In this document: one piece after another, positions 1 through 64,000 of the stretch
Position numbering within the stretch: the first letter of the stretch is position 1
How the letters are laid out: each line of letters begins with the position of its first letter
The notes under the pieces: model-generated
What the model was told of the DNA's origin: nothing
Database searches by the model: none
Seen by the model: the letters and a program-made list of their open reading frames with translations, nothing else
Source of the DNA: an uncultured Clostridia bacterium
Lineage (GTDB): Bacteria > Bacillota > Clostridia > Christensenellales > Pumilibacteraceae
Assembly: GCA_947175195.1 (NCBI GenBank)
Contig: CAMWLQ010000002.1
Span: 124,001-188,000 of the forward strand
Length of the DNA: 64,000 nucleotides
Reading direction: 5' to 3'
Translations under genes and position numbers: made by a program

Positions 1-459
1 ATCGATGAGGATACTATTTTCAAGCTTGCAGCTGCGTCGATAACAAGCAGCTGTCGCGCACGGGTTGCAAGTGTAGTTTCTAAGCATTTTAAAAGTATTC
101 ATTACCTATCGAGCAAGCTGATATGCGATTGCGTTACGCTTAACCTACTGTTAAACGATAAGATTACACATACTTCCGCCGATGAAATTATTACGTGCAT
201 ACGGCGCAGGAATAAGTCATTTTATACAACTGTAGACAGCGCTTACTTCCCTATCGAGGATAGATTCGAGGAATACGCAAAAAGCGTATTGAGTGAAAAA
301 TATGACGAGATTAAAGCGCTTGATATGCGCGTAACAAATTATATAATATACGTAATTTCGACGGATATGTCAAACAATTATGAACTGCATCCGCAGGAGA
401 TTTATTATTTGGCATACTCATATCAAGAATTGGCTACTATTAAATTACCGCACTATTGA
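1..459 (+). CDS. C-terminal part of an unrecognised protein (partial)
   Basis: The frame is open from the first base of the window to a TGA at 457-459, giving at least 152 residues; the start lies outside the window. The sequence reads as a soluble, mixed-charge protein with no membrane segment, signal peptide, Cys pair or nucleotide-binding motif that I recognise. The last 40 residues are rich in Tyr, Ile and Leu and look helical. It converges on mutS2, and the last codons run into the left arm of a shared hairpin terminator, which supports a real gene end here. I do not recognise the family and assign no function. Confidence 0.7.
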   Translation: MDEDTIFKLAAASITSSCRARVASVVSKHFKSIHYLSSKLICDCVTLNLLLNDKITHTSADEIITCIRRRNKSFYTTVDSAYFPIEDRFEEYAKSVLSEKYDEIKALDMRVTNYIIYVISTDMSNNYELHPQEIYYLAYSYQELATIKLPHY

Positions 460-476
460 TAGCGCGGTAATTTAAT
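439..476. terminator. bidirectional terminator between convergent genes
   Basis: A perfect 13-bp inverted repeat (439-451 with 464-476, core TTAAATTACCGC / GCGGTAATTTAA) has a 12-base loop and AT-rich flanks. The arms themselves end in A/T runs, so it can work both ways. It sits between the end of the plus-strand gene (459) and the end of mutS2 (479). Confidence 0.8.
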
Positions 477-478
477 TA

Positions 479-2794
479 TTATTTTATTTCGGCAATAGTA
501 ACACCTGTGTCGCCCTCGCCGTATCTTCCATAACGGAACGATTTAATTCTTTTATGCCGTTTAAGATACGCTTGTATACCCTTGCCGAGCACACCCGTCC
601 CCTTGCCGTGAACAATGCGTAGTACGCTTTGCGGTGCTATATCGGAAAGAATTATATCAAGCTCGGAGGTTGCCTCGTTAACGGTTTTTCCGAGTAGCAT
701 AATCTCTTTGTTTTCGGGCTCGCGGTTTACAGTCGCAATAGATCTTTTTGGTTTTTCGGCATTATCCGAAACGAGTAATAATGACGAAATGGGCATTTCG
801 GTTTTTACTGACCCGATAGCGACAAGTACTTTATTGCCGCGCGGAGGACTTACCAAAACGCCGGTCTTGTCCAAGCCTGTGACAAAGACGCTTTTTCCGA
901 CAGTCAATTCGCTTGGCTCGGGCGGGCGTTCGGAAACTTTCGGCTTAACTTGCTCGTACGGTACGTTATCGTATATTTGCTTAGCTGCTTTTCGGGCCCT
1001 GAACAGTGCCGCCTCGTCAGCCGATTTTAAACAATCCTTGATTTGTTCGATTACTGCCTCGGCACGCTCTGAATACTCGTCGGCAAGCTGTTTAATCATA
1101 GCTCGTGATTTTTCGTTTATTTCCGCAAGCTTACGCTCATATTCCAGCTTTAAAGCTTGTGATTTTTCCGCGTCGGCATCGGCTTGTATTCGCAGCCTTT
1201 CGCTCTCCGATTTCTCCTTTTCGGCTTGATTTCGCAGGTTTTCAGCCTCGCGCATAATTTTGTCGAACGCTATCTTTTCAGTGCTCAACGCCGCTCTCGC
1301 GTCGTCCACGATTTCTCTTTCCAAACCCAGCCGTTCGGCAATTTCCAGTGCGTAGCTCGAGCCGGAAACACCGCTCAAAACCTTGTATGTCGGACGGAAA
1401 TTGACATTGTCGAACTGCATACACGCATTGGCTATACCGCTATTTCCAAGCGCAAATTCCTTTACCGAATTAAAATGCGTAGTAATGACTGCAGTCGAGC
1501 GCGTGCGCAATAGCTTTTTTATCACCGCTATTGCAAGTGCGGCGCCCTCATCGGGATCGGTGCCGTCGCCCACCTCATCCAGTAGCACAAGCGATTTATC
1601 GTCCATCTCGGACATAATGCGCGATAGATTAGTCACATGTGCGGAAAATGTACTAAGCGACTGCGATATACTTTGCGAGTCGCCTATATCACAATATATT
1701 TTGTCGAAAATACTTACAATGCTCCCCTCGCTTGCAAGCACAAATATACCGCATGCCGCCATTATCGAGAATAGTCCTACCGTTTTCAACGCAACGGTTT
1801 TTCCGCCCGTATTAGGTCCCGATATTAATAGCACGCGTTCGTTATCCAAAGATATATCGATAGGCACCACGTCTAGCGGATTAATAAGCGGATGCCGCGC
1901 GCTTTTAAGCAGGATTATACCGCTGTCGTTTATTTGTGGACAGTATGCGTTCGTTTGTTTGGCATACTCGGCTTTGGCAAAAATAACTCCGCATTCGATA
2001 AGGACTTGTTGGCATACCGACAGCTCCGATGCATTTTTAACAACTAAATTGCTCAACTCGGCAAGTATACGCTCAATCTCGTTTGCCTCCTCGGTCTTGA
2101 GCGTAATAATCTCGTTGTTTGCCTCCACTACTGCAAACGGCTCGATAAAAACAGTCGCGCCTGTTGCCGAAATATCATGAACAAGCCCCTTAACGTTGGA
2201 TCTACAGTCATTGCGCACAGGCAAAACATACCTGCCGCCGCGCATTGTTACTATATTGTCCTGCAAATACTTGCTGATATTATTTTGCCGAGTGAATCCG
2301 TCCAGCTTTTCCTTCAGCCGCGCATTAGCCCGAATGATAGCTCTACGTATGCCGTATAACTTTTCGCTGGCGTTGTCCTTTAAGTCGGTTTCATTCTCGA
2401 TTGCGCGATCGATAGAATATTCCAGTTCGTCGCATACACGCGCATATGCGGTTATGTCCTTTAGGCTGTCGCATCCGTCCATGCTTTCCACATTGTTTTT
2501 GAGCGAACGCAATGCCCTGATATGCTCGGTGACGGACAGCAATTCTTTGGGCGTCAGAGATGCGCCCACCTTAGCCTTGCTTAACAACAATTCTATATCT
2601 TCAAAAGCGAGGCTCGGACGGTGCGATGCAAGCACGTTTACTGCATCACCCGTTTGTGTCAACAACTTATTTGCCTCATCCAAATCGGTTGTGGGCATAG
2701 TGCTGAGTATTGTTTCCGCCACAACCGGCGACTGAGCGAGCGCCGCTATCGATTTTAGAATAGTATTAAATTCCAAATCATTGTAGACTTTCAT
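479..2794 (-). CDS. mutS2: MutS2 family ATPase/endonuclease
   Basis: 771 residues, the usual MutS2 length. It has MutS-like core and lever regions (about 1-310), an ATPase domain with Walker A GPNTGGKT at residues 326-333, a long charged coiled coil (about 505-620), and a C-terminal Smr domain with the HGKGTG motif. In the family, MutS2 suppresses recombination, and in Bacillus the protein (also called RqcU) splits collided ribosomes, with the Smr domain as nuclease. It is the last gene of the pheS-pheT-U32-mutS2 run. Its ATG overlaps the stop of the preceding gene by one base (TAATG), so translation is probably coupled. Fully intact. Confidence 0.96.
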   Translation of the reverse strand: MKVYNDLEFNTILKSIAALAQSPVVAETILSTMPTTDLDEANKLLTQTGDAVNVLASHRPSLAFEDIELLLSKAKVGASLTPKELLSVTEHIRALRSLKNNVESMDGCDSLKDITAYARVCDELEYSIDRAIENETDLKDNASEKLYGIRRAIIRANARLKEKLDGFTRQNNISKYLQDNIVTMRGGRYVLPVRNDCRSNVKGLVHDISATGATVFIEPFAVVEANNEIITLKTEEANEIERILAELSNLVVKNASELSVCQQVLIECGVIFAKAEYAKQTNAYCPQINDSGIILLKSARHPLINPLDVVPIDISLDNERVLLISGPNTGGKTVALKTVGLFSIMAACGIFVLASEGSIVSIFDKIYCDIGDSQSISQSLSTFSAHVTNLSRIMSEMDDKSLVLLDEVGDGTDPDEGAALAIAVIKKLLRTRSTAVITTHFNSVKEFALGNSGIANACMQFDNVNFRPTYKVLSGVSGSSYALEIAERLGLEREIVDDARAALSTEKIAFDKIMREAENLRNQAEKEKSESERLRIQADADAEKSQALKLEYERKLAEINEKSRAMIKQLADEYSERAEAVIEQIKDCLKSADEAALFRARKAAKQIYDNVPYEQVKPKVSERPPEPSELTVGKSVFVTGLDKTGVLVSPPRGNKVLVAIGSVKTEMPISSLLLVSDNAEKPKRSIATVNREPENKEIMLLGKTVNEATSELDIILSDIAPQSVLRIVHGKGTGVLGKGIQAYLKRHKRIKSFRYGRYGEGDTGVTIAEIK

Positions 2795-4893
2795 TATTTT
2801 AAACCTTTGTTCATATTGCCGCGCGTTAATTCTCCGCTATAACTGAAATTCAATGCGGCAAGTATTTCGTTACAATCGGATGTGGTGCAATCAAAAAACA
2901 TATTTTTTGTATTTAACTTGTTTTGGTAATTGGGCACGCAATTTAGCAACTGCCAATAGCAATGCGAAACTTTGTATCGGCGAAGAGAAAATACCCTACC
3001 GCTTTCGTCCTTTAGTTCATCCTTACCGTTGCAGTTGACGCACTTGCCGTATGGACAGTGGCACAGCGTCATAATCGGCGCATTGCCGTATACATAGGCA
3101 AATCCGTTGCCAATGCAGTCCGCCTCAAACGAAGTAACATGCGGATACTGACATTCCCCTATTATATTGTGCCCAACGCCCAAAAGTATAGGCTTATCGG
3201 TCAATCCGAGCGAATAAATATTATTGGAAATTACGCCGTATATTTCGGGATTGTTTATTGCGGCGAGTATTATATCCCTATCGGCGCCACGCATTGTTAC
3301 GGGCAAATTTAGTAGAATAGGCTTATTGATTTTAGGCACGGTAAAATGCGCATAGTCGGCGGGATTGAGTGCAACATAATCGACCTTTTTCAATATTTCG
3401 TCTGTCAGCTGAGCTTGGTTTTCCACCATTAACATCGTACCACTGCCGTCGAAACGGTTATATTTAAAGTCGGTATACGGTAAATTACAACGCTTGATTA
3501 TATAGCCGTCGAGTATTGCTTGCTTTGCAGCTTTGTATACGTTGCGACGAAATTCGTTGAGCGCGGCAATCGGAACAAATATTTCGCTATCTATATCAAC
3601 GCTTATGTTCGGGTTAAACGGATAGTCGGAGGTCTTTTTAAATACTCTTATTACATCATCAGTAGTAATACCGCGAGTTTTTGCGCGCTCGGCAGCAAAA
3701 TCGCTTTTCACGGTAATCACGGATGAATTAGGTAACGTTACGCGCGCCAGCGATGCCTCGCCGCTTTTCAGTACAATATCTACCGATATATCTATATCGC
3801 GTTTTACCGTCTTTACCTTTTCGGAAAGTGCGCCGCTAAACGTTCTTCGCAGCTCGTCGCCCGGTCTTGCGTTACCGTCGCTCAAGATTTTTCCGCCGCG
3901 TTCCGCCGCACCGCAAATTTCGGCGCCGTTTCGAACAACCTTAAATCCGTCGTTCTTTTGCGGGATAAAACCCTTCACAGCAATACTATTTCCGTTGACC
4001 GAGCTGATTTTACCAACGCTAATGCCCATATTGCCCTGTATTTTTGAATATATGACATTAAACGGCGCATCGGCGTTCAAATACCCTTCACAGTAATCAC
4101 CGCGGTTAAAAACCGATTTAAGGGCATTTTTTGCGTCATCAAGCATGTTTTTATAAACGCTGACGGCTGTATAGGCGTATTCATCCGAGCGCATTCGCCC
4201 CTCTATTTTTATGGCGTCCACGCCGAGGTCGCGCAAGTAATCGAGTTTATCGTATAGACATAAATCTTTTGCGGACAAAAAATACCCGCGTTTATCGTGA
4301 AAGTAATACGGCTTGCGGCATAGCTGCATGCACTTGCCGCGGTTACCGCTATAGGATGAGGCAAGCGAGGAAAAGTAGCAGTTGCCCGAAAAACACACGC
4401 AAAGCGCGCCCTGAACAAAATACTCTATTTCTATCCCTGTTTGCTTAATTTCCTTAATGTCTTGCGGCAATGTTTCCCGTGCTAGCACCGCGCGAGCAAT
4501 ACCTAAGTCGCGCAATACCTTAGCGCCGTCGGCATTGTGAATTCCCATTTGCGTGCTGGCATGCAATGCAAAATCGGGCAAGGCATGCTTTAGCTGCTTT
4601 ATGAATCGTATATCTTGAACAATAGCGGCGTCCGCACCCGCCGAATACGCAAATTTAGCGCAATCGACCGCACGGCTCATTTCACCGTCTTTGATCAGCG
4701 TATTTAGCGTTACAAACACCTTTACGCCGTACAAGTGCGCGAGCTCTACGGCATCCGCAAATGCGTTTTCATCAAAGTTTACCGCTTTTGCCCGAGCGCC
4801 GAAATTAGGTAGCCCCAAATAAACGGCGTTCGCGCCGCCGTTTATGCTCGCGATAAGTCCGCTTTTGCTGCCTGCGGGTGCTACTATTTGCAT
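2794..4893 (-). CDS. U32 family peptidase/hydroxylation-type enzyme
   Basis: 699 residues. The N-terminal TIM-barrel part has the U32 hallmark, a Glu-x-Phe-x-x-Gly-Ala-Leu-Cys segment followed by further cysteines (about residues 157-195: EYFVQGALCVCFSGNC and GNRGKCMQLCR). A C-terminal extension carries another Cys cluster (CHCPYGKCVNC), consistent with an iron-sulfur site as in the tRNA-hydroxylating U32 enzymes (TrhP/RlhA type). Annotation as a collagenase-like peptidase is historical; RNA hydroxylation is the better-supported role for many relatives, but I cannot tell which applies. It overlaps pheT and mutS2 by one base each. In Clostridia this gene often sits between pheT and mutS2. Confidence 0.9.
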   Translation of the reverse strand: MQIVAPAGSKSGLIASINGGANAVYLGLPNFGARAKAVNFDENAFADAVELAHLYGVKVFVTLNTLIKDGEMSRAVDCAKFAYSAGADAAIVQDIRFIKQLKHALPDFALHASTQMGIHNADGAKVLRDLGIARAVLARETLPQDIKEIKQTGIEIEYFVQGALCVCFSGNCYFSSLASSYSGNRGKCMQLCRKPYYFHDKRGYFLSAKDLCLYDKLDYLRDLGVDAIKIEGRMRSDEYAYTAVSVYKNMLDDAKNALKSVFNRGDYCEGYLNADAPFNVIYSKIQGNMGISVGKISSVNGNSIAVKGFIPQKNDGFKVVRNGAEICGAAERGGKILSDGNARPGDELRRTFSGALSEKVKTVKRDIDISVDIVLKSGEASLARVTLPNSSVITVKSDFAAERAKTRGITTDDVIRVFKKTSDYPFNPNISVDIDSEIFVPIAALNEFRRNVYKAAKQAILDGYIIKRCNLPYTDFKYNRFDGSGTMLMVENQAQLTDEILKKVDYVALNPADYAHFTVPKINKPILLNLPVTMRGADRDIILAAINNPEIYGVISNNIYSLGLTDKPILLGVGHNIIGECQYPHVTSFEADCIGNGFAYVYGNAPIMTLCHCPYGKCVNCNGKDELKDESGRVFSLRRYKVSHCYWQLLNCVPNYQNKLNTKNMFFDCTTSDCNEILAALNFSYSGELTRGNMNKGLK

Positions 4894-7268
4894 TACCTTA
4901 ACTTTGCTCCGAACTGCGACGAAGTCTTTTCTATAATGCTGTCCATAATTTCTTTTATTTTACTGTCCGAAAAAGGTGCATCGGTTGGCTGCAACCGCAC
5001 GGAAAACGCCACGCTCTTGTACCCGTCGGCGATTTGCTCACCCTCGTATATGTCAAACAGCTTTACATTTGCGATATACGGACTTACTGTACGTATCGCC
5101 GTCAGCATATCACCGACCGCTACGGATTTTTCCACTACCACGGCAAGATCTCTATCAATAGGATGCTGTTTGGACAGCGGCGTGTATTTTGCGGTAGGCA
5201 GCGCGTCGGTAAGCGCGTCGGTAATATCGAGATGTGCCACGTAAACGTTTTCGGGCAGGTCGTAATTTTCGCAAACAAGCGGGTGCAACTTGCCGAAATC
5301 GCCTACAATCCCGCCGATTTCCACATGCAGCGCTTGCTTAGGGTGTAAATACGCGGCCGTAGACGGAGAATATTCGACCGCGCCAAACATTCCGATTATC
5401 TCCCCGACAATAGACTTGACAGTGTAAAAATCACCGTCATTGCAAATACCAACGCACAAAACGTCACGTTCCTGCGGCAATTTTTCCAGCGGCAGCTTGT
5501 CAGCTACAAACACTTTGCCAAGCTCGTAAAAACGCATAGAATCGTTCTTTCGTGCGCAGTTGCGTGCAATAGAGCACAGCATACCGTAAAGCAGCTGCGT
5601 GCGCATTACCGATATATCACGGCTTAACGGATTCATAATAGGTATGACTTTTCGCCACTCATCGTTTGCGGCAAGCAACAGCTTATCCGGAGCATCGGGC
5701 GACACAAACGAAAAGTTCAATATTTCGTCGGCGCCAAGCGATTGCAAGCGGTCCTTAACCTTTTGCGCATTCTCGTCATGAGTAGACAAGTATCCGCGCG
5801 TTTGATGCGTATTTTCCGAGTGCGTGGAAATAATCTTGTCGTAACCGTAAAAGCGCATTATATCCTCGGCAAGATCGGGATACGCGTCTATATCCTCGCG
5901 TACAAGCGGAATCGTGCATACCAGCGTTTTGCCCTCGGACTTAACGTCTATCCCCTGTTTTTTGAGAATTGACACTATTGTCTTTTTGTCGATGTCAATG
6001 CCCAAAAGCGCGCATATTTCTTCCTTCGTCGTGCGAATAACATTTTGTTTGGGCGGCTCTATTCCATCGGAAACAACGGCATCCACGATTTTTCCGCACT
6101 TCAACTCGTCGATAAGCGCTAACGCACGCGCCGATCCGATTTCGACAGAATGCCAGTCCACGCCTTTTTCGTAACGTGCCGAGGAATCGGAACGCAAACC
6201 GATTTTGCGCGACGTCCTGCGGATATTGCTACGCTCAAAGCGCGCCGCCTCCAAAAACACGGTTTGCGTATCGGGGAAAATACTTGTATATTCCCCGCCC
6301 ATAATACCTGCAATGGCAAGCGGCTTTTTATCGTCGGCTATCAAAAGGACGTCATTTACTCCGTACTCCTTGCCGTCAAGCGCGGTAATGCGCTCGCCCG
6401 CCGCACCTTTGCGTATGTTTATGCCGCCGTCTATGAACTTGCGGTCAAACGCATGCAAGGGTTGACCTATCTCCAGCAACACATAGTTGGTAATGTCAAC
6501 AAGATTATTTATGGGGCGTATACCGCACATGCGCAGTCTATCGCGCATCCATTTAGGCGATTTTTCGATTTTAATATCGCGAATCAGCCTTCCGATATAA
6601 TAGCTGCACAAATCCTTTTCGGCTATCTTGACGGATGGCATTTTGTCCGTCCCGATATTAATGGTTTTGTAAGTAAGCTTAGGCATTTTGAACGGCTTAT
6701 CCAAAAGCACCGAGATTTCGCGCGCAAGGTTGACTATCGCCTGGCAATCGGGACGGTTGGCGGTAATTGAAACGTCCAATACGGTATCGTCCTGTCCGAG
6801 CGTGCGCAAAATATCCTCGCCGATTGTGCTGTCGTTAGGCAAAATCAATATGCCGTCATAGCTTGCTCCGTCGATTACACTGTCATCAACGCCCAGCTCG
6901 CTGCCGCCGCACATCATTCCAAAACTGTCGGCGCCGCGCAACTTTGCAGGTTTAATATGTGTACCGTCGGGTAAATCCGCACCTACGGTCGCTACAGGTA
7001 CGCAATCGCCTTTTTTAACGTTTTGCGCACCCGTAACAATTTGAACAACCTCGCTGCCGATATTGACCTTACAAATCCACAGCTTGTCCGAATTGTCGTG
7101 GTGCACGATTTCTTCTACTTTGCCTACAACAACGCCTTTAACGTCGCTGCGCGGCGGAATGATTTCCTCTACCTCAAAGCCTATCGAAACAAGCTTGTCC
7201 GACAATTCCTGCGGCGTAATATCGCCTATATCAACATAATCCTTTAACCAACTCAACGGAAGTTTCAT
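4893..7268 (-). CDS. pheT: phenylalanyl-tRNA synthetase beta chain
   Basis: 791 residues, full length for bacterial PheT. The N-terminus MKLPLSWLKDYVDI is the family start. Domains in order: an OB-fold tRNA-binding domain (about 40-150), B3/B4 editing region (about 200-380), B5 (about 400-475), the synthetase-like core, and the C-terminal ferredoxin-fold anticodon-binding domain (about 695-791). It works with PheS as an alpha2-beta2 tetramer to charge tRNA-Phe. It follows pheS after nine bases and shares its T-box control. Confidence 0.98.
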   Translation of the reverse strand: MKLPLSWLKDYVDIGDITPQELSDKLVSIGFEVEEIIPPRSDVKGVVVGKVEEIVHHDNSDKLWICKVNIGSEVVQIVTGAQNVKKGDCVPVATVGADLPDGTHIKPAKLRGADSFGMMCGGSELGVDDSVIDGASYDGILILPNDSTIGEDILRTLGQDDTVLDVSITANRPDCQAIVNLAREISVLLDKPFKMPKLTYKTINIGTDKMPSVKIAEKDLCSYYIGRLIRDIKIEKSPKWMRDRLRMCGIRPINNLVDITNYVLLEIGQPLHAFDRKFIDGGINIRKGAAGERITALDGKEYGVNDVLLIADDKKPLAIAGIMGGEYTSIFPDTQTVFLEAARFERSNIRRTSRKIGLRSDSSARYEKGVDWHSVEIGSARALALIDELKCGKIVDAVVSDGIEPPKQNVIRTTKEEICALLGIDIDKKTIVSILKKQGIDVKSEGKTLVCTIPLVREDIDAYPDLAEDIMRFYGYDKIISTHSENTHQTRGYLSTHDENAQKVKDRLQSLGADEILNFSFVSPDAPDKLLLAANDEWRKVIPIMNPLSRDISVMRTQLLYGMLCSIARNCARKNDSMRFYELGKVFVADKLPLEKLPQERDVLCVGICNDGDFYTVKSIVGEIIGMFGAVEYSPSTAAYLHPKQALHVEIGGIVGDFGKLHPLVCENYDLPENVYVAHLDITDALTDALPTAKYTPLSKQHPIDRDLAVVVEKSVAVGDMLTAIRTVSPYIANVKLFDIYEGEQIADGYKSVAFSVRLQPTDAPFSDSKIKEIMDSIIEKTSSQFGAKLR

Positions 7269-7277
7269 ATTGTCCTC

Positions 7278-8297
7278 CTACTTGAACATATGCAAGAAAC
7301 GCACATCGTTTTCCCACATAAGCTTTATATCGTTTATGGCGCAAAGCACCATTGTTATGCGGTCAAGCCCTATGCCGAACGCAAATCCATGATATTCGTC
7401 AGGATCGATGCCGCAGCCTGCGAGCACCTTGCGGTTGACCATCCCGGCGCCCAAAAGCTCTATCCAGCCCGTGTTTTTGCACACGCGACAGCCACTGCCA
7501 TGGCAGTTAAAGCACGATACGTCGACCTCAACGCTCGGCTCGGTAAACGGGAAATAACTCGGTCTAAACCGTATTTGCGTTTGCTCACCGAAAATAAATT
7601 TGGCAAACCCGTCAAGCGCACCCTTAAGATCGCAAAGCGTGACGTTCTTGTCAATTACAAGACCTTCCATTTGGTGGAATACCGGCGAATGGGTAGAATC
7701 GTCGTCATTGCGAAATACCCTGCCCGGGCAAATCATCTTGAGCGGCGGTTTGAATTTTTCCATCAAGCGAATTTGTCCTGCGGACGTTTGCGTGCGCAAA
7801 AGGATGTTGTCGTTTATGAAAAACGTGTCTTGCATATCACGCGCGGGATGATCTGGCGGAACGTTAAGCGCCTGAAAGTTATAGTAGTCGGTTTCTATCT
7901 CCGGACTGTCGTACACTATATAGCCGTTGCCGACAAAGTATTCGGTAAGACGACGGCGCACTTGAGTAAGCGGATGCACGCAGCCTATAGCATGGTCGGG
8001 CTTGTCGATTGACAAATCCAACACCTGCGAGTTTATGGCTTGCTCTATGGCAAGGCGGTGCAGCTCTTGCTCCTTTTGCTCACATAAGCCCTGCAATTCT
8101 ACGCGCAAATCGTTTATTTCCTTGCCCGCTTGCGGCTTTTGTTCGGGCGGAAGGTCCTTAAGTCCCTTCATAAGTCCGGTAAGTACACCCGACTTGCCGA
8201 ACAAATAGGTTTTTAACGCCGCCAAATCGCGCTCGGATTTGGCATGCAGTTCTTCCAGCTTTTTAAGCGCATCGGCTCGTATTTCTTTTAGATTCAT
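7278..8297 (-). CDS. pheS: phenylalanyl-tRNA synthetase alpha chain
   Basis: 339 residues from the ATG at 8297, chosen because the family N-terminus (MNLKEIRADALKKLEELHAK) begins there and an SD sequence AGGT-type (acctcc on plus, 8301-8306) lies just upstream. A longer frame reaches into the T-box terminator and is not credible. An N-terminal coiled coil (about 1-90) binds tRNA; the class II catalytic core follows, with the motif 2 region RVFRND and motif 3 near the end (GIGLDRITM). First gene of the T-box operon. Confidence 0.97.
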   Translation of the reverse strand: MNLKEIRADALKKLEELHAKSERDLAALKTYLFGKSGVLTGLMKGLKDLPPEQKPQAGKEINDLRVELQGLCEQKEQELHRLAIEQAINSQVLDLSIDKPDHAIGCVHPLTQVRRRLTEYFVGNGYIVYDSPEIETDYYNFQALNVPPDHPARDMQDTFFINDNILLRTQTSAGQIRLMEKFKPPLKMICPGRVFRNDDDSTHSPVFHQMEGLVIDKNVTLCDLKGALDGFAKFIFGEQTQIRFRPSYFPFTEPSVEVDVSCFNCHGSGCRVCKNTGWIELLGAGMVNRKVLAGCGIDPDEYHGFAFGIGLDRITMVLCAINDIKLMWENDVRFLHMFK

Positions 8298-8325
8298 ATT
8301 ACCTCCGAATAATTTCAACAAAAAT

Positions 8326-8537
8326 CCCCGCGTGCATAAATGCAACACGGGGCGTTATAAACGCGGTACCACCCGAATTTGTAACTTTTTAGGTTATAAC
8401 GCAACCTACGCCGCAGCTTACTGTAATTTAGGCAACGGTGCTTGTGCGGTGAAAATCTTTTTGCGCGCGTCGTCTTTCAGCCGCGGACGACTCTCTGTGT
8501 TTGCGCTACTCTTATGCCGCACTCAAACGCATCTTAT
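8326..8537 (-). promoter_or_regulatory. T-box riboswitch of the pheST operon
   Basis: On the minus strand the T-box core GGGTGGTACCGCG lies at 8374-8362, the sequence that pairs with uncharged tRNA and forms the antiterminator. It is followed by a GC-rich terminator hairpin (8352-8326, CCCCGTG...CGCGGGG) and a T run (ATTTTTG). Upstream, the leader contains the stem I signature CAGAGAG...GCTGAAAGACGAC. A TTC triplet in the stem I arm (agattTTCacc) fits a Phe specifier. Uncharged tRNA-Phe should therefore favour readthrough into pheS. Confidence 0.93.
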
Positions 8538-8543
8538 GTAACA

Positions 8544-8572
8544 AGTATATCACAACTTATCAGTGGGCGCAA
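8544..8572 (-). promoter_or_regulatory. promoter of the pheST T-box operon
   Basis: Minus-strand -10 TATACT (8549-8544) with a weak -35 TTGCGC (8572-8567) and a 17-base spacer. The predicted start near 8537 matches the beginning of the T-box leader. Confidence 0.6.
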
Positions 8573-8596
8573 TCGTTTTTAACAATAATTTTGCAA

Positions 8597-9274
8597 CTAT
8601 TTTACCGCCAAGTCGAGCATATCTCCCACCGAGGTGGACTGCAAATACGTCGGCGGAACTTCGCCCACTATGAGCGTTTCGCCCATAAGCACCTGCGCCG
8701 ACACCTTTATTGTAGACGGGATACCGGGAACTGCAACAGCTATATTTCCGTGTATCGTAAAATACAGCCTATGCAGTGTTTGATTAATGCCCGCCGATGA
8801 AAATACCGAAGTCATTTCGGAATGTGTAGAGCCAACAAGATATACGCGCATATTAATGTCCGGACCAATGCCGGTGAACACCGCCATGCCGCTTAACGAC
8901 CCCAATGGTATTTTTATTCCGTCGCTGCCGACGTCCGTAATATACTGCTGTGCGGTTAGCGCGATTTGCTCGGCAAGGATAGTTGCGGTCTTACTGTTTA
9001 CGCTTACGCTTTTTATATTTTGTTCGTCGTCGCGTGTAATTTCCAAATACTCTACTTCGTTATTTTGCGACATGACGTCAATAACCGCCATGCTCACCGC
9101 GTCGGCAGTGAGTGACCGCACACGTTCCTCGGACAACGCAAGTATCATCGGCGTAACGTTGTACTTGATAAAAGCAACAACCGCCGCGATAAGCGCGCTT
9201 ATGAACAAAAGCACAACAAACAATATCTTTCGTTTGCTGCGCTTTCGCTTTACTACTTTGCAACATTTTTTCAC
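8597..9274 (-). CDS. yunB: sporulation protein YunB
   Basis: 225 residues. A very basic N-terminus (KKCCKVVKRKRSKRK) is followed by one membrane segment (about 17-38) and an extracytoplasmic domain with a central SVNSKTATILAEQI stretch and a GxGPDINxRVYLVG segment typical of the YunB family. In Bacillus it is a sigma-E-dependent protein needed for efficient spore formation. It lies 54 bases after spoVAE, so it could be co-transcribed with the spoVA genes or have its own promoter. No clear terminator separates it from the pheST promoter. Confidence 0.88.
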   Translation of the reverse strand: MKKCCKVVKRKRSKRKILFVVLLFISALIAAVVAFIKYNVTPMILALSEERVRSLTADAVSMAVIDVMSQNNEVEYLEITRDDEQNIKSVSVNSKTATILAEQIALTAQQYITDVGSDGIKIPLGSLSGMAVFTGIGPDINMRVYLVGSTHSEMTSVFSSAGINQTLHRLYFTIHGNIAVAVPGIPSTIKVSAQVLMGETLIVGEVPPTYLQSTSVGDMLDLAVK

Positions 9275-9328
9275 AAATAATATATATGCAAAATATTGCC
9301 GGTTTGATACGTAGTTTGTATCGAGATG

Positions 9329-9703
9329 CTATTTTGCACGTGCGCTGAACAGCAACGTAACAATATAACTCATTACGATAGCTACACCCACGCCGTATGC
9401 GGTGCGAATTAGTCCGCCAGCAAACGCTCCGACAAAACCAACGGCTTTTGCCGTTTCTATCGAGCCCTTGGCAAGTGCTGCGCCAAACCCGACTATAGGC
9501 ACGCTTATACCGGCTTGACACACTTTAAAGATGTAGTCGTAAACTCCCACACCCTCGAGTATTATGCCCACTATCAAAAATATAACAAGTATACGCGCGG
9601 GCGTGAGCTTAGTTCTTACAATCAAAAGCTCCGCAATGGCGCATAGTGCGCCGCCTACTGCGAAAACTATTGCATACGTTCCGATTTGTTGCCAAACAGC
9701 CAT
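9329..9703 (-). CDS. spoVAE: stage V sporulation protein AE (SpoVAEb type)
   Basis: 124 residues from the ATG at 9703, which has SD GGAGGAGA at 9718-9711; the frame extends further upstream but only into spoVAD. It is a small hydrophobic protein with four predicted membrane segments and the family stretch GVGVYDYIFKVCQAGISVPIVGF. With SpoVAC and SpoVAD it forms the inner-membrane channel that moves dipicolinic acid into the forespore and out at germination. It follows spoVAD by two bases. Confidence 0.95.
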   Translation of the reverse strand: MAVWQQIGTYAIVFAVGGALCAIAELLIVRTKLTPARILVIFLIVGIILEGVGVYDYIFKVCQAGISVPIVGFGAALAKGSIETAKAVGFVGAFAGGLIRTAYGVGVAIVMSYIVTLLFSARAK

Positions 9704-9705
9704 AT

Positions 9706-10803
9706 TTATTTCTCCTCCAAAAACGGACTTTCCACAACCACAGCGTGCGATATGCACGGAATGGTTTCGCCTTGATAACAGCTTTGAGTGCTCATCAGCG
9801 CACCCGTCGCCAAATATGCTATCCTTTTGTACTCGCCGCTCAACAGCTTTTCCATGATGAACGCATTGAATATTGTCGCCGAGCAAGCACAGCCGCTGCC
9901 ACCCTGATAGCATTTTTGTTCCACGTCGTATATTATATTGCCGCAGTCTATATAGTTTTGACCGAGCTTGATTCCGCGATCGAGCATAAGCTGGCGCAAA
10001 ATATCCGAGCCGAGCTTGCCTAAGTCCCCCGTGACTATCATGTCGAAATCATCAGCGTTAAATCCCGACTGCGTGAGCAGTGTAAACATAGTGTCCATTG
10101 CAGCCGGCGCCATTGCCGCGCCCATGTTGTTTAAATCGTTTATGCCGTAGTCGGTAATAAGTCCGGGTATTGCCATAACGATTTTTGGAAATCTTTCGGT
10201 TTCTTTAGTGTTTTTGGACACCACCGACGCGCCCGCGCCAGTCACCGTCCACTGCGCATACGGCGGGCGTTGGCAGCCGTATTCCAACGGGTACCTAAAC
10301 TGTCGCTCAGCCGTGGCAAAGTGACTTGATGCAGCACACACGATATTGCTGAAATACCCCGCGTCTACGAGCGCTGCCGACATCATAAGCCCTTCCGTCA
10401 TTGTTGAACATGCGCCGTATATGCCTATGTGCGGTACGCCAATATCGCGCGCGGCATAGCTTGACGTAGTCATTTGGTTGAGCAAATCGCCCGAAATCAT
10501 AATGTCTATATCGTCAATTTTAAGTCGAGCGTCGCGCACTGCTCCGCGCACGGCTGTATCAAACATTCTTATCTCGGCACGTTCAAACGTTTTTTCGCCC
10601 ATTTTATCGTCGGTTTCGCACTTATGAAAATACTTGCCAACAGGTCCTTTGGATTCCTTTTCGCCGACGACGCTCATCCTACCGATGATGCGCGGAGTGT
10701 TGTAAAACCGCATAACACGCGGGCGCTTGCTAAACCCCGTGGGTGAAGGCAATTCATCCACATTGCCGGTTGTCATCGATTCAGGTTCACTGTGCTTTAA
10801 CAT
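9706..10803 (-). CDS. spoVAD: stage V sporulation protein AD
   Basis: 365 residues with the ATG at 10803, two bases after the spoVAC stop (TAATATG). The fold is thiolase-like: a segment YGACSTMTEGLMMSAAL holds the cysteine in the thiolase position (about residue 150), and the C-terminal half carries glycine-rich loops (YQGGSGCACSA). In the family SpoVAD binds dipicolinic acid directly and sits on the outer face of the spore inner membrane. Slightly longer at the N-terminus than Bacillus SpoVAD, so an internal start cannot be excluded. Confidence 0.95.
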   Translation of the reverse strand: MLKHSEPESMTTGNVDELPSPTGFSKRPRVMRFYNTPRIIGRMSVVGEKESKGPVGKYFHKCETDDKMGEKTFERAEIRMFDTAVRGAVRDARLKIDDIDIMISGDLLNQMTTSSYAARDIGVPHIGIYGACSTMTEGLMMSAALVDAGYFSNIVCAASSHFATAERQFRYPLEYGCQRPPYAQWTVTGAGASVVSKNTKETERFPKIVMAIPGLITDYGINDLNNMGAAMAPAAMDTMFTLLTQSGFNADDFDMIVTGDLGKLGSDILRQLMLDRGIKLGQNYIDCGNIIYDVEQKCYQGGSGCACSATIFNAFIMEKLLSGEYKRIAYLATGALMSTQSCYQGETIPCISHAVVVESPFLEEK

Positions 10804-10804
10804 A

Positions 10805-11275
10805 TTACATCCCCATAATCCAAAGATTAAGCAGTCCCGCAACGGACGACCAAACGATGCCGTTTACAACTACAGGTCCTACAACCGAAAACAGCTTGAC
10901 GCTTGTGCCGAATATCAATCCCTCGGTTTTAAACTCCATGGACGCGCTTGCCATAGCATTTGCAAAGCCTGTAATTGGCAGGAACGATCCTGCGCCGCCT
11001 TGACGCGCGATAACGTCGAAAACGCCCAAACCCGTCAGCAAAATAGCGACAGTCACCAACACCATTGAAGTGATGTTGCTAACCATGTCCGCGGACATTG
11101 ACGGCGCTATAGCTTTGACAATATCGCCTATGCCCTGTCCTATCATGCATGTAATACCGCCCACAACAAAGCTGTGGAACATCGCCTTAACCATATTTGT
11201 TTTTGGCGTAACGGTTTCTACAAACTTATTGTATCTGTCGTTACGCGCTTTTACCGCATTTGTGCTTTCAGCCAT
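10805..11275 (-). CDS. spoVAC: stage V sporulation protein AC
   Basis: 156 residues. The soluble N-terminus is followed by hydrophobic segments and the family glycine motifs (FVVGGITCMIGQGIGD and GVFDVIARQGGAGSFLPITG). SpoVAC is the mechanosensitive membrane part of the dipicolinate channel. The SD AGGTAGGTAA overlaps the stop codon of a short upstream ORF (11285-11383), so translation may be coupled. First large gene of spoVAC-spoVAD-spoVAE. Confidence 0.95.
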   Translation of the reverse strand: MAESTNAVKARNDRYNKFVETVTPKTNMVKAMFHSFVVGGITCMIGQGIGDIVKAIAPSMSADMVSNITSMVLVTVAILLTGLGVFDVIARQGGAGSFLPITGFANAMASASMEFKTEGLIFGTSVKLFSVVGPVVVNGIVWSSVAGLLNLWIMGM

Positions 11276-11284
11276 AGCTATTAC

Positions 11285-11383
11285 CTACCTGTGTTTTTCG
11301 GGAGTTTTGCTTTGCCGCGCCCACTGTTCGCGCTCGGTAACGTCAATAAGCCCCTCGCCGATTTGTTCGTTTTGGTTTCTCAT
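11285..11383 (-). CDS. putative 32-aa peptide ahead of spoVAC
   Basis: A 33-codon frame (ATG at 11383, TAG at 11287-11285) encodes a charged, hydrophilic 32-residue peptide beginning MRNQNEQIGEGLIDVTEREQ. It ends nine bases before the spoVAC ATG, and its stop lies inside the spoVAC SD. It has no SD of its own, but a sigma-G-like promoter ends five bases before its ATG, so it would be leaderless. I know no homologue. It could be a coupling leader peptide or chance. Confidence 0.4.
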   Translation of the reverse strand: MRNQNEQIGEGLIDVTEREQWARQSKTPEKHR

Positions 11384-11388
11384 ATTAG

Positions 11389-11419
11389 TAATTTGCCGAA
11401 AGGATAAAAAGATTATTCA
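11389..11419 (-). promoter_or_regulatory. candidate forespore (sigma-G-like) promoter of spoVA
   Basis: Minus strand: TGAATA (11419-11414), an 18-base spacer, then CAAATTA (11395-11389). As I recall the sigma-G consensus it is TGAATA, 17-18 bases, CATACTA-like, which fits the known sigma-G control of spoVA in Bacillus. No convincing sigma-A boxes lie in the same gap. Confidence 0.5.
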
Positions 11420-11437
11420 TTACACCAAAAATTGCAC

Positions 11438-11463
11438 AAAAAAGGAGTAGCAAACGCTACTCC
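11438..11463 (-). terminator. terminator after the toroid-protein gene
   Basis: Perfect 8-bp stem GGAGTAGC/GCTACTCC (11463-11456 with 11451-11444), loop GTTT, followed on the minus strand by six T. It separates the 11477-12391 gene from the spoVA operon. Confidence 0.88.
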
Positions 11464-11476
11464 GATCAAATAAAAT

Positions 11477-12391
11477 CTAAATCAATTTTAAATCTTTTAG
11501 GTATAACATATTTTTTCTAAGCATATCCGATTTCCACCAATTTGCCGCAACGTAATACTCGGTGTAATCGTTATGCCATAACCACGGAATATTATAAGAC
11601 CCGTCGTCTTGTTGTTCATCTAACAGCATTTTGCCCTCTTTCACGCACAATTCGTCATCCAATATCTCGAATATCAGCTTAGACGCGTCATAAAACACGG
11701 ACGGCTTGCAAACGTATTCTTTTAACCATTTATCAGTATCGGTGCAAACGGTGCTCTTTATAGCAGCGTAAAGAGCATTTTTATATGCCGCCAAATCAAA
11801 CAAATCAAAGCCGTCGATTGACGCGCAATATTCGTAAAGCTCCATATACAGCGGCGTAACATGCATATCGCATACAGGCTCGGCAATAAACGCTTTTGCC
11901 GCAGTCACCACTATACCGGCCGCTTTCTTGTATAAATCGCTTTGTTTACTTGCGTATTTTAGCGCAAATCCCGCAAGGCTGATTGTAGGATTAACGCTTG
12001 GAACGCCACTCTCGCTTTGACATTCCCACCAAATGGCATGAGGATAATCGTTATTGCTTTTAACCGTATTGTACCACATTCCCTCACTAAAATCTTTACC
12101 GCTACCTAAGTACGTCAAAACATGTTTAACAATATCTTCATTTGCGTCAATGCCTATCTCTTTCAACACGCAAATAGCTTTCCATGTAGATATAGGCGAC
12201 GAATTGGGATTCCAAAAATCGGGCTCAATAGCATGTCCAAACCCGCCGTCGGCATTTTGATAGAACGATAAAATATCTATAATATCCTTTCGGCTGCCGC
12301 CATCAAAGTGATAACGCCACAACGCCAAATCGAGCGGACGCGCATTACGGTATATAAAGCTGCATGCTTTATCAAAAATATTGCTATTCAT
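11477..12391 (-). CDS. alpha/alpha-toroid (prenyltransferase/cyclase-like) protein of unknown role
   Basis: 304 residues. A YQNADGGFGHAIEPDFWNP segment (about 44-62) and a later DEQQDDGSYNIPWLW segment (about 262-276) look like the repeat units of the squalene cyclase/prenyltransferase alpha-alpha barrel. I see no DxDD-type catalytic motif, so enzyme activity is doubtful. The protein is soluble, with no signal peptide. An SD-like AGAGAGG precedes the ATG, and a TATAAT (12425-12420) lies upstream inside the araC 3' end. The regulator gene upstream may control it. Its position between sigF and spoVA is unusual. Confidence 0.7.
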   Translation of the reverse strand: MNSNIFDKACSFIYRNARPLDLALWRYHFDGGSRKDIIDILSFYQNADGGFGHAIEPDFWNPNSSPISTWKAICVLKEIGIDANEDIVKHVLTYLGSGKDFSEGMWYNTVKSNNDYPHAIWWECQSESGVPSVNPTISLAGFALKYASKQSDLYKKAAGIVVTAAKAFIAEPVCDMHVTPLYMELYEYCASIDGFDLFDLAAYKNALYAAIKSTVCTDTDKWLKEYVCKPSVFYDASKLIFEILDDELCVKEGKMLLDEQQDDGSYNIPWLWHNDYTEYYVAANWWKSDMLRKNMLYLKDLKLI

Positions 12392-12433
12392 AACATACCT
12401 CTCTTAAAGAACTACGATTATTATACCGATTTA

Positions 12434-13237
12434 TTAAGCAAATGTATTGTAAAAATGCGACAAATCGTAGTATTCTTGACGCGCCTCGCCTAATCCTATG
12501 CCGTGATACTTTTTAAAATCGTTGTACATATGCGCCTCGTCATAGTACCCAAATTTTTCCACACTGTCAAGAGTGCAAAAATTGTTACCGATGCAATCTT
12601 GCCACAATAATTGGTATCTTATCATTTCCGTAACCGTCTTGGGCGAAACGCCTATGCTTTGCATAAACCTTCGTTCAAGCGTGCGCTTGCTTACCACTAT
12701 ACCGCGCGACAAATCGTTTACCGATATATTACCGTTATTACGCACAATATTATACAAGCTGTTCATAACGTCGCAATCGCAACGGTCGTCATGTAAGCCA
12801 ATAAGATAATTTTGCGCTATCTCAACGCGCTCGGCGGTGCTTTTCGCCGCAATTATACTGTCTTTAAACTCGGTAAAATTGTCGAACAAATTTTGAGGGC
12901 TTATTAGTGCATTAAATAATTGTACGGCATTTGTACGGGTAAATTGCGGCACTGCCCACGCATAAAACCGTATACCGAAAATCGCGTTTACGTGAGTAGC
13001 GGTAAAGCTATCCGGGCACATCCCGACAAAACCCGCCCCGTTATTTTCTACGTCGATAATTATATCGGCGCAGCAATCCGGTATTACGCGAGATACTTTA
13101 TCGTATTTATCGCGTTCGCATACCCAAAAACACCGTATGTACGGTCGCAATGCCGGCATCGGTATTATCTCGACAACCCCGCCGTTTTTAGGTAATGCCG
13201 TGCGCGTAGTAAAAATTCGATCCAAAGAAAATGCCAT
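12434..13237 (-). CDS. AraC family transcriptional regulator
   Basis: 267 residues. The N-terminal part (about 20-130) resembles the small beta-barrel sensor domain (PALRPYIRCFWVCE) found in many AraC-type regulators; the C-terminal part (about 165-255) is a double helix-turn-helix with SVNDLSRGIVVSKRTLERRF and DSVEKFGYYDEAHMYNDFKKYHG. The ligand is unknown. The ATG has no SD and lies six bases after a perfect TATAAT, predicting a leaderless mRNA. It probably acts on itself or on the adjacent toroid gene. Confidence 0.88.
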   Translation of the reverse strand: MAFSLDRIFTTRTALPKNGGVVEIIPMPALRPYIRCFWVCERDKYDKVSRVIPDCCADIIIDVENNGAGFVGMCPDSFTATHVNAIFGIRFYAWAVPQFTRTNAVQLFNALISPQNLFDNFTEFKDSIIAAKSTAERVEIAQNYLIGLHDDRCDCDVMNSLYNIVRNNGNISVNDLSRGIVVSKRTLERRFMQSIGVSPKTVTEMIRYQLLWQDCIGNNFCTLDSVEKFGYYDEAHMYNDFKKYHGIGLGEARQEYYDLSHFYNTFA

Positions 13238-13243
13238 GTCGAT

Positions 13244-13272
13244 ATTATATCAAACACGGCAATCTAAGTCAA
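13244..13272 (-). promoter_or_regulatory. promoter giving a leaderless araC-like mRNA
   Basis: Minus strand TTGACT (13272-13267), 17-base spacer, TATAAT (13249-13244), six bases, then the ATG at 13237. The expected transcription start coincides with the A of ATG. Confidence 0.82.
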
Positions 13273-13285
13273 TATATAAAATAAT

Positions 13286-13999
13286 TTAGTCGCCGTAACG
13301 CGAGCGAATTTTACCGAGTATCTTGCTTTCCAGCCGCGAAATTTGCACTTGAGATACGGACAGCGCACGCGCAACCTCTGATTGTGTTTTATCGGCAAAG
13401 TAACGCAAAAGAATTATCTTTTTGTCGCGCGGAGAAAGCTCGTTTATTATTTGCTTAAGCATCATTTTGTCCAGCTTTTCCTCCTCGTTTTCGGACGATT
13501 GCAGCTTATCCATAAGCATACGCCCGCTATCGTCATTGCTTTCGTATATGGAAACCGGATAACGGCACGAATCCATTATGAACACAGCCTCCGACGCCTC
13601 TATATCGAATTCCTTGGCTATTGTTTCGATTGTAGGCGATTCCCCATGTTCCTTTTTGTACAGCTCGGTAAACTTAGCAATCTTGATAGCCGCGGATTTT
13701 GTTCCTCTCGACACCTTGACAGGTCCGTCGTCGCGCAAAAACCGCTTTACCTCGCCCGCTATCATCGGCACGGCATAGGTAGAAAAACGCACCTCATATT
13801 CGAACGAAAAGTTTTTAATCGCCTTTATAAACCCAACACAGCCAAGCTGATATAAATCGTCGTACTCCACGCCCTTGTTTTTGTAACGGCGAATTACCGA
13901 CTTTATAAGCGGTGAATTAGCCGATAATAGCTGTTCTGACGCCGCACTGTCGCCGTTTTGGGCGGCGGCTATTAAGTTTAATGTGTCTTCTTTTTCCAA
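13286..13999 (-). CDS. sigF: RNA polymerase sigma factor SigF
   Basis: 237 residues. Region 2 (GVEYDDLYQLGCVGFIKAIK and the FSTYAVPMIAGEVKRFLRDD stretch), the VKVSRGTK segment, and region 4 (LSVSQVQISRLE) match sigma-F, the first forespore-specific sigma factor. The start is a TTG at 13999 behind an AGAGG SD and overlaps spoIIAB by 22 bases, the usual arrangement in this operon. It is held inactive by SpoIIAB until released by SpoIIAA. Confidence 0.96.
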   Translation of the reverse strand: MEKEDTLNLIAAAQNGDSAASEQLLSANSPLIKSVIRRYKNKGVEYDDLYQLGCVGFIKAIKNFSFEYEVRFSTYAVPMIAGEVKRFLRDDGPVKVSRGTKSAAIKIAKFTELYKKEHGESPTIETIAKEFDIEASEAVFIMDSCRYPVSIYESNDDSGRMLMDKLQSSENEEEKLDKMMLKQIINELSPRDKKIILLRYFADKTQSEVARALSVSQVQISRLESKILGKIRSRYGD

Positions 14000-14427
14000 T
14001 CCGCACCTCTAATCGTCTTTGTCATCGAAACGACGGTACCTGTCGGCTTGTTTCTTTCGACCGTAAGGCTGTCGGTAAACGATTCCATTACGGTAAAGCC
14101 CATACCGCTGCGCTCCTGTTCGGGCTTGGTGGTAAAGAACGGTTGCATTGCGCTGTCAACGTCATCAATGCCGATACCCGTGTCCGATATGACGATATGT
14201 ACGGAGTTGTCCGAAATTGTTGTTGTTATTGTAATTTTGCCCTTTTGCGATTTGTCGGGATATGCGTGAACAATACAGTTGGTAACCGCCTCCGATACAG
14301 CGGTTTTTATATCGTTGATTTGATCGACCGTCGGATCGAGCGCAACGCAAAACGCCGCAACAGTGTTGCGCGCAAACGCCTCGTTTTCCGTAACAGCGTC
14401 AAAAATAACCGTCATTTGGTTTTCCAT
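13978..14427 (-). CDS. spoIIAB: anti-sigma F factor SpoIIAB
   Basis: 149 residues, a GHKL-type serine kinase and anti-sigma factor. The N box EAVTNCIVHAYPD (N50) and G1 box SDTGIG (82-86) are present, as is the later MGFTVME lid region. It binds sigma-F and also phosphorylates SpoIIAA. It starts three bases after the spoIIAA stop. Confidence 0.97.
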   Translation of the reverse strand: MENQMTVIFDAVTENEAFARNTVAAFCVALDPTVDQINDIKTAVSEAVTNCIVHAYPDKSQKGKITITTTISDNSVHIVISDTGIGIDDVDSAMQPFFTTKPEQERSGMGFTVMESFTDSLTVERNKPTGTVVSMTKTIRGADWKKKTH

Positions 14428-14430
14428 AAA

Positions 14431-14739
14431 TCAACCTGCCTTTGTCATAATCTCGTAAATTCCCGATAGCCTCAGCACCTTGTCCACCGTAGGCGGCGGC
14501 GACTGAATGAATATGGGAATACCGCGCGGCTTTAGCCGCTTGTACCGGCCAATAAGCACACCTATGCCCGTAGAATCCATAAAAGCCAAATCGGACATAT
14601 CTATATAAACGCGCTTGATGACGTCGCCGTCGGTAAGCGTGTCTATGGTTGTGCGAACGTATGCGCTGTGGTGCTCGTCCAGCTCCCCACACAGCTTTAC
14701 GTACAGTGTATCGGCTTTTTTGTAATGCTCGATTGTCAT
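14431..14739 (-). CDS. spoIIAA: anti-sigma F factor antagonist SpoIIAA
   Basis: 102 residues, a STAS-domain protein. The phosphorylated serine is S56 in DLAFMDSTGIGVLIGRYK, as in other SpoIIAA proteins. When dephosphorylated by SpoIIE (not in the window) it displaces SpoIIAB from sigma-F. First gene of the spoIIA operon, SD AGGAGTTT. A possible promoter overlaps the terminator hairpin just upstream (TTGTCC, 16 bases, CATAAA); I see no clear sigma-H promoter. Confidence 0.96.
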   Translation of the reverse strand: MTIEHYKKADTLYVKLCGELDEHHSAYVRTTIDTLTDGDVIKRVYIDMSDLAFMDSTGIGVLIGRYKRLKPRGIPIFIQSPPPTVDKVLRLSGIYEIMTKAG

Positions 14740-14765
14740 AATTGCAAACTCCTAATTTATGGTAG

Positions 14766-14796
14766 CAAAAAAAATACGGACAATTTTGTCCGTATT
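14766..14796 (-). terminator. terminator after the PH-like membrane protein gene
   Basis: A perfect 24-base palindrome AATACGGACAA/TTGTCCGTATT (14773-14796) is followed on the minus strand by a run of eight T. It isolates the spoIIA operon from the gene upstream. Confidence 0.9.
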
Positions 14797-14837
14797 TGTC
14801 GATATAAAACGATATTTAACTAATTGAATTTCAAAGC

Positions 14838-15425
14838 TTATTCCGAGCTTTTGTTGTTATTTTTTACTTTAAGACAATTTGCTACAATATCTTTGCCGCA
14901 TGGCACGTTAAGCACATTGCCGACCTCCGCACAACGCGATATTATATCATCCAATATTCGCGCCGACTGCTTGGATGTATAGTAGCACAAAGATAAGCGC
15001 CGGTGATTTTCATCTTTAAGCGTAATAACCGCCCAAGAACGCGGTGATTTAGGGCGATTGGGGTCGGGAGTTTTCTTTGACGTCGTCGTCGAAAACTCAC
15101 ATGATATATCTCTAATTTCGACGTAAGGTATATGCACCTCAAACTGATAGGCTTGTCTTTTGATAAACGTATTTTGCGGAACAAATATTTCATTATCTGT
15201 TAATTCAATCCTTTGACGCACGACGGTTTGAATTAATTCGTACGTTAAAATAAGCGTTCCAAGCAAAAAAACGATTGCAAAAAACACTATCTGCCACAAA
15301 TATAAATCGTCGTCGGGATAAAATAAATTCTTATAAAAACAATACAAACCCGCCCCTATCAGTGCAACCATAATAGGGATAAAAATTGAAAGAAATATTA
15401 TCGGTCTATAAGTTTTTTTAATCAT
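14838..15425 (-). CDS. membrane protein with a PH-like cytosolic domain
   Basis: 195 residues. Two membrane segments (about 8-30 and 43-66) are followed by a soluble domain with RQRIELTDNEIFVPQNTF and a later strand-rich stretch, the pattern of bacterial PH-like (YcxB/YdbT-like) proteins. I do not recognise a specific family. Its SD-like GGGGA lies in the 3' arm of a hairpin at 15437-15460, so translation might be weak or regulated. It lies downstream of rny. Confidence 0.65.
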   Translation of the reverse strand: MIKKTYRPIIFLSIFIPIMVALIGAGLYCFYKNLFYPDDDLYLWQIVFFAIVFLLGTLILTYELIQTVVRQRIELTDNEIFVPQNTFIKRQAYQFEVHIPYVEIRDISCEFSTTTSKKTPDPNRPKSPRSWAVITLKDENHRRLSLCYYTSKQSARILDDIISRCAEVGNVLNVPCGKDIVANCLKVKNNNKSSE

Positions 15426-15436
15426 AATGTAGAAAT

Positions 15437-15460
15437 CCCCGCAAAAATAATCCTACGGGG
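15437..15460 (-). terminator. weak hairpin after rny
   Basis: A 5-bp GC stem CCCCG/CGGGG with a 14-base loop, followed by ATTTCT on the minus strand. As a terminator it is imperfect, and its 3' arm includes the probable SD of the next gene. Confidence 0.35.
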
Positions 15461-15469
15461 ACAAAAAAA

Positions 15470-17053
15470 TTATTTTGCGTATTCCACAGCGCGGGTTTCG
15501 CGGATTACGTTTACCTTGATTTGTCCGGGATACTGCATATCTTGCTCGATTTGCTTTGCTATCTCTTTGGACATATACATGGCTTGAACGTCGTCCACCA
15601 CCTCGGGCTTGACGATTATACGTATCTCACGCCCCGCCTGAACGGCAAAGGACTTTTCTACGCCCTCAAAGCCGTTTGCGATTTCCTCGAGCTTTTCAAG
15701 GCGTTTTACGTAATTATCCAGCGATTCGCGACGTGCGCCGGGGCGTGCGCCTGATATGGCGTCCGCGCACTGAACGATAACTGCCTCGATTGTTTCGGGA
15801 TCTACGTCGTTGTGGTGCGCCGCGATACAGTGAACAACCTCTTTGCTTTCCTTATACTTTTTGGCGATGTCCACACCGATAGACACGTGCGTGCCGTCCA
15901 TCTCGTGGTCGAGCGCTTTGCCTATGTCGTGCAGCAGTCCAGCACGCTTGCAAAGCGGTACGTTTGCGCCCAGCTCGGCAGCCATAATACCCGCAAGATG
16001 CGACGCCTCTATGGAGTGGCGCAGTACGTTTTGACCGTAGCTAGTACGGAAACGCAGTCTACCGAGTATCTTGGCAAGGTCGGGATTAAGTCCGAATACG
16101 CCCGTTTCGTACATGGCGTTTTCGCCCGCCTCCTTGATTTTTACATCAACCTCTTTTTGTGCCTTTTCTACCAAATCCTCGATTCTACCGGGATGAATAC
16201 GTCCGTCGCTTATAAGCTTTTCCAGCGCTATACGCGCAACCTCACGGCGAACGGGATCGAAACAAGAAAGCACAACAGCCTCGGGCGTATCGTCGATAAT
16301 AAGGTCGCAGCCAGTAGCGGTTTCAAGTGCGCGAATGTTGCGCCCCTCTCTACCGATAATCCTGCCCTTCATTTCGTCGTTGGGCAGCGCAACCGTGGAC
16401 ACGGTTATTTCCGAGCTGTGATCTACCGCACAACGTTGTACGGCAAGTGCAACAATCTTTTGCGCGCGTTTATCAGCCTCTTCCTTAGCCTCGGCATCTA
16501 TTTCGCGTACCATTTTGGCGGCGTCATGCTTTGCCTCGTCGCGTATCGCCTCAATAAGCTGCGACTTTGCCTCGTCCTTGGACATACTCGCTACGCGTTG
16601 AATTTCGTCCAAAATACGTGCGTTTGCCGTTTGCAATTCGGATTTAAGCTTGTCCGCCTCAGCGTGCTTTTGAGCAAGCGACGCTCTTTGTGCGTCCAAA
16701 TCGTCCGATTTTTTGTCGAGCAGCTGCTCCTTTTTGTCTAAAGTTTCCTCACGCTGAATAATTCTTTGTTCGGAACGGGATATACCCGCCTGCTTTTCGC
16801 GCAGCTCTTTTTCCTGTGCGCTACGTTCTTTTGCCAATTCTTCTTTTGCTTCGCGCGTTGCTGTTTTGCGCATTTCTTTTACTTCGTTTACGGCGTCTTC
16901 CAGCATTTTATTAGCCGCTTGTTTTGCCGCGCCGAGCTTTTTGTCGCGGTACGCACGGTAAATAAATATACCGCCGACAGCACCGACAATCAGCGCAACG
17001 ATTGGCAAAACAATAGCCAAAACAACCGCCGTACTTACACAAAGTAGGGTCAT
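15470..17053 (-). CDS. rny: ribonuclease Y
   Basis: 527 residues. Order: one N-terminal membrane segment (about 8-30), a long charged coiled coil (about 35-200), a KH RNA-binding domain ([19 protein letters not shown], about 230-249), and an HD domain with the metal-binding [10 protein letters not shown] motif (about 365-375). RNase Y is the membrane-bound endonuclease that starts bulk mRNA decay in Firmicutes. The ATG follows SD AAGGAGAA. Confidence 0.98.
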
Positions 17054-17158
17054 AGTGCATTCTCCTTTTAATACTTTTGTATGTGATTTGTGTTTATGAT
17101 TACACCGAAAAAATTATCGGCTTACAATCAACTGCGGTACCCATACTGTACCGATTAT

Positions 17159-17188
17159 ATTTTAACACCAAATCAACATATAAGTCAA
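17159..17188 (-). promoter_or_regulatory. candidate promoter of rny
   Basis: Minus strand TTGACT (17188-17183), 18-base spacer, TAAAAT (17164-17159), about 105 bases before the rny ATG, directly after the end of comF. Confidence 0.6.
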
Positions 17189-17193
17189 GTTAT

Positions 17194-17937
17194 TTACCTG
17201 CGAAAATCGGTTATATTTTGCGTCGGTTTGTCTAAAACAGGACGCTCGGGAACGGACGCGAACGTGAGCACGTACACAACCTTTGCTCCCGCGCGTTTTA
17301 GCACCCTGCTGCACTCGTCCGCCGTAGAGCCCGTGGTCATAACGTCGTCAACTAATATAACATGCTCTGGCGGCTTACCAATCACACTAAACGAATCCTT
17401 TAGGTTTTCCAACCTTGCCGCCCTATTCAGTCGCGCTTGGTTTGGAGTTTTGACCGACTTTTCAAGCAAATTATCGCACGGTAAGTCAGTACGTTCGGCA
17501 AGAGAACGCGCAAGCAGTTCGGCTTGATTGTAGCCGCGTCGCTTTTGCCGTGACTTATGTACAGGCACATAAGTGATGCAGTCCGCTTGCCAGTCGGACA
17601 GCAATAACACGTCGAGCAAATATTGACTCAACGTGTTAGCTAAATACTTGGCATTACCGTACTTTAATCGATATATCAGTTTTTTTGCGTTGCCGTCGTA
17701 GTTGACGGCGGAACGCGCCTCATCAAAGTGCAAGGACTGTTCACTACATTCCCCGCAGTAATCACCTATTCCTATTTTGTGCCTGCCGCAGCGTAAACAA
17801 AAATTATCGTTAATCTCCAGCTTGCAGTGATTGCATAGCCCGTAACGATTGGGACGCATCTCTCTACCGCAAACGATACACTTTATATCGTCGGGAAAAA
17901 GCATACGTATTATTTCGTTCTTGACCGAAAGTTTCAA
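17194..17937 (-). CDS. comF: ComF family phosphoribosyltransferase-like protein
   Basis: 247 residues. An N-terminal zinc-ribbon region has cysteine pairs (CIVCGREM, CNHCKLE, CLRCGRH, CGECSEQ; about 20-65), followed by a PRTase fold with the PRPP loop VILVDDVMTTGSTADE (about 195-210). ComF proteins are needed for DNA uptake in competent bacteria, with the exact reaction unsettled. It begins four bases after ackA, so it is probably the second gene of that transcript. Confidence 0.93.
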   Translation of the reverse strand: MKLSVKNEIIRMLFPDDIKCIVCGREMRPNRYGLCNHCKLEINDNFCLRCGRHKIGIGDYCGECSEQSLHFDEARSAVNYDGNAKKLIYRLKYGNAKYLANTLSQYLLDVLLLSDWQADCITYVPVHKSRQKRRGYNQAELLARSLAERTDLPCDNLLEKSVKTPNQARLNRAARLENLKDSFSVIGKPPEHVILVDDVMTTGSTADECSRVLKRAGAKVVYVLTFASVPERPVLDKPTQNITDFRR

Positions 17938-17941
17938 TCTA

Positions 17942-19132
17942 TTAATCGTCTTTATGCTTTAACGTTTCGCGCGCGATATACAATTCCTCGTTGGTGGGAA
18001 TAATGTACACCTTGACTTTGGAATCGGGCGCCGAAATAAGCACTTCTTCGTCGCGCGGAGGGTTGGCATTTTTCGCTTTGTCGAGCTTAATGCCCAAAAA
18101 TTCCATATCGTTGCAAACGGATTCACGCACGCACACTGTGTGTTCGCCTATGCCGCCTGTAAATACCAAGCAGTCCAGTCCGCCCATTGCCGCGGCATAC
18201 GATCCTACGTACTTTTTAACGCGATAACTGAACATATCAAGCGCGAGCTGCGCGCGCGGATTTTTCTTGTCCGCCGCAGCCTCCAAATCACGGAAATCAG
18301 AGCTTACGCCGCTTATACCCAAAACGCCGCACTGCTTGTTTAAGTAGTTGGTCATTTCGTGTATGTCGTAGCCCTTTTTGCCCATAAGGTATTCCATAAC
18401 GGCGGGATCGATGTCGCCGCTGCGCGTGCCCATAATAAGACCCTCGAGCGGAGTCAAGCCCATAGACGTGTCTACGCACTTTCCGTTCTTTACTGCGCTG
18501 ACGCTTGCACCGTTGCCGAGATGGCACACGATTGTTTTAATCTTGTCAGTACCGCAAAGCGCCGACGCCCTGCCCGATACGTATGCGTGGCTGGTGCCAT
18601 GAAAGCCGTACTTGCGCACTTTGTACTTTTTGTAATCGTCATAGTCAATGCCGTACATATACGCGTATTCGGGCATTGTCGCGTGAAACGTAGTGTCAAA
18701 CACGGCTACCATGGGCGCGTTAGGCATAGCCTCTTGGCAAGCCTTTATTCCCATAATATTGGCAGGCATATGTAACGGGCCCAAATCGGTGTTGGATTCA
18801 ATCAGCTTTAACGTTTCGGGAGTTACAAGCACCGAATCTTTAAAGTTCTCCCCGGCGTGCAGCACGCGGTGTCCGACGGCGGCAATCTCCGACATAGCGG
18901 AAATAACACCGTATTCGGGATTGACAAGCGCGTCCAAAACATACTTGATAGCCTCCTTGTGTGTGGGCATTTCGGCCTTGATTTCCACCTTGGTTTTGCC
19001 CGAATGTTTAAGGACGGACCCGTCCATGCCTATGCGTTCGCAAACGCCCTTTGCCAAAACAGCCTGCGTTTCGGTTTCGATAAGCTGATATTTAAGTGAC
19101 GAGCTACCTGCATTAATAACAAGTATCTTCAT
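17942..19132 (-). CDS. ackA: acetate kinase
   Basis: 396 residues from the ATG at 19132, with SD GGAGGT just upstream; a longer frame exists but lacks family support. The N-terminus MKILVINAGSSSLKYQL, the FDTTFH segment and HLGNGAS are the ASKHA kinase motifs of AckA. It makes ATP and acetate from acetyl phosphate, the last step of acetate fermentation; the usual partner pta is not in the window. A dnaJ terminator hairpin lies only about 25 bases before the ATG, so the promoter is not obvious. Confidence 0.97.
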   Translation of the reverse strand: MKILVINAGSSSLKYQLIETETQAVLAKGVCERIGMDGSVLKHSGKTKVEIKAEMPTHKEAIKYVLDALVNPEYGVISAMSEIAAVGHRVLHAGENFKDSVLVTPETLKLIESNTDLGPLHMPANIMGIKACQEAMPNAPMVAVFDTTFHATMPEYAYMYGIDYDDYKKYKVRKYGFHGTSHAYVSGRASALCGTDKIKTIVCHLGNGASVSAVKNGKCVDTSMGLTPLEGLIMGTRSGDIDPAVMEYLMGKKGYDIHEMTNYLNKQCGVLGISGVSSDFRDLEAAADKKNPRAQLALDMFSYRVKKYVGSYAAAMGGLDCLVFTGGIGEHTVCVRESVCNDMEFLGIKLDKAKNANPPRDEEVLISAPDSKVKVYIIPTNEELYIARETLKHKDD

Positions 19133-19150
19133 AATACCTCCGTTAAACGC

Positions 19151-19175
19151 AAACAACCGCCGAGCGACTCGGCGG
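19151..19175 (-). terminator. hairpin terminator after dnaJ
   Basis: Perfect 8-bp GC-rich stem CCGCCGAG/CTCGGCGG with a 3-base loop, followed on the minus strand by TTGTTTGCGTTT. The T run is broken, so some readthrough into ackA is likely. Confidence 0.7.
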
Positions 19176-19194
19176 CATTTGCTTAAGTTTTAAT

Positions 19195-20301
19195 TTATTT
19201 TTTTAAGAATTCCCGAGCTTTGTCGTATTGTTCGGGTTTAAGACTCTCGTGGAGCTCTTTGATTTTTTGCCGTTGAGATTTATCGAGATTTTTGGGCAAT
19301 TCTATATCGATAGTGACAAGCAAATCACCCTTCAACTGCTTTTTGGGGTTTTCTAACCCTTGTTCTTTCAATTTAAAGGTCATTCCGCTTTGCGCGCCTT
19401 CGGGCAATGTAAACGCTATTTTGTTGCCCTTGAGCGTGGGAACAAGCACTTTATCGCCAAGCAGCGCCTGAGTAAACGCCACAGGAATATCCACGAGCAA
19501 ATCCAACCCCTTGCGACGGAAAAGCTTGTGCGGCAAAACGGTAACGTTCAGTATAAGATTGCCGTTTTTTGTGCCAGTTCTGGTGCGTTCGCCCTCATTG
19601 GGAATCGTAAGAATTTGATTAGGCTCGATACCCGCAGGGAAAGTTATGCGCAAATTGGAATTTTTGCGCAGTGAACCGCGCCCGCCACATGACGTGCAAG
19701 GCTCTTTTATGATTCTTCCGCTGCCACCGCAAACGTTACACGGTTTCATACTGACAACCCTGCCGAACGGTGTTTCTTGCGCGTAACGCACTTTACCTGA
19801 GCCGCCGCAGTTGGTACACTTGACAAACTGCGTGCCGTTTTTCGCACCGGTACCACGGCAAGCCGCACAAGGCTCAAACCTATTTACGGTTATCTCCTTT
19901 TGCGTGCCGTACGCCGCCTCCTCAAAGGTAAGCGTAACGTTAAGGCTTATATCACCGGGGTTGCCGCCCGCGCCGCCATGATGCTCGTTGCCGAACATAT
20001 TGACAAACTCATCGAAGAAACTGTTACCGCGCGCACTGCCGCCTTGACCACCGGCACCGCCGGCGCCGCCGAACGCACCGCTACCACCACCGGCTTGAGC
20101 GGCGTCGTACTCGGAACGTTTTTGCGGGTCGGAAAGCGTTTCGTACGCCTCGTTTACCTCTTTGAATTTGTTGGCGGCTGCCTCGTCGCCGGGATGCAAG
20201 TCGGGGTGATATTGACGCGCAAGCTTACGAAAAGCCGATTTAAGCTCCTCGTCTGTAGCGGTTTTGCTCACACCCAACGTTTCATAATAATTCTTTGCCA
20301 T
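19195..20301 (-). CDS. dnaJ: chaperone protein DnaJ
   Basis: 368 residues, type I DnaJ. The J domain has HPD at 32-34, then a Gly/Phe/Ala-rich linker (about 70-105), then four zinc-finger repeats ([32 protein letters not shown]; about 140-215) and the substrate-binding C-terminal domains. It stimulates DnaK ATPase and delivers substrates. Last gene of hrcA-grpE-dnaK-dnaJ, with an SD GGAG nine bases before the ATG. Confidence 0.98.
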
Positions 20302-20405
20302 TCTTTACTCCGCAATCTCGAAAGATGCTTTTGATTGCCATCCAAATAAGTATTGCGCACACGATTGTCGCACAAACCAATTCGGCGGTTACGTAATAGA
20401 ATACC

Positions 20406-20437
20406 GCAACAAGAGCCGTTATAAAGGCTCCTGTTGC
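20406..20437 (-). other. strong intergenic hairpin between dnaK and dnaJ
   Basis: A 12-bp stem (20406-20417 with 20426-20437) has one G-T wobble and an 8-base loop, and no T run follows on either strand. It may protect the upstream mRNA end, act as a processing site, or attenuate dnaJ expression. Without a T run it is not a normal terminator. Confidence 0.6.
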
Positions 20438-20455
20438 AGTACGTTATCGATAAAA

Positions 20456-22267
20456 TTAGTTGGTACCTTCGCCGTCGTCTACTACTTCGGGATTGTCGAT
20501 TACAACGTCGTCCTCGGGCGGCGGTGTAGTGCCGTTTTCATAGAGCTTGGAGAATATGTCGTTAGACAGCTTTTGCAGGGTTTCAACCGCGTCGCGGATA
20601 GCCTCAAGCTCCTCGGTCTTAATGACTTCGCGAACGTTAGCCATTTCCTTGTTAAGCTCGTCTTTTTGTTCGGGTGCAATGGTGTCGCCATTTTCGCGCA
20701 AGAACTTCTCGATGGAGAATACAAGCATATCCGCTTGGTTCTTTGCCTCGACAACCTCTTTGCGCTGCGCATCCTCTTCCGCAAACTTTTCGGCGTCCTT
20801 AATAGCCTGGTTGATTTGCGCCTCGGTAAGGTTGGTGGATGCGGTAACGGTAACGCGTTGCTCCTTGCCTGTGCCCTTATCCTTAGCCGATACGTGAACT
20901 ATACCGTTGGCGTCAATATCGAACGTAACCTCGATTTGAGGAACGCCACGAGGTGCGGGCGGGATGCCGCCGAGCTCGAAACGAGCAAGGGTCTTGTTGT
21001 GCGCCGCGATTTCGCGCTCGCCCTGCAATACGTGAATATCAACCGACGGCTGATTGTCGGTAGCCGTGGAGAACACCTGCGACTTTTTGGTCGGAATTGT
21101 GGTGTTTCTCGGAATAAGCTTGGTAAATATACCGCCGACCGTTTCGATACCGAGCGAAAGCGGTGTAACGTCCAAAAGCAATACGTCCTTAACCTCGCCG
21201 GCAAGAACGCCGCCCTGTATAGCCGCGCCGACTGCAACACATTCGTCGGGGTTGATGCCCTTGAACGGCTCTTTGCCGGAAAGCTTGCGAACAGCCTCAA
21301 CAACCGCGGGAATACGCGTGGAACCACCGACCATGATGACCTTGTCTATATCGTTGTTGGTATAGCCTGCGTCCGCCATAGCCTTTTTGGTAAGCTCGAT
21401 CGAGCGGTCTACAAGGCGCTGCGACAATGCCTCGAACTTGGCACGAGTGATTTCGTATTCCAAGTGCTTGGGACCGGTAGCGTCGGCAGTAATGAACGGC
21501 AAGCTGACAGTGGTCTTTTGCGTGCCGGAAAGGTCGATCTTCGCCTTTTCCGCAGCCTCTTTAAGACGCTGCATAGCCATACGGTCTTTGCTGAGGTCGA
21601 TGCCCTGATCGTTTTTGAACTGCTGAACAAGGTAGTCGATGATGACTTGGTCAAAGTCGTCACCACCCAAGCGGGTGTCGCCCGAGGTAGCTATAACCTC
21701 GAATACGCCGTCGCCGATTTCCAAAATGGAAATATCGAACGTACCGCCACCAAGGTCGTAAATGAATACCTTTTGGCTGGAGCCCTGACCTTTGTCAAGT
21801 CCGTAAGCAAGCGCCGCTGCGGTAGGCTCGTTGATTATACGAAGAACGTCCAAGCCCGCGATTTTGCCCGCGTCTTTGGTAGCCTGACGCTGGGAGTCGT
21901 TGAAATACGCAGGAACGGTAATAACCGCCTGAGTAACGGGCTCGCCAAGGTAAGCTTCCGCGTCCTTTTTAAGCTTGGTAAGAATCATAGCGGAAATCTC
22001 TTGCGGCGAGTAATCCTTTTTGTCAATGTTGACCTTTCTGGACGTACCCATATCACGCTTGATAGAGATGATTGTTCTGTCGGGATTTGCAACCGCTTGG
22101 CGCTTTGCAACTTGACCTACAAGTCGCTCCCCGTCCTTTGCAAAACCTACGACGGAAGGTGTCGTGCGGCCGCCTTCTGCGTTGGGAATAACAACGGGTT
22201 CGCCGCCTTCCAACACCGCCACACACGAATTGGTAGTACCTAAGTCTATACCAATGATTTTGCCCAT
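20456..22267 (-). CDS. dnaK: chaperone protein DnaK (Hsp70)
   Basis: 603 residues. The ATPase domain begins with [19 protein letters not shown] and contains [16 protein letters not shown] and [15 protein letters not shown]; the substrate domain begins near the [14 protein letters not shown] segment (about 365). The helical lid is intact, with an acidic tail. It folds proteins in an ATP cycle with DnaJ and GrpE. Confidence 0.99.
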
Positions 22268-22313
22268 AGAATTAATCCTCCAAAAATTGTTTTTAAATTA
22301 AGTAATATATGCA

Positions 22314-22868
22314 CTAATTGGCGACTCTTACGACGCTGTGCCGCAAAATGCGGTCGCCCAATTTGTAGCCCTTGTTGTAAACCTCGACGATCATATTGAC
22401 CTTGCTCGGATCGTTGGTTTTGGTTTGCATAACCGCGTTGTGAAGATTGGGATCGAACTGCTGTCCCAAAGCGGGAATCTCTTCCACTCCGAACGACGTA
22501 AGAACGTCCACAATACGGCGGTAAATCATTTTTACACCCTCGGCAATCTTTTCGTCCGTAATGGTTTGGATTGCCTGTTTCAACACGTCAAGCTCGGGAA
22601 TAATCTTTTCGAGAACGGCGCACATGCCGTCTTCTTTGAGCTTTTTGTTGCTCTCGTTCATACGCTTGCGGTAGTTATCGAAATCCGCCTGCATACGGTT
22701 GACCAAGTTGGAAAGCTCCTCCGATCTTGCCTTTTCCTTTACGGCAATAGCCTGCGCTATGCTAAGCTGTTGCGTAACGGCTGCGATTTGGTTTTGCATT
22801 GCTTTGTAGTCGTCTTGCGAAACCTCAATGGGCAGCTCACGGGTGCGCTCTCTCGTCTTATCGTCCAT
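22314..22868 (-). CDS. grpE: nucleotide exchange factor GrpE
   Basis: 184 residues. An N-terminal coiled coil (about 15-90, with the NRMQADFDNYRKRMNE motif) and a C-terminal beta domain with VEEIPALGQQFDPNLHNAVMQ and KGYKLGDRILRHSVVRVA, both diagnostic of GrpE. It releases ADP from DnaK. It lies between hrcA and dnaK under CIRCE control. Confidence 0.97.
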   Translation of the reverse strand: MDDKTRERTRELPIEVSQDDYKAMQNQIAAVTQQLSIAQAIAVKEKARSEELSNLVNRMQADFDNYRKRMNESNKKLKEDGMCAVLEKIIPELDVLKQAIQTITDEKIAEGVKMIYRRIVDVLTSFGVEEIPALGQQFDPNLHNAVMQTKTNDPSKVNMIVEVYNKGYKLGDRILRHSVVRVAN

Positions 22869-22890
22869 TATGTCCTCCGTCCAAAAATTT

Positions 22891-23979
22891 TTATTCGTCC
22901 GTATCGGAAGTTACCGACGAACTATATTCTTCCGTACCGTCGCCATGCGCGCCTTCGCCCGCAGGCAACATTTGTACGGTTTTTGACAAATAATCCAGCA
23001 CCGAAACCACCTTGGAGTAGTCCATGCGTATCGGCCCGATAACGCCGGCGTTACCCACCGTAACACCGCCTATATTATATGACGCGGTTACTATGGCACA
23101 TTCCGGCATTCCTTCTCGGATTTCGTTGTCCTTGCCTATTTGAAAAGTAATGTTCACGTCGTCGGAATTTTGCAGGACAGGAACAAGCTCTTCCTTTGCG
23201 TCCAAAAATTCCAACATGGCTTTCGCCTTCTTTAGATTGGCGTACTCGGGCTGTTCAAGTATTTTCGCACTGCCCTCCAGCACAATATCCGAAAACATAT
23301 CGTCATGCGAATAGCTTTTGAAAATGCGAAGTATAGTGGAAAAAACCCTTTCGTACTCCTTTTTCACCTGCTTGACAATTTTGTTGGGCTGCCTGTTAAT
23401 CTCACTGATCGTATGCCCCGCAAACGCGCTTGTTACAAAATGCGAAACACTGTCGCAGTATTCGTCCGTAACTCCGCTGCCTATATTGACCGTCGCGTCC
23501 TTGAGCACGCCCATATTGGTGACGATTATTATAAGCGCCGAAGAATCGGTAATCCTGACAATGCGGATGTTGAGTATAGTCGCGGCGTCATTGCTTTGCA
23601 CATAGGCAACCGAAGTCAAATTGGTAATTTCGGATATTACCTTTGCCGTGTTCTTTAGCACGTCGTCCAGCTCGGTGATTTTTTTGTTAAAGTACCGTTT
23701 TACGATTTTCAGCTCCGACCGCGTAAGCTTGCGGCGCGGCATAAGCTTTTCAACGTAAAGCCTATACGCCTCTGCGGTAGGCACCCTGCCCGACGATGTA
23801 TGCAGTTGAGTGAGATAACCCATTTCCTCAAGCGCAGCCATCTCGTTGCGAATTGTCGCGGATGACAGTGCAGGCAAATGTTTCTCTTTGATTTCCGAGC
23901 TTGAAACGGGCTGACAGTTTTCTATATATCCGTCCACAACCGCTTGAAGTATTTTCTCTTTTCTGCCCGTCAAACCCAT
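22891..23979 (-). CDS. hrcA: heat-inducible transcription repressor HrcA
   Basis: 362 residues from the ATG at 23979. I prefer this start because the family N-terminus (RKEKILQAVVDGYIENCQPV, a winged helix) begins there; a TTG at 24009 would lie inside the operator. A GAF-like domain follows (about 120-340). HrcA binds CIRCE and represses grpE-dnaK-dnaJ; it needs GroEL for activity. It is autoregulated through the CIRCE element upstream. Confidence 0.96.
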   Translation of the reverse strand: MGLTGRKEKILQAVVDGYIENCQPVSSSEIKEKHLPALSSATIRNEMAALEEMGYLTQLHTSSGRVPTAEAYRLYVEKLMPRRKLTRSELKIVKRYFNKKITELDDVLKNTAKVISEITNLTSVAYVQSNDAATILNIRIVRITDSSALIIIVTNMGVLKDATVNIGSGVTDEYCDSVSHFVTSAFAGHTISEINRQPNKIVKQVKKEYERVFSTILRIFKSYSHDDMFSDIVLEGSAKILEQPEYANLKKAKAMLEFLDAKEELVPVLQNSDDVNITFQIGKDNEIREGMPECAIVTASYNIGGVTVGNAGVIGPIRMDYSKVVSVLDYLSKTVQMLPAGEGAHGDGTEEYSSSVTSDTDE

Positions 23980-24002
23980 CAATGCAATCCCGTTTACACG
24001 AA

Positions 24003-24029
24003 TTAGCAAACTACCGCATAGAGTGCTAA
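24003..24029 (-). promoter_or_regulatory. CIRCE operator of the hrcA operon
   Basis: On the minus strand TTAGCACTC (24029-24021), nine bases, GTTTGCTAA (24011-24003). The promoter-proximal half is perfect and the distal half has two mismatches to GAGTGCTAA. It overlaps the expected transcription start, as usual for HrcA targets. Confidence 0.93.
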
Positions 24030-24033
24030 AATA

Positions 24034-24062
24034 AGTTTACCATATACCCCTGCCTTTGTCAA
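24034..24062 (-). promoter_or_regulatory. sigma-A promoter of hrcA-grpE-dnaK-dnaJ
   Basis: Minus strand TTGACA (24062-24057), 17-base spacer, TAAACT (24039-24034), immediately before CIRCE. Confidence 0.9.
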
Positions 24063-24072
24063 TCATTTTTCT

Positions 24073-24110
24073 CAAAAAAAATTGCGCCTTTTTCCAAAAA
24101 TAGTAGGCGC
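24073..24110 (-). terminator. terminator after the DUF3267-like gene
   Basis: GCGCCT/AGGCGC stem (24110-24105 with 24089-24084) with a 15-base loop, followed on the minus strand by an A and a T run interrupted only after eight T. It lies just upstream of the hrcA promoter. Confidence 0.8.
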
Positions 24111-24148
24111 TGTTTAGTTTAAATACAAGATATATGATTTGTTATACA

Positions 24149-24730
24149 TTAATCTCTATTAATATTTAACGGAAGGTATACCACAACGTCCGTTCCGCAG
24201 TCTACAACCACGCCGCGTTTGGGCGCGGAAAGCACATGCCGTATCATAAAGAAATCGGCAACGCTGCCGAACACGTTGTACATAAGCGGCATGAACGGCA
24301 AAACAAAAAATTCCGCAGGCAAAAGCACGCAAAGCGGAATTAGCAGTGCGCAGTAAAAAACGAACGGAAACGACGCCACAAAAAAGTACTGCGCTTTTGT
24401 GAATATAATATTCGGCGAGCCGCAATAAGCCGCGAACTTTCCGTACTTAATGTACGGTTTTTTGAAACTACTGATTATAATGGCAAATGCGTGTGCAAAT
24501 TCGTGTACGTACGGATATATTAGGCACAACGCCGCACCGCACAATATGTATACAAAATACATTCCCCCGGGAAATCCGAGTATTCTCAAACAGTAATTAA
24601 GTATAATTCCGACTACACAGCTCGCGGTAATTGATATGAGCGCAAAAATATTGAGCTTGTTAAGCATTTTAAATTTGGGATCGGACAAATCCAATCTTTG
24701 TATTGCTTTGTAGTCGTAGACCTTTTTCAT
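24149..24730 (-). CDS. DUF3267-like membrane metallopeptidase
   Basis: 193 residues from the ATG at 24730. Four or more membrane segments surround an HEFAH motif at 76-80, the zinc-binding HExxH signature, with a further conserved-looking segment GSVADFFMIRH near residue 155. This is the layout of DUF3267/site-2-protease-like membrane proteins. The substrate is unknown. The ATG has no SD; a perfect promoter ends six bases before it, predicting a leaderless mRNA. It follows hemW but has its own promoter. Confidence 0.75.
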   Translation of the reverse strand: MKKVYDYKAIQRLDLSDPKFKMLNKLNIFALISITASCVVGIILNYCLRILGFPGGMYFVYILCGAALCLIYPYVHEFAHAFAIIISSFKKPYIKYGKFAAYCGSPNIIFTKAQYFFVASFPFVFYCALLIPLCVLLPAEFFVLPFMPLMYNVFGSVADFFMIRHVLSAPKRGVVVDCGTDVVVYLPLNINRD

Positions 24731-24736
24731 AATCGT

Positions 24737-24765
24737 ATTATAACAAAAAACGTGCAATCAGTCAA
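24737..24765 (-). promoter_or_regulatory. promoter giving a leaderless DUF3267 mRNA
   Basis: Minus strand TTGACT (24765-24760), 17-base spacer, TATAAT (24742-24737), six bases, ATG at 24730. The -35 box overlaps the hemW stop codon. Confidence 0.85.
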
Positions 24766-25867
24766 GCATCAGTTGCTCTATAATGGAGTTCATAACAAAC
24801 ATTTTGTCGGGCGAAATTTTAACAAACCCATTTTCGCAAACAATTAGATTTTCGCTTTTAAGGCTATGCAAAATTTCGGCGTTGCGCTTACAAAAATCAT
24901 ACCCGAATCGCTTGTAAAAATCGTCGACTATTATACCCTTTTCGGTGCGCAAGCGCAGCATAACGTATTCATTGTACAAATCCTTATCGGTCAAATTACA
25001 GCTTTCAGCCCGTGGTGATGCGATATATTCGGCAAGATTATCGCCGTGCATAAACCTTGTGCGTGCACCGTCATAGCCGTGCGCCGCAACGCCGAAACCG
25101 ATATACGGCTTACATTCCCAATATTTTTTGTTGTGTCGGCTCTCCCGCCCACGCAAAGCGAAATTACTCACCTCGTAACGGCAAAAGTCCAAATCATGCA
25201 GCTTACCATAAGCCAAATCGTACATATCGGCTATGCCGTCGTCGGACGGCATGTAACCGGACTTATATAGCGGCGTGCCCTGCTCCACCGTCAAAGCATA
25301 AACGGAAACGTGCGAGCAGTGCCGCGCCACCGTAGTTACGGAATCGATTACGACATCACTTGTTTGTTCGGGCAAGCCTAAAATTATATCGGAAGAAATG
25401 TTGTCAAAGGAATGTGCCAATAGTTCGACGGCGTTTAAGTAATCGGCATAAGTATGCACCCTGCCTATTGCGCGCAAAACCTTGTCGCAAGACGACTGCA
25501 AACCCATGCTTATTCGGTTTACGCCAACGTCTTTACATTCGCAAATAAAATCCGTCGAAACACTTTCGGGATTGCACTCGACGGTTATTTCCGCATTGTC
25601 GGTTACGCAAAAGTTATTTTTTACGGCAGTCTGTATATCCGCAAGCCCGCCGCGAAAAAGGCATGACGGCGTACCACCGCCGATATATATCGTATCTACA
25701 ACGCAGCCCTTAAACTCACTGTCGTTTATTTCTTTAATCAACGTATCTACATATGTTTTTTGCAACGAAAAATCGGGCGTAGACACAAACGCGCAGTATT
25801 TGCATTTTGCCTTGCAAAACGGTATGTGTATATAAACGCCGTATGATTTCTCCGTATCGATTGTCAT
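24758..25867 (-). CDS. hemW: radical SAM HemW (heme chaperone; HemN-like)
   Basis: 369 residues. The N-terminus [19 protein letters not shown] has the radical SAM cluster motif with C18, C22 and C25, and [11 protein letters not shown] follows. It lacks the extra N-terminal part of true coproporphyrinogen dehydrogenase HemN, so it is the HemW type that inserts heme. It overlaps lepA by four bases, the common lepA-hemW arrangement. Confidence 0.94.
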
Positions 25868-27669
25868 TTCTTGTCGTTATCCAGCTTAAGCACGGACATA
25901 AACGCCTCGGACGGAATTTCCACCGTGCCGAACTGACGCATGCGCTTTTTGCCTTCCTTTTGCTTTTCCAAAAGTTTCTTTTTGCGCGTTACGTCGCCGC
26001 CGTAGCACTTTGCCAAAACGTCCTTCCTAAGCGCTTTAATCGTTTCGCGCGCTATAACCTTGCCGCCGATAGCAGCCTGAATGGGAATTTCAAACAGCTT
26101 GCGCGGAATTACGTCCTTCAGCTTTTCCGCCATAGCACGTCCGCGAGAGTAAGCCTTGTCGCGGTGAACGATTATGCTGAGCGCGTCGCAAATATCGCCG
26201 TTAAGCATTATATCCAGCTTGACCAAGTCGCTCTTGCGGTAACCGGCCTGCTCGTAATCGAAACTTGCATATCCGCGCGATCGGCTTTTCAGCCCGTCAA
26301 AAAAGTCGTAAACAATTTCGTTAAGCGGCATCGTGTACGTTATTAGCACGCGAGTTTTTTCAATATATGTCATGTTCAGGTACTCGCCGCGCTTGTCCTG
26401 ACAAAGCTCCATTATCGGTCCGATATATTCGGGCGGCGTGTATATGGACGCCGTAACGACAGGCTCTTCCATATAGTCGATCTCACCCGCAGGCGGAAGG
26501 TTTGACGGATTTGTAACTTCGGTCATGCCGCTGCTCGTATATACCTTGTACACAACGCCCGGTGCTGTTGTGATTATATCCAGGTCGAATTCTCGCTCTA
26601 ACCGCTCCTCTATGATTTCCATATGGAGCAGTCCTAAAAATCCGCAACGGAAACCGAAACCGAGCGCAGACGACGTTTCAGGCTCGTAAAACAGCGAGGC
26701 GTCGTTCAGCTTAAGCCGCTCCAAAGCGTCCTTTAAGTCCTCGTACTTTGACCCGTCAGCAGGATAAATTCCGCTGTAAACCACGGGCTTGACTTTTTTG
26801 TACCCGGGGCACGGCTCGGACGTGGGATTGTTTGCGTAAGTGATTGTGTCGCCCGGTGCGGTATCGGCTATAGACTTGATGGACGCGCACAAATAACCTA
26901 CGTCGCCCGCCGACAAGCGGTCGATAGATACAGGTTTGGGTTGGAATACGCCCACCTCGGTTACGTCGTACACCTTGCCGTTGGACATCATAGTAATACG
27001 ATCGCCCGCCTTTGCCGACCCGTCGATTATACGTACAAGGCAAACCGCGCCCTTATAGTTGTCGTAATAAGAATCGAATATCAACGCTTTAAGGGGTTTA
27101 TCCACATCGCCCTGCGGCGGCGGCACACTTTGCGCAATCGCGCGCAGCACGTCATCTATATTGACGCCCTCTTTGGCGGAAATGCACGGCGCCTCGTCGG
27201 CAGGCAAGCCGATAATATCCTCTATTTCCTTTTTGACCTCATCCGGTCTAGCGGCGGGCAAATCGATTTTGTTGATAACAGGCACTATTTCCAAATTATT
27301 ATCGAGTGCCAAGTAAACGTTCGCAAGGGTTTGAGCCTCCACGCCCTGCGCCGCGTCTACAACCAATACTGCGCCCTCGCAAGCCGCAAGCGAGCGCGAC
27401 ACCTCGTACGTAAAGTCAACATGTCCGGGTGTGTCAATCAAATTAAACGTATATCGCTGCCCTTCATACTCATAAAACATTCGGACGGGCGTGAGCTTTA
27501 TGGTAATACCGCGCTCACGCTCTATATCCATACTGTCCAGCATTTGGTCGGAAAGTTCGCGTTTTGTAAGCGTAGCCGTCGCCTCCATAAGCCTATCCGC
27601 AAGCGTCGATTTTCCGTGATCGATATGCGCTATTATACAAAAATTGCGTATAAATTTTTGTTTGTCCAT
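25864..27669 (-). CDS. lepA: elongation factor 4 (LepA)
   Basis: 601 residues from the ATG at 27669. The N-terminus [20 protein letters not shown] fits the family, with G1 AHIDHGKS at 14-21, DTPGHVDF (G3) and NKIDLPAA (G4). The LepA-specific C-terminal domain follows (about 490-601). It is a ribosome-bound GTPase that back-translocates or remodels stalled ribosomes. The start has no SD and lies six bases after TATAAT, so the mRNA is probably leaderless. First gene of lepA-hemW. Confidence 0.98.
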
Positions 27670-27675
27670 ATCTAA

Positions 27676-27704
27676 ATTATAACATATAGCGCTAAAAACA
27701 GCAA
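27676..27704 (-). promoter_or_regulatory. promoter giving a leaderless lepA mRNA
   Basis: Minus strand TTGCTG (27704-27699), 17-base spacer, TATAAT (27681-27676), six bases, ATG at 27669. The -35 is weak (3 of 6) but the -10 is perfect. Confidence 0.75.
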
Positions 27705-27773
27705 TTATTTTGACCAAATAGCTTTAAAATTAATTAAAATATCGTTAATTTCGGTAAATATACATAAAAACTA

Positions 27774-27802
27774 TTGTAAAATGAATTCAAAGATGATATA
27801 AT
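27774..27802 (+). promoter_or_regulatory. sigma-A promoter of the plus-strand block
   Basis: TTGTAA (27774-27779), 17-base spacer, TATAAT (27797-27802). It is divergent from the lepA promoter 70 bases away. Confidence 0.8.
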
Positions 27803-27811
27803 TGTACTAAT

Positions 27812-27856
27812 ATGATTACGCGTGTCAGCCACAAGCAAGCACACGTTAAAGGTTAA
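27812..27856 (+). CDS. possible 14-aa leader peptide
   Basis: ATG at 27812, TAA at 27854-27856, peptide MITRVSHKQAHVKG. It begins nine bases after the -10 box and ends two bases before the next ATG, overlapping that gene's AAAGG SD. It may be a coupling leader peptide or chance. Confidence 0.3.
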   Translation: MITRVSHKQAHVKG

Positions 27857-27858
27857 GC

Positions 27859-28608
27859 ATGGAAACAAAAACCTCTTGGGTGCTGGATAAGCCCATTTCC
27901 CACCGCGGACTGCATGATACTGATAATACTCCCGAAAACTCATTGCCCGCCTTTGAGAATTCGGTAAAGCACGGCTACGCAATAGAGCTTGGAGTGCGCA
28001 TTATAGACGACCAAACGGTTATTGTATTTAACGACGAAAAATTGAGTAGAATGACCAACCGCGACGGCTATGTGTCGACGCTTAAGGTTGCGGACTTGGA
28101 CGAGATACATTTGCTCAAAACGGACTGCACTATTCCGACGTTAGAACAGGTGCTGGAAACGGTAAACGGCAAAGTCCCCCTTTTGATAGAAATTAAAAAA
28201 GCCGAGCAATCGTTTGCTTTGGAAGACAAAATAATAGAAATGCTTAAGACGTATAACGGCGACTATGCCGTGCAGTCTTTCGACCCTATGTCAATGCACT
28301 ATTTCTATAAAAACGCGCCGCATATAATGCGCGGACAACTCTCGTCATATTTCCATCACAACGATATTGACGCGCCCCGCCGCGAAAAAAAGCGGCTCAA
28401 AAAGCTCAAGTACAACGATATTTCTCACCCCAACTTTATATCGTACAAGGTTACCAACCTGCCTAATAAATACGTTACCGCTACTGGGTTGCCCGTAATT
28501 GCTTGGACAGTGCGCGGCGAGTTGGAGGCGCAAAAAGCGCTTAAGTTTTGCGACAACTATATTTTCGAAGGATTTATGCCCCGCGTTAAGGACGAAGTGT
28601 CCGAATAA
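27859..28608 (+). CDS. glycerophosphodiester phosphodiesterase family protein, catalytic residues altered
   Basis: 249 residues with the GDPD TIM-barrel order: HRG at 15-17, TPENSLPAFENSVKHGYAIEL (24-44), and LLIEIKK with E111. The family's E-x-D metal pair is E43-L-G45 here (Asp replaced by Gly), and the second catalytic His in the HD pair is N58-D59. These two changes hit a metal ligand and the acid/base residue, so activity may be lost or changed. SD AAAGG. It leads a plus-strand block with a GtrA-like gene, which suggests a cell-envelope setting. Confidence 0.88.
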   Translation: METKTSWVLDKPISHRGLHDTDNTPENSLPAFENSVKHGYAIELGVRIIDDQTVIVFNDEKLSRMTNRDGYVSTLKVADLDEIHLLKTDCTIPTLEQVLETVNGKVPLLIEIKKAEQSFALEDKIIEMLKTYNGDYAVQSFDPMSMHYFYKNAPHIMRGQLSSYFHHNDIDAPRREKKRLKKLKYNDISHPNFISYKVTNLPNKYVTATGLPVIAWTVRGELEAQKALKFCDNYIFEGFMPRVKDEVSE

Positions 28609-28621
28609 TACGTCATTACAT

Positions 28622-29143
28622 ATGAAATTCAGCTTATTAGCTTATTTAAAAAAACAAACAACGCTGGAATTTTTAAAATCCGTCGCTGTCGGACTGGCAT
28701 CAAATGCGGTTGACTTTTTGTTGACCGCCGTATTTTTATATGCGTACGGTCACGAACATTACGACGGTTTTTGGGGAGTTTTCTCGGGCGCGACAGTCGG
28801 CGGTCCCTATTCCCCGCAGTTTTCGGTATACATAACAGCCACCGTAATCGGCTATATTTCGGCGGTACTCGTAAACTACCTATTATCCTCGATATTCGTA
28901 TTTAAGTACGGCAACGTAGGAAAAAACAAATACGGATTTTTAAAGTTTATATTCTTTTCGGCAATCGGATTGGGACTGACATCTCTCGGCAGCTGGATCG
29001 GCTACGACGTAATCGGCGGCAATATTTGGGTAGTCAAACTGATAGTACAGCTGATAGTATTTGTATACAACTTTATCACCCGCCGATTGTTTATATTCAA
29101 CGTAAACCTTATCCGCGACGATGAAAATACTATAAACTTATAA
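28622..29143 (+). CDS. GtrA family membrane protein
   Basis: 173 residues from the ATG at 28622. Four membrane segments (about 22-41, 65-88, 108-128, 138-156) and the family ending FVYNFITRRLFIFN place it with GtrA/DPMS-like flippase-type proteins, which help move lipid-linked sugars or modify cell-wall glycans. A longer upstream frame only overlaps the previous gene. No SD is visible before the ATG, 13 bases after the preceding stop. Confidence 0.85.
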   Translation: MKFSLLAYLKKQTTLEFLKSVAVGLASNAVDFLLTAVFLYAYGHEHYDGFWGVFSGATVGGPYSPQFSVYITATVIGYISAVLVNYLLSSIFVFKYGNVGKNKYGFLKFIFFSAIGLGLTSLGSWIGYDVIGGNIWVVKLIVQLIVFVYNFITRRLFIFNVNLIRDDENTINL

Positions 29144-29155
29144 ATTGGGCAAAAA

Positions 29156-29809
29156 ATGAAAGTACTCGTCATTGAAATTGAAAAAGACGCATTAATAAAA
29201 TGTTTACAAAAATTCGAACTAACCAACCAAATAACATTCTTAGATGAACTTGCTGTCCCAAACGATGACGCGAAATATAAAACAGCATATAAAAATATAG
29301 ACAACCCTTACTATATCGAAGAAAATTTTATCGATTTAGATAAACTCATTTCTATTTATGAGAGTATAAGCTACATTAAAATGAGGCTCGATATACATGA
29401 ATTCAGCGGTTTCTACGAACTTATATTTAACATCAAAAAACAGCGAGAAATAGGCTACCCTATTTCCGATATTGAATATGTGTATAAAATTGGCTTACAA
29501 CATAGCTTACCGATAGAATATCATCATGTTTCCGAATTAGACGGATTTATAGAAGGCACGGATTTCTATGTAATAACAGGACAATCGAATTTAGGCAAAA
29601 TGATGCTTTATCAAGAGAACGATTGCACAGACTTCGTTTTTTCAATCGAATACAAAAGGATAAAAATGTTTTCCAAAAAGAAAATCGCGGACGGCACGCA
29701 TTGGCATCCATATACATATATTGGAGCGATTGAAGATATGATTGCATTTATTACTAACGATAGCGAGTACTTTTATAAGCGAGGATTTTCATTTATAAAC
29801 AAAATTTAA
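29156..29809 (+). CDS. hypothetical protein
   Basis: 217 residues, soluble, rich in Ile, Tyr, Lys and Asp, more AT-rich than its neighbours. No signal peptide, membrane segment or known motif. It contains an IEGTDFYVITGQSNLGKMML stretch, but this is not a Walker A motif. It begins 12 bases after the GtrA gene and ends at a strong terminator. Possible recent acquisition. Confidence 0.65.
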   Translation: MKVLVIEIEKDALIKCLQKFELTNQITFLDELAVPNDDAKYKTAYKNIDNPYYIEENFIDLDKLISIYESISYIKMRLDIHEFSGFYELIFNIKKQREIGYPISDIEYVYKIGLQHSLPIEYHHVSELDGFIEGTDFYVITGQSNLGKMMLYQENDCTDFVFSIEYKRIKMFSKKKIADGTHWHPYTYIGAIEDMIAFITNDSEYFYKRGFSFINKI

Positions 29810-29813
29810 AAAT

Positions 29814-29843
29814 AAAAATCGCGCCTTAATAGGCGCGATTTTT
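29814..29843. terminator. bidirectional terminator
   Basis: A perfect 12-bp stem AAAAATCGCGCC/GGCGCGATTTTT with a 6-base loop (TTAATA). A/T arms on both sides serve the plus gene ending at 29809 and the minus gene ending at 29863. Confidence 0.92.
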
Positions 29844-29862
29844 GTATGTAATTTAATTCAGT

Positions 29863-30621
29863 TTAGCCTGCTATGTGCTTAATGTCGTATTCGAGCTTTT
29901 TGTAAATGTCCATTACCGTTTTGGTTGATTTAAAGAAATACGCAACGGCATACTTTACACCCAAAAACGCGGATATGATATTCTCGTAATCGTCACCGTC
30001 AATCGCTCTGGTCAATCCGTTTAAGCAAGCGGTATATTCAGCGCGTTCGATAGCGCCCGTTATCGTACTATCGGCAATATCGACAAGCGTAGCTATGCAG
30101 TCCAACGCGTCCGTTTTGAGGTCGGCACGAAATTTTCCGTTTACCTCCTCGTATGCGCCCTCAACACCGCCTTTAAGCGGCATTTCCTGCAAAGACATCG
30201 GATGCGTAAACAAATCGCTGCAATACGAGCGGAACGGCGTAATAACCTCCAAGCAAAACCGCGCATACGATTCGTTGATCATAGGGCTGTAAAAATAAGC
30301 CTCCAAGAAATTTCTAAGCTCTATTTTGCCACTGTCTATATCCATCAGTATGCGAAAAACAAGCGCTATCGCCTTTTTGGGCTCGGTAGGCAAAACGAAC
30401 GAGCCGTTATTAACGCATAGCCCAAACGTCTTGCTGTAATCAAACCCGTACAGCGATGCGGCGAACATAGAATATAGCTGTTTGTTATCTGCAATAGACT
30501 TTAACAGCGCCGTGATTTTGCTTTCCGCCAGCACATATTTGCAATTTTTAAGGGATTCACACGCAGTCAAAAACTCGCCGAGTCCGTCCGACTTCATGCT
30601 CTCCAAATAATTACGTCGCAT
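29863..30621 (-). CDS. hypothetical protein
   Basis: 252 residues, largely helical, soluble, with no recognised motif. It begins with MRRNYLESMKSDGLGEFL and ends KTVMDIYKKLEYDIKHIAG. It starts 42 bases after the HPr-like gene with SD GGAG and is probably co-transcribed with it. No family recognised. Confidence 0.65.
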   Translation of the reverse strand: MRRNYLESMKSDGLGEFLTACESLKNCKYVLAESKITALLKSIADNKQLYSMFAASLYGFDYSKTFGLCVNNGSFVLPTEPKKAIALVFRILMDIDSGKIELRNFLEAYFYSPMINESYARFCLEVITPFRSYCSDLFTHPMSLQEMPLKGGVEGAYEEVNGKFRADLKTDALDCIATLVDIADSTITGAIERAEYTACLNGLTRAIDGDDYENIISAFLGVKYAVAYFFKSTKTVMDIYKKLEYDIKHIAG

Positions 30622-30663
30622 AAACGCTCCGATATTCTTGTTTTGGTATTGCTATAAGTAATA

Positions 30664-30894
30664 TTATTTAGCTATGTATTTGCCGATGTCCTTAAGCAAT
30701 TCGTCGCAGTTGTCGTTGTAGATTTCGCAAACAATGGGCTTGCCGAGATCGAGCGAGAAAATGCCCAAAAGCGACTTGGCGTCGACCACGTACCTGCCGC
30801 TATGCAAATCGATTTCGTACGGATATGCGGAAACCGCGTTTACAAAATCTTTTACGCTATCCATAGTGGGAAAATAAACATTAACAGCTTTCAT
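30664..30894 (-). CDS. HPr-like protein lacking the active-site histidine
   Basis: 76 residues, the HPr length. The second half, YVVDAKSLLGIFSLDL (residues 35-50), matches the HPr regulatory segment with serine S41 in the place of Ser46. The first half lacks the GLHARPA phosphorylation motif: the region holds MDSVKDFVNA instead of His15. Such proteins, like Bacillus Crh, can be Ser-phosphorylated but not take part in sugar transport. Good SD GGAGGT. Just downstream of pgi, with its own promoter. Confidence 0.85.
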   Translation of the reverse strand: MKAVNVYFPTMDSVKDFVNAVSAYPYEIDLHSGRYVVDAKSLLGIFSLDLGKPIVCEIYNDNCDELLKDIGKYIAK

Positions 30895-30929
30895 AATGAA
30901 CCTCCAAAGGCTGATTTATTGTTGTGACT

Positions 30930-30958
30930 ATTCTAACACAGTCAAAGTTATTTTGCAA
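30930..30958 (-). promoter_or_regulatory. promoter of the HPr-like gene
   Basis: Minus strand TTGCAA (30958-30953), 17-base spacer, TAGAAT (30935-30930). Confidence 0.72.
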
Positions 30959-30967
30959 TATGTTTTA

Positions 30968-30988
30968 CAAAAATCCTACTAAAAGGAT
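30968..30988 (-). terminator. terminator after pgi
   Basis: ATCCT/AGGAT stem with a 6-base loop and five T on the minus strand. The stem is short, so termination may be partial. Confidence 0.55.
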
Positions 30989-31012
30989 ATGTGCTTTATC
31001 CGCCGCTTACAA

Positions 31013-32404
31013 CTACCCTATTATATAAGCGTCGTTTTTTACCAACGAGTTGAGCTCTTTGAGCTTTTCCTCATAGCCCGTTCTGCCAATCATAGCGAAG
31101 GTGGCTTTTTTGCCTTCCTCTACGCCGGGTTGATTGAACGTGTCAATATCGAGATACGCACCGGCAAATGCAGTTTGGTACATAAAGTACATAAGCAACT
31201 CGCCCACGGTTTCGGCATTAACCTCCGGCATAATGATTGTAAAGTTTGACCTGCCGGCTTTGGTAAGCGCAAATTCGGTGGACTTGCGCTCGGCGGTTAT
31301 AAGCTCGTTCAGCGTATGTCCTTTAAGGAAATTACCTACGTCGGCGGTATCGTTGGGAATATCCACCGTCGCACCGTATTTTTCCACACCGATAAATGTT
31401 ACAACCTTATCATAAGGTCCTTCGGTATACAGCTGAACTTGGCTGTGCTGATCGGTAACGCCCAACGACTTGGCGGGAGTTTGACCGCAGTTGACGGTTT
31501 TGCCCGATTTATCCACCGCTTTACCCAGCGACTCCGCCCAAATTTGGCAGTAAAAGTCAGCCATTGTCTTGAGCCCGTCGGCATACGGCATCATTACGGA
31601 AATGTTTTTGCCAGCCTGCATGGATTTTACTTGCAGGAATGCGGTCATAAGCGCGGGATTGGTGTAAATATCCTTGCGCTCACACGCCTCGCGCATTGCG
31701 CGTGCGCCCGCGAGCATGCTCTTGACGTCTACGCCCATAACGGCAAACGGCACAAGCCCAACGTTGGAAAGTACGGAAAATCTTCCGCCCACGCCACCGG
31801 GAATTCCGAAAATCTTGAATCCTTCTTTTTTTGCCACATTGTACAGCGAGCCCTTGCCGTCGGTTGTTGTTACAAAAATATGTTCTTTTGCCGCTGTTTC
31901 GCCAAGCTCTTTTTTGAGCAAATTGTAAAGAATTATAAACTGGCTGAGCGTTTCGCTCGTTTCGCCCGATTTGGTTATTACGTTAAAATATGTAGTTTTA
32001 ATATCAATTACGTCAAGCAAGGACGCCATGCGTTCGGGGTCCACGTTGTCCTCAACGTACAGCTTGGGCGCCTTACGCATTTCCTTAGGCAGCTCGTTGT
32101 GGTGCAAATGCAACAGCGCATTGAATACGCATATAGGACCGAGCGCCGATCCGCCAATGCCGAGCACTACAAAGCTTGACGCTTTTTCACGGATAGCCTT
32201 GCCAAAAGCGCAAAGCTCGTCGGCAGCGGCATCGGAAATCATAGGCGTTTCCGTCCATTCCTGCCAGCCCTTGCCGCTGTTGCCGATAACGTCGGCATAT
32301 GCCGCAGCGTGCGCGGTTTTCGCACCGTCGATTTCGGCTTTTTTAATGCCGTGCTCGCCTATTGCGGAGTCCATCATATTGTTGTAATCGAATTTAAGTT
32401 TCAT
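31013..32404 (-). CDS. pgi: glucose-6-phosphate isomerase
   Basis: 463 residues. The sugar isomerase domains carry VVLGIGGSALGP (about 80-91), the VITKSGETSET loop (about 142-152) and a C-terminal active-site stretch around NQPGVEEGK. It interconverts glucose-6-phosphate and fructose-6-phosphate in glycolysis. SD AAAAGGAGA. Monocistronic by its own promoter and terminator. Confidence 0.97.
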   Translation of the reverse strand: MKLKFDYNNMMDSAIGEHGIKKAEIDGAKTAHAAAYADVIGNSGKGWQEWTETPMISDAAADELCAFGKAIREKASSFVVLGIGGSALGPICVFNALLHLHHNELPKEMRKAPKLYVEDNVDPERMASLLDVIDIKTTYFNVITKSGETSETLSQFIILYNLLKKELGETAAKEHIFVTTTDGKGSLYNVAKKEGFKIFGIPGGVGGRFSVLSNVGLVPFAVMGVDVKSMLAGARAMREACERKDIYTNPALMTAFLQVKSMQAGKNISVMMPYADGLKTMADFYCQIWAESLGKAVDKSGKTVNCGQTPAKSLGVTDQHSQVQLYTEGPYDKVVTFIGVEKYGATVDIPNDTADVGNFLKGHTLNELITAERKSTEFALTKAGRSNFTIIMPEVNAETVGELLMYFMYQTAFAGAYLDIDTFNQPGVEEGKKATFAMIGRTGYEEKLKELNSLVKNDAYIIG

Positions 32405-32431
32405 AAAAAATATCTCCTTTTACACGAAAGC

Positions 32432-32461
32432 ATTATACCATGCAACCGCCTAAAAAATCAA
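32432..32461 (-). promoter_or_regulatory. promoter of pgi
   Basis: Minus strand TTGATT (32461-32456), 18-base spacer, TATAAT (32437-32432). Confidence 0.75.
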
Positions 32462-32485
32462 GCGTTACGACACGGTTTTTACACA

Positions 32486-32520
32486 AAAAGCGCCTACTTC
32501 TTTTGTAAAAGAAGTAGGCG
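32486..32520 (-). terminator. terminator after hpf
   Basis: A 30-base palindrome (32491-32520, CGCCTACTTCTTTT and its complement) is followed on the minus strand by C and five T. Confidence 0.92.
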
Positions 32521-32551
32521 AGAAAGCTTTAATTCTACTTATATGTTAAAA

Positions 32552-33100
32552 CTAAACAACCGTTTCTATAAGACCGTAGTTTCCGTCGTTACGCACATAC
32601 AAAACGTTGATGGAATTGGTCGATTTATTGAGGAAAACATAGAAATTGTGACCGACAAGCTCAAGCTCCTCAATAGCGTCGTCTATAGACATGGGACTGA
32701 GCGTATAGCATTTGGAGCGCACAACGGTCTTGTCTTCGGACACATCTTCCTCGTCAATCTCCTCGGGCATGGACAAATCTCTACCGCGGAATTTTTTGGA
32801 TTTGGATTCCAGCTTTTTGTGATGGCGGATGATTTGTTTTTCCAGCTTAGGCAAAGCAAGATCGATGTTATTGTACATATTGTCGCTTGTGACCTCGGCA
32901 CGCAGCACGGTGCTGTCCAACAAAATGGTAAGCTCAAGCGTATACAAGTCGTCTTGACTTCTCGTATTGCCCTTTTTCAGTCCGATTTTAATGCGCGTAT
33001 CGTCAGCAAAAAATTTATCAAGCTTTTGTACTTTTTTGTCGATAATCGTTTTGAGTTTATCGCTTGCCTCATAGTTTTTGCAAAGATATTCGATTGTCAT
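32552..33100 (-). CDS. hpf: ribosome hibernation promoting factor, long form
   Basis: 182 residues. The N-terminal S30AE domain (about 1-100) is followed by a linker and the long-form C-terminal domain ending in NFYVFLNKSTNSINVLYVRNDG. Long HPF dimerises 70S ribosomes into inactive 100S particles in stationary phase. SD GGAGGGAAATT. It lies just downstream of clpC, with its own promoter. Confidence 0.95.
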   Translation of the reverse strand: MTIEYLCKNYEASDKLKTIIDKKVQKLDKFFADDTRIKIGLKKGNTRSQDDLYTLELTILLDSTVLRAEVTSDNMYNNIDLALPKLEKQIIRHHKKLESKSKKFRGRDLSMPEEIDEEDVSEDKTVVRSKCYTLSPMSIDDAIEELELVGHNFYVFLNKSTNSINVLYVRNDGNYGLIETVV

Positions 33101-33166
33101 AATTTCCCTCCGATATTAAAATTGTAGTTGTTGTGAGCGAGTTTTTAAACCCGATTTACTGTATAT

Positions 33167-33195
33167 AGTTTAACATAAAAACAGTCGTTTGTAAA
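33167..33195 (-). promoter_or_regulatory. promoter of hpf
   Basis: Minus strand TTTACA (33195-33190), 17-base spacer, TAAACT (33172-33167), in the gap after clpC. Confidence 0.68.
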
Positions 33196-33210
33196 TGCCT
33201 TTTGAAAAAT

Positions 33211-35697
33211 TTATTCTATTACGATTTTGTCGTTTACGCAATCCACGCGCACGGAACTGTTACTGCGCACCCGCCCGCTTATTATTGCCTCGGCAATTTC
33301 GTCCTCCACGTTTTGCTCTATTACGCGGCGCAACGGACGCGCGCCGTACTCTGCGTCATATCCCTTTTCAATCAACCAATTAAGTGCTGCGGGCGTCAAC
33401 GTGAGCGTGATATTTTTGTCTTTCAGCGACTTTTCGACTTTTTTGAGCATGATTTCGGCAATTTGAGCGACGTCGTCCTTGGTGAGCTTGTCAAACACGC
33501 ACGTTACGTCTATACGGTTTAAAAACTCGGGACGGAACATGTTTTTGAGCGCATTCATATATGCCTCGTCGCGAACGTCGACATCGCGTTTACCGATAGC
33601 GTTAAACCCTATCTCGCGCTTAGACGCCGCGTCGGATGCGCCGACATTGCTGGTCATTATTATAATCGTGTTTTTAAACGACACCGTCCTGCCCTGCGAA
33701 TCGGTAAGCCTGCCGTCGTCCAATATTTGCAAAAGCGCGTTGAACACGTCGGGGTGCGCCTTTTCTATCTCGTCAAACAGCACTACGGAATACGGGTGCC
33801 GACGCACGCGTTCGGTCAACTGTCCGCCGTCGTCAAATCCGACATATCCGGGAGGCGCGCCTATCAGCTTGGATACCGAATGTGCCTCCATAAATTCGCT
33901 CATATCCAATCTGATAATGGAATTTTCGTTGTCGAACATAGCCTCGGCAAGCGCTTTGGTCAGCTCCGTTTTACCAACGCCCGTAGGACCGAGGAATATA
34001 AACGAGCCAATCGGTCTATTGTCGCTCTTTAGCCCGGCGCGCGCACGGCGAATAGCTTTTGACACCGCCTCGACTGCACGGTTTTGACCTATTACGCGCT
34101 TATGCAGCAGCGCCTCCAAGTTTTGCAGGCGCGCCGTTTCCGTTTCGGTGAGCTTGCTGACAGGGATTTTGGTCCAGCGCGACACAACGTCCGCAATATC
34201 CTCCTCGGATATTGTTTTCGTGGTCTTTTCCTGCTGAGCGGACGTTTGCAGCGACCGCTGTTTGATTGTGTTTTCCAGCTCTTCCGCTTTGCGCTTGCAC
34301 TTTTCCGCCTCGGCAAAATCTTGCCTGTCGGCGTATTCGCGCATCTTCTTTTTACATTCGGCAAGCTGCGCATTGAGCTCGGTAAGGTCAGCGGGTGCAA
34401 AGCTCGACCCAACCTTTGCGCAGCTCATTGCCTCGTCAATAAGGTCAATCGCCTTGTCGGGCAAAAACCTGTCCGCAATATATTTGTCGGAAAGTCGCGC
34501 CGCCGCGACTATCGCCTCGTCCGAAAGCTTGACTTTGTGGAAATTTTCGTAATTGCTACGCAAACCCTTCAGTATCTCAATAGTTTGCTCTACCGTAGGC
34601 GGCTCCACAATAATCGGCTGAAACCTGCGTTCCATTGCCTTGTCCGCCTCAATATACTTGCGGTATTCGTCGGTAGTGGTAGCGCCTATTGTTTGCATTT
34701 CTCCGCGCGCAAGGTACGGCTTTAGAATATCGGCGGGTGTGACCTCGCCGTCCTTAGATCCTGCCTGCATAAGCGTATGCAATTCGTCTATGAATACTAT
34801 TATGTTACCGCTGTTGATAATCAAATCTATGGCGGACTTTAACTTTTCCTCAAGCTGACCGCGATATTTTGTTCCCGCCATTAGCGAGCCTATGTTCAGC
34901 GAAAAAATTATGTTGTTTTGCAGTTGGCGCGGAACTTTGCCGTCCACTATCGCCCTTGCAAGACCGTCGATAATGGCGCTCTTGCCCACGCCCGGCTCGC
35001 CTATCAATACAGGGTTGTTTTTGGTTTTGCGACACAAAATTTCTATGAGCCGCGACACCTCTTGTTCTCTACCGATAACGGGATCAAGCTTGTTTTGCAT
35101 TGCCTTGGCGGTAACGTCAACGCCGAGGTCGGCAAGCTGCGGCGGCAATACGTGCGCGTTGTTCTTTATTCCGCTGCCCATATTAGTCCCACCGGTGAAA
35201 TAATCTCCACTGTGCGTAGGCATACCGAACATGCTGCTGAACAACGGGTTTTCCGGTCTTTGCTGTTGACGGTTTTGCAAAATCTTGAATATAGCCTGAC
35301 GGTACACCGCGCTGTTTACGTTGTAAAGCCTGTAAAGCGCATCCACCGCGTAGCAGTTGCGGTCCTCCAATATCGCAAGCATTAAATGATCGGGCGATAT
35401 TTGCGACGCGCCTAACTGCGCCGCTATGCCGTAAGCCTCAAAAGGTATCGAATTGCTGAATCGCTCGGTGTCCATCGACTCGATAAAGCCGTTATCCATC
35501 TTTGCCTCTTCAAACAAGGATATTAAGTTATCCGGATCGAAACGGTTGGCAATAAAAATCTTGGAGGCACAGCAATCCACCTTAAGTATGCCGTACAAAA
35601 GATGCTCCGAGCCTGTTACCTCGTTGCGGTAAAGATTAGCCGTTCTACGTGCAATTTCATACGCTTTACGCGCATTTTCGTCCATTGAATATTCCAT
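33211..35697 (-). CDS. clpC: Clp protease ATP-binding subunit ClpC
   Basis: 828 residues. The N domain (about 1-145) precedes two AAA+ modules: Walker A GEPGVGKS at 233-240 with [11 protein letters not shown], and the second around [15 protein letters not shown] (about 560) with [12 protein letters not shown]. The middle coiled coil (about 430-490) is present, as needed for McsB or MecA adaptors. It feeds ClpP with arginine-phosphorylated substrates. No clear terminator follows, so transcription may continue into hpf. SD TAAGGAGT. Confidence 0.98.
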
Positions 35698-35709
35698 AAT
35701 ATCTACTCC

Positions 35710-36717
35710 TTATACTGTTTTCTTACAAAACGACGTAAGCGCCGTTGCAATATGCCGCGCACGCAACACGTCACGCTCGTCCGCGCTCATACTGTAACCA
35801 CCCGATTTTTGCATATTTGCGGGCTGACAATCGGTAATTAGCTTTTGAAAAACATTTAAATCGGATACGTCTATATAACCGTAATGCTGCCCCAAACGCA
35901 CCAACGCCAAATACCGCATCGCCTCCTCGGTGGACAGCCTGTATGCATTTGTTACGATGCCCCATGCTCTGCAAATCTCGTCCTTAAGTCTATCCTCGTT
36001 GCGCATGAGCAGCTGGCGCGCCTTAAGCTCGGCGTCCACAATGTGGTTGATAGCGCCATTTACGGAATCTATAATATCCGTTTCCTTCATGCCGAGTGAA
36101 CGCTGATTGCTTACTTGGTACAAATAGCCTTCCGCATCGCTGCCTTCGCCGTAAACACCGCGCACGGTCATGTTAAGCAGTCCTACGTCGTTGATGCATC
36201 CGTCAATCATTTTTTGAATGGTGAGCGCAGGCAAAAACATCATAACCGAGGCACGCATGCCCGTGCCGAGATTGGTTGCGCATGACGTAAGATACCCAAA
36301 CCGTCCGTCAAACGCAAAGTTCAAGCTTTTGCCAAGCACGTCGTCAATACGGTTTACTCTATCGTACGCTTGATCGAGCGACAGCCCCGACAATATTACT
36401 TGCTCACGGATATGATCTTCCTCGTTTACCATTACCGACACGTTCTCGTCCGCGCTAATAAGCACCGAGCCGAACGGACAGTCTTTAAGCAAATCAAGAC
36501 TTATCAGGTGTTTTTCCTGCAAAATCGTGCCGTCTATCGCGGATAAGTTGTTCATGTCATAGCGGCTGAATTTATCCACGGGCGCAAGCGCATTTTGCAC
36601 ATTGTCTATAATTTTTCGTGCGGACATTTCGTTCAGCTTGTGCGGAAAAGGTAAGCCCGCAATATTTCTGGCAAGTCGCAACCGCGTGGAAACTATTATA
36701 TTATCCAATACGTTCAT
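35710..36717 (-). CDS. mcsB: protein arginine kinase McsB
   Basis: 335 residues, a guanidino kinase-fold enzyme. STRLRLARNIAGLPFP at the N-terminus and LTSCATNLGTGMRASVMMFLP (about 167-187) are family signatures. McsB phosphorylates arginines, marking proteins for ClpC-ClpP and inactivating CtsR. It needs McsA, encoded directly upstream with a one-base overlap (TAATG). Confidence 0.97.
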   Translation of the reverse strand: MNVLDNIIVSTRLRLARNIAGLPFPHKLNEMSARKIIDNVQNALAPVDKFSRYDMNNLSAIDGTILQEKHLISLDLLKDCPFGSVLISADENVSVMVNEEDHIREQVILSGLSLDQAYDRVNRIDDVLGKSLNFAFDGRFGYLTSCATNLGTGMRASVMMFLPALTIQKMIDGCINDVGLLNMTVRGVYGEGSDAEGYLYQVSNQRSLGMKETDIIDSVNGAINHIVDAELKARQLLMRNEDRLKDEICRAWGIVTNAYRLSTEEAMRYLALVRLGQHYGYIDVSDLNVFQKLITDCQPANMQKSGGYSMSADERDVLRARHIATALTSFCKKTV

Positions 36718-37229
36718 TAATTCCCCTCCCGCTTGTTGTTGACTATTTTTTTCAGCTTTTCGCTGAGCTCTACTATTTTGCCGTAATCTCCATTGTCAAC
36801 AGCGTCTTTAAGCTCGGCTTTAAGCCTGTCCTCGTCCGTTTCGTCAAAATATCCGTACGGTGTTTTTCCGACGTGCCTATCCGACTGTTGCAGCTTTTTT
36901 ACCGATTGCACGACAAGCGGCTCAAACACCTTGTAGCACTTGGAACAGCCCACAAACCCGCTTTTAATAAACTCCTCGCTTGTGGTTTTACAATCGGGAC
37001 AAATAAGCGTGCGCGACGCATGCGTGTCGAACAAATTGCCAAAGCTACTCAATAGCCCCATAGGCGAGCCGTTTATCAGCTTGTTAAGCATATCAAAGCT
37101 GTCAAACCCCATATCGGGACGGAAGTTTTTTGCGCACTCACCGCACAAAAACATTTTTTCAACATGATTGTTACGCCTTACCATAACCTCGGTAGTGGCC
37201 TCGTGCAAACCGCAATTAGTACACTTCAT
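36717..37229 (-). CDS. mcsA: McsA, activator of McsB
   Basis: 170 residues. Zinc-binding cysteines occur in CTNCGLHE, CGECAKNF, CPDCKTT and CSKCYKVF (about 3-110), and a C-terminal UVR-like region (LKAELKDAVDNGDYGKIVEL, about 135-155) is present. It activates McsB and helps sense stress. It starts two bases after ctsR. Confidence 0.95.
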   Translation of the reverse strand: MKCTNCGLHEATTEVMVRRNNHVEKMFLCGECAKNFRPDMGFDSFDMLNKLINGSPMGLLSSFGNLFDTHASRTLICPDCKTTSEEFIKSGFVGCSKCYKVFEPLVVQSVKKLQQSDRHVGKTPYGYFDETDEDRLKAELKDAVDNGDYGKIVELSEKLKKIVNNKREGN

Positions 37230-37231
37230 AA

Positions 37232-37699
37232 TTATTCTCCATCGTCGTGAGTTTTAAGCGTTTCCAACAACACACATTTAAGTATGGATCCGCGAAGTTT
37301 GTTTTTTGCAACAGTAGGCGCCAAAAGCGCTTTATCCGATATGGCTGCCTTAATAAGTTGCGCCTCGTTTTCCGTAAAAATACCGTCAGAGGTAAGCCGC
37401 TCCAAAATTTGACACGCCTTTCCGTAATCTATACCGTCCGACAAGGTTTGGTCTATATAGTTGGTCAAAATGTCATCCACATTTTGGCTGACGCGTATCA
37501 AGGTAATATACCCGCCACCGCCACGTCGGCTTTCGGTCATATACCCGCGTTCAGGCGTAAACCTTGTAGCCAGTACGTAATTTATTTGGCTGGGCGCAAC
37601 CGCAAAATACGTAGCCAACTCGTTGCGGTTGAAATTAACCGACAGCTCGTCACCAAGAGTATCAAGCAAAAACTTTTCTATTATATCGCTTACGTTCAT
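37232..37699 (-). CDS. ctsR: transcriptional repressor CtsR
   Basis: 155 residues. An N-terminal winged helix is followed by the wing tip RRGGGGYITLIR (about 59-70), and the C-terminal dimer domain is intact. It represses its own operon and clp genes. The SD AAGGAGGT is strong. Confidence 0.97.
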   Translation of the reverse strand: MNVSDIIEKFLLDTLGDELSVNFNRNELATYFAVAPSQINYVLATRFTPERGYMTESRRGGGGYITLIRVSQNVDDILTNYIDQTLSDGIDYGKACQILERLTSDGIFTENEAQLIKAAISDKALLAPTVAKNKLRGSILKCVLLETLKTHDDGE

Positions 37700-37738
37700 A
37701 TACTCAACTCACCTCCTTGAAACATTCGTCGACCTAAT

Positions 37739-37762
37739 GGTCAATGGTCAAAGATAGTCAAA
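37739..37762 (-). promoter_or_regulatory. CtsR operator, three heptads
   Basis: On the plus strand GGTCAAT, GGTCAAA, GAT, AGTCAAA in a row. The last two heptads match the CtsR consensus (RGTCAAA-NAN-RGTCAAA); the first is a single-mismatch extra heptad. It lies just downstream of the -10 box, so CtsR would block the start. Confidence 0.93.
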
Positions 37763-37774
37763 CTTATTGATTAG

Positions 37775-37803
37775 AGTATATTACACTACGAAATATATGT
37801 CAA
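37775..37803 (-). promoter_or_regulatory. sigma-A promoter of ctsR-mcsA-mcsB-clpC
   Basis: Minus strand TTGACA (37803-37798), 17-base spacer, TATACT (37780-37775); near-consensus. Confidence 0.92.
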
Positions 37804-37842
37804 GCATTTTTAAGAATAATCTAAAAATTTTTTTGCACGCAA

Positions 37843-37866
37843 AAGGCGCGGAGAATTCCACGCCTT
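37843..37866 (-). terminator. terminator after the zinc-ribbon gene
   Basis: AAGGCGTGGA/TCCGCGCCTT stem with one T-G pair, followed on the minus strand by TTGCGTGC, seven A and then five T. The first T stretch is poor, so its strength is uncertain. Confidence 0.55.
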
Positions 37867-37886
37867 AATCGTACCATTATATTATT

Positions 37887-38462
37887 TTATCTAAACAATC
37901 CCGATAATGATGACAAACTATCGGCTGCACCCAATACAAATATAGTCATAAACAACACGTATACCAAGCAAATTATACCTAACGCCAAACATACGTTGTC
38001 GCATGTAGTATGCTTTTTGCCCGTGGCTTTGCCGTTAATCGAATACCTGACTACCCCTACTACGCAAAACGCTACCGCGCATAAAATTCCGAACACGCCA
38101 AGCACCACGCCAAACCCGAATGAGTAAAACGCTATTTGCGAGCAAAACTGTTGCAACACAATGGCCACTACGCCGAGTATAATATACAGCGCCATAGAGT
38201 TATTTTTAAACCATTCGGAGTTAACGACAGGCGTAGGCTTTTCGCTTTGAGTCAATGGCGCGGCAGGCTGCGTCGCGGGTGCAGGCGCAGGCTCGTTGTT
38301 TTGTTCAATCTGCGTTTGCTCCTCAACGGTCTGTATCGGCTGCGGCGGCGCAGTATAGTCGCCGTCATCGACTGCACCGGACACGGGATATTTCAAACCG
38401 CATTTGGAACAAAATACAGCATATTCGGGGAGCTCGGCTCCGCATTTTTTGCAATAAGGCAT
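37887..38462 (-). CDS. zinc-ribbon membrane protein
   Basis: 191 residues. An N-terminal zinc ribbon (CKKCGAELPEYAVFCSKCG, about 4-22) is followed by a Pro/Ala/Gln-rich linker (about 35-82) and three membrane segments (about 90-112, 115-140, 158-180). Function unknown; the pattern is common in Firmicutes. It lies 21 bases after the dCMP deaminase gene and is probably co-transcribed. Confidence 0.75.
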   Translation of the reverse strand: MPYCKKCGAELPEYAVFCSKCGLKYPVSGAVDDGDYTAPPQPIQTVEEQTQIEQNNEPAPAPATQPAAPLTQSEKPTPVVNSEWFKNNSMALYIILGVVAIVLQQFCSQIAFYSFGFGVVLGVFGILCAVAFCVVGVVRYSINGKATGKKHTTCDNVCLALGIICLVYVLFMTIFVLGAADSLSSLSGLFR

Positions 38463-38483
38463 TTCTTTCTCCTTTTTGTCAAA

Positions 38484-38948
38484 TTAGTTTATAGGTGTTT
38501 GGGGATCGAATTTTTCTATTTGCACTCCCGCTTCCGCAAAAAGCTCCAACGAAAAATCGTCCGGGTAACCATGTTGATACACGACGCGCTTGACGCCGCT
38601 GTTGATAATCATTTTTGTGCATATGGCGCACGGCTGATGCGTACAGTACAGCGTTGCGCCGTCTATGCATATCCCCATCTTTGCCGCTTGAATAATGGCG
38701 TTTTGCTCGGCATGGGTAGCGTAACACAGCTCGTGACGCGTTCCCGACGGAATATTGAGCTGCCTGCGTAAGCACGCACCCTTTTCCTTACAGCTTTTAA
38801 TTCCGGCACTTGCACCGTTGTAACCGGTAGTTAGTATGCGCTTATTCTTTGCAATAACCGCGCCGATTTGCCTATTCTCCTGAAAGCAGCTCGACCATGT
38901 AGCAACATTGTGCGCTATTTCCATAAAGCGCGCGTCCCATTTATCCAT
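38484..38948 (-). CDS. comEB: dCMP deaminase family protein (ComEB type)
   Basis: 154 residues. The zinc site is HAE at 79-81 and PCAIC with C107 and C110; an extra CKEKGACLRRQ cysteine region (about 53-63) is typical of dCMP deaminases. It converts dCMP to dUMP for thymidylate synthesis. SD AAAGGAAA. Confidence 0.93.
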   Translation of the reverse strand: MDKWDARFMEIAHNVATWSSCFQENRQIGAVIAKNKRILTTGYNGASAGIKSCKEKGACLRRQLNIPSGTRHELCYATHAEQNAIIQAAKMGICIDGATLYCTHQPCAICTKMIINSGVKRVVYQHGYPDDFSLELFAEAGVQIEKFDPQTPIN

Positions 38949-38979
38949 CCGTATAATTTCCTTTACCGTAATATTTCAT

Positions 38980-39008
38980 ATTGTATCACAAACAAGATTT
39001 ATTTGCAA
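38980..39008 (-). promoter_or_regulatory. promoter of comEB
   Basis: Minus strand TTGCAA (39008-39003), 17-base spacer, TACAAT (38985-38980). Confidence 0.7.
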
Positions 39009-39040
39009 TACGTTTTTAATTTTTCTAAGTTATTTTTTCG

Positions 39041-40708
39041 TCACATTTCCAGCCTATTATAATACTTATCGATTTTGCGGTACAAAACAATATCCGCTAT
39101 TGCAAATGCGGCAAGCACGGCATATAGTAGCGCCCAGCACACGATGTTTATAACGTCAAATTTCACACTGCAAGCCGACAAAACAAGCATCAAAATTATT
39201 ATAGCCAAACCGCTCCCCATCATCATTAGCTGTCCGCCAAGCACATGCATATTATGTTTTACCGCTTGTATGGGATCGGTCCATTTCAGCTTTGGCGAAG
39301 TCAAGTCCCACAGCGTGCCGAATATGACAAACACCACTGCAATAGGCACCAGCGAGAACATAGACAACAGCATACTGTTCACGGAAAAATTCATAACGTT
39401 TATAATAACAACCGTCACTATCGAAACAGGTATGGCGGGCAGCAGCCACGCAATGATTTTTGCTTTTAATATCGTCTTGATATTTACAGGCAGTATTTTA
39501 AGCGACGCCATAGCATTCCCCTCTCTCGAAAAGGTTGTGCTTGCGCCGTTGCCGAGCGTAGCAAGCATAGCGGCAAGCATGCAAAACGTCATAAGCCTGA
39601 TAAAACTGCCGTCGTACGTAAGCTGCATATCGTGGTTATAGTCGGAAACGTTTCCCGCCATCAGCCCAAAAACAACCGCCATCAATATGGGAAGGAGCAT
39701 AACGGCATAGCATTGGAATGCAATTTGCGTTGAACGCAGCGAACTGATATACTCGCGTTTTATAAGCGCACGCGTGCTTGTCGTAGTTTTAAACTCGCCT
39801 TTTTTCGCTTTTGAATTATCGGTTTGATTGTTGGCTTTTACCGATTGCGCGTACATAAACTTAGCCAGCAACCAAATAATGATCAAAAGCACGGCTGATA
39901 TTGCGATAAATATAGCGACGCCTACCACAGTGGACGCGCCCATACCGAGTCCGTACATAGGAATACCGCAGGCAGCACGCGAAAGCACCGTGTACGGATA
40001 AAGTACGTCAAGTATCATCTTTAACCCGTTGAGTACTCTCGTCATCGATTCGGGAGTAACCGCGCCCGACGAGGTTAAATATATAAAGTAAATGTACAGC
40101 GAAAACGCTCCGCCAAAAAGCAGCAAAAAGAACACAAGCGATATTATGTTTCGGTTTTTCAGCTTGCTCGCAATAAGCATAACCGGTATGGCAACTATTG
40201 CCGCAACAACAAGTGGTAGCGTCGGAACAATCACAAGCGTTGCTATCGCAATCACGTAAAACCATGCCCACATTTTTGCGACTATACCGAACGCAATCAA
40301 AAGCGGTAACGCAACTGCTATTACTATCGCGGTTTCGGACAAATACACATACGACAGCTTAGCGGCAAAGACAGTGGCGGGCTTTACCGGCAGCATGGAA
40401 TAAAAATCGGTATCTTTGGAAAGATACAGCACAATCACAAGATGCACTATTCCGAAAAACAGCACGACGATTGCCGCGGTCATAAGCACAAAAAAATAAA
40501 ACAACTGCGCCATTACCGTAAAGTACAAAAACAGTTCTTTCAGCTCGAGAATTATGCTTATTGCGGCAGCCATTACGACCAAATACACAAACCCCAGCAG
40601 CAAGGCAAACGCCAGCTTTTTGCGCTTGGATTTGCCCGCGTCAAACCGTAGCTTGTTTTTGAACAACGCCTTTAATATAGTGACGTAATTATTCATGCTC
40701 GCTCTCAC
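39041..40708 (-). CDS. ABC exporter permease
   Basis: 555 residues with about twelve hydrophobic segments in two blocks, split by a charged cytosolic loop near residues 300-320 (KANNQTDNSKAKKGEFKTTT). This is the ABC-2-like exporter layout. Substrate unknown. It overlaps the end of the ATPase gene by 20 bases, so the two form one transporter. Confidence 0.85.
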   Translation of the reverse strand: MRASMNNYVTILKALFKNKLRFDAGKSKRKKLAFALLLGFVYLVVMAAAISIILELKELFLYFTVMAQLFYFFVLMTAAIVVLFFGIVHLVIVLYLSKDTDFYSMLPVKPATVFAAKLSYVYLSETAIVIAVALPLLIAFGIVAKMWAWFYVIAIATLVIVPTLPLVVAAIVAIPVMLIASKLKNRNIISLVFFLLLFGGAFSLYIYFIYLTSSGAVTPESMTRVLNGLKMILDVLYPYTVLSRAACGIPMYGLGMGASTVVGVAIFIAISAVLLIIIWLLAKFMYAQSVKANNQTDNSKAKKGEFKTTTSTRALIKREYISSLRSTQIAFQCYAVMLLPILMAVVFGLMAGNVSDYNHDMQLTYDGSFIRLMTFCMLAAMLATLGNGASTTFSREGNAMASLKILPVNIKTILKAKIIAWLLPAIPVSIVTVVIINVMNFSVNSMLLSMFSLVPIAVVFVIFGTLWDLTSPKLKWTDPIQAVKHNMHVLGGQLMMMGSGLAIIILMLVLSACSVKFDVINIVCWALLYAVLAAFAIADIVLYRKIDKYYNRLEM

Positions 40709-41462
40709 CCGCTACCGACAAGAATATTTCCTCAAGGCTTTCGTCACCCTTAGCGCGTTTAATTTCGTCCATATCGCCGCAAAGCACCAGCTTACCCTTG
40801 CCGATTATAGCAATGCGGTCGCAAATCTTTTCGGCAACGTCCAAAACGTGTGTGGAAAAGAACACCGTCTTGCCTTCGGACTTGTATTTTTTCATCAATT
40901 CCTTCAGCGCGAACGCCGACGGCGGATCGAGCCCCATCATTGGCTCGTCCAAAATCCACAGCTCGGGACTGTGTATAAGCGAGCCTATAATAGCAATCTT
41001 TTGTTTCATGCCATGCGAATACCCGCTTATACGCTTGTCAAACGCATCCTCTAATGCAAATCGCTTTAATAAATCGGCGGTGATACTCTCTCGCGCCGTA
41101 TTGTTTACACCGTAAATATCGCCCAAAAAATCTATATATTCTCTACCAGTGTACTTATCGAAAATAATCGGCGAATCGGGTACAAATCCGAAATGCCGCT
41201 TTGCCTCTATGGAATCATGCGTTATATCGTAACCGCAAATTTTAATGCTGCCCGATTTTACAGGCAAAATTCCCGTCGCCATTTTGATTGTAGTGGTTTT
41301 GCCCGCGCCGTTAGCGCCCAAAAATCCAAATATCTCGCCCGGCTTGAGCGTGAACGAAAGATCGTCCACCGCTTTAACGTTGCCGTTTGCGTACGCCATG
41401 GAAACATGGCTTATATCCAAAACAGTCTTACCTTGCGCAACTGTGTTTGTTACATCTTGCAC
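40689..41462 (-). CDS. ABC transporter ATP-binding protein
   Basis: 257 residues. Walker A FLGANGAGKTTTIKMATG (about 49-66), the ISGYSHGMKQKIAIIGSL signature (about 147-164), Walker B LWILDEPMMGLDPPS (about 169-183), and the switch His in FFSTHVLD. The start is a GTG at 41462 with SD GGAGGT. First gene of the exporter operon. Confidence 0.94.
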   Translation of the reverse strand: MQDVTNTVAQGKTVLDISHVSMAYANGNVKAVDDLSFTLKPGEIFGFLGANGAGKTTTIKMATGILPVKSGSIKICGYDITHDSIEAKRHFGFVPDSPIIFDKYTGREYIDFLGDIYGVNNTARESITADLLKRFALEDAFDKRISGYSHGMKQKIAIIGSLIHSPELWILDEPMMGLDPPSAFALKELMKKYKSEGKTVFFSTHVLDVAEKICDRIAIIGKGKLVLCGDMDEIKRAKGDESLEEIFLSVAGESEHE

Positions 41463-41494
41463 TTTGCCACCTCCGATTATTATCAGTTACTACG

Positions 41495-41523
41495 ATTGTA
41501 CCATACGAAAACCATATAATCAA
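41495..41523 (-). promoter_or_regulatory. promoter of the ABC exporter operon
   Basis: Minus strand TTGATT (41523-41518), 17-base spacer, TACAAT (41500-41495). Confidence 0.75.
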
Positions 41524-41573
41524 TGCAGTTTTCATGCAGTTTCTACAAGAAATATGTAAAATTTGCAGTTTGA

Positions 41574-42872
41574 TTACTTTCGTTTATTTCGACCGATCGC
41601 ATCCAAAAACTGTTTTATTTTTTGTTCGTTGGGATTATCCTGCGGGCGGTAAAACTTTTCGCCCTGCAACGACTTGGGCAAATACTGCTGCGTAATATAC
41701 GCCGGTGAATCGTGCGGATATATGTACTCCTCGTCACTGTCGTCAGGCAGCTTGTTGTTTTTGAGGTAGTCGGGAACAACGTCGTCGGCATGTTCACGCA
41801 CTGCGTTTTGTGCCGCCGCTTTTGCCAAATATACCGAATTGGATTTTGGCGCGGTTGTCACTTTGATTATAGCGTGAGCAAGCGACAAATACCCTTCCGG
41901 CACGCCTATGTGCTCGTATGCGGTGAGCGCAGACACAACAACACTGAGCGCCGAGGAGTCAGCCATTCCCACGTCCTCGCTGGCATGCGCCATCATTCGG
42001 CGGAACAGCAAAATAGGATCGCAGCCCGCCTCTATAAGCCTAAACGCCCAATACAACGCCGCGTCGGGATCGCAGCCGCGCAGCGACTTGCAAAACGCCG
42101 AAAGCATATCGTAGTACATGCTGTCGTCAATGGAAAGCACGCGCTGCTGCGTAGATTCCTGCGCCACCTCTTTGTCGATTATTATTTTTCCGTCCTCGGA
42201 CGGCGGCGTAGTAATAACGGCAAGCTCCAACGCGTTGTACGCATTGCGCAAATCCCCGTTTGCCGCCCAAGCGAAATGACGGTATGCCTCGTCCTTTACC
42301 TCAAGGCTGTAATTACCCAAACCTTCGGGCGCTTGCACCGCGCGCTTTAGTCCGACTATAACGTCCTCGTCGGTAAGCGACCTAAGCCTAAATACTCTGC
42401 AACGCGACACTATTGCTCGCGTCATAGCTACAAACGGATTTTCGGTGGTAGAGCCGATAAATATTATACTCCCCGTTTCGATTGCGGAAAGTACGCAGTC
42501 CGACTGCGCCTTGTTCCAACGGTGACACTCATCCAAAAGCAAATATGTGCGCTTGCCGTACATGCGCAAACGCTCGGTAGCCTCATCTATCACGCGTTTT
42601 GCGTCGCCTACGCCCGAAGATACTGCGTTCAGCTTGACAAACTCACTTTTTGTTGTAGCTGCAATAATCCCCGCAAGCGTAGTCTTTCCCGTGCCAGGCG
42701 GTCCGAAAAATATACAGCTGCCCAGCCTGTCCGCCTGTATTGCGCGCATCAATAGCGACCCATTGTGTAACAGGTGCTTTTGCCCTATAAATTCCCCGAG
42801 GGTTTGCGGGCGCATACGCTCGGCAAGCGGCGCCGCCTTTGTTTTATTGTCCGACAAATCGAATAAATCCAT
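41574..42872 (-). CDS. rarA: replication-associated recombination protein RarA
   Basis: 432 residues from the ATG at 42872. Walker A GPPGTGKT at 57-64, Walker B LLLDECHRWNKAQ (usually DEIHRF), and the SRCRVFRL sensor region. The C-terminal half carries the tetramerisation domain (FRRMMAHASEDVGMADSSAL). RarA is an AAA+ clamp-loader-like protein acting at stalled forks. No SD precedes the ATG, and TATAAT lies six bases upstream, so the mRNA is probably leaderless. Confidence 0.96.
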   Translation of the reverse strand: MDLFDLSDNKTKAAPLAERMRPQTLGEFIGQKHLLHNGSLLMRAIQADRLGSCIFFGPPGTGKTTLAGIIAATTKSEFVKLNAVSSGVGDAKRVIDEATERLRMYGKRTYLLLDECHRWNKAQSDCVLSAIETGSIIFIGSTTENPFVAMTRAIVSRCRVFRLRSLTDEDVIVGLKRAVQAPEGLGNYSLEVKDEAYRHFAWAANGDLRNAYNALELAVITTPPSEDGKIIIDKEVAQESTQQRVLSIDDSMYYDMLSAFCKSLRGCDPDAALYWAFRLIEAGCDPILLFRRMMAHASEDVGMADSSALSVVVSALTAYEHIGVPEGYLSLAHAIIKVTTAPKSNSVYLAKAAAQNAVREHADDVVPDYLKNNKLPDDSDEEYIYPHDSPAYITQQYLPKSLQGEKFYRPQDNPNEQKIKQFLDAIGRNKRK

Positions 42873-42878
42873 GCAATC

Positions 42879-42907
42879 ATTATACCACGCACGCCGCGCA
42901 TAATCAA
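42879..42907 (-). promoter_or_regulatory. promoter giving a leaderless rarA mRNA
   Basis: Minus strand TTGATT (42907-42902), 17-base spacer, TATAAT (42884-42879), six bases, ATG at 42872. Confidence 0.82.
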
Positions 42908-42944
42908 GTATTTTATAAAATATCGATAGCAACGATTCGTTGCA

Positions 42945-45900
42945 TTATTCGTTTCCGTCAAGGTAGAACACAATATCGTCCGACAAATTGCGAATGTCCA
43001 CGCTGTCCGCCGGATAATTAATTTTGTTCACCTTCATTTTCCAGTTGCCGCATAGCTCACTGCCGTCTACCGTTATGCGCACATCCTTGCTTTTGCCGTA
43101 AATATCAAACTTTAGCTGCGGCGTATTTTGAGCGATATGCGGACATATTTTAAGCGTTTTACCCCTGAACTTAACGCCGAAAAGCCGTTCGGTAACGGTG
43201 GTAAAGTATACCGCAGCAGCCACGGCGTCGTAAAAATAATCGAATGTGCCCTGTCCATCCCGTATACCGTAATGCAAGCAGCGCTCGATTGGATTGTTGA
43301 ACTTGATAATATTGTACGCTTTTTCATTTAAATCCAAATCAAATAAAAGCCTTGCACACATATACGCCTCGGTGATGGACTTAAATTGAAAAAAATTATT
43401 CTCCGTCAATCGCTTTACGCCATGCGAATACCCTTCCGCTGCCTGATCAAAACGCTTTTTATATTGCGCATAAATATTGCCGCTTAATCCGAACTTGCTT
43501 TCCGCAAACCGCAAAACATATATTAAGCTCTTGTACTGCCACACGCTTTGAACTATACCCTGAACTAACGGCACGGGGTTTGCAATAAGATACCCTACCG
43601 CACGCAAAACGTGATTATATACCGTGTCTTTAATGACAACGCGCTTTCCGTGCGAGCGTAATGCGGCATACGGCAAAACCTCATTCCAAAATCCGTCGTC
43701 GTGCGTGTATTCAACGTATTCGATTATGCACTGCACAGCTTGCAAGCAATCGGAATAATCGCTGCCTAACAATCCGCTTTGATTTTGCTCGCTCATAATG
43801 GCGTACAATTTGTTTTTTACCGCCGCGGGATCGACATACTTTACTGCGCTCAAAACAAAGCACTCCGAATACAGCGGCATAACCTCTTGTGCTGCAAACG
43901 CACAATATGCGCGGTACAATGATTGCGTGTACGATATATTCATAATACCGTCGTCGGTCGCAGGCGATATGCGCCCCAATCGCCCGTAAAACCGCTTTAT
44001 GCCGTCTAACAGCTTATCTACGTTGCTCACCGACGATAATTTATCGGCATACACACTATCCGCTATGCAAAACACAACCCTTGCGCTGTCGTTTGCTTGA
44101 ATATTCTTTCTAACCGACGCAGTGGGCGCGGGTGCGCTACCGCCGATACGGAATCCGCTTGTCCTATCGATATTGCCGTACACAAAATACGCCTCTTTGT
44201 ATGCCGCATATTCCGCCTGATTGCCGACCGCGCGAAGCATCAGTTTGGATTTACCTGTTTCGGCTGTCACTCCATTACCACTTAACGCAACGTTGACGCG
44301 GCTGTCACATACAGTAGAAAACATAACGTCAAACTGTCGCTCAACATCAGTCTTGTTATACAAAGTTATATCAACAAACAAGATTGGCATACCGATTGCG
44401 GTAAAGCATTTTTGCACGCACACCGTACCGTTATGCGCGCAAGTATATTCGGTGTAACCATGACTGTGAACAGTACGTGTTTGTCCCTCGCCGATAGGCT
44501 TGACCGTCGGCGACCACATAACGCCGTCCTCGCCGATGATAACAAACGCTCGCGGAGAATACGTGAATTTATCTACTGAAACGGTGAAACTATCTTGACC
44601 TATCGATATTTTTTGTATTCCAAATTGGTTTAGCTTTAATGACAGTCGCCCGCCAACAACCGTATTGTCAATCGGCTTATGCACATGGTTATTTGCAATG
44701 ACTACATCTCCTTGCGATATGCCGCCGAACGGTAAAGAATAATCACATACTTGTTCGGGCATAGGCGGCGGAGCAAACACGGCGGGCTTAGCATGCCTTC
44801 GTACTGTACCCGAGATTTGCGTTTCGGGTTGCGCTATTACACTCGGTTTGCAATATACAGCCGCGCCTTCGACGGCGCGCGCATAATACAAATCGTCGCT
44901 CACATATTCAAACATATTTTCAGCCTGTGTGCGCGACGCATATATTACTGTCATATACGATACGACACGGGAAAATCTTTTTACGTCAAGCGTTGCCACA
45001 CCAATAAGCGCAGGAACATCCACACTGCCGTGCTTAAGTGTACCATCGTCGCAAAAGGCATGTAAATCGCCGCCGTAATTGCCGCCGATCAGCGACAACG
45101 CAAAACAGTTATCGCAAACTGCCATTGCACCGCCACGAATATTTTGTGTAATACATTTTTGCGACTCGGGCTGTTTACGCACAACCGCGCCCGTCACCGT
45201 TACCGTTTTGTCATAATCACAGCGGTTTATTACAGTAAGTCGCATTATACATACATTTCCGTCTATGGGCGCAATAGTTTCGGCACACAGCTCCAAATCC
45301 CCATTACAAGCGCGATAAACGGCGCGGTGTCCTTCCATTATCCAGTCACATTCCGAAAGGTCCAAATTAATTCCGTCGGACCGTATTCCAATGTAAATAC
45401 TATCGGTCGTTATATCGGAATTGACCGTAATGCTACCACGATTGTCGCAGCAAACCTTTATTACCGTCCCGTCAATTACGCTTTTAATATATTGCGGCTC
45501 GCTACCGAAATACGCCGCCTCGCTCAACTGCAATCGATTATCGACGTTTATCTCAGTATTTTTACTGTCCTGCGACTTGCGCAATAATGCCTCTATCGGC
45601 GCAAAAATATCTATACCGCTTGTAGGTGAATACAGCAGTACCGGTATACGCATAACGGCGTACGTAATTATCGCCGCAATCGAAAAAAGTGCGACATACT
45701 TAGGCGACGCAAAAACGCACGTAAACACCGCATAAACGGCGAGCAATATAGGGAACAAAATATTAAACACCTTAACATAGCGTTTGACGCGTTCATTGCC
45801 ATGTGTTTTAGGCGTGTATATTTCATCCTTACATTCGTCGATGATTGCCAGCGACCGCAAAACCGAGTTTACCGTAACATACGTATGCGCCAAGCGAGCA

Positions 45901-46637
45901 CGGCGGCGGCTGTCAGCTCCGCTTATATCTACGCCGTTATATTCCAAAAGTCTTGTTACCGCGCAGCGCTCGCTCTCCGAACAAGCTTGCATCAGTCCAC
46001 AAACATAATCATCCTCATTCAAATAGTCCAAATTGACGTTACCACCTATGCCGTCGGATGCACCTCTATCATACTCTTCTCCGCGCCTAATTGCGTTTTC
46101 CGTCGATATATACAAATACCCTATCAGGCACAATTTGAGCATTCCGCACAAGATTTTCCGTTCGGACAACGAAAATTCGGCGTTTTCCTCAAAAGCCGAT
46201 ATGGCATCGATAAGCAAATCATGAGTAATTTCGCAACCCGAATCTCTTGTCAAACGCTCGCAAAACAAAAATATGCGCGGGTACTTTCCCACATGTCCGC
46301 AGTACGCCGAATAGCGCGCGGCGCTTTTACCGTCGGAGAATGCAAGCTTAATATTATCGCTTGCGGCACAAAGCGTCCTTTGCCAATCTTCCACGGTTTC
46401 ATCCGCACGCTTTTTGCAAGCGGCAATGACGGTGCGTATTTTTATCGAGCCATACCGTATGCCCTGCCCGTATTCCGTTATGGCGCACTTTTTTCCGAGT
46501 GAGCGAATATTTTTGATAAGCGCACCATGCGTAATACGCTCGGCGCGAAAAAATCGCGGCACGGCAGCGGGCGCGGCAAAGCAGACAAGCAAAACCACGG
46601 CGGCAAATATTGCAAATATAATAAAAGCCGTACGCAT
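42945..46637 (-). CDS. membrane protein related to cyclic beta-glucan synthase (NdvB) and GH94 phosphorylases, probably inactive
   Basis: 1230 residues. The N-terminus has one membrane segment (about 4-27), then a helical region with GKYPRIFLFCERL (about 115) resembling NdvB, then two membrane segments (about 293-345). The C-terminal two thirds follow the GH94 pattern: GEDGVMWSPTVKPIGEG (about 707) and GVKFRGKTLKICPHI near residue 1155. The glycosyltransferase 84 domain of NdvB is absent, and I cannot find the GH94 catalytic DWND segment in the expected place. NdvB is about 2800 residues. I infer a cell-surface glycan-binding or regulatory role. No SD is visible. Confidence 0.72.
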   Translation of the reverse strand: MRTAFIIFAIFAAVVLLVCFAAPAAVPRFFRAERITHGALIKNIRSLGKKCAITEYGQGIRYGSIKIRTVIAACKKRADETVEDWQRTLCAASDNIKLAFSDGKSAARYSAYCGHVGKYPRIFLFCERLTRDSGCEITHDLLIDAISAFEENAEFSLSERKILCGMLKLCLIGYLYISTENAIRRGEEYDRGASDGIGGNVNLDYLNEDDYVCGLMQACSESERCAVTRLLEYNGVDISGADSRRRARLAHTYVTVNSVLRSLAIIDECKDEIYTPKTHGNERVKRYVKVFNILFPILLAVYAVFTCVFASPKYVALFSIAAIITYAVMRIPVLLYSPTSGIDIFAPIEALLRKSQDSKNTEINVDNRLQLSEAAYFGSEPQYIKSVIDGTVIKVCCDNRGSITVNSDITTDSIYIGIRSDGINLDLSECDWIMEGHRAVYRACNGDLELCAETIAPIDGNVCIMRLTVINRCDYDKTVTVTGAVVRKQPESQKCITQNIRGGAMAVCDNCFALSLIGGNYGGDLHAFCDDGTLKHGSVDVPALIGVATLDVKRFSRVVSYMTVIYASRTQAENMFEYVSDDLYYARAVEGAAVYCKPSVIAQPETQISGTVRRHAKPAVFAPPPMPEQVCDYSLPFGGISQGDVVIANNHVHKPIDNTVVGGRLSLKLNQFGIQKISIGQDSFTVSVDKFTYSPRAFVIIGEDGVMWSPTVKPIGEGQTRTVHSHGYTEYTCAHNGTVCVQKCFTAIGMPILFVDITLYNKTDVERQFDVMFSTVCDSRVNVALSGNGVTAETGKSKLMLRAVGNQAEYAAYKEAYFVYGNIDRTSGFRIGGSAPAPTASVRKNIQANDSARVVFCIADSVYADKLSSVSNVDKLLDGIKRFYGRLGRISPATDDGIMNISYTQSLYRAYCAFAAQEVMPLYSECFVLSAVKYVDPAAVKNKLYAIMSEQNQSGLLGSDYSDCLQAVQCIIEYVEYTHDDGFWNEVLPYAALRSHGKRVVIKDTVYNHVLRAVGYLIANPVPLVQGIVQSVWQYKSLIYVLRFAESKFGLSGNIYAQYKKRFDQAAEGYSHGVKRLTENNFFQFKSITEAYMCARLLFDLDLNEKAYNIIKFNNPIERCLHYGIRDGQGTFDYFYDAVAAAVYFTTVTERLFGVKFRGKTLKICPHIAQNTPQLKFDIYGKSKDVRITVDGSELCGNWKMKVNKINYPADSVDIRNLSDDIVFYLDGNE

Positions 46638-46696
46638 AACCGAAATTATTGACGAACGACCGACATAAAATACAAAAGTACAAACGTTTTATAACA

Positions 46697-46728
46697 TAAA
46701 AAAATCGACGGATTTTACTCCGTCGATT
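46697..46728 (-). terminator. terminator after rplS
   Basis: AATCGACGGA/TCCGTCGATT stem with a 6-base loop and a T run on the minus strand. Confidence 0.92.
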
Positions 46729-46746
46729 ACGCACAACATAAAAAAA

Positions 46747-47088
46747 TTATTTTTCCTTAATCTTAGCAGCCTTGCCGGAAAGATTGCGAAGATAATAAAG
46801 CTTTGCTCTACGCACTTTGCCGTGCTTGATAACCGCTATATCGGTGATACGCGGAGAGTGGAGCGGGAACGTACGTTCGATACCTACGCCAAAGGAAACG
46901 CGGCGGACGGTAAAAGACTCTCTTACCGAGCCGTTCTTTTTGGCGATAACGATTCCTTCAAAAGCCTGAATACGTTCGCGGTTACCCTCTTTAACTTTGA
47001 CGGATACGCGCACGGTATCGCCCACATTGAACTGCGGAACGTCTGTCTTCATATACTCTTTTTCGATTTCGGCGATGATGTTACTCAT
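46747..47088 (-). CDS. rplS: 50S ribosomal protein L19
   Basis: 113 residues, full length; the core [23 protein letters not shown] and the [21 protein letters not shown] segment are diagnostic. It sits at the 30S-50S interface. SD AGGAGGT. Transcribed alone. Its roughly 75-base leader could hold an L19 autoregulatory RNA, but I cannot verify the fold. Confidence 0.98.
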
Positions 47089-47168
47089 GATACCTCCTAT
47101 GTCGCTAAAAAACTCCGCACAGCTAAAAAATAACGCTTTTGCGAAGTGTCATTTAATATTGCTCATAG

Positions 47169-47197
47169 ATTATACCATACCTATTTGATTTAATCAA
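47169..47197 (-). promoter_or_regulatory. promoter of rplS
   Basis: Minus strand TTGATT (47197-47192), 17-base spacer, TATAAT (47174-47169). Confidence 0.83.
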
Positions 47198-47237
47198 GCA
47201 AATTTAATGCATTTTATGGAATTTTTTACAAAATTTG

Positions 47238-48290
47238 TTATGATTTTTTGTTGTTTTGCAGCTTAGACTCAACCGTGCGGTTTTTAAGCTGCCCGCAAGC
47301 CCCCGCTACGTCCGATCCCATAGATCGCCTGACCGACGCCGAAACCCCCACAGCCTTAAGCTGCTCGCAAAATGCGTATGCGCGTTTTTTGGTCGGCGGT
47401 TTCATTTCGCAATTATCGGTAGGATTGAGCGGTATAAGGTTTACGTGGCAGCACAGTCCCTTTAATAAGTCCTTTATATACACAACGTCCGATTTGGTAT
47501 CGTTAAAGCCGTCAATCAAAATGTATTCAAGTATTACCCTACGCCCTGTCTTGTCAAAGTATGCGCGCAGTGCATCCACAAGCTGCTTTACCGTGTACTT
47601 TTGCGCGATTTTCATAATTTGCTTGCGCTTTGCGTCAGTTGCCGCATGCAACGACAACGATAACGTACAGCTTATTCCGTCGTCCGCAAGCCGCACAATA
47701 TTATCCGGCAATCCACACGTTGATACCGATATTGAGCGCATGCCTATATTCAGCCCGTCGGGCGCATTAACAAGCTTTATAAACTTAACCGTATTATCGT
47801 AATTGGCAAGCGGCTCACCGCTACCCATCATAACTATTTTGTTTACACCGCCGTCGGCTTTTTTGTCACGCGCAATATACAGCACCTGCGCCAATATTTC
47901 CCCCGCGGACAAATTACGCACAAGCCCGTGCTTACCCGACGCACAAAACACGCAGCCCATTCCGCACCCGACCTGACATGACACGCACACACTGTTGCCG
48001 TATTCGTGCGGAAGATACACCGACTCAATCAAATCCCCGCTTTCCGTTTTGAACAAATACCGCACTGCGCCATCCGACGCAATTATGCGCGTAACCTCGG
48101 CAAGCGGGCGCGCGCTGTACTCCCCACCCAGTTGCGCAATAAAGCTTTTTGGCAAATCGGTATACTCGTCAAAACTATCGCAAGCTGCTATATGGCGCAT
48201 AAGCTGTTTTGCTCGATATTTGGGCTGACCGTATTTTTCCACCAAAACGGCAAGCTCATCGGTATTAAAATCGCACAGCGGAGTTTTCAC
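47238..48290 (-). CDS. rlmN: dual-specificity RNA methyltransferase RlmN
   Basis: 350 residues. Radical SAM motif CGMGCVFCASG (about 108-118) and the C-terminal mechanistic Cys in SMGSDVAGACGQL. It methylates C2 of A2503 in 23S rRNA and A37 of some tRNAs. Overlaps rsmB by one base. Confidence 0.97.
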   Translation of the reverse strand: MKTPLCDFNTDELAVLVEKYGQPKYRAKQLMRHIAACDSFDEYTDLPKSFIAQLGGEYSARPLAEVTRIIASDGAVRYLFKTESGDLIESVYLPHEYGNSVCVSCQVGCGMGCVFCASGKHGLVRNLSAGEILAQVLYIARDKKADGGVNKIVMMGSGEPLANYDNTVKFIKLVNAPDGLNIGMRSISVSTCGLPDNIVRLADDGISCTLSLSLHAATDAKRKQIMKIAQKYTVKQLVDALRAYFDKTGRRVILEYILIDGFNDTKSDVVYIKDLLKGLCCHVNLIPLNPTDNCEMKPPTKKRAYAFCEQLKAVGVSASVRRSMGSDVAGACGQLKNRTVESKLQNNKKS

Positions 48291-49549
48291 TATTTACCTC
48301 TCAAAAACCGCGCTATATAAAAGCCGTCGCACCTGTCGGTGTCGGGAAGAAGTTTGGTAGTGTCAAGCAGTTTATAATTGCCATGCGTTGCCGCAAAGCG
48401 TTCCACAATCGCCTCGTTTTCCGACTTTAATATCGAACAAGTGGAATAACACAATACCCCGCCCAATCGGCAGTACTCCGCCGCGGCGTCAAGAATTTTT
48501 GTTTGCAGTTGCGTAAGCTCGTCAATGTCTTCCGCCTTGCGGTTAAGCAAAATATCGGGTTTGGTCTTTAGCGTACCCGTTCCGCTGCACGGACAATCGG
48601 CTATAACAATATCGAATTTGCCTATAAAATCTTGATTAAGCACAGTCGCGTCGTTGAGCGCAACGTTGATTTTTGCGCCCAGCTTTTTTGCATAACCGCG
48701 CATTAGGTCGAGCTTGTGCGGATACACGTCGCACGCCGTTATTTTAAAATCGCCCAGTTCGCTCAAATATACTGACTTACCACCGGGAGCGGCACACAAA
48801 TCCAAAACGTCGCCGCCGCTGAATCCCTTTATGTACGTGTTTACGGCGCGTATGGACGACATCGACTGAACGGCATATGTGCCCGCATCCAGCTTGTCCT
48901 GCGCGGCACGATCGACGTAACAGCCGTATTCGGTAAGCTCACAGCCGTCCACTACATTTTTAAACTCGGCTTGCGTAATTCTATTCCTAACGGGACGAAT
49001 ATGCGTCTTTTGCGGCAACACAGCGCCCAAAATAGATGCCGCTTTAACCTCGCCGTAATCGATAATTATTTGCTTGCACAGCCATTGCGGCGTGTTATAT
49101 GTATAAGAAAACTTTTCAAGCTCGCTGTTAAACTTAGGCGTATATCCTATGGATTTTTTGAGAACGGCGTTGATAAACCCGCTGCACGCACCCACAGCCT
49201 TTGCTAATTCCACACCGCGATTTACGGCGGCATAGGACGGCATATCGGCATAGTTGCAATAGTACATACCTATTTTAAGCACAACCACACTGCTCTTGTC
49301 GGGACGCTTTTCGCACAGCTCGGAAATAAGCTTTTCCAGTCTTACGTTGTTGTCCAGCACGCCGTAAAACGCGCTTGTAACAAACGGGTGCGACCGCAAA
49401 TTTTTAAACCCTTTAAGCGCACGCGTAATGGCAGGCGCACAATACGAGCCTTCTATAAACACCATTCTAAGCGCATTATAAAGAGCACGGTCGGCTGACA
49501 ATCCGTTGTCGCCGTTATTTTTGTTTATGTCTTTACGGTTGCTTTGCAC
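48290..49549 (-). CDS. rsmB: 16S rRNA m5C967 methyltransferase RsmB
   Basis: 419 residues. An N-terminal NusB-like domain (about 20-150) is followed by the SAM domain: VLDLCAAPGGKSVYLSEL, the IADCPCSGTGTLK motif with the TC-type cysteine, and LCYSTCSI. The start is a GTG at 49549 with SD GGAG; it overlaps fmt by 17 bases. Confidence 0.95.
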   Translation of the reverse strand: MQSNRKDINKNNGDNGLSADRALYNALRMVFIEGSYCAPAITRALKGFKNLRSHPFVTSAFYGVLDNNVRLEKLISELCEKRPDKSSVVVLKIGMYYCNYADMPSYAAVNRGVELAKAVGACSGFINAVLKKSIGYTPKFNSELEKFSYTYNTPQWLCKQIIIDYGEVKAASILGAVLPQKTHIRPVRNRITQAEFKNVVDGCELTEYGCYVDRAAQDKLDAGTYAVQSMSSIRAVNTYIKGFSGGDVLDLCAAPGGKSVYLSELGDFKITACDVYPHKLDLMRGYAKKLGAKINVALNDATVLNQDFIGKFDIVIADCPCSGTGTLKTKPDILLNRKAEDIDELTQLQTKILDAAAEYCRLGGVLCYSTCSILKSENEAIVERFAATHGNYKLLDTTKLLPDTDRCDGFYIARFLRGK

Positions 49550-50453
49550 AAATTACTCCATCTTTGAATTTCTTTCCGCGCAAAAAGTCCGCTATCGGCA
49601 TAGCGCGCTTGGACGGCGCTTGTATTACGTCAACGCTTACCACACCGTTACCGCACACGATATACATTTTATCCTTTGCGCAAACGACCTGTCCGACTAC
49701 GCCCAAAACAATATCTTCGCATACGGAAACACGGTAAATTTTGTACTGCTCGCCGTCTATAAACGTTTTGGCGCAGGGGCTTGGCGACAGCGCACGAATT
49801 TTATTTACAACGGTTTTACTATCAACCGAAAAATCTATGATTTGCTCGGACTTGGATATTGTTTTACAATGCGTGGCAATGCTGTCATCCTGCTTGCAAG
49901 GCGTTATGCCGTCAAAGTTATCGAGCGTTTGCACCAGCAATTTTGCGCCCAGTTCGGCAAGCCGTTCAGTAAGCTCGCCTGCCGTTTCGGTCTCACCTAT
50001 TTCGGTAGCGACAGTACTAAGAATATCGCCAGTGTCAAGCCCAAGCTCCGTGCGCATAATAGTCACGCCCGTCGTGCGCTCGCCCGCCGCTATTGCCGCC
50101 TGTATGGGCGACGCGCCGCGGTACTTAGGCAGCAGCGACGCATGAACGTTTATCACGCCATATTTAAACGCATTCAAAACCCCGCTGTCGAGTATTTGAC
50201 CGTAGGCGGCGGTCACGGCAATATCCGCGCCAAAGCTCTTTAATTTTTCCACGTCGGCGCGTATTTTTATAGGCTGATATACAGGCAGCCCCGCACTCAA
50301 CGCCAACTGTTTGACGGCGGATAATTCCGTTTTACCATGCTTTAATGCGCGATCGGGTTGAGTAACTACACCCACAACCGTGTGAGAGGAATCCAATAGC
50401 GCTCTAAGCGAAACCGCGGCAAACTCGGGTGTGCCTAAAAAGAGTATCTTCAT
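49533..50453 (-). CDS. fmt: methionyl-tRNA formyltransferase
   Basis: 306 residues. MKILFLGTPEFAAVSLRALL at the start, the SLLPKYRGASPIQ folate-site motif (about 107-119), and a C-terminal OB-fold. It formylates initiator Met-tRNA. Two bases after def. Confidence 0.97.
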   Translation of the reverse strand: MKILFLGTPEFAAVSLRALLDSSHTVVGVVTQPDRALKHGKTELSAVKQLALSAGLPVYQPIKIRADVEKLKSFGADIAVTAAYGQILDSGVLNAFKYGVINVHASLLPKYRGASPIQAAIAAGERTTGVTIMRTELGLDTGDILSTVATEIGETETAGELTERLAELGAKLLVQTLDNFDGITPCKQDDSIATHCKTISKSEQIIDFSVDSKTVVNKIRALSPSPCAKTFIDGEQYKIYRVSVCEDIVLGVVGQVVCAKDKMYIVCGNGVVSVDVIQAPSKRAMPIADFLRGKKFKDGVICAKQP

Positions 50454-50455
50454 TT

Positions 50456-50911
50456 TTACTTTCTTCCGCGAATTGATTTATCGGTAAACAATATACCGTC
50501 AAGGTGATCTATCTCGTGACAAAAGCACGACGCGTCAAAACCGTTACCGATAAGCTCGATAGGATTGCCGTGACGATCGAACGCATGAACTACAACGCGG
50601 CGGGGGCGCTCTACCTTTTCACTTATGTTGGGAATAGACAGGCACCCCTCGGGCGCAACACGCTTGCCCTTGGCTTGCACTATAGTAGGATTGACAGCCT
50701 CTATAATCGTCCGACCGCCGTCAAACGTGGCTACGAATATGCGCTTAAGTACGCCTATTTGCGGCGCGGCAAGCCCCGCTCCGTCGGCATAAATAAGCGT
50801 GTCTATCATATCGTCTATAAGCTGCGACAGTTTGTCGTCAAACTCCGTCACCGGCTTACTAACTTGCCTGAGCGTGTCGTCGCCCACTTGATAAATTTTT
50901 CGTCTTGCCAT
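50456..50911 (-). CDS. def: peptide deformylase
   Basis: 151 residues with all three motifs: GAGLAAPQ (44-51), EGCLS (88-92), and HEIDH (132-136), which bind the metal. It removes the formyl group from new proteins, pairing with fmt. SD GGAGG. Confidence 0.98.
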   Translation of the reverse strand: MARRKIYQVGDDTLRQVSKPVTEFDDKLSQLIDDMIDTLIYADGAGLAAPQIGVLKRIFVATFDGGRTIIEAVNPTIVQAKGKRVAPEGCLSIPNISEKVERPRRVVVHAFDRHGNPIELIGNGFDASCFCHEIDHLDGILFTDKSIRGRK

Positions 50912-50942
50912 GATTGCCTCCTAAGGAAGAATTGCGAATTAT

Positions 50943-53141
50943 TTAACTTAAATCGTTTGGATTGATTTCGGTAAAGCATGTTACCTGCGGATAAGCGGAT
51001 ATAACGTCATCCGCTATTTTGTACACCGCCCTGCGTATATCGTCCGAATCGGGCTTGAGCCGCATAAGCACTTGCATGCGGTACTTTGTTTGTATGCGCT
51101 TTTTAGGCGCACGCATTGCGTTTAAATACACAAAGCTGTCGCTGTATCTTTCCGCCAGCGCTCGAGCCTCGTCTATTGCAAGCTTGGTGGCGTCAAGCGC
51201 AGTTCCTTCGTTTTCACAAGATATAAGTATGCGCAAAATCTCGGTGAAAGGCGGGAAGCCCGTTGCTTGCAAAAGATTGATTTCCTTGCCGTAAAAGCCC
51301 TCGTAGTCGTATTCGGTCGCGTACTTGTAGACATAGTGCCGGGGCGTATACGTTTGCAAAATAACGCTGCCCTGCTTTTTTTCGCGCCCCGCCCTGCCTG
51401 CAACCTGCGTTATTAATTGGAACGTGCGCTCGACCGCGCGAAAATCGGAAAAGTGCAGGCTCATGTCCGCGTCCATTATTCCGACTAACGTAACATTGGG
51501 AAAGTCGTGTCCCTTTGCAACCATTTGCGTGCCGACCAAAATATCGGCGTTGCCGTTTGCAAATTCGCCAAGCAGTTTCAGGTGTGCGTCCTTCGTTCTT
51601 GTTGTGTCGTTGTCCATTCGTATTACGCGCACGGACGGAAACATTTTTTGCACTTGTTCGACTATTCGTTCCGTGCCCATAAAGCCTTGTTTTATATGCG
51701 GGCTTTTGCAATTAGGACACAAATCCAGCATGGAATATCGCCGCTGACAGTAATGACACTTTAATAAATCCTCTTCCTTATGGTACACAAGCGATACGTC
51801 GCAGTCCTCGCACTTGGCTACATACCCACACTTTTTGCACATTACGTACGAACTGTAGCCGCGACGATTCAAAAACAATATAGCTTGATTGCCCGATGCA
51901 AGGCACTCTTCCAGCGCGGTTACGAGCGGCGCGGAAAACATTCCCGAATTGCCGTATGTAACCTCCTTGCACATATTCACTATTTGAATGGCCGGCATTT
52001 CGCGCTTATTCACGCGGTGCGGGAGCCGAACAAGACTATACTTGCCGTTTTGTGCGCTGTAATAGCTTTCCACCGACGGTGTTGCCGAGCCCATAACCAG
52101 CCTTGCGCCGTTGTATGCGGCGCGAAAAAGCGCCACCTCACGAGTGACATAGCGTGGATTTGATTCCGACGAATACGACGTGTCGTGTTCCTCGTCTATT
52201 ACAATCAGCCCGACGTCGGTCAGCGGCGCGAATATAGCCGAACGCGCCCCCACAGCGACGCGCGCTCCGCCCGTAAGCAGCCTACGCCACTCGTCAAAAC
52301 GCTCGCCGTCGCTCAACCCCGAATGTAAAAGCGCAACGCCATCTCCAAACCGCGAACGAAATATGCGCATTACCTGCGGCGTGAGCGATATTTCGGGCAC
52401 GAGCATTATGGCGGTTTTGCCTTGTTTAAGCACGCGCTCTATGCAGTTGAGGTATACCTCGGTTTTGCCGCTGCCCGTTACGCCAAACAAAAGTGTTGGC
52501 TTATCACTCGACATTATTGTTTCCACAGCCGCGGACTGTTCGTCGGTTAGAACAATATCATTGTCCTTTTGGACGATACCCTTGTACGGTGTGCGCAGTA
52601 CGTCTTGCATACGCGTCAAAAATACGCCGCGTGATATAAGATTGCGAACAGCCGCCGCGGAAAAGTTGGCATTGAGGTAGCTTTGCTCGGCGCTTTCGGC
52701 GTCCAAAAGATACTCAAACACCTCCATTTGCGAATGTGCGGTCTTTTTTATAAATAGATTGGGATCGACCTCTATGTATTCGGGGTTGATGTAAACAAAA
52801 ATTTTTTGCAGCGCCTTTATTCTTCCGCCGCGCATTTTAGCCGGCAAAAACAGCCTGAACACGTCGATTTTGCGTAAGTGAAACCGCTCGGTCATATAGT
52901 CGCACAGCGACAAAAATTCTTCCGATACAATAGGTCTGTCGTCGATGACCGAAATTATAGCCTTTAGCTTGTCTTGCGGAACGTCGGTATTTTCCGTAAT
53001 ATCTATTACGTACCCCTCGGTGGTTTGTCGCCCGAACGGAACAGTCACACGCGACCCGCGCACTGCGCAGTCTATTGCGCGATAGTCAAATACTCTATCG
53101 ACCTCGCTTGCCGATATATCTACAATGACCTTTGCTATCAT
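50943..53141 (-). CDS. priA: primosomal protein N' (helicase PriA)
   Basis: 732 residues. Walker A GVTGSGKT at 220-227, Walker B VIDEEHD, a zinc-binding Cys cluster (CKKCGYVAKCEDC and CHYC, CPNC; about 440-485), and helicase motifs VAGRAGR. It restarts replication at stalled forks. Overlaps coaBC by four bases. Confidence 0.97.
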   Translation of the reverse strand: MIAKVIVDISASEVDRVFDYRAIDCAVRGSRVTVPFGRQTTEGYVIDITENTDVPQDKLKAIISVIDDRPIVSEEFLSLCDYMTERFHLRKIDVFRLFLPAKMRGGRIKALQKIFVYINPEYIEVDPNLFIKKTAHSQMEVFEYLLDAESAEQSYLNANFSAAAVRNLISRGVFLTRMQDVLRTPYKGIVQKDNDIVLTDEQSAAVETIMSSDKPTLLFGVTGSGKTEVYLNCIERVLKQGKTAIMLVPEISLTPQVMRIFRSRFGDGVALLHSGLSDGERFDEWRRLLTGGARVAVGARSAIFAPLTDVGLIVIDEEHDTSYSSESNPRYVTREVALFRAAYNGARLVMGSATPSVESYYSAQNGKYSLVRLPHRVNKREMPAIQIVNMCKEVTYGNSGMFSAPLVTALEECLASGNQAILFLNRRGYSSYVMCKKCGYVAKCEDCDVSLVYHKEEDLLKCHYCQRRYSMLDLCPNCKSPHIKQGFMGTERIVEQVQKMFPSVRVIRMDNDTTRTKDAHLKLLGEFANGNADILVGTQMVAKGHDFPNVTLVGIMDADMSLHFSDFRAVERTFQLITQVAGRAGREKKQGSVILQTYTPRHYVYKYATEYDYEGFYGKEINLLQATGFPPFTEILRILISCENEGTALDATKLAIDEARALAERYSDSFVYLNAMRAPKKRIQTKYRMQVLMRLKPDSDDIRRAVYKIADDVISAYPQVTCFTEINPNDLS

Positions 53142-54322
53142 AGCGCTATAATTCTATCCAAAATTATATCCGCAACCTCGCGCTTTGTCATAAGCGAAAG
53201 GCGCTCTTGCTTTTCCGCAGTAATAAGCGTTACTATATTCGTATCAGTATCAAAGCCCGCATTTGCCGCCGTAACGTCGTTAAACACCGCCAAATCGGCG
53301 TTTTTATTTTTCAGCTTGAGTAATGCGTTGCTCTCACCGTTTTCGGTTTCCGCAGCAAATATGACAAGCTTGCCCGTTTTGTGTTTTCCCAGCCACGCCG
53401 CTATATCGTCCGTCTTGCTCAATTCCAGCGTAAGTGATTTCGCCTTGATTTTTTGCGGTGACGGCGTAATATCGTAATCACACGGCGCGGCGGCAAGCAC
53501 GGATATATCCGCAACCTCGTAATGCTTTTTAACGGCGGCAAGCAGCTCCTTGGTTGTGGTAACGCTTTCCGTTATCCAGTCGGACGGGAGCGTAAAATTA
53601 TTGGTATAGCCGTGAATATATACGACCTTTGCCCCGCGATTATAAGCGGCACACGCCAAAGCGTAGCCCATTTTTCCGCTCGAACGGTTAGACAAAAACC
53701 TAACGGGATCGATATTAGTTCTTGTAGCGCCCGAAGTAATAAGCACCGTCTTGCCGACTAAATCACGCTTTACACTGAAAACATTGCCGAGCGCCTTATA
53801 AAGCTCGTCGGACTCAGCCATTCGCCCGCTGCCCACGTCCCCGCACGCCAAATATCCACTGCCGCCGTATACGGGTGTAAACCCACGCGCAACAAGCTTG
53901 TTTATATTTTCGACCGTAACGGGATTTTCCATCATTGCGGTGTTCATTGCGGGTGCGAACAAAATCGGGCATTTGCACGCCAATACTGTTGTAGTCAAAA
54001 AGTCATCGGCAATACCGCAAGCCAGCTTTGCAATAACGTTGGCGGTGGCGGGCGCAATGATTACGGCGTCGGCGCGCTTGGCATAAGACACATGCTCCAC
54101 TTCATACGTAAAGTTGCGATCGAACATATCCACCGTAACGCGGTTGCGCGATAATGTTTCAAACGAAAGCGGCGCGACGAATTCCGTCGCGCTTTTCGTC
54201 ATCATAACGTGAACGTCGGCGCCGCTTTGGACAAGCTTAGATACCAAAGCACAAACCTTGTATGCGGCTATACCGCCGCACACGCCGACCAGTATTGTTT
54301 TTGACTGCAAGTTGTTCAACAA
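53138..54322 (-). CDS. coaBC: bifunctional phosphopantothenoylcysteine decarboxylase/synthetase CoaBC
   Basis: 394 residues. The CoaC half begins ILVGVCGGIAAYK and holds VEHVSYAKRADAVIIAPAT and the APAMNTAMMENP motif. The CoaB half begins near LITSGATRTNIDPVRFLSNR (about 195). It makes 4'-phosphopantetheine from phosphopantothenate and cysteine. The start is a TTG at 54322, four bases after the rpoZ stop; no ATG lies near. Confidence 0.96.
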   Translation of the reverse strand: MLNNLQSKTILVGVCGGIAAYKVCALVSKLVQSGADVHVMMTKSATEFVAPLSFETLSRNRVTVDMFDRNFTYEVEHVSYAKRADAVIIAPATANVIAKLACGIADDFLTTTVLACKCPILFAPAMNTAMMENPVTVENINKLVARGFTPVYGGSGYLACGDVGSGRMAESDELYKALGNVFSVKRDLVGKTVLITSGATRTNIDPVRFLSNRSSGKMGYALACAAYNRGAKVVYIHGYTNNFTLPSDWITESVTTTKELLAAVKKHYEVADISVLAAAPCDYDITPSPQKIKAKSLTLELSKTDDIAAWLGKHKTGKLVIFAAETENGESNALLKLKNKNADLAVFNDVTAANAGFDTDTNIVTLITAEKQERLSLMTKREVADIILDRIIAL

Positions 54323-54326
54323 ATGC

Positions 54327-54524
54327 TTAGCCTTCTTCTACGCCCTCGACCTTGCCGTCCACAACCTCTTTGGCTGCAAGCGATACGGGATTGATACCCT
54401 CTTGCTCCAAATAGTCGTGGCGCTTGTCCATAAGCGTGCGCGCACGCTTGCTTAAAAGACTTACAAGCGCGTACTTGTTGCCGACTGTTTCTACCATTTT
54501 ATCAATAGGCGGATCGATTAACAT
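54327..54524 (-). CDS. rpoZ: RNA polymerase omega subunit
   Basis: 65 residues from the ATG at 54524, with SD AAGAGGT; upstream codons do not match the family. MLIDPPIDKMVETVGNKYAL is the usual start, with the RARTLMDKRHDYL region following. It helps RNA polymerase assembly. Confidence 0.95.
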   Translation of the reverse strand: MLIDPPIDKMVETVGNKYALVSLLSKRARTLMDKRHDYLEQEGINPVSLAAKEVVDGKVEGVEEG

Positions 54525-54573
54525 ATTTTTACCTCTTAAAAGATTTATTGCTTGTTTATTGCGAACTTTACCG

Positions 54574-55179
54574 TTAGTTCTCACCCAGCAAAGACTTAAT
54601 TCTTGCCATGTTGTTTTTTATTTTGCGCTTTTCGGCTGTGACAATATCCAGCACTTCCTGAACGGCAACATCGAGCTGATCGTTAAAAACTATATAATCG
54701 AACAGTTTATACTCGCTCAGTTCACGCCGCGCAGCACCCAAACGAATGCTTATTTTATCCTCGGTTTCAGTGCCCCTGTCGCGCAACCGCTTTTCCAGCG
54801 TTTCAAAGTCGGGAGTCATTACAAATATCGCAATAGCCTCCGGATATTTCTTTTTTATGGATTTCACGCCGTGAACGTCAACCTCGAACAGCACGTCATA
54901 ACCCTTGCCCAAGTTCTCGAAAACAGGCGCTTTGGGCGTGCCGTAAAAGTTCTTATACACCTCGGCGGTTTCCAAGAATTCGCCGGCGGCTATCATTTGT
55001 TGATACTGCTCCTCAGTGCGGAAAAAGTAATTCACTCCTTCCACCTCGCCAGGACGCGGCGGGCGCGTCGTAACCGATACCGACCGCTTTAAATCCGTCT
55101 TTGCAATCACTTTGGAGTAGATTGAGCCCTTGCCCGCACCCGACGGGCCCGATATTACAAAAAGCAATCCTTTGTTCAT
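54574..55179 (-). CDS. gmk: guanylate kinase
   Basis: 201 residues. P-loop GPSGAGKG at 11-18, then SVTTRPPRPGEVEGVNYFF for GMP binding. It converts GMP to GDP. It begins where yicC ends (one-base overlap), the usual yicC-gmk-rpoZ order. Confidence 0.97.
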   Translation of the reverse strand: MNKGLLFVISGPSGAGKGSIYSKVIAKTDLKRSVSVTTRPPRPGEVEGVNYFFRTEEQYQQMIAAGEFLETAEVYKNFYGTPKAPVFENLGKGYDVLFEVDVHGVKSIKKKYPEAIAIFVMTPDFETLEKRLRDRGTETEDKISIRLGAARRELSEYKLFDYIVFNDQLDVAVQEVLDIVTAEKRKIKNNMARIKSLLGEN

Positions 55180-56057
55180 TATTCAACGTTCCTTATTTGT
55201 TCTTTGATTTTTTCCACTTCGTTTTTCATGCCGATAACAAAACCGGTAAGTGTTATATCATTGGACTTGCTGCCCATAGTATTGACCTCGCGCACCATCT
55301 CTTGCGACAAAAAGTCGAGCCTGCGGCCTTGCGGCGCATTGGTTTCTCCGCAAATAGCTTTGAACTGTCCTATATGTGAACTCAGTCTCGAGATTTCCTC
55401 GTTTATATCGGCCTTGTCGGCAAAGAACGCGACCTCGTTAAGCAGCTTACCTTCGTCGGGCTCGTAGCCGTCAAGCAGCTCTTTAACTCTCGCAAGCAAC
55501 GCCGTTTTGTAATCGGCAACCACTTGCGGTGCACGGGCTATAGCCCTTTTCAAATATGTTTCCAAATTGCCTACAAGCGACATCAAATCGGCATATACGC
55601 CATCGCCCTCGACCTGCCGCATTTTGTTAAGGTTGCTCAAAGCCTCAGCCACGGCTTGCTTTGTAAGCTCGGCAACAAGTTCGCGATCGTCGTCGGGCAC
55701 AGTAACCGAAACAACATCGGGCGTACGCAAAAGCGCAGTCACATTATAGTCGTCCTCCAGCATAAATTCCGCGCGCAAAGTTTTGGCGGCGGCTACGTAT
55801 TCGGCGGCAAGCGCCTTGTCAACAGTAACCTTTTTAGCGGATTCGGATAGATTTACGTACGAAAAATACACGTCAAAGCTGCCGCGCGAGGCATAAGCCT
55901 TTATGCCCTTTTGTATAATATCGTCAATATACATTAGTGATTTGGGCAGCTTGCAAGCAATTTCCAAAAACCTGTTATTGACCGATTTGATTTCTACGGT
56001 AACGGTGCGTTTGTCCTTAACGGCAACGCCTTTACCGTAGCCAGTCATGCTTTTCAT
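55179..56057 (-). CDS. yicC: YicC family endoribonuclease
   Basis: 292 residues. The start MKSMTGYGKGVAV, the EIKSVNNRFLEI stretch, and the C-terminal EVNTMGSKSNDITLTGFVIG match the YicC/YloC family, described as an RNase. SD AGAGG. First gene of a long operon reaching rlmN. Confidence 0.95.
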   Translation of the reverse strand: MKSMTGYGKGVAVKDKRTVTVEIKSVNNRFLEIACKLPKSLMYIDDIIQKGIKAYASRGSFDVYFSYVNLSESAKKVTVDKALAAEYVAAAKTLRAEFMLEDDYNVTALLRTPDVVSVTVPDDDRELVAELTKQAVAEALSNLNKMRQVEGDGVYADLMSLVGNLETYLKRAIARAPQVVADYKTALLARVKELLDGYEPDEGKLLNEVAFFADKADINEEISRLSSHIGQFKAICGETNAPQGRRLDFLSQEMVREVNTMGSKSNDITLTGFVIGMKNEVEKIKEQIRNVE

Positions 56058-56088
56058 ACAAACCTCTGCAAAGATGTACCGAAAATGC

Positions 56089-56113
56089 GCGAAAATGTGG
56101 ATTACATTTTCGC
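56089..56113 (-). other. palindromic hairpin in the yicC leader
   Basis: A perfect 10-bp stem GCGAAAATGT/ACATTTTCGC with a 5-base loop lies between the yicC promoter and ATG. No T run follows, so it is not an ordinary terminator of ligA. It may control the operon mRNA. Confidence 0.65.
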
Positions 56114-56120
56114 AATATAT

Positions 56121-56149
56121 ATTATAACATCCTTTTGCCGAGATTTCAA
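56121..56149 (-). promoter_or_regulatory. sigma-A promoter of yicC-gmk-rpoZ operon
   Basis: Minus strand TTGAAA (56149-56144), 17-base spacer, TATAAT (56126-56121). The -35 overlaps the ligA stop codon. Confidence 0.85.
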
Positions 56150-58086
56150 GTGTTTAACATATCTTTAAATTGATTTTCGTCAATAATTTTTTTGCCGAGC
56201 GCACGCGCCTTTTCCAGCTTACTGCCCGCGTTTTCGCCCGCGACGACAATATCGGTAAGCTTAGACACGCTCGATTGCACAATTCCGCCGTTTTGCTCTA
56301 TCAGCTTTGCCGCGTCGCCGCGAGTGAATTGTTGCAACGCGCCCGTCAAAACAAATTTCAGTCCCGAAAATTTGCCATCCGTCTTTTGCGCGTATACGGG
56401 GTCTATGCCATGTTCTTTGTACTTTGCCAATAGCTCGCCGTGCACCGAAAAGTATTCGACTATGGATTGCGCCACAATCGCGCCCACGTCTTGTATGGCG
56501 GTCAATTCCTCCTCGCCCGCCTTGGACAGCGCGTCTATCGATCCGAAATGCTCGGCAAGCGCACGCGCCGTTACCTTGCCGACGTTTTCTATACATAACG
56601 CGCTTATAAAGTGCGGCAAGTCCGCAGTTTTGGAATCTTGTACGGCTTTGATAAAGTTGGATATTTTTTTGTCCTTGAATCCGTCTATGCGCGCAAGCTG
56701 CTCGCTTGTCAAATCGTACAGCTCAGCCGGAGAACGCACACCCAAAATATCGTAGAGCTGTTCCGCCGTCTTAATACTTACGCCGTCTATATCCATGCAG
56801 TCCTTGGAACAAAATTGCACTATACGCGCAACAACCTGCGCACGGCATCCGTAAAAATTGGTGCAAAACAGGTGCGCACCTTCCTCGGTAAGCGCCTGAC
56901 CGCAGCACGGACAAACAGTCGGCTTTTGTATATCGGTATCGTTTTGTCCACGCTCGGCAACGCCCAAAATTTCGGGAATAACGTCGTTGCTGCGACGAAT
57001 GAATACGCGCGAGCCTATCTTTACGTCCTTACGCAAAATATCGCCGTAATTGTTTAGCGTGGCGCGCTTGACTGTTGCGCCGCAAAGCTCGACGGGATCG
57101 AGCATTGCAAGCGGCGTAAGCTTGCCGGTCCTGCCCACCTGCCACTGCACACCGCGCAAAACGGTTGTCGTTTCCTCCGCCTCGAATTTGTACGCAATAG
57201 CCCATTTGGGGAACTTGTCGGTATAGCCAATCAAACCACGCATGTTCGCGTCGTCAACCTTGATTACCATTCCGTCTATGGCAAAGTCGAGCGCCGACCT
57301 ATCCACCGACTGAATTTTCGCAATTATCTCCTCAATATCGTTCGACTTAAAGCACATGCCCGTTTTAAATCGATTTTTGTTTAAAAATCCGATTTGATTG
57401 GTTTGAGAGCCGAGCGATTGCCCGTCGATATGATTAACATTATAAAACACTACGTCGAGATTGCGCTTAGCTGTTTCCCGCACGTCGAGGTTGCGTATTG
57501 CGCCCGCAACTGCGTTGCGCGGATTCTTAAGCGGAACTGCAGCAGTTGCGTTGTAAGCGTTGAGCGCGCTTATGCGCATAATGCCCTCGCCCTGCACCTC
57601 GACTGTACCTTTAAACGGTATGGAAAGCGGTACCGATTTTACAGTCTTTATTTGCTCGGTGACGTTTTCTCCGACCTCGCCGTTGCCGCGCGTTGCGCCT
57701 GACACAAGCTGTCCGTCACGGTAAGTCAAGCATATGGTCAAACCGTCCAGCTTATATTCAAGCGTGCATTCAGGCGCTTTGCCATCCGCACTCTTAAGCT
57801 TTTCAAACCACGCGCGCAGTTCATCAAAGCTGTTACACTTATCCAAGCTGTACAAGCGATTTATGTGCGTATGCGGAGCGAACGACTTGAGCGGCTCGCC
57901 GCCTACGCGTTTTGTGGGCGAATCCGCAAGTACCGTGCCCGTTTTTGTTTCCAGTGCACACAGTTCGTCGTAAAGCGCGTCGTACTCCTTGTCGGACACA
58001 ATCGGCTCGTCCAAAACGTAATACCTATAAGCAAGATCGTTAAGTCTTGCCACCAGCTCTTTCATAAGCGTAATATCGTCGTTCAT
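56146..58086 (-). CDS. ligA: NAD-dependent DNA ligase LigA
   Basis: 646 residues, full length. The adenylated lysine is K122 in TLEYKLDG. Zinc-finger cysteines (CPCCGQALTEEGAHLFC, about 398-414), HhH repeats and a C-terminal BRCT domain (about 570-646) are present. It seals Okazaki nicks. Ten bases after pcrA. Confidence 0.98.
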   Translation of the reverse strand: MNDDITLMKELVARLNDLAYRYYVLDEPIVSDKEYDALYDELCALETKTGTVLADSPTKRVGGEPLKSFAPHTHINRLYSLDKCNSFDELRAWFEKLKSADGKAPECTLEYKLDGLTICLTYRDGQLVSGATRGNGEVGENVTEQIKTVKSVPLSIPFKGTVEVQGEGIMRISALNAYNATAAVPLKNPRNAVAGAIRNLDVRETAKRNLDVVFYNVNHIDGQSLGSQTNQIGFLNKNRFKTGMCFKSNDIEEIIAKIQSVDRSALDFAIDGMVIKVDDANMRGLIGYTDKFPKWAIAYKFEAEETTTVLRGVQWQVGRTGKLTPLAMLDPVELCGATVKRATLNNYGDILRKDVKIGSRVFIRRSNDVIPEILGVAERGQNDTDIQKPTVCPCCGQALTEEGAHLFCTNFYGCRAQVVARIVQFCSKDCMDIDGVSIKTAEQLYDILGVRSPAELYDLTSEQLARIDGFKDKKISNFIKAVQDSKTADLPHFISALCIENVGKVTARALAEHFGSIDALSKAGEEELTAIQDVGAIVAQSIVEYFSVHGELLAKYKEHGIDPVYAQKTDGKFSGLKFVLTGALQQFTRGDAAKLIEQNGGIVQSSVSKLTDIVVAGENAGSKLEKARALGKKIIDENQFKDMLNT

Positions 58087-58095
58087 ATAGGCTCC

Positions 58096-60342
58096 TTAAT
58101 CCTTTACTACGGTAATTGGCGCAAAATCTACTGCAAGCAACATAACGCCGCCGCGCTCGAAATCTATTTTGGCGTACATGCTGTCGCCCATTTTTTCTAT
58201 GTCGATAATTTTGCCCTTCCCCAATCTTTTATGCATTACGGTAGCGCCAATCGCAACGTCGGACCTATTTGTCGGTTGCGGCGCGGTAGCCGCCTTCTTG
58301 CCGAAATCACTCTTGTAAGGCGCGCTGTAAGCGTTGCCGACGCCTATGCTGCCCCCGTATGACTGACTTTGCGATGACCCGCCTTGAGTGTTGCGCGGCG
58401 AATACGTATGAGACGGCGAGGCAGTAAATACGTCCTCTTTGCGTTCGGGACGCGTCACAAGCCCACATTCGGACAAAAACCTTGACGGTACGCTGTACCG
58501 CGTTTCGCCGTACAAAAACCGTGACTTTGCATATGTAAGGAACAGCCTGCGCCTTGCCCGCGTTACCGCAACGTACATAAGTCTGCGCTCCTCCTCCATG
58601 TGGTCCGATCCGTTTTCGTTTTGTCGCAACGACGGAAAAATCCCATCCTCCAAGCCGACAACAAATACGACGGGAAACTCCAAGCCCTTTGCGCTGTGAA
58701 CGGTTGCTATAGTAACGCAGTTGTCATCGTTCATGTCGTCAGTATCACTATACAACGATACCGTTTGCAAGTAGTCAAACAATGTAGCACCCTGGTTGTT
58801 CTTTACAAAATCGCGAACTGAGCTTACAAGCTCGTTAATGTTTTCCAGCCTTGCAGTCCCCTCGTCGTCATCCGAAAACAACCTATCTACGTTGAGCACG
58901 TTATAAAGCAAATATTTAAAGTAATCGGGAATAGGTCCTTCCGCCATATCGCGCAAGCGAACAAGCAATGCGCCAAAGTCTGAAAGCTTGCTTTTCAGTG
59001 CAGTAGGCAACGGATATGCGCTTGCGTTGACTATTATATCAAACGCGCTTTTACCGTTGGCTTGCGCTACCTCACGTATTTTTTCTATAGACGAATCACC
59101 TATGCCGCGGCGCGGAAAATTGATTATGCGAAAGATTGCCTCGTCATCTCGCGTGTTTACCGACGCTCGAGCATATGCCAAAACGTCCTTGATTTCCTTT
59201 CGGTCGTAAAACTTGAATCCGCCGAAAATATTGTGCGGAATACCGTATTGCAAAAACCGTTCTTCAAAGTGTCGCGTTAGCGCATTGGCACGCAAAAGCA
59301 CGGCGCAGTCCGAATAATTATATTCTCCGCTGTCCACCAAATCGAATATTTTTCGTACAACATAGTCCGCCTCAAACCCTTCGGTAGCGGCACAATAACA
59401 AACAACCTTTTCCCCACAGTCGGCGTCCGTCCATAGCTTTTTGTCCAGTCTATTGCTATTGACTTTGATTATTTTGTTTGCGACATCGAGGATATTTGAT
59501 GTAGAACGGTAATTTTGCTCGAGCTTGTAAACCTTACACTTAAAGTCTTTTTGAAAATCAAAAATGTTTTTGATTGTCGCGCCGCGCCAAGTATATATAC
59601 ACTGGTCCTCGTCACCCACCGCAAAAATATTTCCGTGCTTTCCCGCAAGTAATACAGCTATTTCGTATTGAATTGTATTTGTGTCTTGAAACTCGTCTAT
59701 ATGTATATAGCGAAATTTGTTTTGATAAAACTCGCGCGCCTCATAGCTCGACTTTAACAAATACAGCGTTTGTATCAACAAATCATCGTAGTCGAGCGCA
59801 TTGTTGGCTCTTAACACGTTTTGATACTGCGCATATACCTTGGCAATGTCTTCCACGTCCTGCGAATACTTAAATACTTGTTCGTAATCTTCTGGCGATA
59901 TTCCTTTGCTTTTGGCATTGGATATTTCGGCTATTAAGCGCTTTAACATATCGTCGTTAAGTTCGTTTTGTTTGGCAATGCGCTTGATTACGGCTTTTGT
60001 TTCGGTTTCGCCGTAAATAGTAAAGTTCTTATCAAACCCGATTTTGTCAATAAACCGCCTGAGTATGCGCACACACGCCGCGTGGAAAGTAAAAATCCAA
60101 ATGCCGTCAACATTGTCCAGCATTTTTTCCAGTCTTGTGCGCATTTCGTTTGCCGCTTTGTTGGTAAACGTTATAGCAAGAATATTGTACGGCTGCACGT
60201 GCAATTCATTTATCAAATGTGCAATGCGGTGCGTAAGCAACCGAGTTTTTCCGCTGCCTGCACCGGCAGTTACCAACACCGCACCATCCGTATCAAGTAC
60301 GGCACGCTTTTGTACTTCGTTTAGTGTTTCAAGACTGTACAT
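58096..60342 (-). CDS. pcrA: ATP-dependent DNA helicase PcrA (UvrD-like)
   Basis: 748 residues. Walker A AGAGSGKT at 26-33, the YIHIDEFQDTN motif II, GDEDQCIYTWRGA, and the VATVHSAKGLEFPVVFVVG motif V region. The C-terminal tail has the RNA polymerase-binding tudor-like segment. It unwinds DNA in repair. SD AAGAGGT. Confidence 0.97.
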   Translation of the reverse strand: MYSLETLNEVQKRAVLDTDGAVLVTAGAGSGKTRLLTHRIAHLINELHVQPYNILAITFTNKAANEMRTRLEKMLDNVDGIWIFTFHAACVRILRRFIDKIGFDKNFTIYGETETKAVIKRIAKQNELNDDMLKRLIAEISNAKSKGISPEDYEQVFKYSQDVEDIAKVYAQYQNVLRANNALDYDDLLIQTLYLLKSSYEAREFYQNKFRYIHIDEFQDTNTIQYEIAVLLAGKHGNIFAVGDEDQCIYTWRGATIKNIFDFQKDFKCKVYKLEQNYRSTSNILDVANKIIKVNSNRLDKKLWTDADCGEKVVCYCAATEGFEADYVVRKIFDLVDSGEYNYSDCAVLLRANALTRHFEERFLQYGIPHNIFGGFKFYDRKEIKDVLAYARASVNTRDDEAIFRIINFPRRGIGDSSIEKIREVAQANGKSAFDIIVNASAYPLPTALKSKLSDFGALLVRLRDMAEGPIPDYFKYLLYNVLNVDRLFSDDDEGTARLENINELVSSVRDFVKNNQGATLFDYLQTVSLYSDTDDMNDDNCVTIATVHSAKGLEFPVVFVVGLEDGIFPSLRQNENGSDHMEEERRLMYVAVTRARRRLFLTYAKSRFLYGETRYSVPSRFLSECGLVTRPERKEDVFTASPSHTYSPRNTQGGSSQSQSYGGSIGVGNAYSAPYKSDFGKKAATAPQPTNRSDVAIGATVMHKRLGKGKIIDIEKMGDSMYAKIDFERGGVMLLAVDFAPITVVKD

Positions 60343-60356
60343 AAAACCTCTTTTGT

Positions 60357-60740
60357 CTATGATCCCGTGCGTTCACGGTAATATCGTTCCTGCAATTCTC
60401 GGAATTTTTCGGACAGCTCCAGCACGTAACGCTGTTTGCCCGTGGCGTCCAGCCCGTCGTATACGTCACGCTCTATCAGCTGACCTATGGGATTGAGCGC
60501 TATCTCGCTGCTGTCCAGTATGTCGCAAACCTTGCGGTACATTTTTTCCTCGGCGGCGGTCGTGCTTGCCGCTACTTCGGCAAGTCGGTTTACGCGCATG
60601 GAATATTCCGCTATCGGCGCGGTGCCAGTTTGCTCCTCGTCCTGCTGCTTTTCGTGCCTAAGCGAATCAAAGTAGCCCATTTTAAGTCGCTGTTTAGCAA
60701 GCCAGCACCGCTTTTTTAGTTCACCGGTTTTCCGTGTCAT
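60357..60740 (-). CDS. hypothetical protein
   Basis: 127 residues, charged and helical, no Cys pairs, membrane segment or known motif. It starts MTRKTGELKKRCWLAKQR and ends in a long Arg/Glu/Leu helix. A strong SD GGAGGGT and a TATAAT at 60774-60769 support expression. It lies 14 bases before pcrA and may act with it, but I recognise no family. Confidence 0.65.
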   Translation of the reverse strand: MTRKTGELKKRCWLAKQRLKMGYFDSLRHEKQQDEEQTGTAPIAEYSMRVNRLAEVAASTTAAEEKMYRKVCDILDSSEIALNPIGQLIERDVYDGLDATGKQRYVLELSEKFRELQERYYRERTGS

Positions 60741-60833
60741 GTTGCACCCTCCATAATAGATAAGTGCATTATAGCACGGCGTAGCCGACGTAACATATAA
60801 TCGTTAAATGTTTACATAATGTAACATAATTCG

Positions 60834-61853
60834 TCATAAAGCGGCAGCGGCGTATAACAACAAATCCTCCGTTTCGGCAAAGCTAAGGCAAGGGTCGGTG
60901 ACGGATATTCCGCGCCCGCTATCGGTAACAGCCTTACTACCGCCGAGCAAATAACTTTCTATCATAATGCCTTTTACAAACGCGTTGTATTCCCCGTCCG
61001 CAAAATGCCCGACTATGTCCGCTAAAATCCCACGCACCATAGACGGGTTTTTTCCGCTGTTGGCGTGTCCCGTATCCACAATTACACCGCAATTAACACC
61101 TTGCGACTTAAAATCCTTTGCCGCACGCATAACCTTGTCATACCCGCAATTCGGAATGTTATTGCCGTCCAAATCGACAGCGCCGCGCAACACGCCGTGT
61201 ACATATGCGTTGCCGCTTGTCCGCACAATCGACCTATCGAATATAAATTCGTTGCTTTTGCTTGCGGCATGTATGCTGCCTGCCAGCTCGGTCATGTTTC
61301 CGCCAAGCGAGTTCTTTATGCCTATCGGAACGTCCAATCCGCTTGCCGTAAATCTATGCATCGGGTCCTCAGCGGTGCGCGCGCCTATAGTAACGTAGGA
61401 AAGCAAATCGTCGGTATACGGCGCCATTTGAGAATAAACCATTTCGTCGGCGGTCGGCAAGCCGATTTCCGTTACATCAATATGCAGCTTGCGCATAGCA
61501 ACAATACCTGCTTGAAAATCGATATTGCCGCTTTTTGCGTTCGGTGAATGTAATAAGCCCATATACCCGTCCCCGCGCGAGCGCGGTTTGGCGGTGTATA
61601 CGCGCATAACCGTAAGTATTTTATCCTGTATTTTATCAGCAACAGCCTTTAACTTTTGTGCGTACTCGCATACCGCGTCGGGATCGTCCGCCGAACACGG
61701 CCCGACTATAAAAATTTTGCGCGAATCGGTGCCGTCAAGCACAGCCTTTATTTGCCGCACCCCGTCATCACGCACACGCGCAGCCTTGTCGGATACTGGC
61801 AGTTGCTTTTTTAACTCGTCCGCCGATATTAGCGGCTTTATCCGTTCCAGCAT
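60834..61853 (-). CDS. 3-deoxy-7-phosphoheptulonate (DAHP) synthase, class I AroG/AroF type
   Basis: 339 residues. The IFIVGPCSADD (about 48-58), YTAKPRSRGDGYMGL (about 88-102), GARTAEDPMHR and DTGHANSGK segments match type I DAHP synthases of the AroF/G/H group. First step of aromatic amino-acid synthesis. Twelve bases after the coiled-coil gene; SD CGGAG. Confidence 0.95.
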   Translation of the reverse strand: MLERIKPLISADELKKQLPVSDKAARVRDDGVRQIKAVLDGTDSRKIFIVGPCSADDPDAVCEYAQKLKAVADKIQDKILTVMRVYTAKPRSRGDGYMGLLHSPNAKSGNIDFQAGIVAMRKLHIDVTEIGLPTADEMVYSQMAPYTDDLLSYVTIGARTAEDPMHRFTASGLDVPIGIKNSLGGNMTELAGSIHAASKSNEFIFDRSIVRTSGNAYVHGVLRGAVDLDGNNIPNCGYDKVMRAAKDFKSQGVNCGVIVDTGHANSGKNPSMVRGILADIVGHFADGEYNAFVKGIMIESYLLGGSKAVTDSGRGISVTDPCLSFAETEDLLLYAAAAL

Positions 61854-61865
61854 CTTTTAACTCCG

Positions 61866-62336
61866 TCAACTCACCTTATTTCCGCCAGACAGTGCCGCGC
61901 GCAATTCCTCACGATTTGTGCGCACGACTGCCAAAGTCGAGCATAAAAAGTTTTCCGTTTCCTTGAATAAGTTGTCGAGGTGCGCTTTAGTACGCAAAAT
62001 CAGGTTATCACACTGCGCGTAAGCGGTTTCTATGATTTGCTTGGATGCAATTTGCGCCGAACGCACTATTTCCGATTCGGACACAAGCTTGTTCGCCTGC
62101 TCCTCAGCCGCGCGAATGGTGTTTTTTGCGACTACGTCGGCGTTGCCGAGAATTTCCTTACGCCGCTCTTTAATGTAAGACGCGTCCTTGATATATTCGG
62201 GCAAAATGCGCGATAGGTTTTCGCACAACTCCGCACACAAATCCCAGTCGGGCTTTTTGGAAAAAAATCCATGTCCACTGCCCAACTCGCCTTTTAACTG
62301 TTCCAAAATTTCCAATGCGTCTTGCTGCTCTTTCAT
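61866..62336 (-). CDS. coiled-coil protein of unknown function
   Basis: 156 residues. Mostly one long helix (about 60-145) rich in Ala, Glu, Asn and Ile, resembling DivIVA-like or ATP-synthase b-like coiled coils, with a short acidic N-terminus. No membrane segment. SD AAAGGAGA. Between coaD and the DAHP synthase gene. Confidence 0.6.
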   Translation of the reverse strand: MKEQQDALEILEQLKGELGSGHGFFSKKPDWDLCAELCENLSRILPEYIKDASYIKERRKEILGNADVVAKNTIRAAEEQANKLVSESEIVRSAQIASKQIIETAYAQCDNLILRTKAHLDNLFKETENFLCSTLAVVRTNREELRAALSGGNKVS

Positions 62337-62355
62337 AGCACTCTCCTTTTACCGC

Positions 62356-62838
62356 CTAACGATTTTTGCCGTAAATATCGATTATTTGCTTTGCCGTACT
62401 CGGCACTACATATCCGCTTATATCTCCACCAAGCGCGGCTACCGTGCGTACTACAGTGGACGATACATGCCCGTACGCGGGATCGGTAATCAAAACAACC
62501 GATTCCACACCGCACAGCGATTTGTAAACCGCGGTTAAATCGCGCTCGTATTCCAAATCATTGCTGTTTCGCACACCGCGTATAAGCGCGCAATCACCCT
62601 TTTTCGCCGCATAGTCGGAAAGTAGTCCGCAAAAGCTTTCCACCGTGACGTTAGCAATTTCCGCAACGGCGGCTTTTACTATTTCCGTGCGAACAGAAAG
62701 CGGCGCGGTATTTTTTCCCGTTTCCTCAGCCACAGCCACAATAACTCCATCAAACAGTCTTGCCGCGCGCTCTACTATATTCCTATGTCCCAATGTGAAC
62801 GGATCAAACGTTCCCGCAAAAATCGCTTTCACTTTCAC
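62356..62838 (-). CDS. coaD: phosphopantetheine adenylyltransferase
   Basis: 160 residues. Nucleotidyltransferase motif AGTFDPFTLGH at 8-18 and the C-terminal VSSTVVRTVAALGGDISGYV segment. It makes dephospho-CoA, linking to CoaBC elsewhere in the window. Its start lies inside rsmD, overlapping by 35 bases. Confidence 0.97.
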   Translation of the reverse strand: MKVKAIFAGTFDPFTLGHRNIVERAARLFDGVIVAVAEETGKNTAPLSVRTEIVKAAVAEIANVTVESFCGLLSDYAAKKGDCALIRGVRNSNDLEYERDLTAVYKSLCGVESVVLITDPAYGHVSSTVVRTVAALGGDISGYVVPSTAKQIIDIYGKNR

Positions 62839-63361
62839 CTCGCACTATCTCGAAAGCCGACACACCGAATACTCGGCTGTCTATTATGTTGTCAATCGGC
62901 ACCGTTTTCAACGGTCTATCGGTTGCGTGTTCCAAAATCGCCACGCCCGACGACATCAACATGTCGTACTTGACGAGCAGCCTGTACACTTCCTCGGCAT
63001 AGTCGGTCTTGTACGGCGGGTCGCAAAACACCAAGTCAAACTTTTCCGTCTTGAGCATGCGCATTGCCCGCCTGAAATCGGACTGTACCGTTTGCGCCGT
63101 AATCTTGATTTTATCCAAATTGGCATGCACGTTTTTGCAGTCTATGTCAACAAATACGCAAGATTCCGCCCCGCGCGACAGCGCCTCTATACCGAGCGCA
63201 CCACTGCCGCAAAACATATCGAGGCACCTTTTGCCGCGCAAAAGCCCCTTCGATTCCAGCATGGAAAACAAACTACCCTTTACCATGTCGGTAGTCGGTC
63301 GCACCTCGCCGCGCGGCGAAATAAGCTTTGCGCCCTTGTGTTGTCCGGAAATAACTCGCAT
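62804..63361 (-). CDS. rsmD: 16S rRNA (guanine966-N2)-methyltransferase RsmD
   Basis: 185 residues. N-terminus MRVISGQHKG, SAM motif CLDMFCGSGALGIEALSRG, and the catalytic DPPY (FDLVFCDPPYKTDY, about 111-124). It methylates G966 of 16S rRNA. Three bases after fthC. Followed closely by coaD, a common pairing. Confidence 0.96.
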   Translation of the reverse strand: MRVISGQHKGAKLISPRGEVRPTTDMVKGSLFSMLESKGLLRGKRCLDMFCGSGALGIEALSRGAESCVFVDIDCKNVHANLDKIKITAQTVQSDFRRAMRMLKTEKFDLVFCDPPYKTDYAEEVYRLLVKYDMLMSSGVAILEHATDRPLKTVPIDNIIDSRVFGVSAFEIVRGESESDFCGNV

Positions 63362-63364
63362 ACC

Positions 63365-63922
63365 CTAAAAGTATATCACATTCTTATCCGTAACGCAACA
63401 ATCGAGGGGTATATCGGTGCATTCGGGTTGGAACTTTATTGCTTGTCCGCTAAACGCAAGCCCGATTTTGAATGTACTGTGTTCGGCAAAAAACCTATCG
63501 TAACAGCCTTTACCATAACCTATGCGGTAGCCGCGCTCGTTAAAACCGAGTAGCGGCGTTATGCAAAAGTCTATTTTTGACGGAATATACGAATTATCAT
63601 AACATTCGCGCGGAAGATTGCCCGTTTTGTCCGCCACGCCGCGCGACAAAAGTCTTCGCGGCGTAATGATTCCATCTTGCGTATACGGCGCGAACACTGT
63701 TACACCATTTTTTACCGCCAGCTTGTCCAGCAAATACGCTGTATCAACTTCCGAGCCGATAGACATATACACCATAACGTTGCCGCCGACAAGCTGCAGC
63801 GCCCTATCCGCAATCGCACGCGAAAGCAACGGCTTGTCCGAAAGCTCGTTGCGGTACCGCTTGAGCATTGCTCTAAGCTCCGCTTTGTTCGTATCATATA
63901 TAAATTCGTTCCGCTCGTCCAT
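63365..63922 (-). CDS. fthC: 5-formyltetrahydrofolate cyclo-ligase
   Basis: 185 residues. The RIGYGKGCYDRF motif (about 132-143) and the PLLGFNERG segment are family signatures. It converts 5-formyl-THF to 5,10-methenyl-THF. The ATG at 63922 overlaps the preceding gene by 29 bases; a start near residue 19 is possible but has no better support. Confidence 0.93.
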   Translation of the reverse strand: MDERNEFIYDTNKAELRAMLKRYRNELSDKPLLSRAIADRALQLVGGNVMVYMSIGSEVDTAYLLDKLAVKNGVTVFAPYTQDGIITPRRLLSRGVADKTGNLPRECYDNSYIPSKIDFCITPLLGFNERGYRIGYGKGCYDRFFAEHSTFKIGLAFSGQAIKFQPECTDIPLDCCVTDKNVIYF

Positions 63923-64000
63923 TAAACCCCGTAAGCACCTCGTAAACGATAGTTCCGTAGCATTTGGCTAAGTATTCGGTATCTTCCTTTTCGGCAATCA
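63894..64000 (-). CDS. alr: C-terminus of alanine racemase (partial)
   Basis: The last 34 residues before a TGA at 63896-63894. The segment CYGTIVYEVLTGFNGRAERIY matches the GTIxYEVLT...R..R.Y ending of alanine racemase. The rest lies outside the window. Overlap with fthC by 29 bases suggests one operon. Only the tail is seen, so the call is moderate. Confidence 0.72.
   Translation of the reverse strand, partial: IAEKEDTEYLAKCYGTIVYEVLTGFNGRAERIYI

Follow-up and report, generated by a model that had tools for sequence, protein, structure and literature searches.

Promoters six bases ahead of the start codon suggest leaderless mRNAs in an uncultured clade of Clostridia

The window, by which we mean the whole 64,000-nucleotide stretch of DNA analysed here, carries on its minus strand a gene for a putative zincin peptidase of 193 aa (DUF3267, Pfam family PF11667; 24149..24730) which we predict to be leaderless. 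Read on the minus strand from 24765 to 24728, the sequence ahead of it consists of a -35 box TTGACT (24760..24765), 17 bases, a -10 box TATAAT of the extended type with TGT before it (24737..24742), the six-base discriminator ACGATT (24731..24736) and then the ATG, whose A at 24730 would be the transcription start. A radical-SAM/HemN_C (hemW-like) gene, identified by Pfam, lies upstream on the same strand (24758-25867); the first base of its TGA stop codon is the last base of the -35 box, and the ATG of the DUF3267 gene stands 27 bases past its end.

An earlier note on this DNA had claimed that four minus-strand genes share one architecture, and the sequence bears this out: TTGnnn, a 17-base spacer, TATAAT, six bases (hereafter N6) and ATG are common to the DUF3267, lepA, rarA and AraC-like genes (4/4), the latter three also being predicted leaderless. 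For lepA (25864..27669; LepA_C and GTP_EFTU matches in Pfam, 601 aa) the boxes are TTGCTG at 27699..27704 and an extended TATAAT (TGT) at 27676..27681, for rarA (a rarA/mgsA-type AAA+ ATPase gene, PF12002, 432 aa; 41574..42872) TTGATT at 42902..42907 and an extended TATAAT (TGG) at 42879..42884, and for the AraC-like regulator gene (267 aa; 12434..13237) TTGACT at 13267..13272 and an extended TATAAT (TGA) at 13244..13249. All six boxes were located by sequence scan, the -10 boxes of lepA and rarA in relatives as well. The product of the last gene matches DUF6597 above the Pfam cut-off and HTH_18 below the curated cut-off; directly upstream of it, at 13286-13999 on the minus strand, lies a gene for a sigma-70 family factor (regions 2 and 4, with region 3 below cut-off). 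The -35 boxes are imperfect in each of the four genes. Leaderless genes of Actinobacteria often have a weak -35. By the usual sigma-A (sigma-70) criterion of a TTGACA-like -35 at 17 +/- 1 bases from TATAAT, the spacer is 17 in all four, and by the criterion for so-called TA-led genes, in which the first base of a -10-like box lies about 12 bases before the start, the position is exactly -12 in all four. That no SD precedes these starts, as the earlier note also said, is true but forced, because a -10 box at -12 fills the SD position. The promoter scan added a weaker fifth case, TATACT at 63370..63375, eight bases ahead of the ATG of a minus-strand gene at 62804-63361 whose Cons_hypoth95 match we take to denote an RsmD-like methyltransferase; TTGCGT lies 17 bases upstream of the TATACT, and the expected leader would be 0-2 nt long.

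Could such an arrangement arise by chance? AT-rich intergenic DNA will often have a TATAAT near an ATG, and the four cases were picked by eye. The window holds six TATAATN6ATG sites, where 100 shuffles gave a mean of 1.01 and a largest count of 5; of these, four lead into frames of 193, 267, 432 and 601 codons, and the other two, at 3166 (minus) and 60796 (plus), open just 9 and 3 codons. The source genome (1.78 Mb in 32 contigs, 95.7% complete, with the window in contig 2) was sampled over 464 kb, in which a simple script called 409 genes; start calls are rough. A promoter was defined as a TTG-type -35 at 16-18 bases from a -10 with at least 5/6 matches, and its distance was measured to the ATG opening a called gene. 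The distances proved bimodal, with 4 promoters at N0-4, 23 at N5-8, 5 at N9-16 and 47 at N17-45, and the gap is as expected if a transcript has either no leader or one long enough to hold an SD. Exactly N6 was found for 16 promoters among the 409 genes, as against 8 summed across N9-22 (Poisson probability 3.6e-18 relative to the mean of N9-22). The spacer is 17 bases in 14 of these 16 genes and 18 in two, a tally to be read knowing that a TTG at 16-18 was required for listing and that the script takes 17 first.

Shuffling argues in the same direction. The earlier note had proposed comparing TATAAT followed by ATG at five to eight bases with shuffled upstream regions; in our sample the count at N6 is above chance: the 16 full promoters at N6 compare with a mean of 0.24 and a maximum of 2 in 200 rounds of dinucleotide-shuffled upstream regions, and TATAAT alone at N6 was found in 12 genes of the sample (shuffle mean 0.65, maximum 3). 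Genome-wide, where the same note had asked if the spacing is any more frequent than chance, there are 43 TATAATN6ATG sites against 21 for the reversed pattern, and with an N12 spacing the counts are 27 against 21. A degenerate -10 (TAnnnT) taken alone does not peak at N6 (46, with the reversed motif at 53), and the class therefore rests on near-consensus boxes plus a -35.

The genes downstream of the 23 promoters at N5-8 are varied, 19 having a Pfam family match and 4 having none. Besides the four window genes they include those for DNA polymerase I, a fumarase subunit, a PP-loop ATPase, AddB, a GHMP kinase, a family-2 glycoside hydrolase, a cation efflux protein, a metallo-beta-lactamase-fold hydrolase, a trypsin-like peptidase, NAD kinase, ribulose-phosphate epimerase, a pseudouridine synthase and the RsmD-like methyltransferase (Pfam Cons_hypoth95). 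On the best reading, leaderless candidates would thus form a minority class of about 4-6% of genes (16/409 at N6, 23/409 at N5-8). A normal SD system seems to operate alongside this class, because SD-like motifs were counted in 218/409 genes of the sample (a loose count, with no random baseline, of GGAG or GAGG ahead of any start codon lying up to 45 bases from the called one) and an anti-SD, searched as a pattern with at most one mismatch, is present in 7/8 relatives. The genome's own 16S anti-SD was not found in the assembly, whose 16S matches cover model positions 9-637 of 1533 and lie at a contig end.

Relatives' upstream regions were compared for three of the genes, DUF3267, rarA and lepA. 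With our own loci included, a -10 box stands at exactly N6 in 11/18, 13/30 and 12/30 loci, respectively; the DUF3267 loci L149 and L150, which had no tblastn match, were left out, the more distant of the 30 rarA and 30 lepA loci may be non-orthologues, and where a protein alignment did not begin at the start codon the script shifted to a nearby in-frame ATG. Among the distinct N6 rows (10, 13 and 11 for DUF3267, rarA and lepA) pairwise identity is 75-80% in the -35 and 83-97% in the -10, against 35-48% in the spacer and 37-40% in the discriminator, although only the -35 figure is independent because the rows were picked for a good -10. Across the relatives, then, the two boxes stay conserved and the bases of the spacer and discriminator change. 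An SD motif was flagged in 0/43 rows with a -10 at N6-8 and in 13/22 rows without a -10 within N0-30, a contrast that is in part forced because a -10 at -12 occupies the SD position. The lepA genes of G009 and G011 (L184 and L186) are exceptions, lacking the layout although their proteins are 98% and 97% identical, and the lepA loci L183, L185 and L194 have N7 instead of N6. Among the best 80 loci the closest LepA is that of "Clostridiales bacterium isolate SC0399_S13_7" (97%), followed by those of Candidatus Ornithoclostridium, a genus placed in Christensenellales by NCBI, and of one other record, both at 75%. A further arrangement is seen at four rarA loci (L161, L165, L168 and L169) and the DUF3267 locus L139, in which a -10-like box lies at N11-12 and no SD motif was flagged; the leader there would be about five bases long, neither leaderless nor SD-led, and L168 has no visible -35.

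How far does the excess reach? We took the count of TATAATN6ATG over that of the reversed pattern, summed per group. This ratio is 2.42 in 20 genomes of the genus (our own included), 2.52 in 17 other genomes of the family, 1.82 in 24 genomes from other families of the order, 2.01 in 9 genomes of the class and 1.22 in 289 genomes from other classes of the phylum. The N12 control, which covered the genus, family and order groups, gave 1.14, 1.21 and 1.36 (other families of the order); because the N6 ratios are high and the N12 ratios low, the excess belongs to the spacing. It is strongest in this family but not confined to it: a ratio of at least 2 is reached by 65 of the 289 genomes from other classes, and similar excesses therefore occur elsewhere. 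At the level of genes, a genome of the same order (G052) replicated our own result, with 8 full N6 promoters against a shuffle maximum of 2 and 6 cases of TATAAT alone against a maximum of 2. In a genome of the same genus (G016) there were 6 full promoters against a maximum of 1, and its 3 cases of TATAAT alone merely equal the shuffle maximum of 3. In a genome of another class (G352), chosen because its ratio was high, the signal was weak (3 genes, equal to the shuffle maximum of 3), and none of 558 genes had a full N6 promoter in 67 lepA neighbourhoods taken from genome records that are mostly Bacillota by title (L064-L130), which is no deficit because the shuffles expect 0.24. Very high N6 ratios in G282 (same class, 38 against 3) and G101 (same phylum, 25 against 4) suggest that a strong leaderless class exists in other lineages too.

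If transcription starts at the ATG, some trace of this might be found in the bases around it. Counting from the -10, the seventh base corresponds to the A of the ATG in N6 genes; in leadered promoters it is mostly a purine (35/42 in our own sample, 34/43 in G016, 25/29 in G052), and the base preceding the ATG is a pyrimidine in 29/29 N6 cases. This preference for a purine is blurred: G052 shows it as strongly at position 1 (25/29), position 9 comes close in G016 (32/43), and the mixed records L064-L130 have a purine at position 7 in just 32/57. The pattern agrees with a start at the ATG and lends it weaker support, but is no proof. A T before the ATG, taken as a leaderless mark, is strong against distant genomes (Fisher 7e-14). 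We dropped it as a stand-alone mark, because the SD-led genes of the clade share the bias: T precedes their ATG in 57% of cases in our own sample (the window plus L031-L050), 48% in L211-L230 and 62% in L231-L250, compared with 31% in G352 and 37% in the mixed records, and G is avoided (3%, 4% and 8% in the three clade samples, respectively). Being so confounded, the mark was not used alone, and the pyrimidine found in all 29 cases partly reflects a clade-wide habit.

We consider it very probable that the promoters are of the ordinary sigma-A type and are placed so that transcription begins at the start codon itself, giving leaderless mRNAs that begin with AUG. RNA polymerase would start at the A of the ATG and produce an mRNA without a leader, and a 70S ribosome, or a 30S subunit with IF2 and initiator tRNA, would bind the 5'-terminal AUG directly, in the way established elsewhere for mRNAs of this kind. 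The boxes themselves, their constant spacings of 17 and 6 bases, the counts in excess of several controls and the conservation of the boxes in relatives are all directly observed. The earlier note's suggestion of a leaderless class is accordingly well supported by spacing statistics, shuffles and conservation in relatives, but leaderless transcription itself is what we infer.

Three other accounts have to be weighed against this. Pure coincidence has on its side the two window sites that open no gene and the sizeable background in the genome-wide count (21 reversed against 43); the spacing controls and the conservation in relatives speak against it and the shuffles refute it as a general account, so that we regard it as extremely improbable for the class, though it can still hold for single sites. 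We also think it very unlikely that TATAAT at -12 to -7 is no -10 box at all and instead an AU-rich, non-SD translation signal within a longer leader. A U-rich bias near -10 has been described in some phyla, with binding by ribosomal protein S1 suggested (PMC5397173), and the base before the ATG is biased in the clade's SD-led genes too, but against this reading stand the TTG-type -35, which lies 17 bases upstream in all four window genes and is conserved in relatives while the intervening bases drift, and the exact N6 register, which is that of a transcription start.

The remaining alternative is compatible with the leaderless reading: the N6 promoter yields a leaderless transcript, but most of the protein is made from a second, longer one. 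This has been reported for potentially leaderless genes of C. phytofermentans (PMC5171806), and the DUF3267 gene, beginning 27 bases behind its upstream neighbour, may also be read from upstream transcripts, which counts against an exclusively leaderless mode there. Set against this are the absence of a flagged SD in all 43 rows with a -10 at N6-8, partly forced by the position of the -10, and the finding that, upstream of the lepA ATG, its frame holds a single other start codon, a TTG 48 bases away that precedes the promoter. On balance we judge the alternative unlikely.

Leaderless genes as such are not new. From the same signal, Zheng et al. (2011; PMC3160421) predicted them in 207/953 bacterial genomes, among them 56/209 Firmicutes, and described a Firmicutes average of 4.2% of genes, with the class found mainly in Lactobacillales and Mycoplasma; the word "clostridia" is absent from their main text. 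The genes described here resemble their TA-led genes in having a Pribnow-like box whose first T lies about 12 bases before the start codon, in being a minority, and in the form of the box (TAtAAT with a TG peak in low-GC genomes), but differ in also keeping a recognisable -35 at a 17-base spacer. Likewise, the leaderless genes of Actinobacteria in that account have a -10 immediately before the start codon and no SD, whereas they make up about 20% of genes and carry a TAnnnT signal (PMC3160421). By dRNA-seq, leaderless mRNAs amount to 8.6% in S. pyogenes and 9% in S. agalactiae, and for 81% of the S. pyogenes set the S. agalactiae counterpart is likewise leaderless (PMC6431027); these are also Firmicutes, although start points were measured there and are predicted from sequence here, and lepA, rarA, polA, ispE and rpe are not named in the text of that report. 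In Clostridia with mapped starts, 15 potentially leaderless genes are given for C. difficile (PMC7438776), and in C. phytofermentans leaderless cases make up 4% of one TSS class, and such genes generally have an additional TSS together with an RBS (PMC5171806). The earlier note had called such mRNAs not typical of Firmicutes, which is only partly right because streptococci have been measured and 56/209 Firmicutes genomes predicted; the two start-mapped Clostridia do show few, and the note's surprise is justified in part, better for Clostridia than for the phylum as a whole. Our searches of open-licence PMC found no literature joining "leaderless" with Christensenellales or Christensenellaceae and, since the kind of gene is known in other bacteria, we conclude that, as far as these searches show, the clade is new for leaderless genes and the mechanism already known.

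The observations would carry an already documented initiation mode into an uncultured clade within the Clostridia, where the two start-mapped species considered here show little of it, and they come with a concrete gene list and a sharp prediction, that the 5' end is the A of the ATG. Start callers that lean on SD motifs could misplace or doubt such starts, and the occurrence of the same gene in SD-led and leaderless forms among relatives makes the clade usable for studying change of initiation mode. It is quite unlikely, in our estimation, that Christensenellales-like Clostridia possess an order-wide, heritable leaderless set, in which lepA, rarA and further genes for repair, RNA modification and housekeeping would recur, forming a second translation-initiation regulon that reacts as a unit to the IF2/IF3 ratio or to how many 70S ribosomes are available. 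On contig 1 of the source genome (G000), two divergent N6 promoters lie within 86 bases of each other (122487-122572; L001 and L002), preceding the genes for the fumarase subunit and the metallo-beta-lactamase-fold hydrolase.
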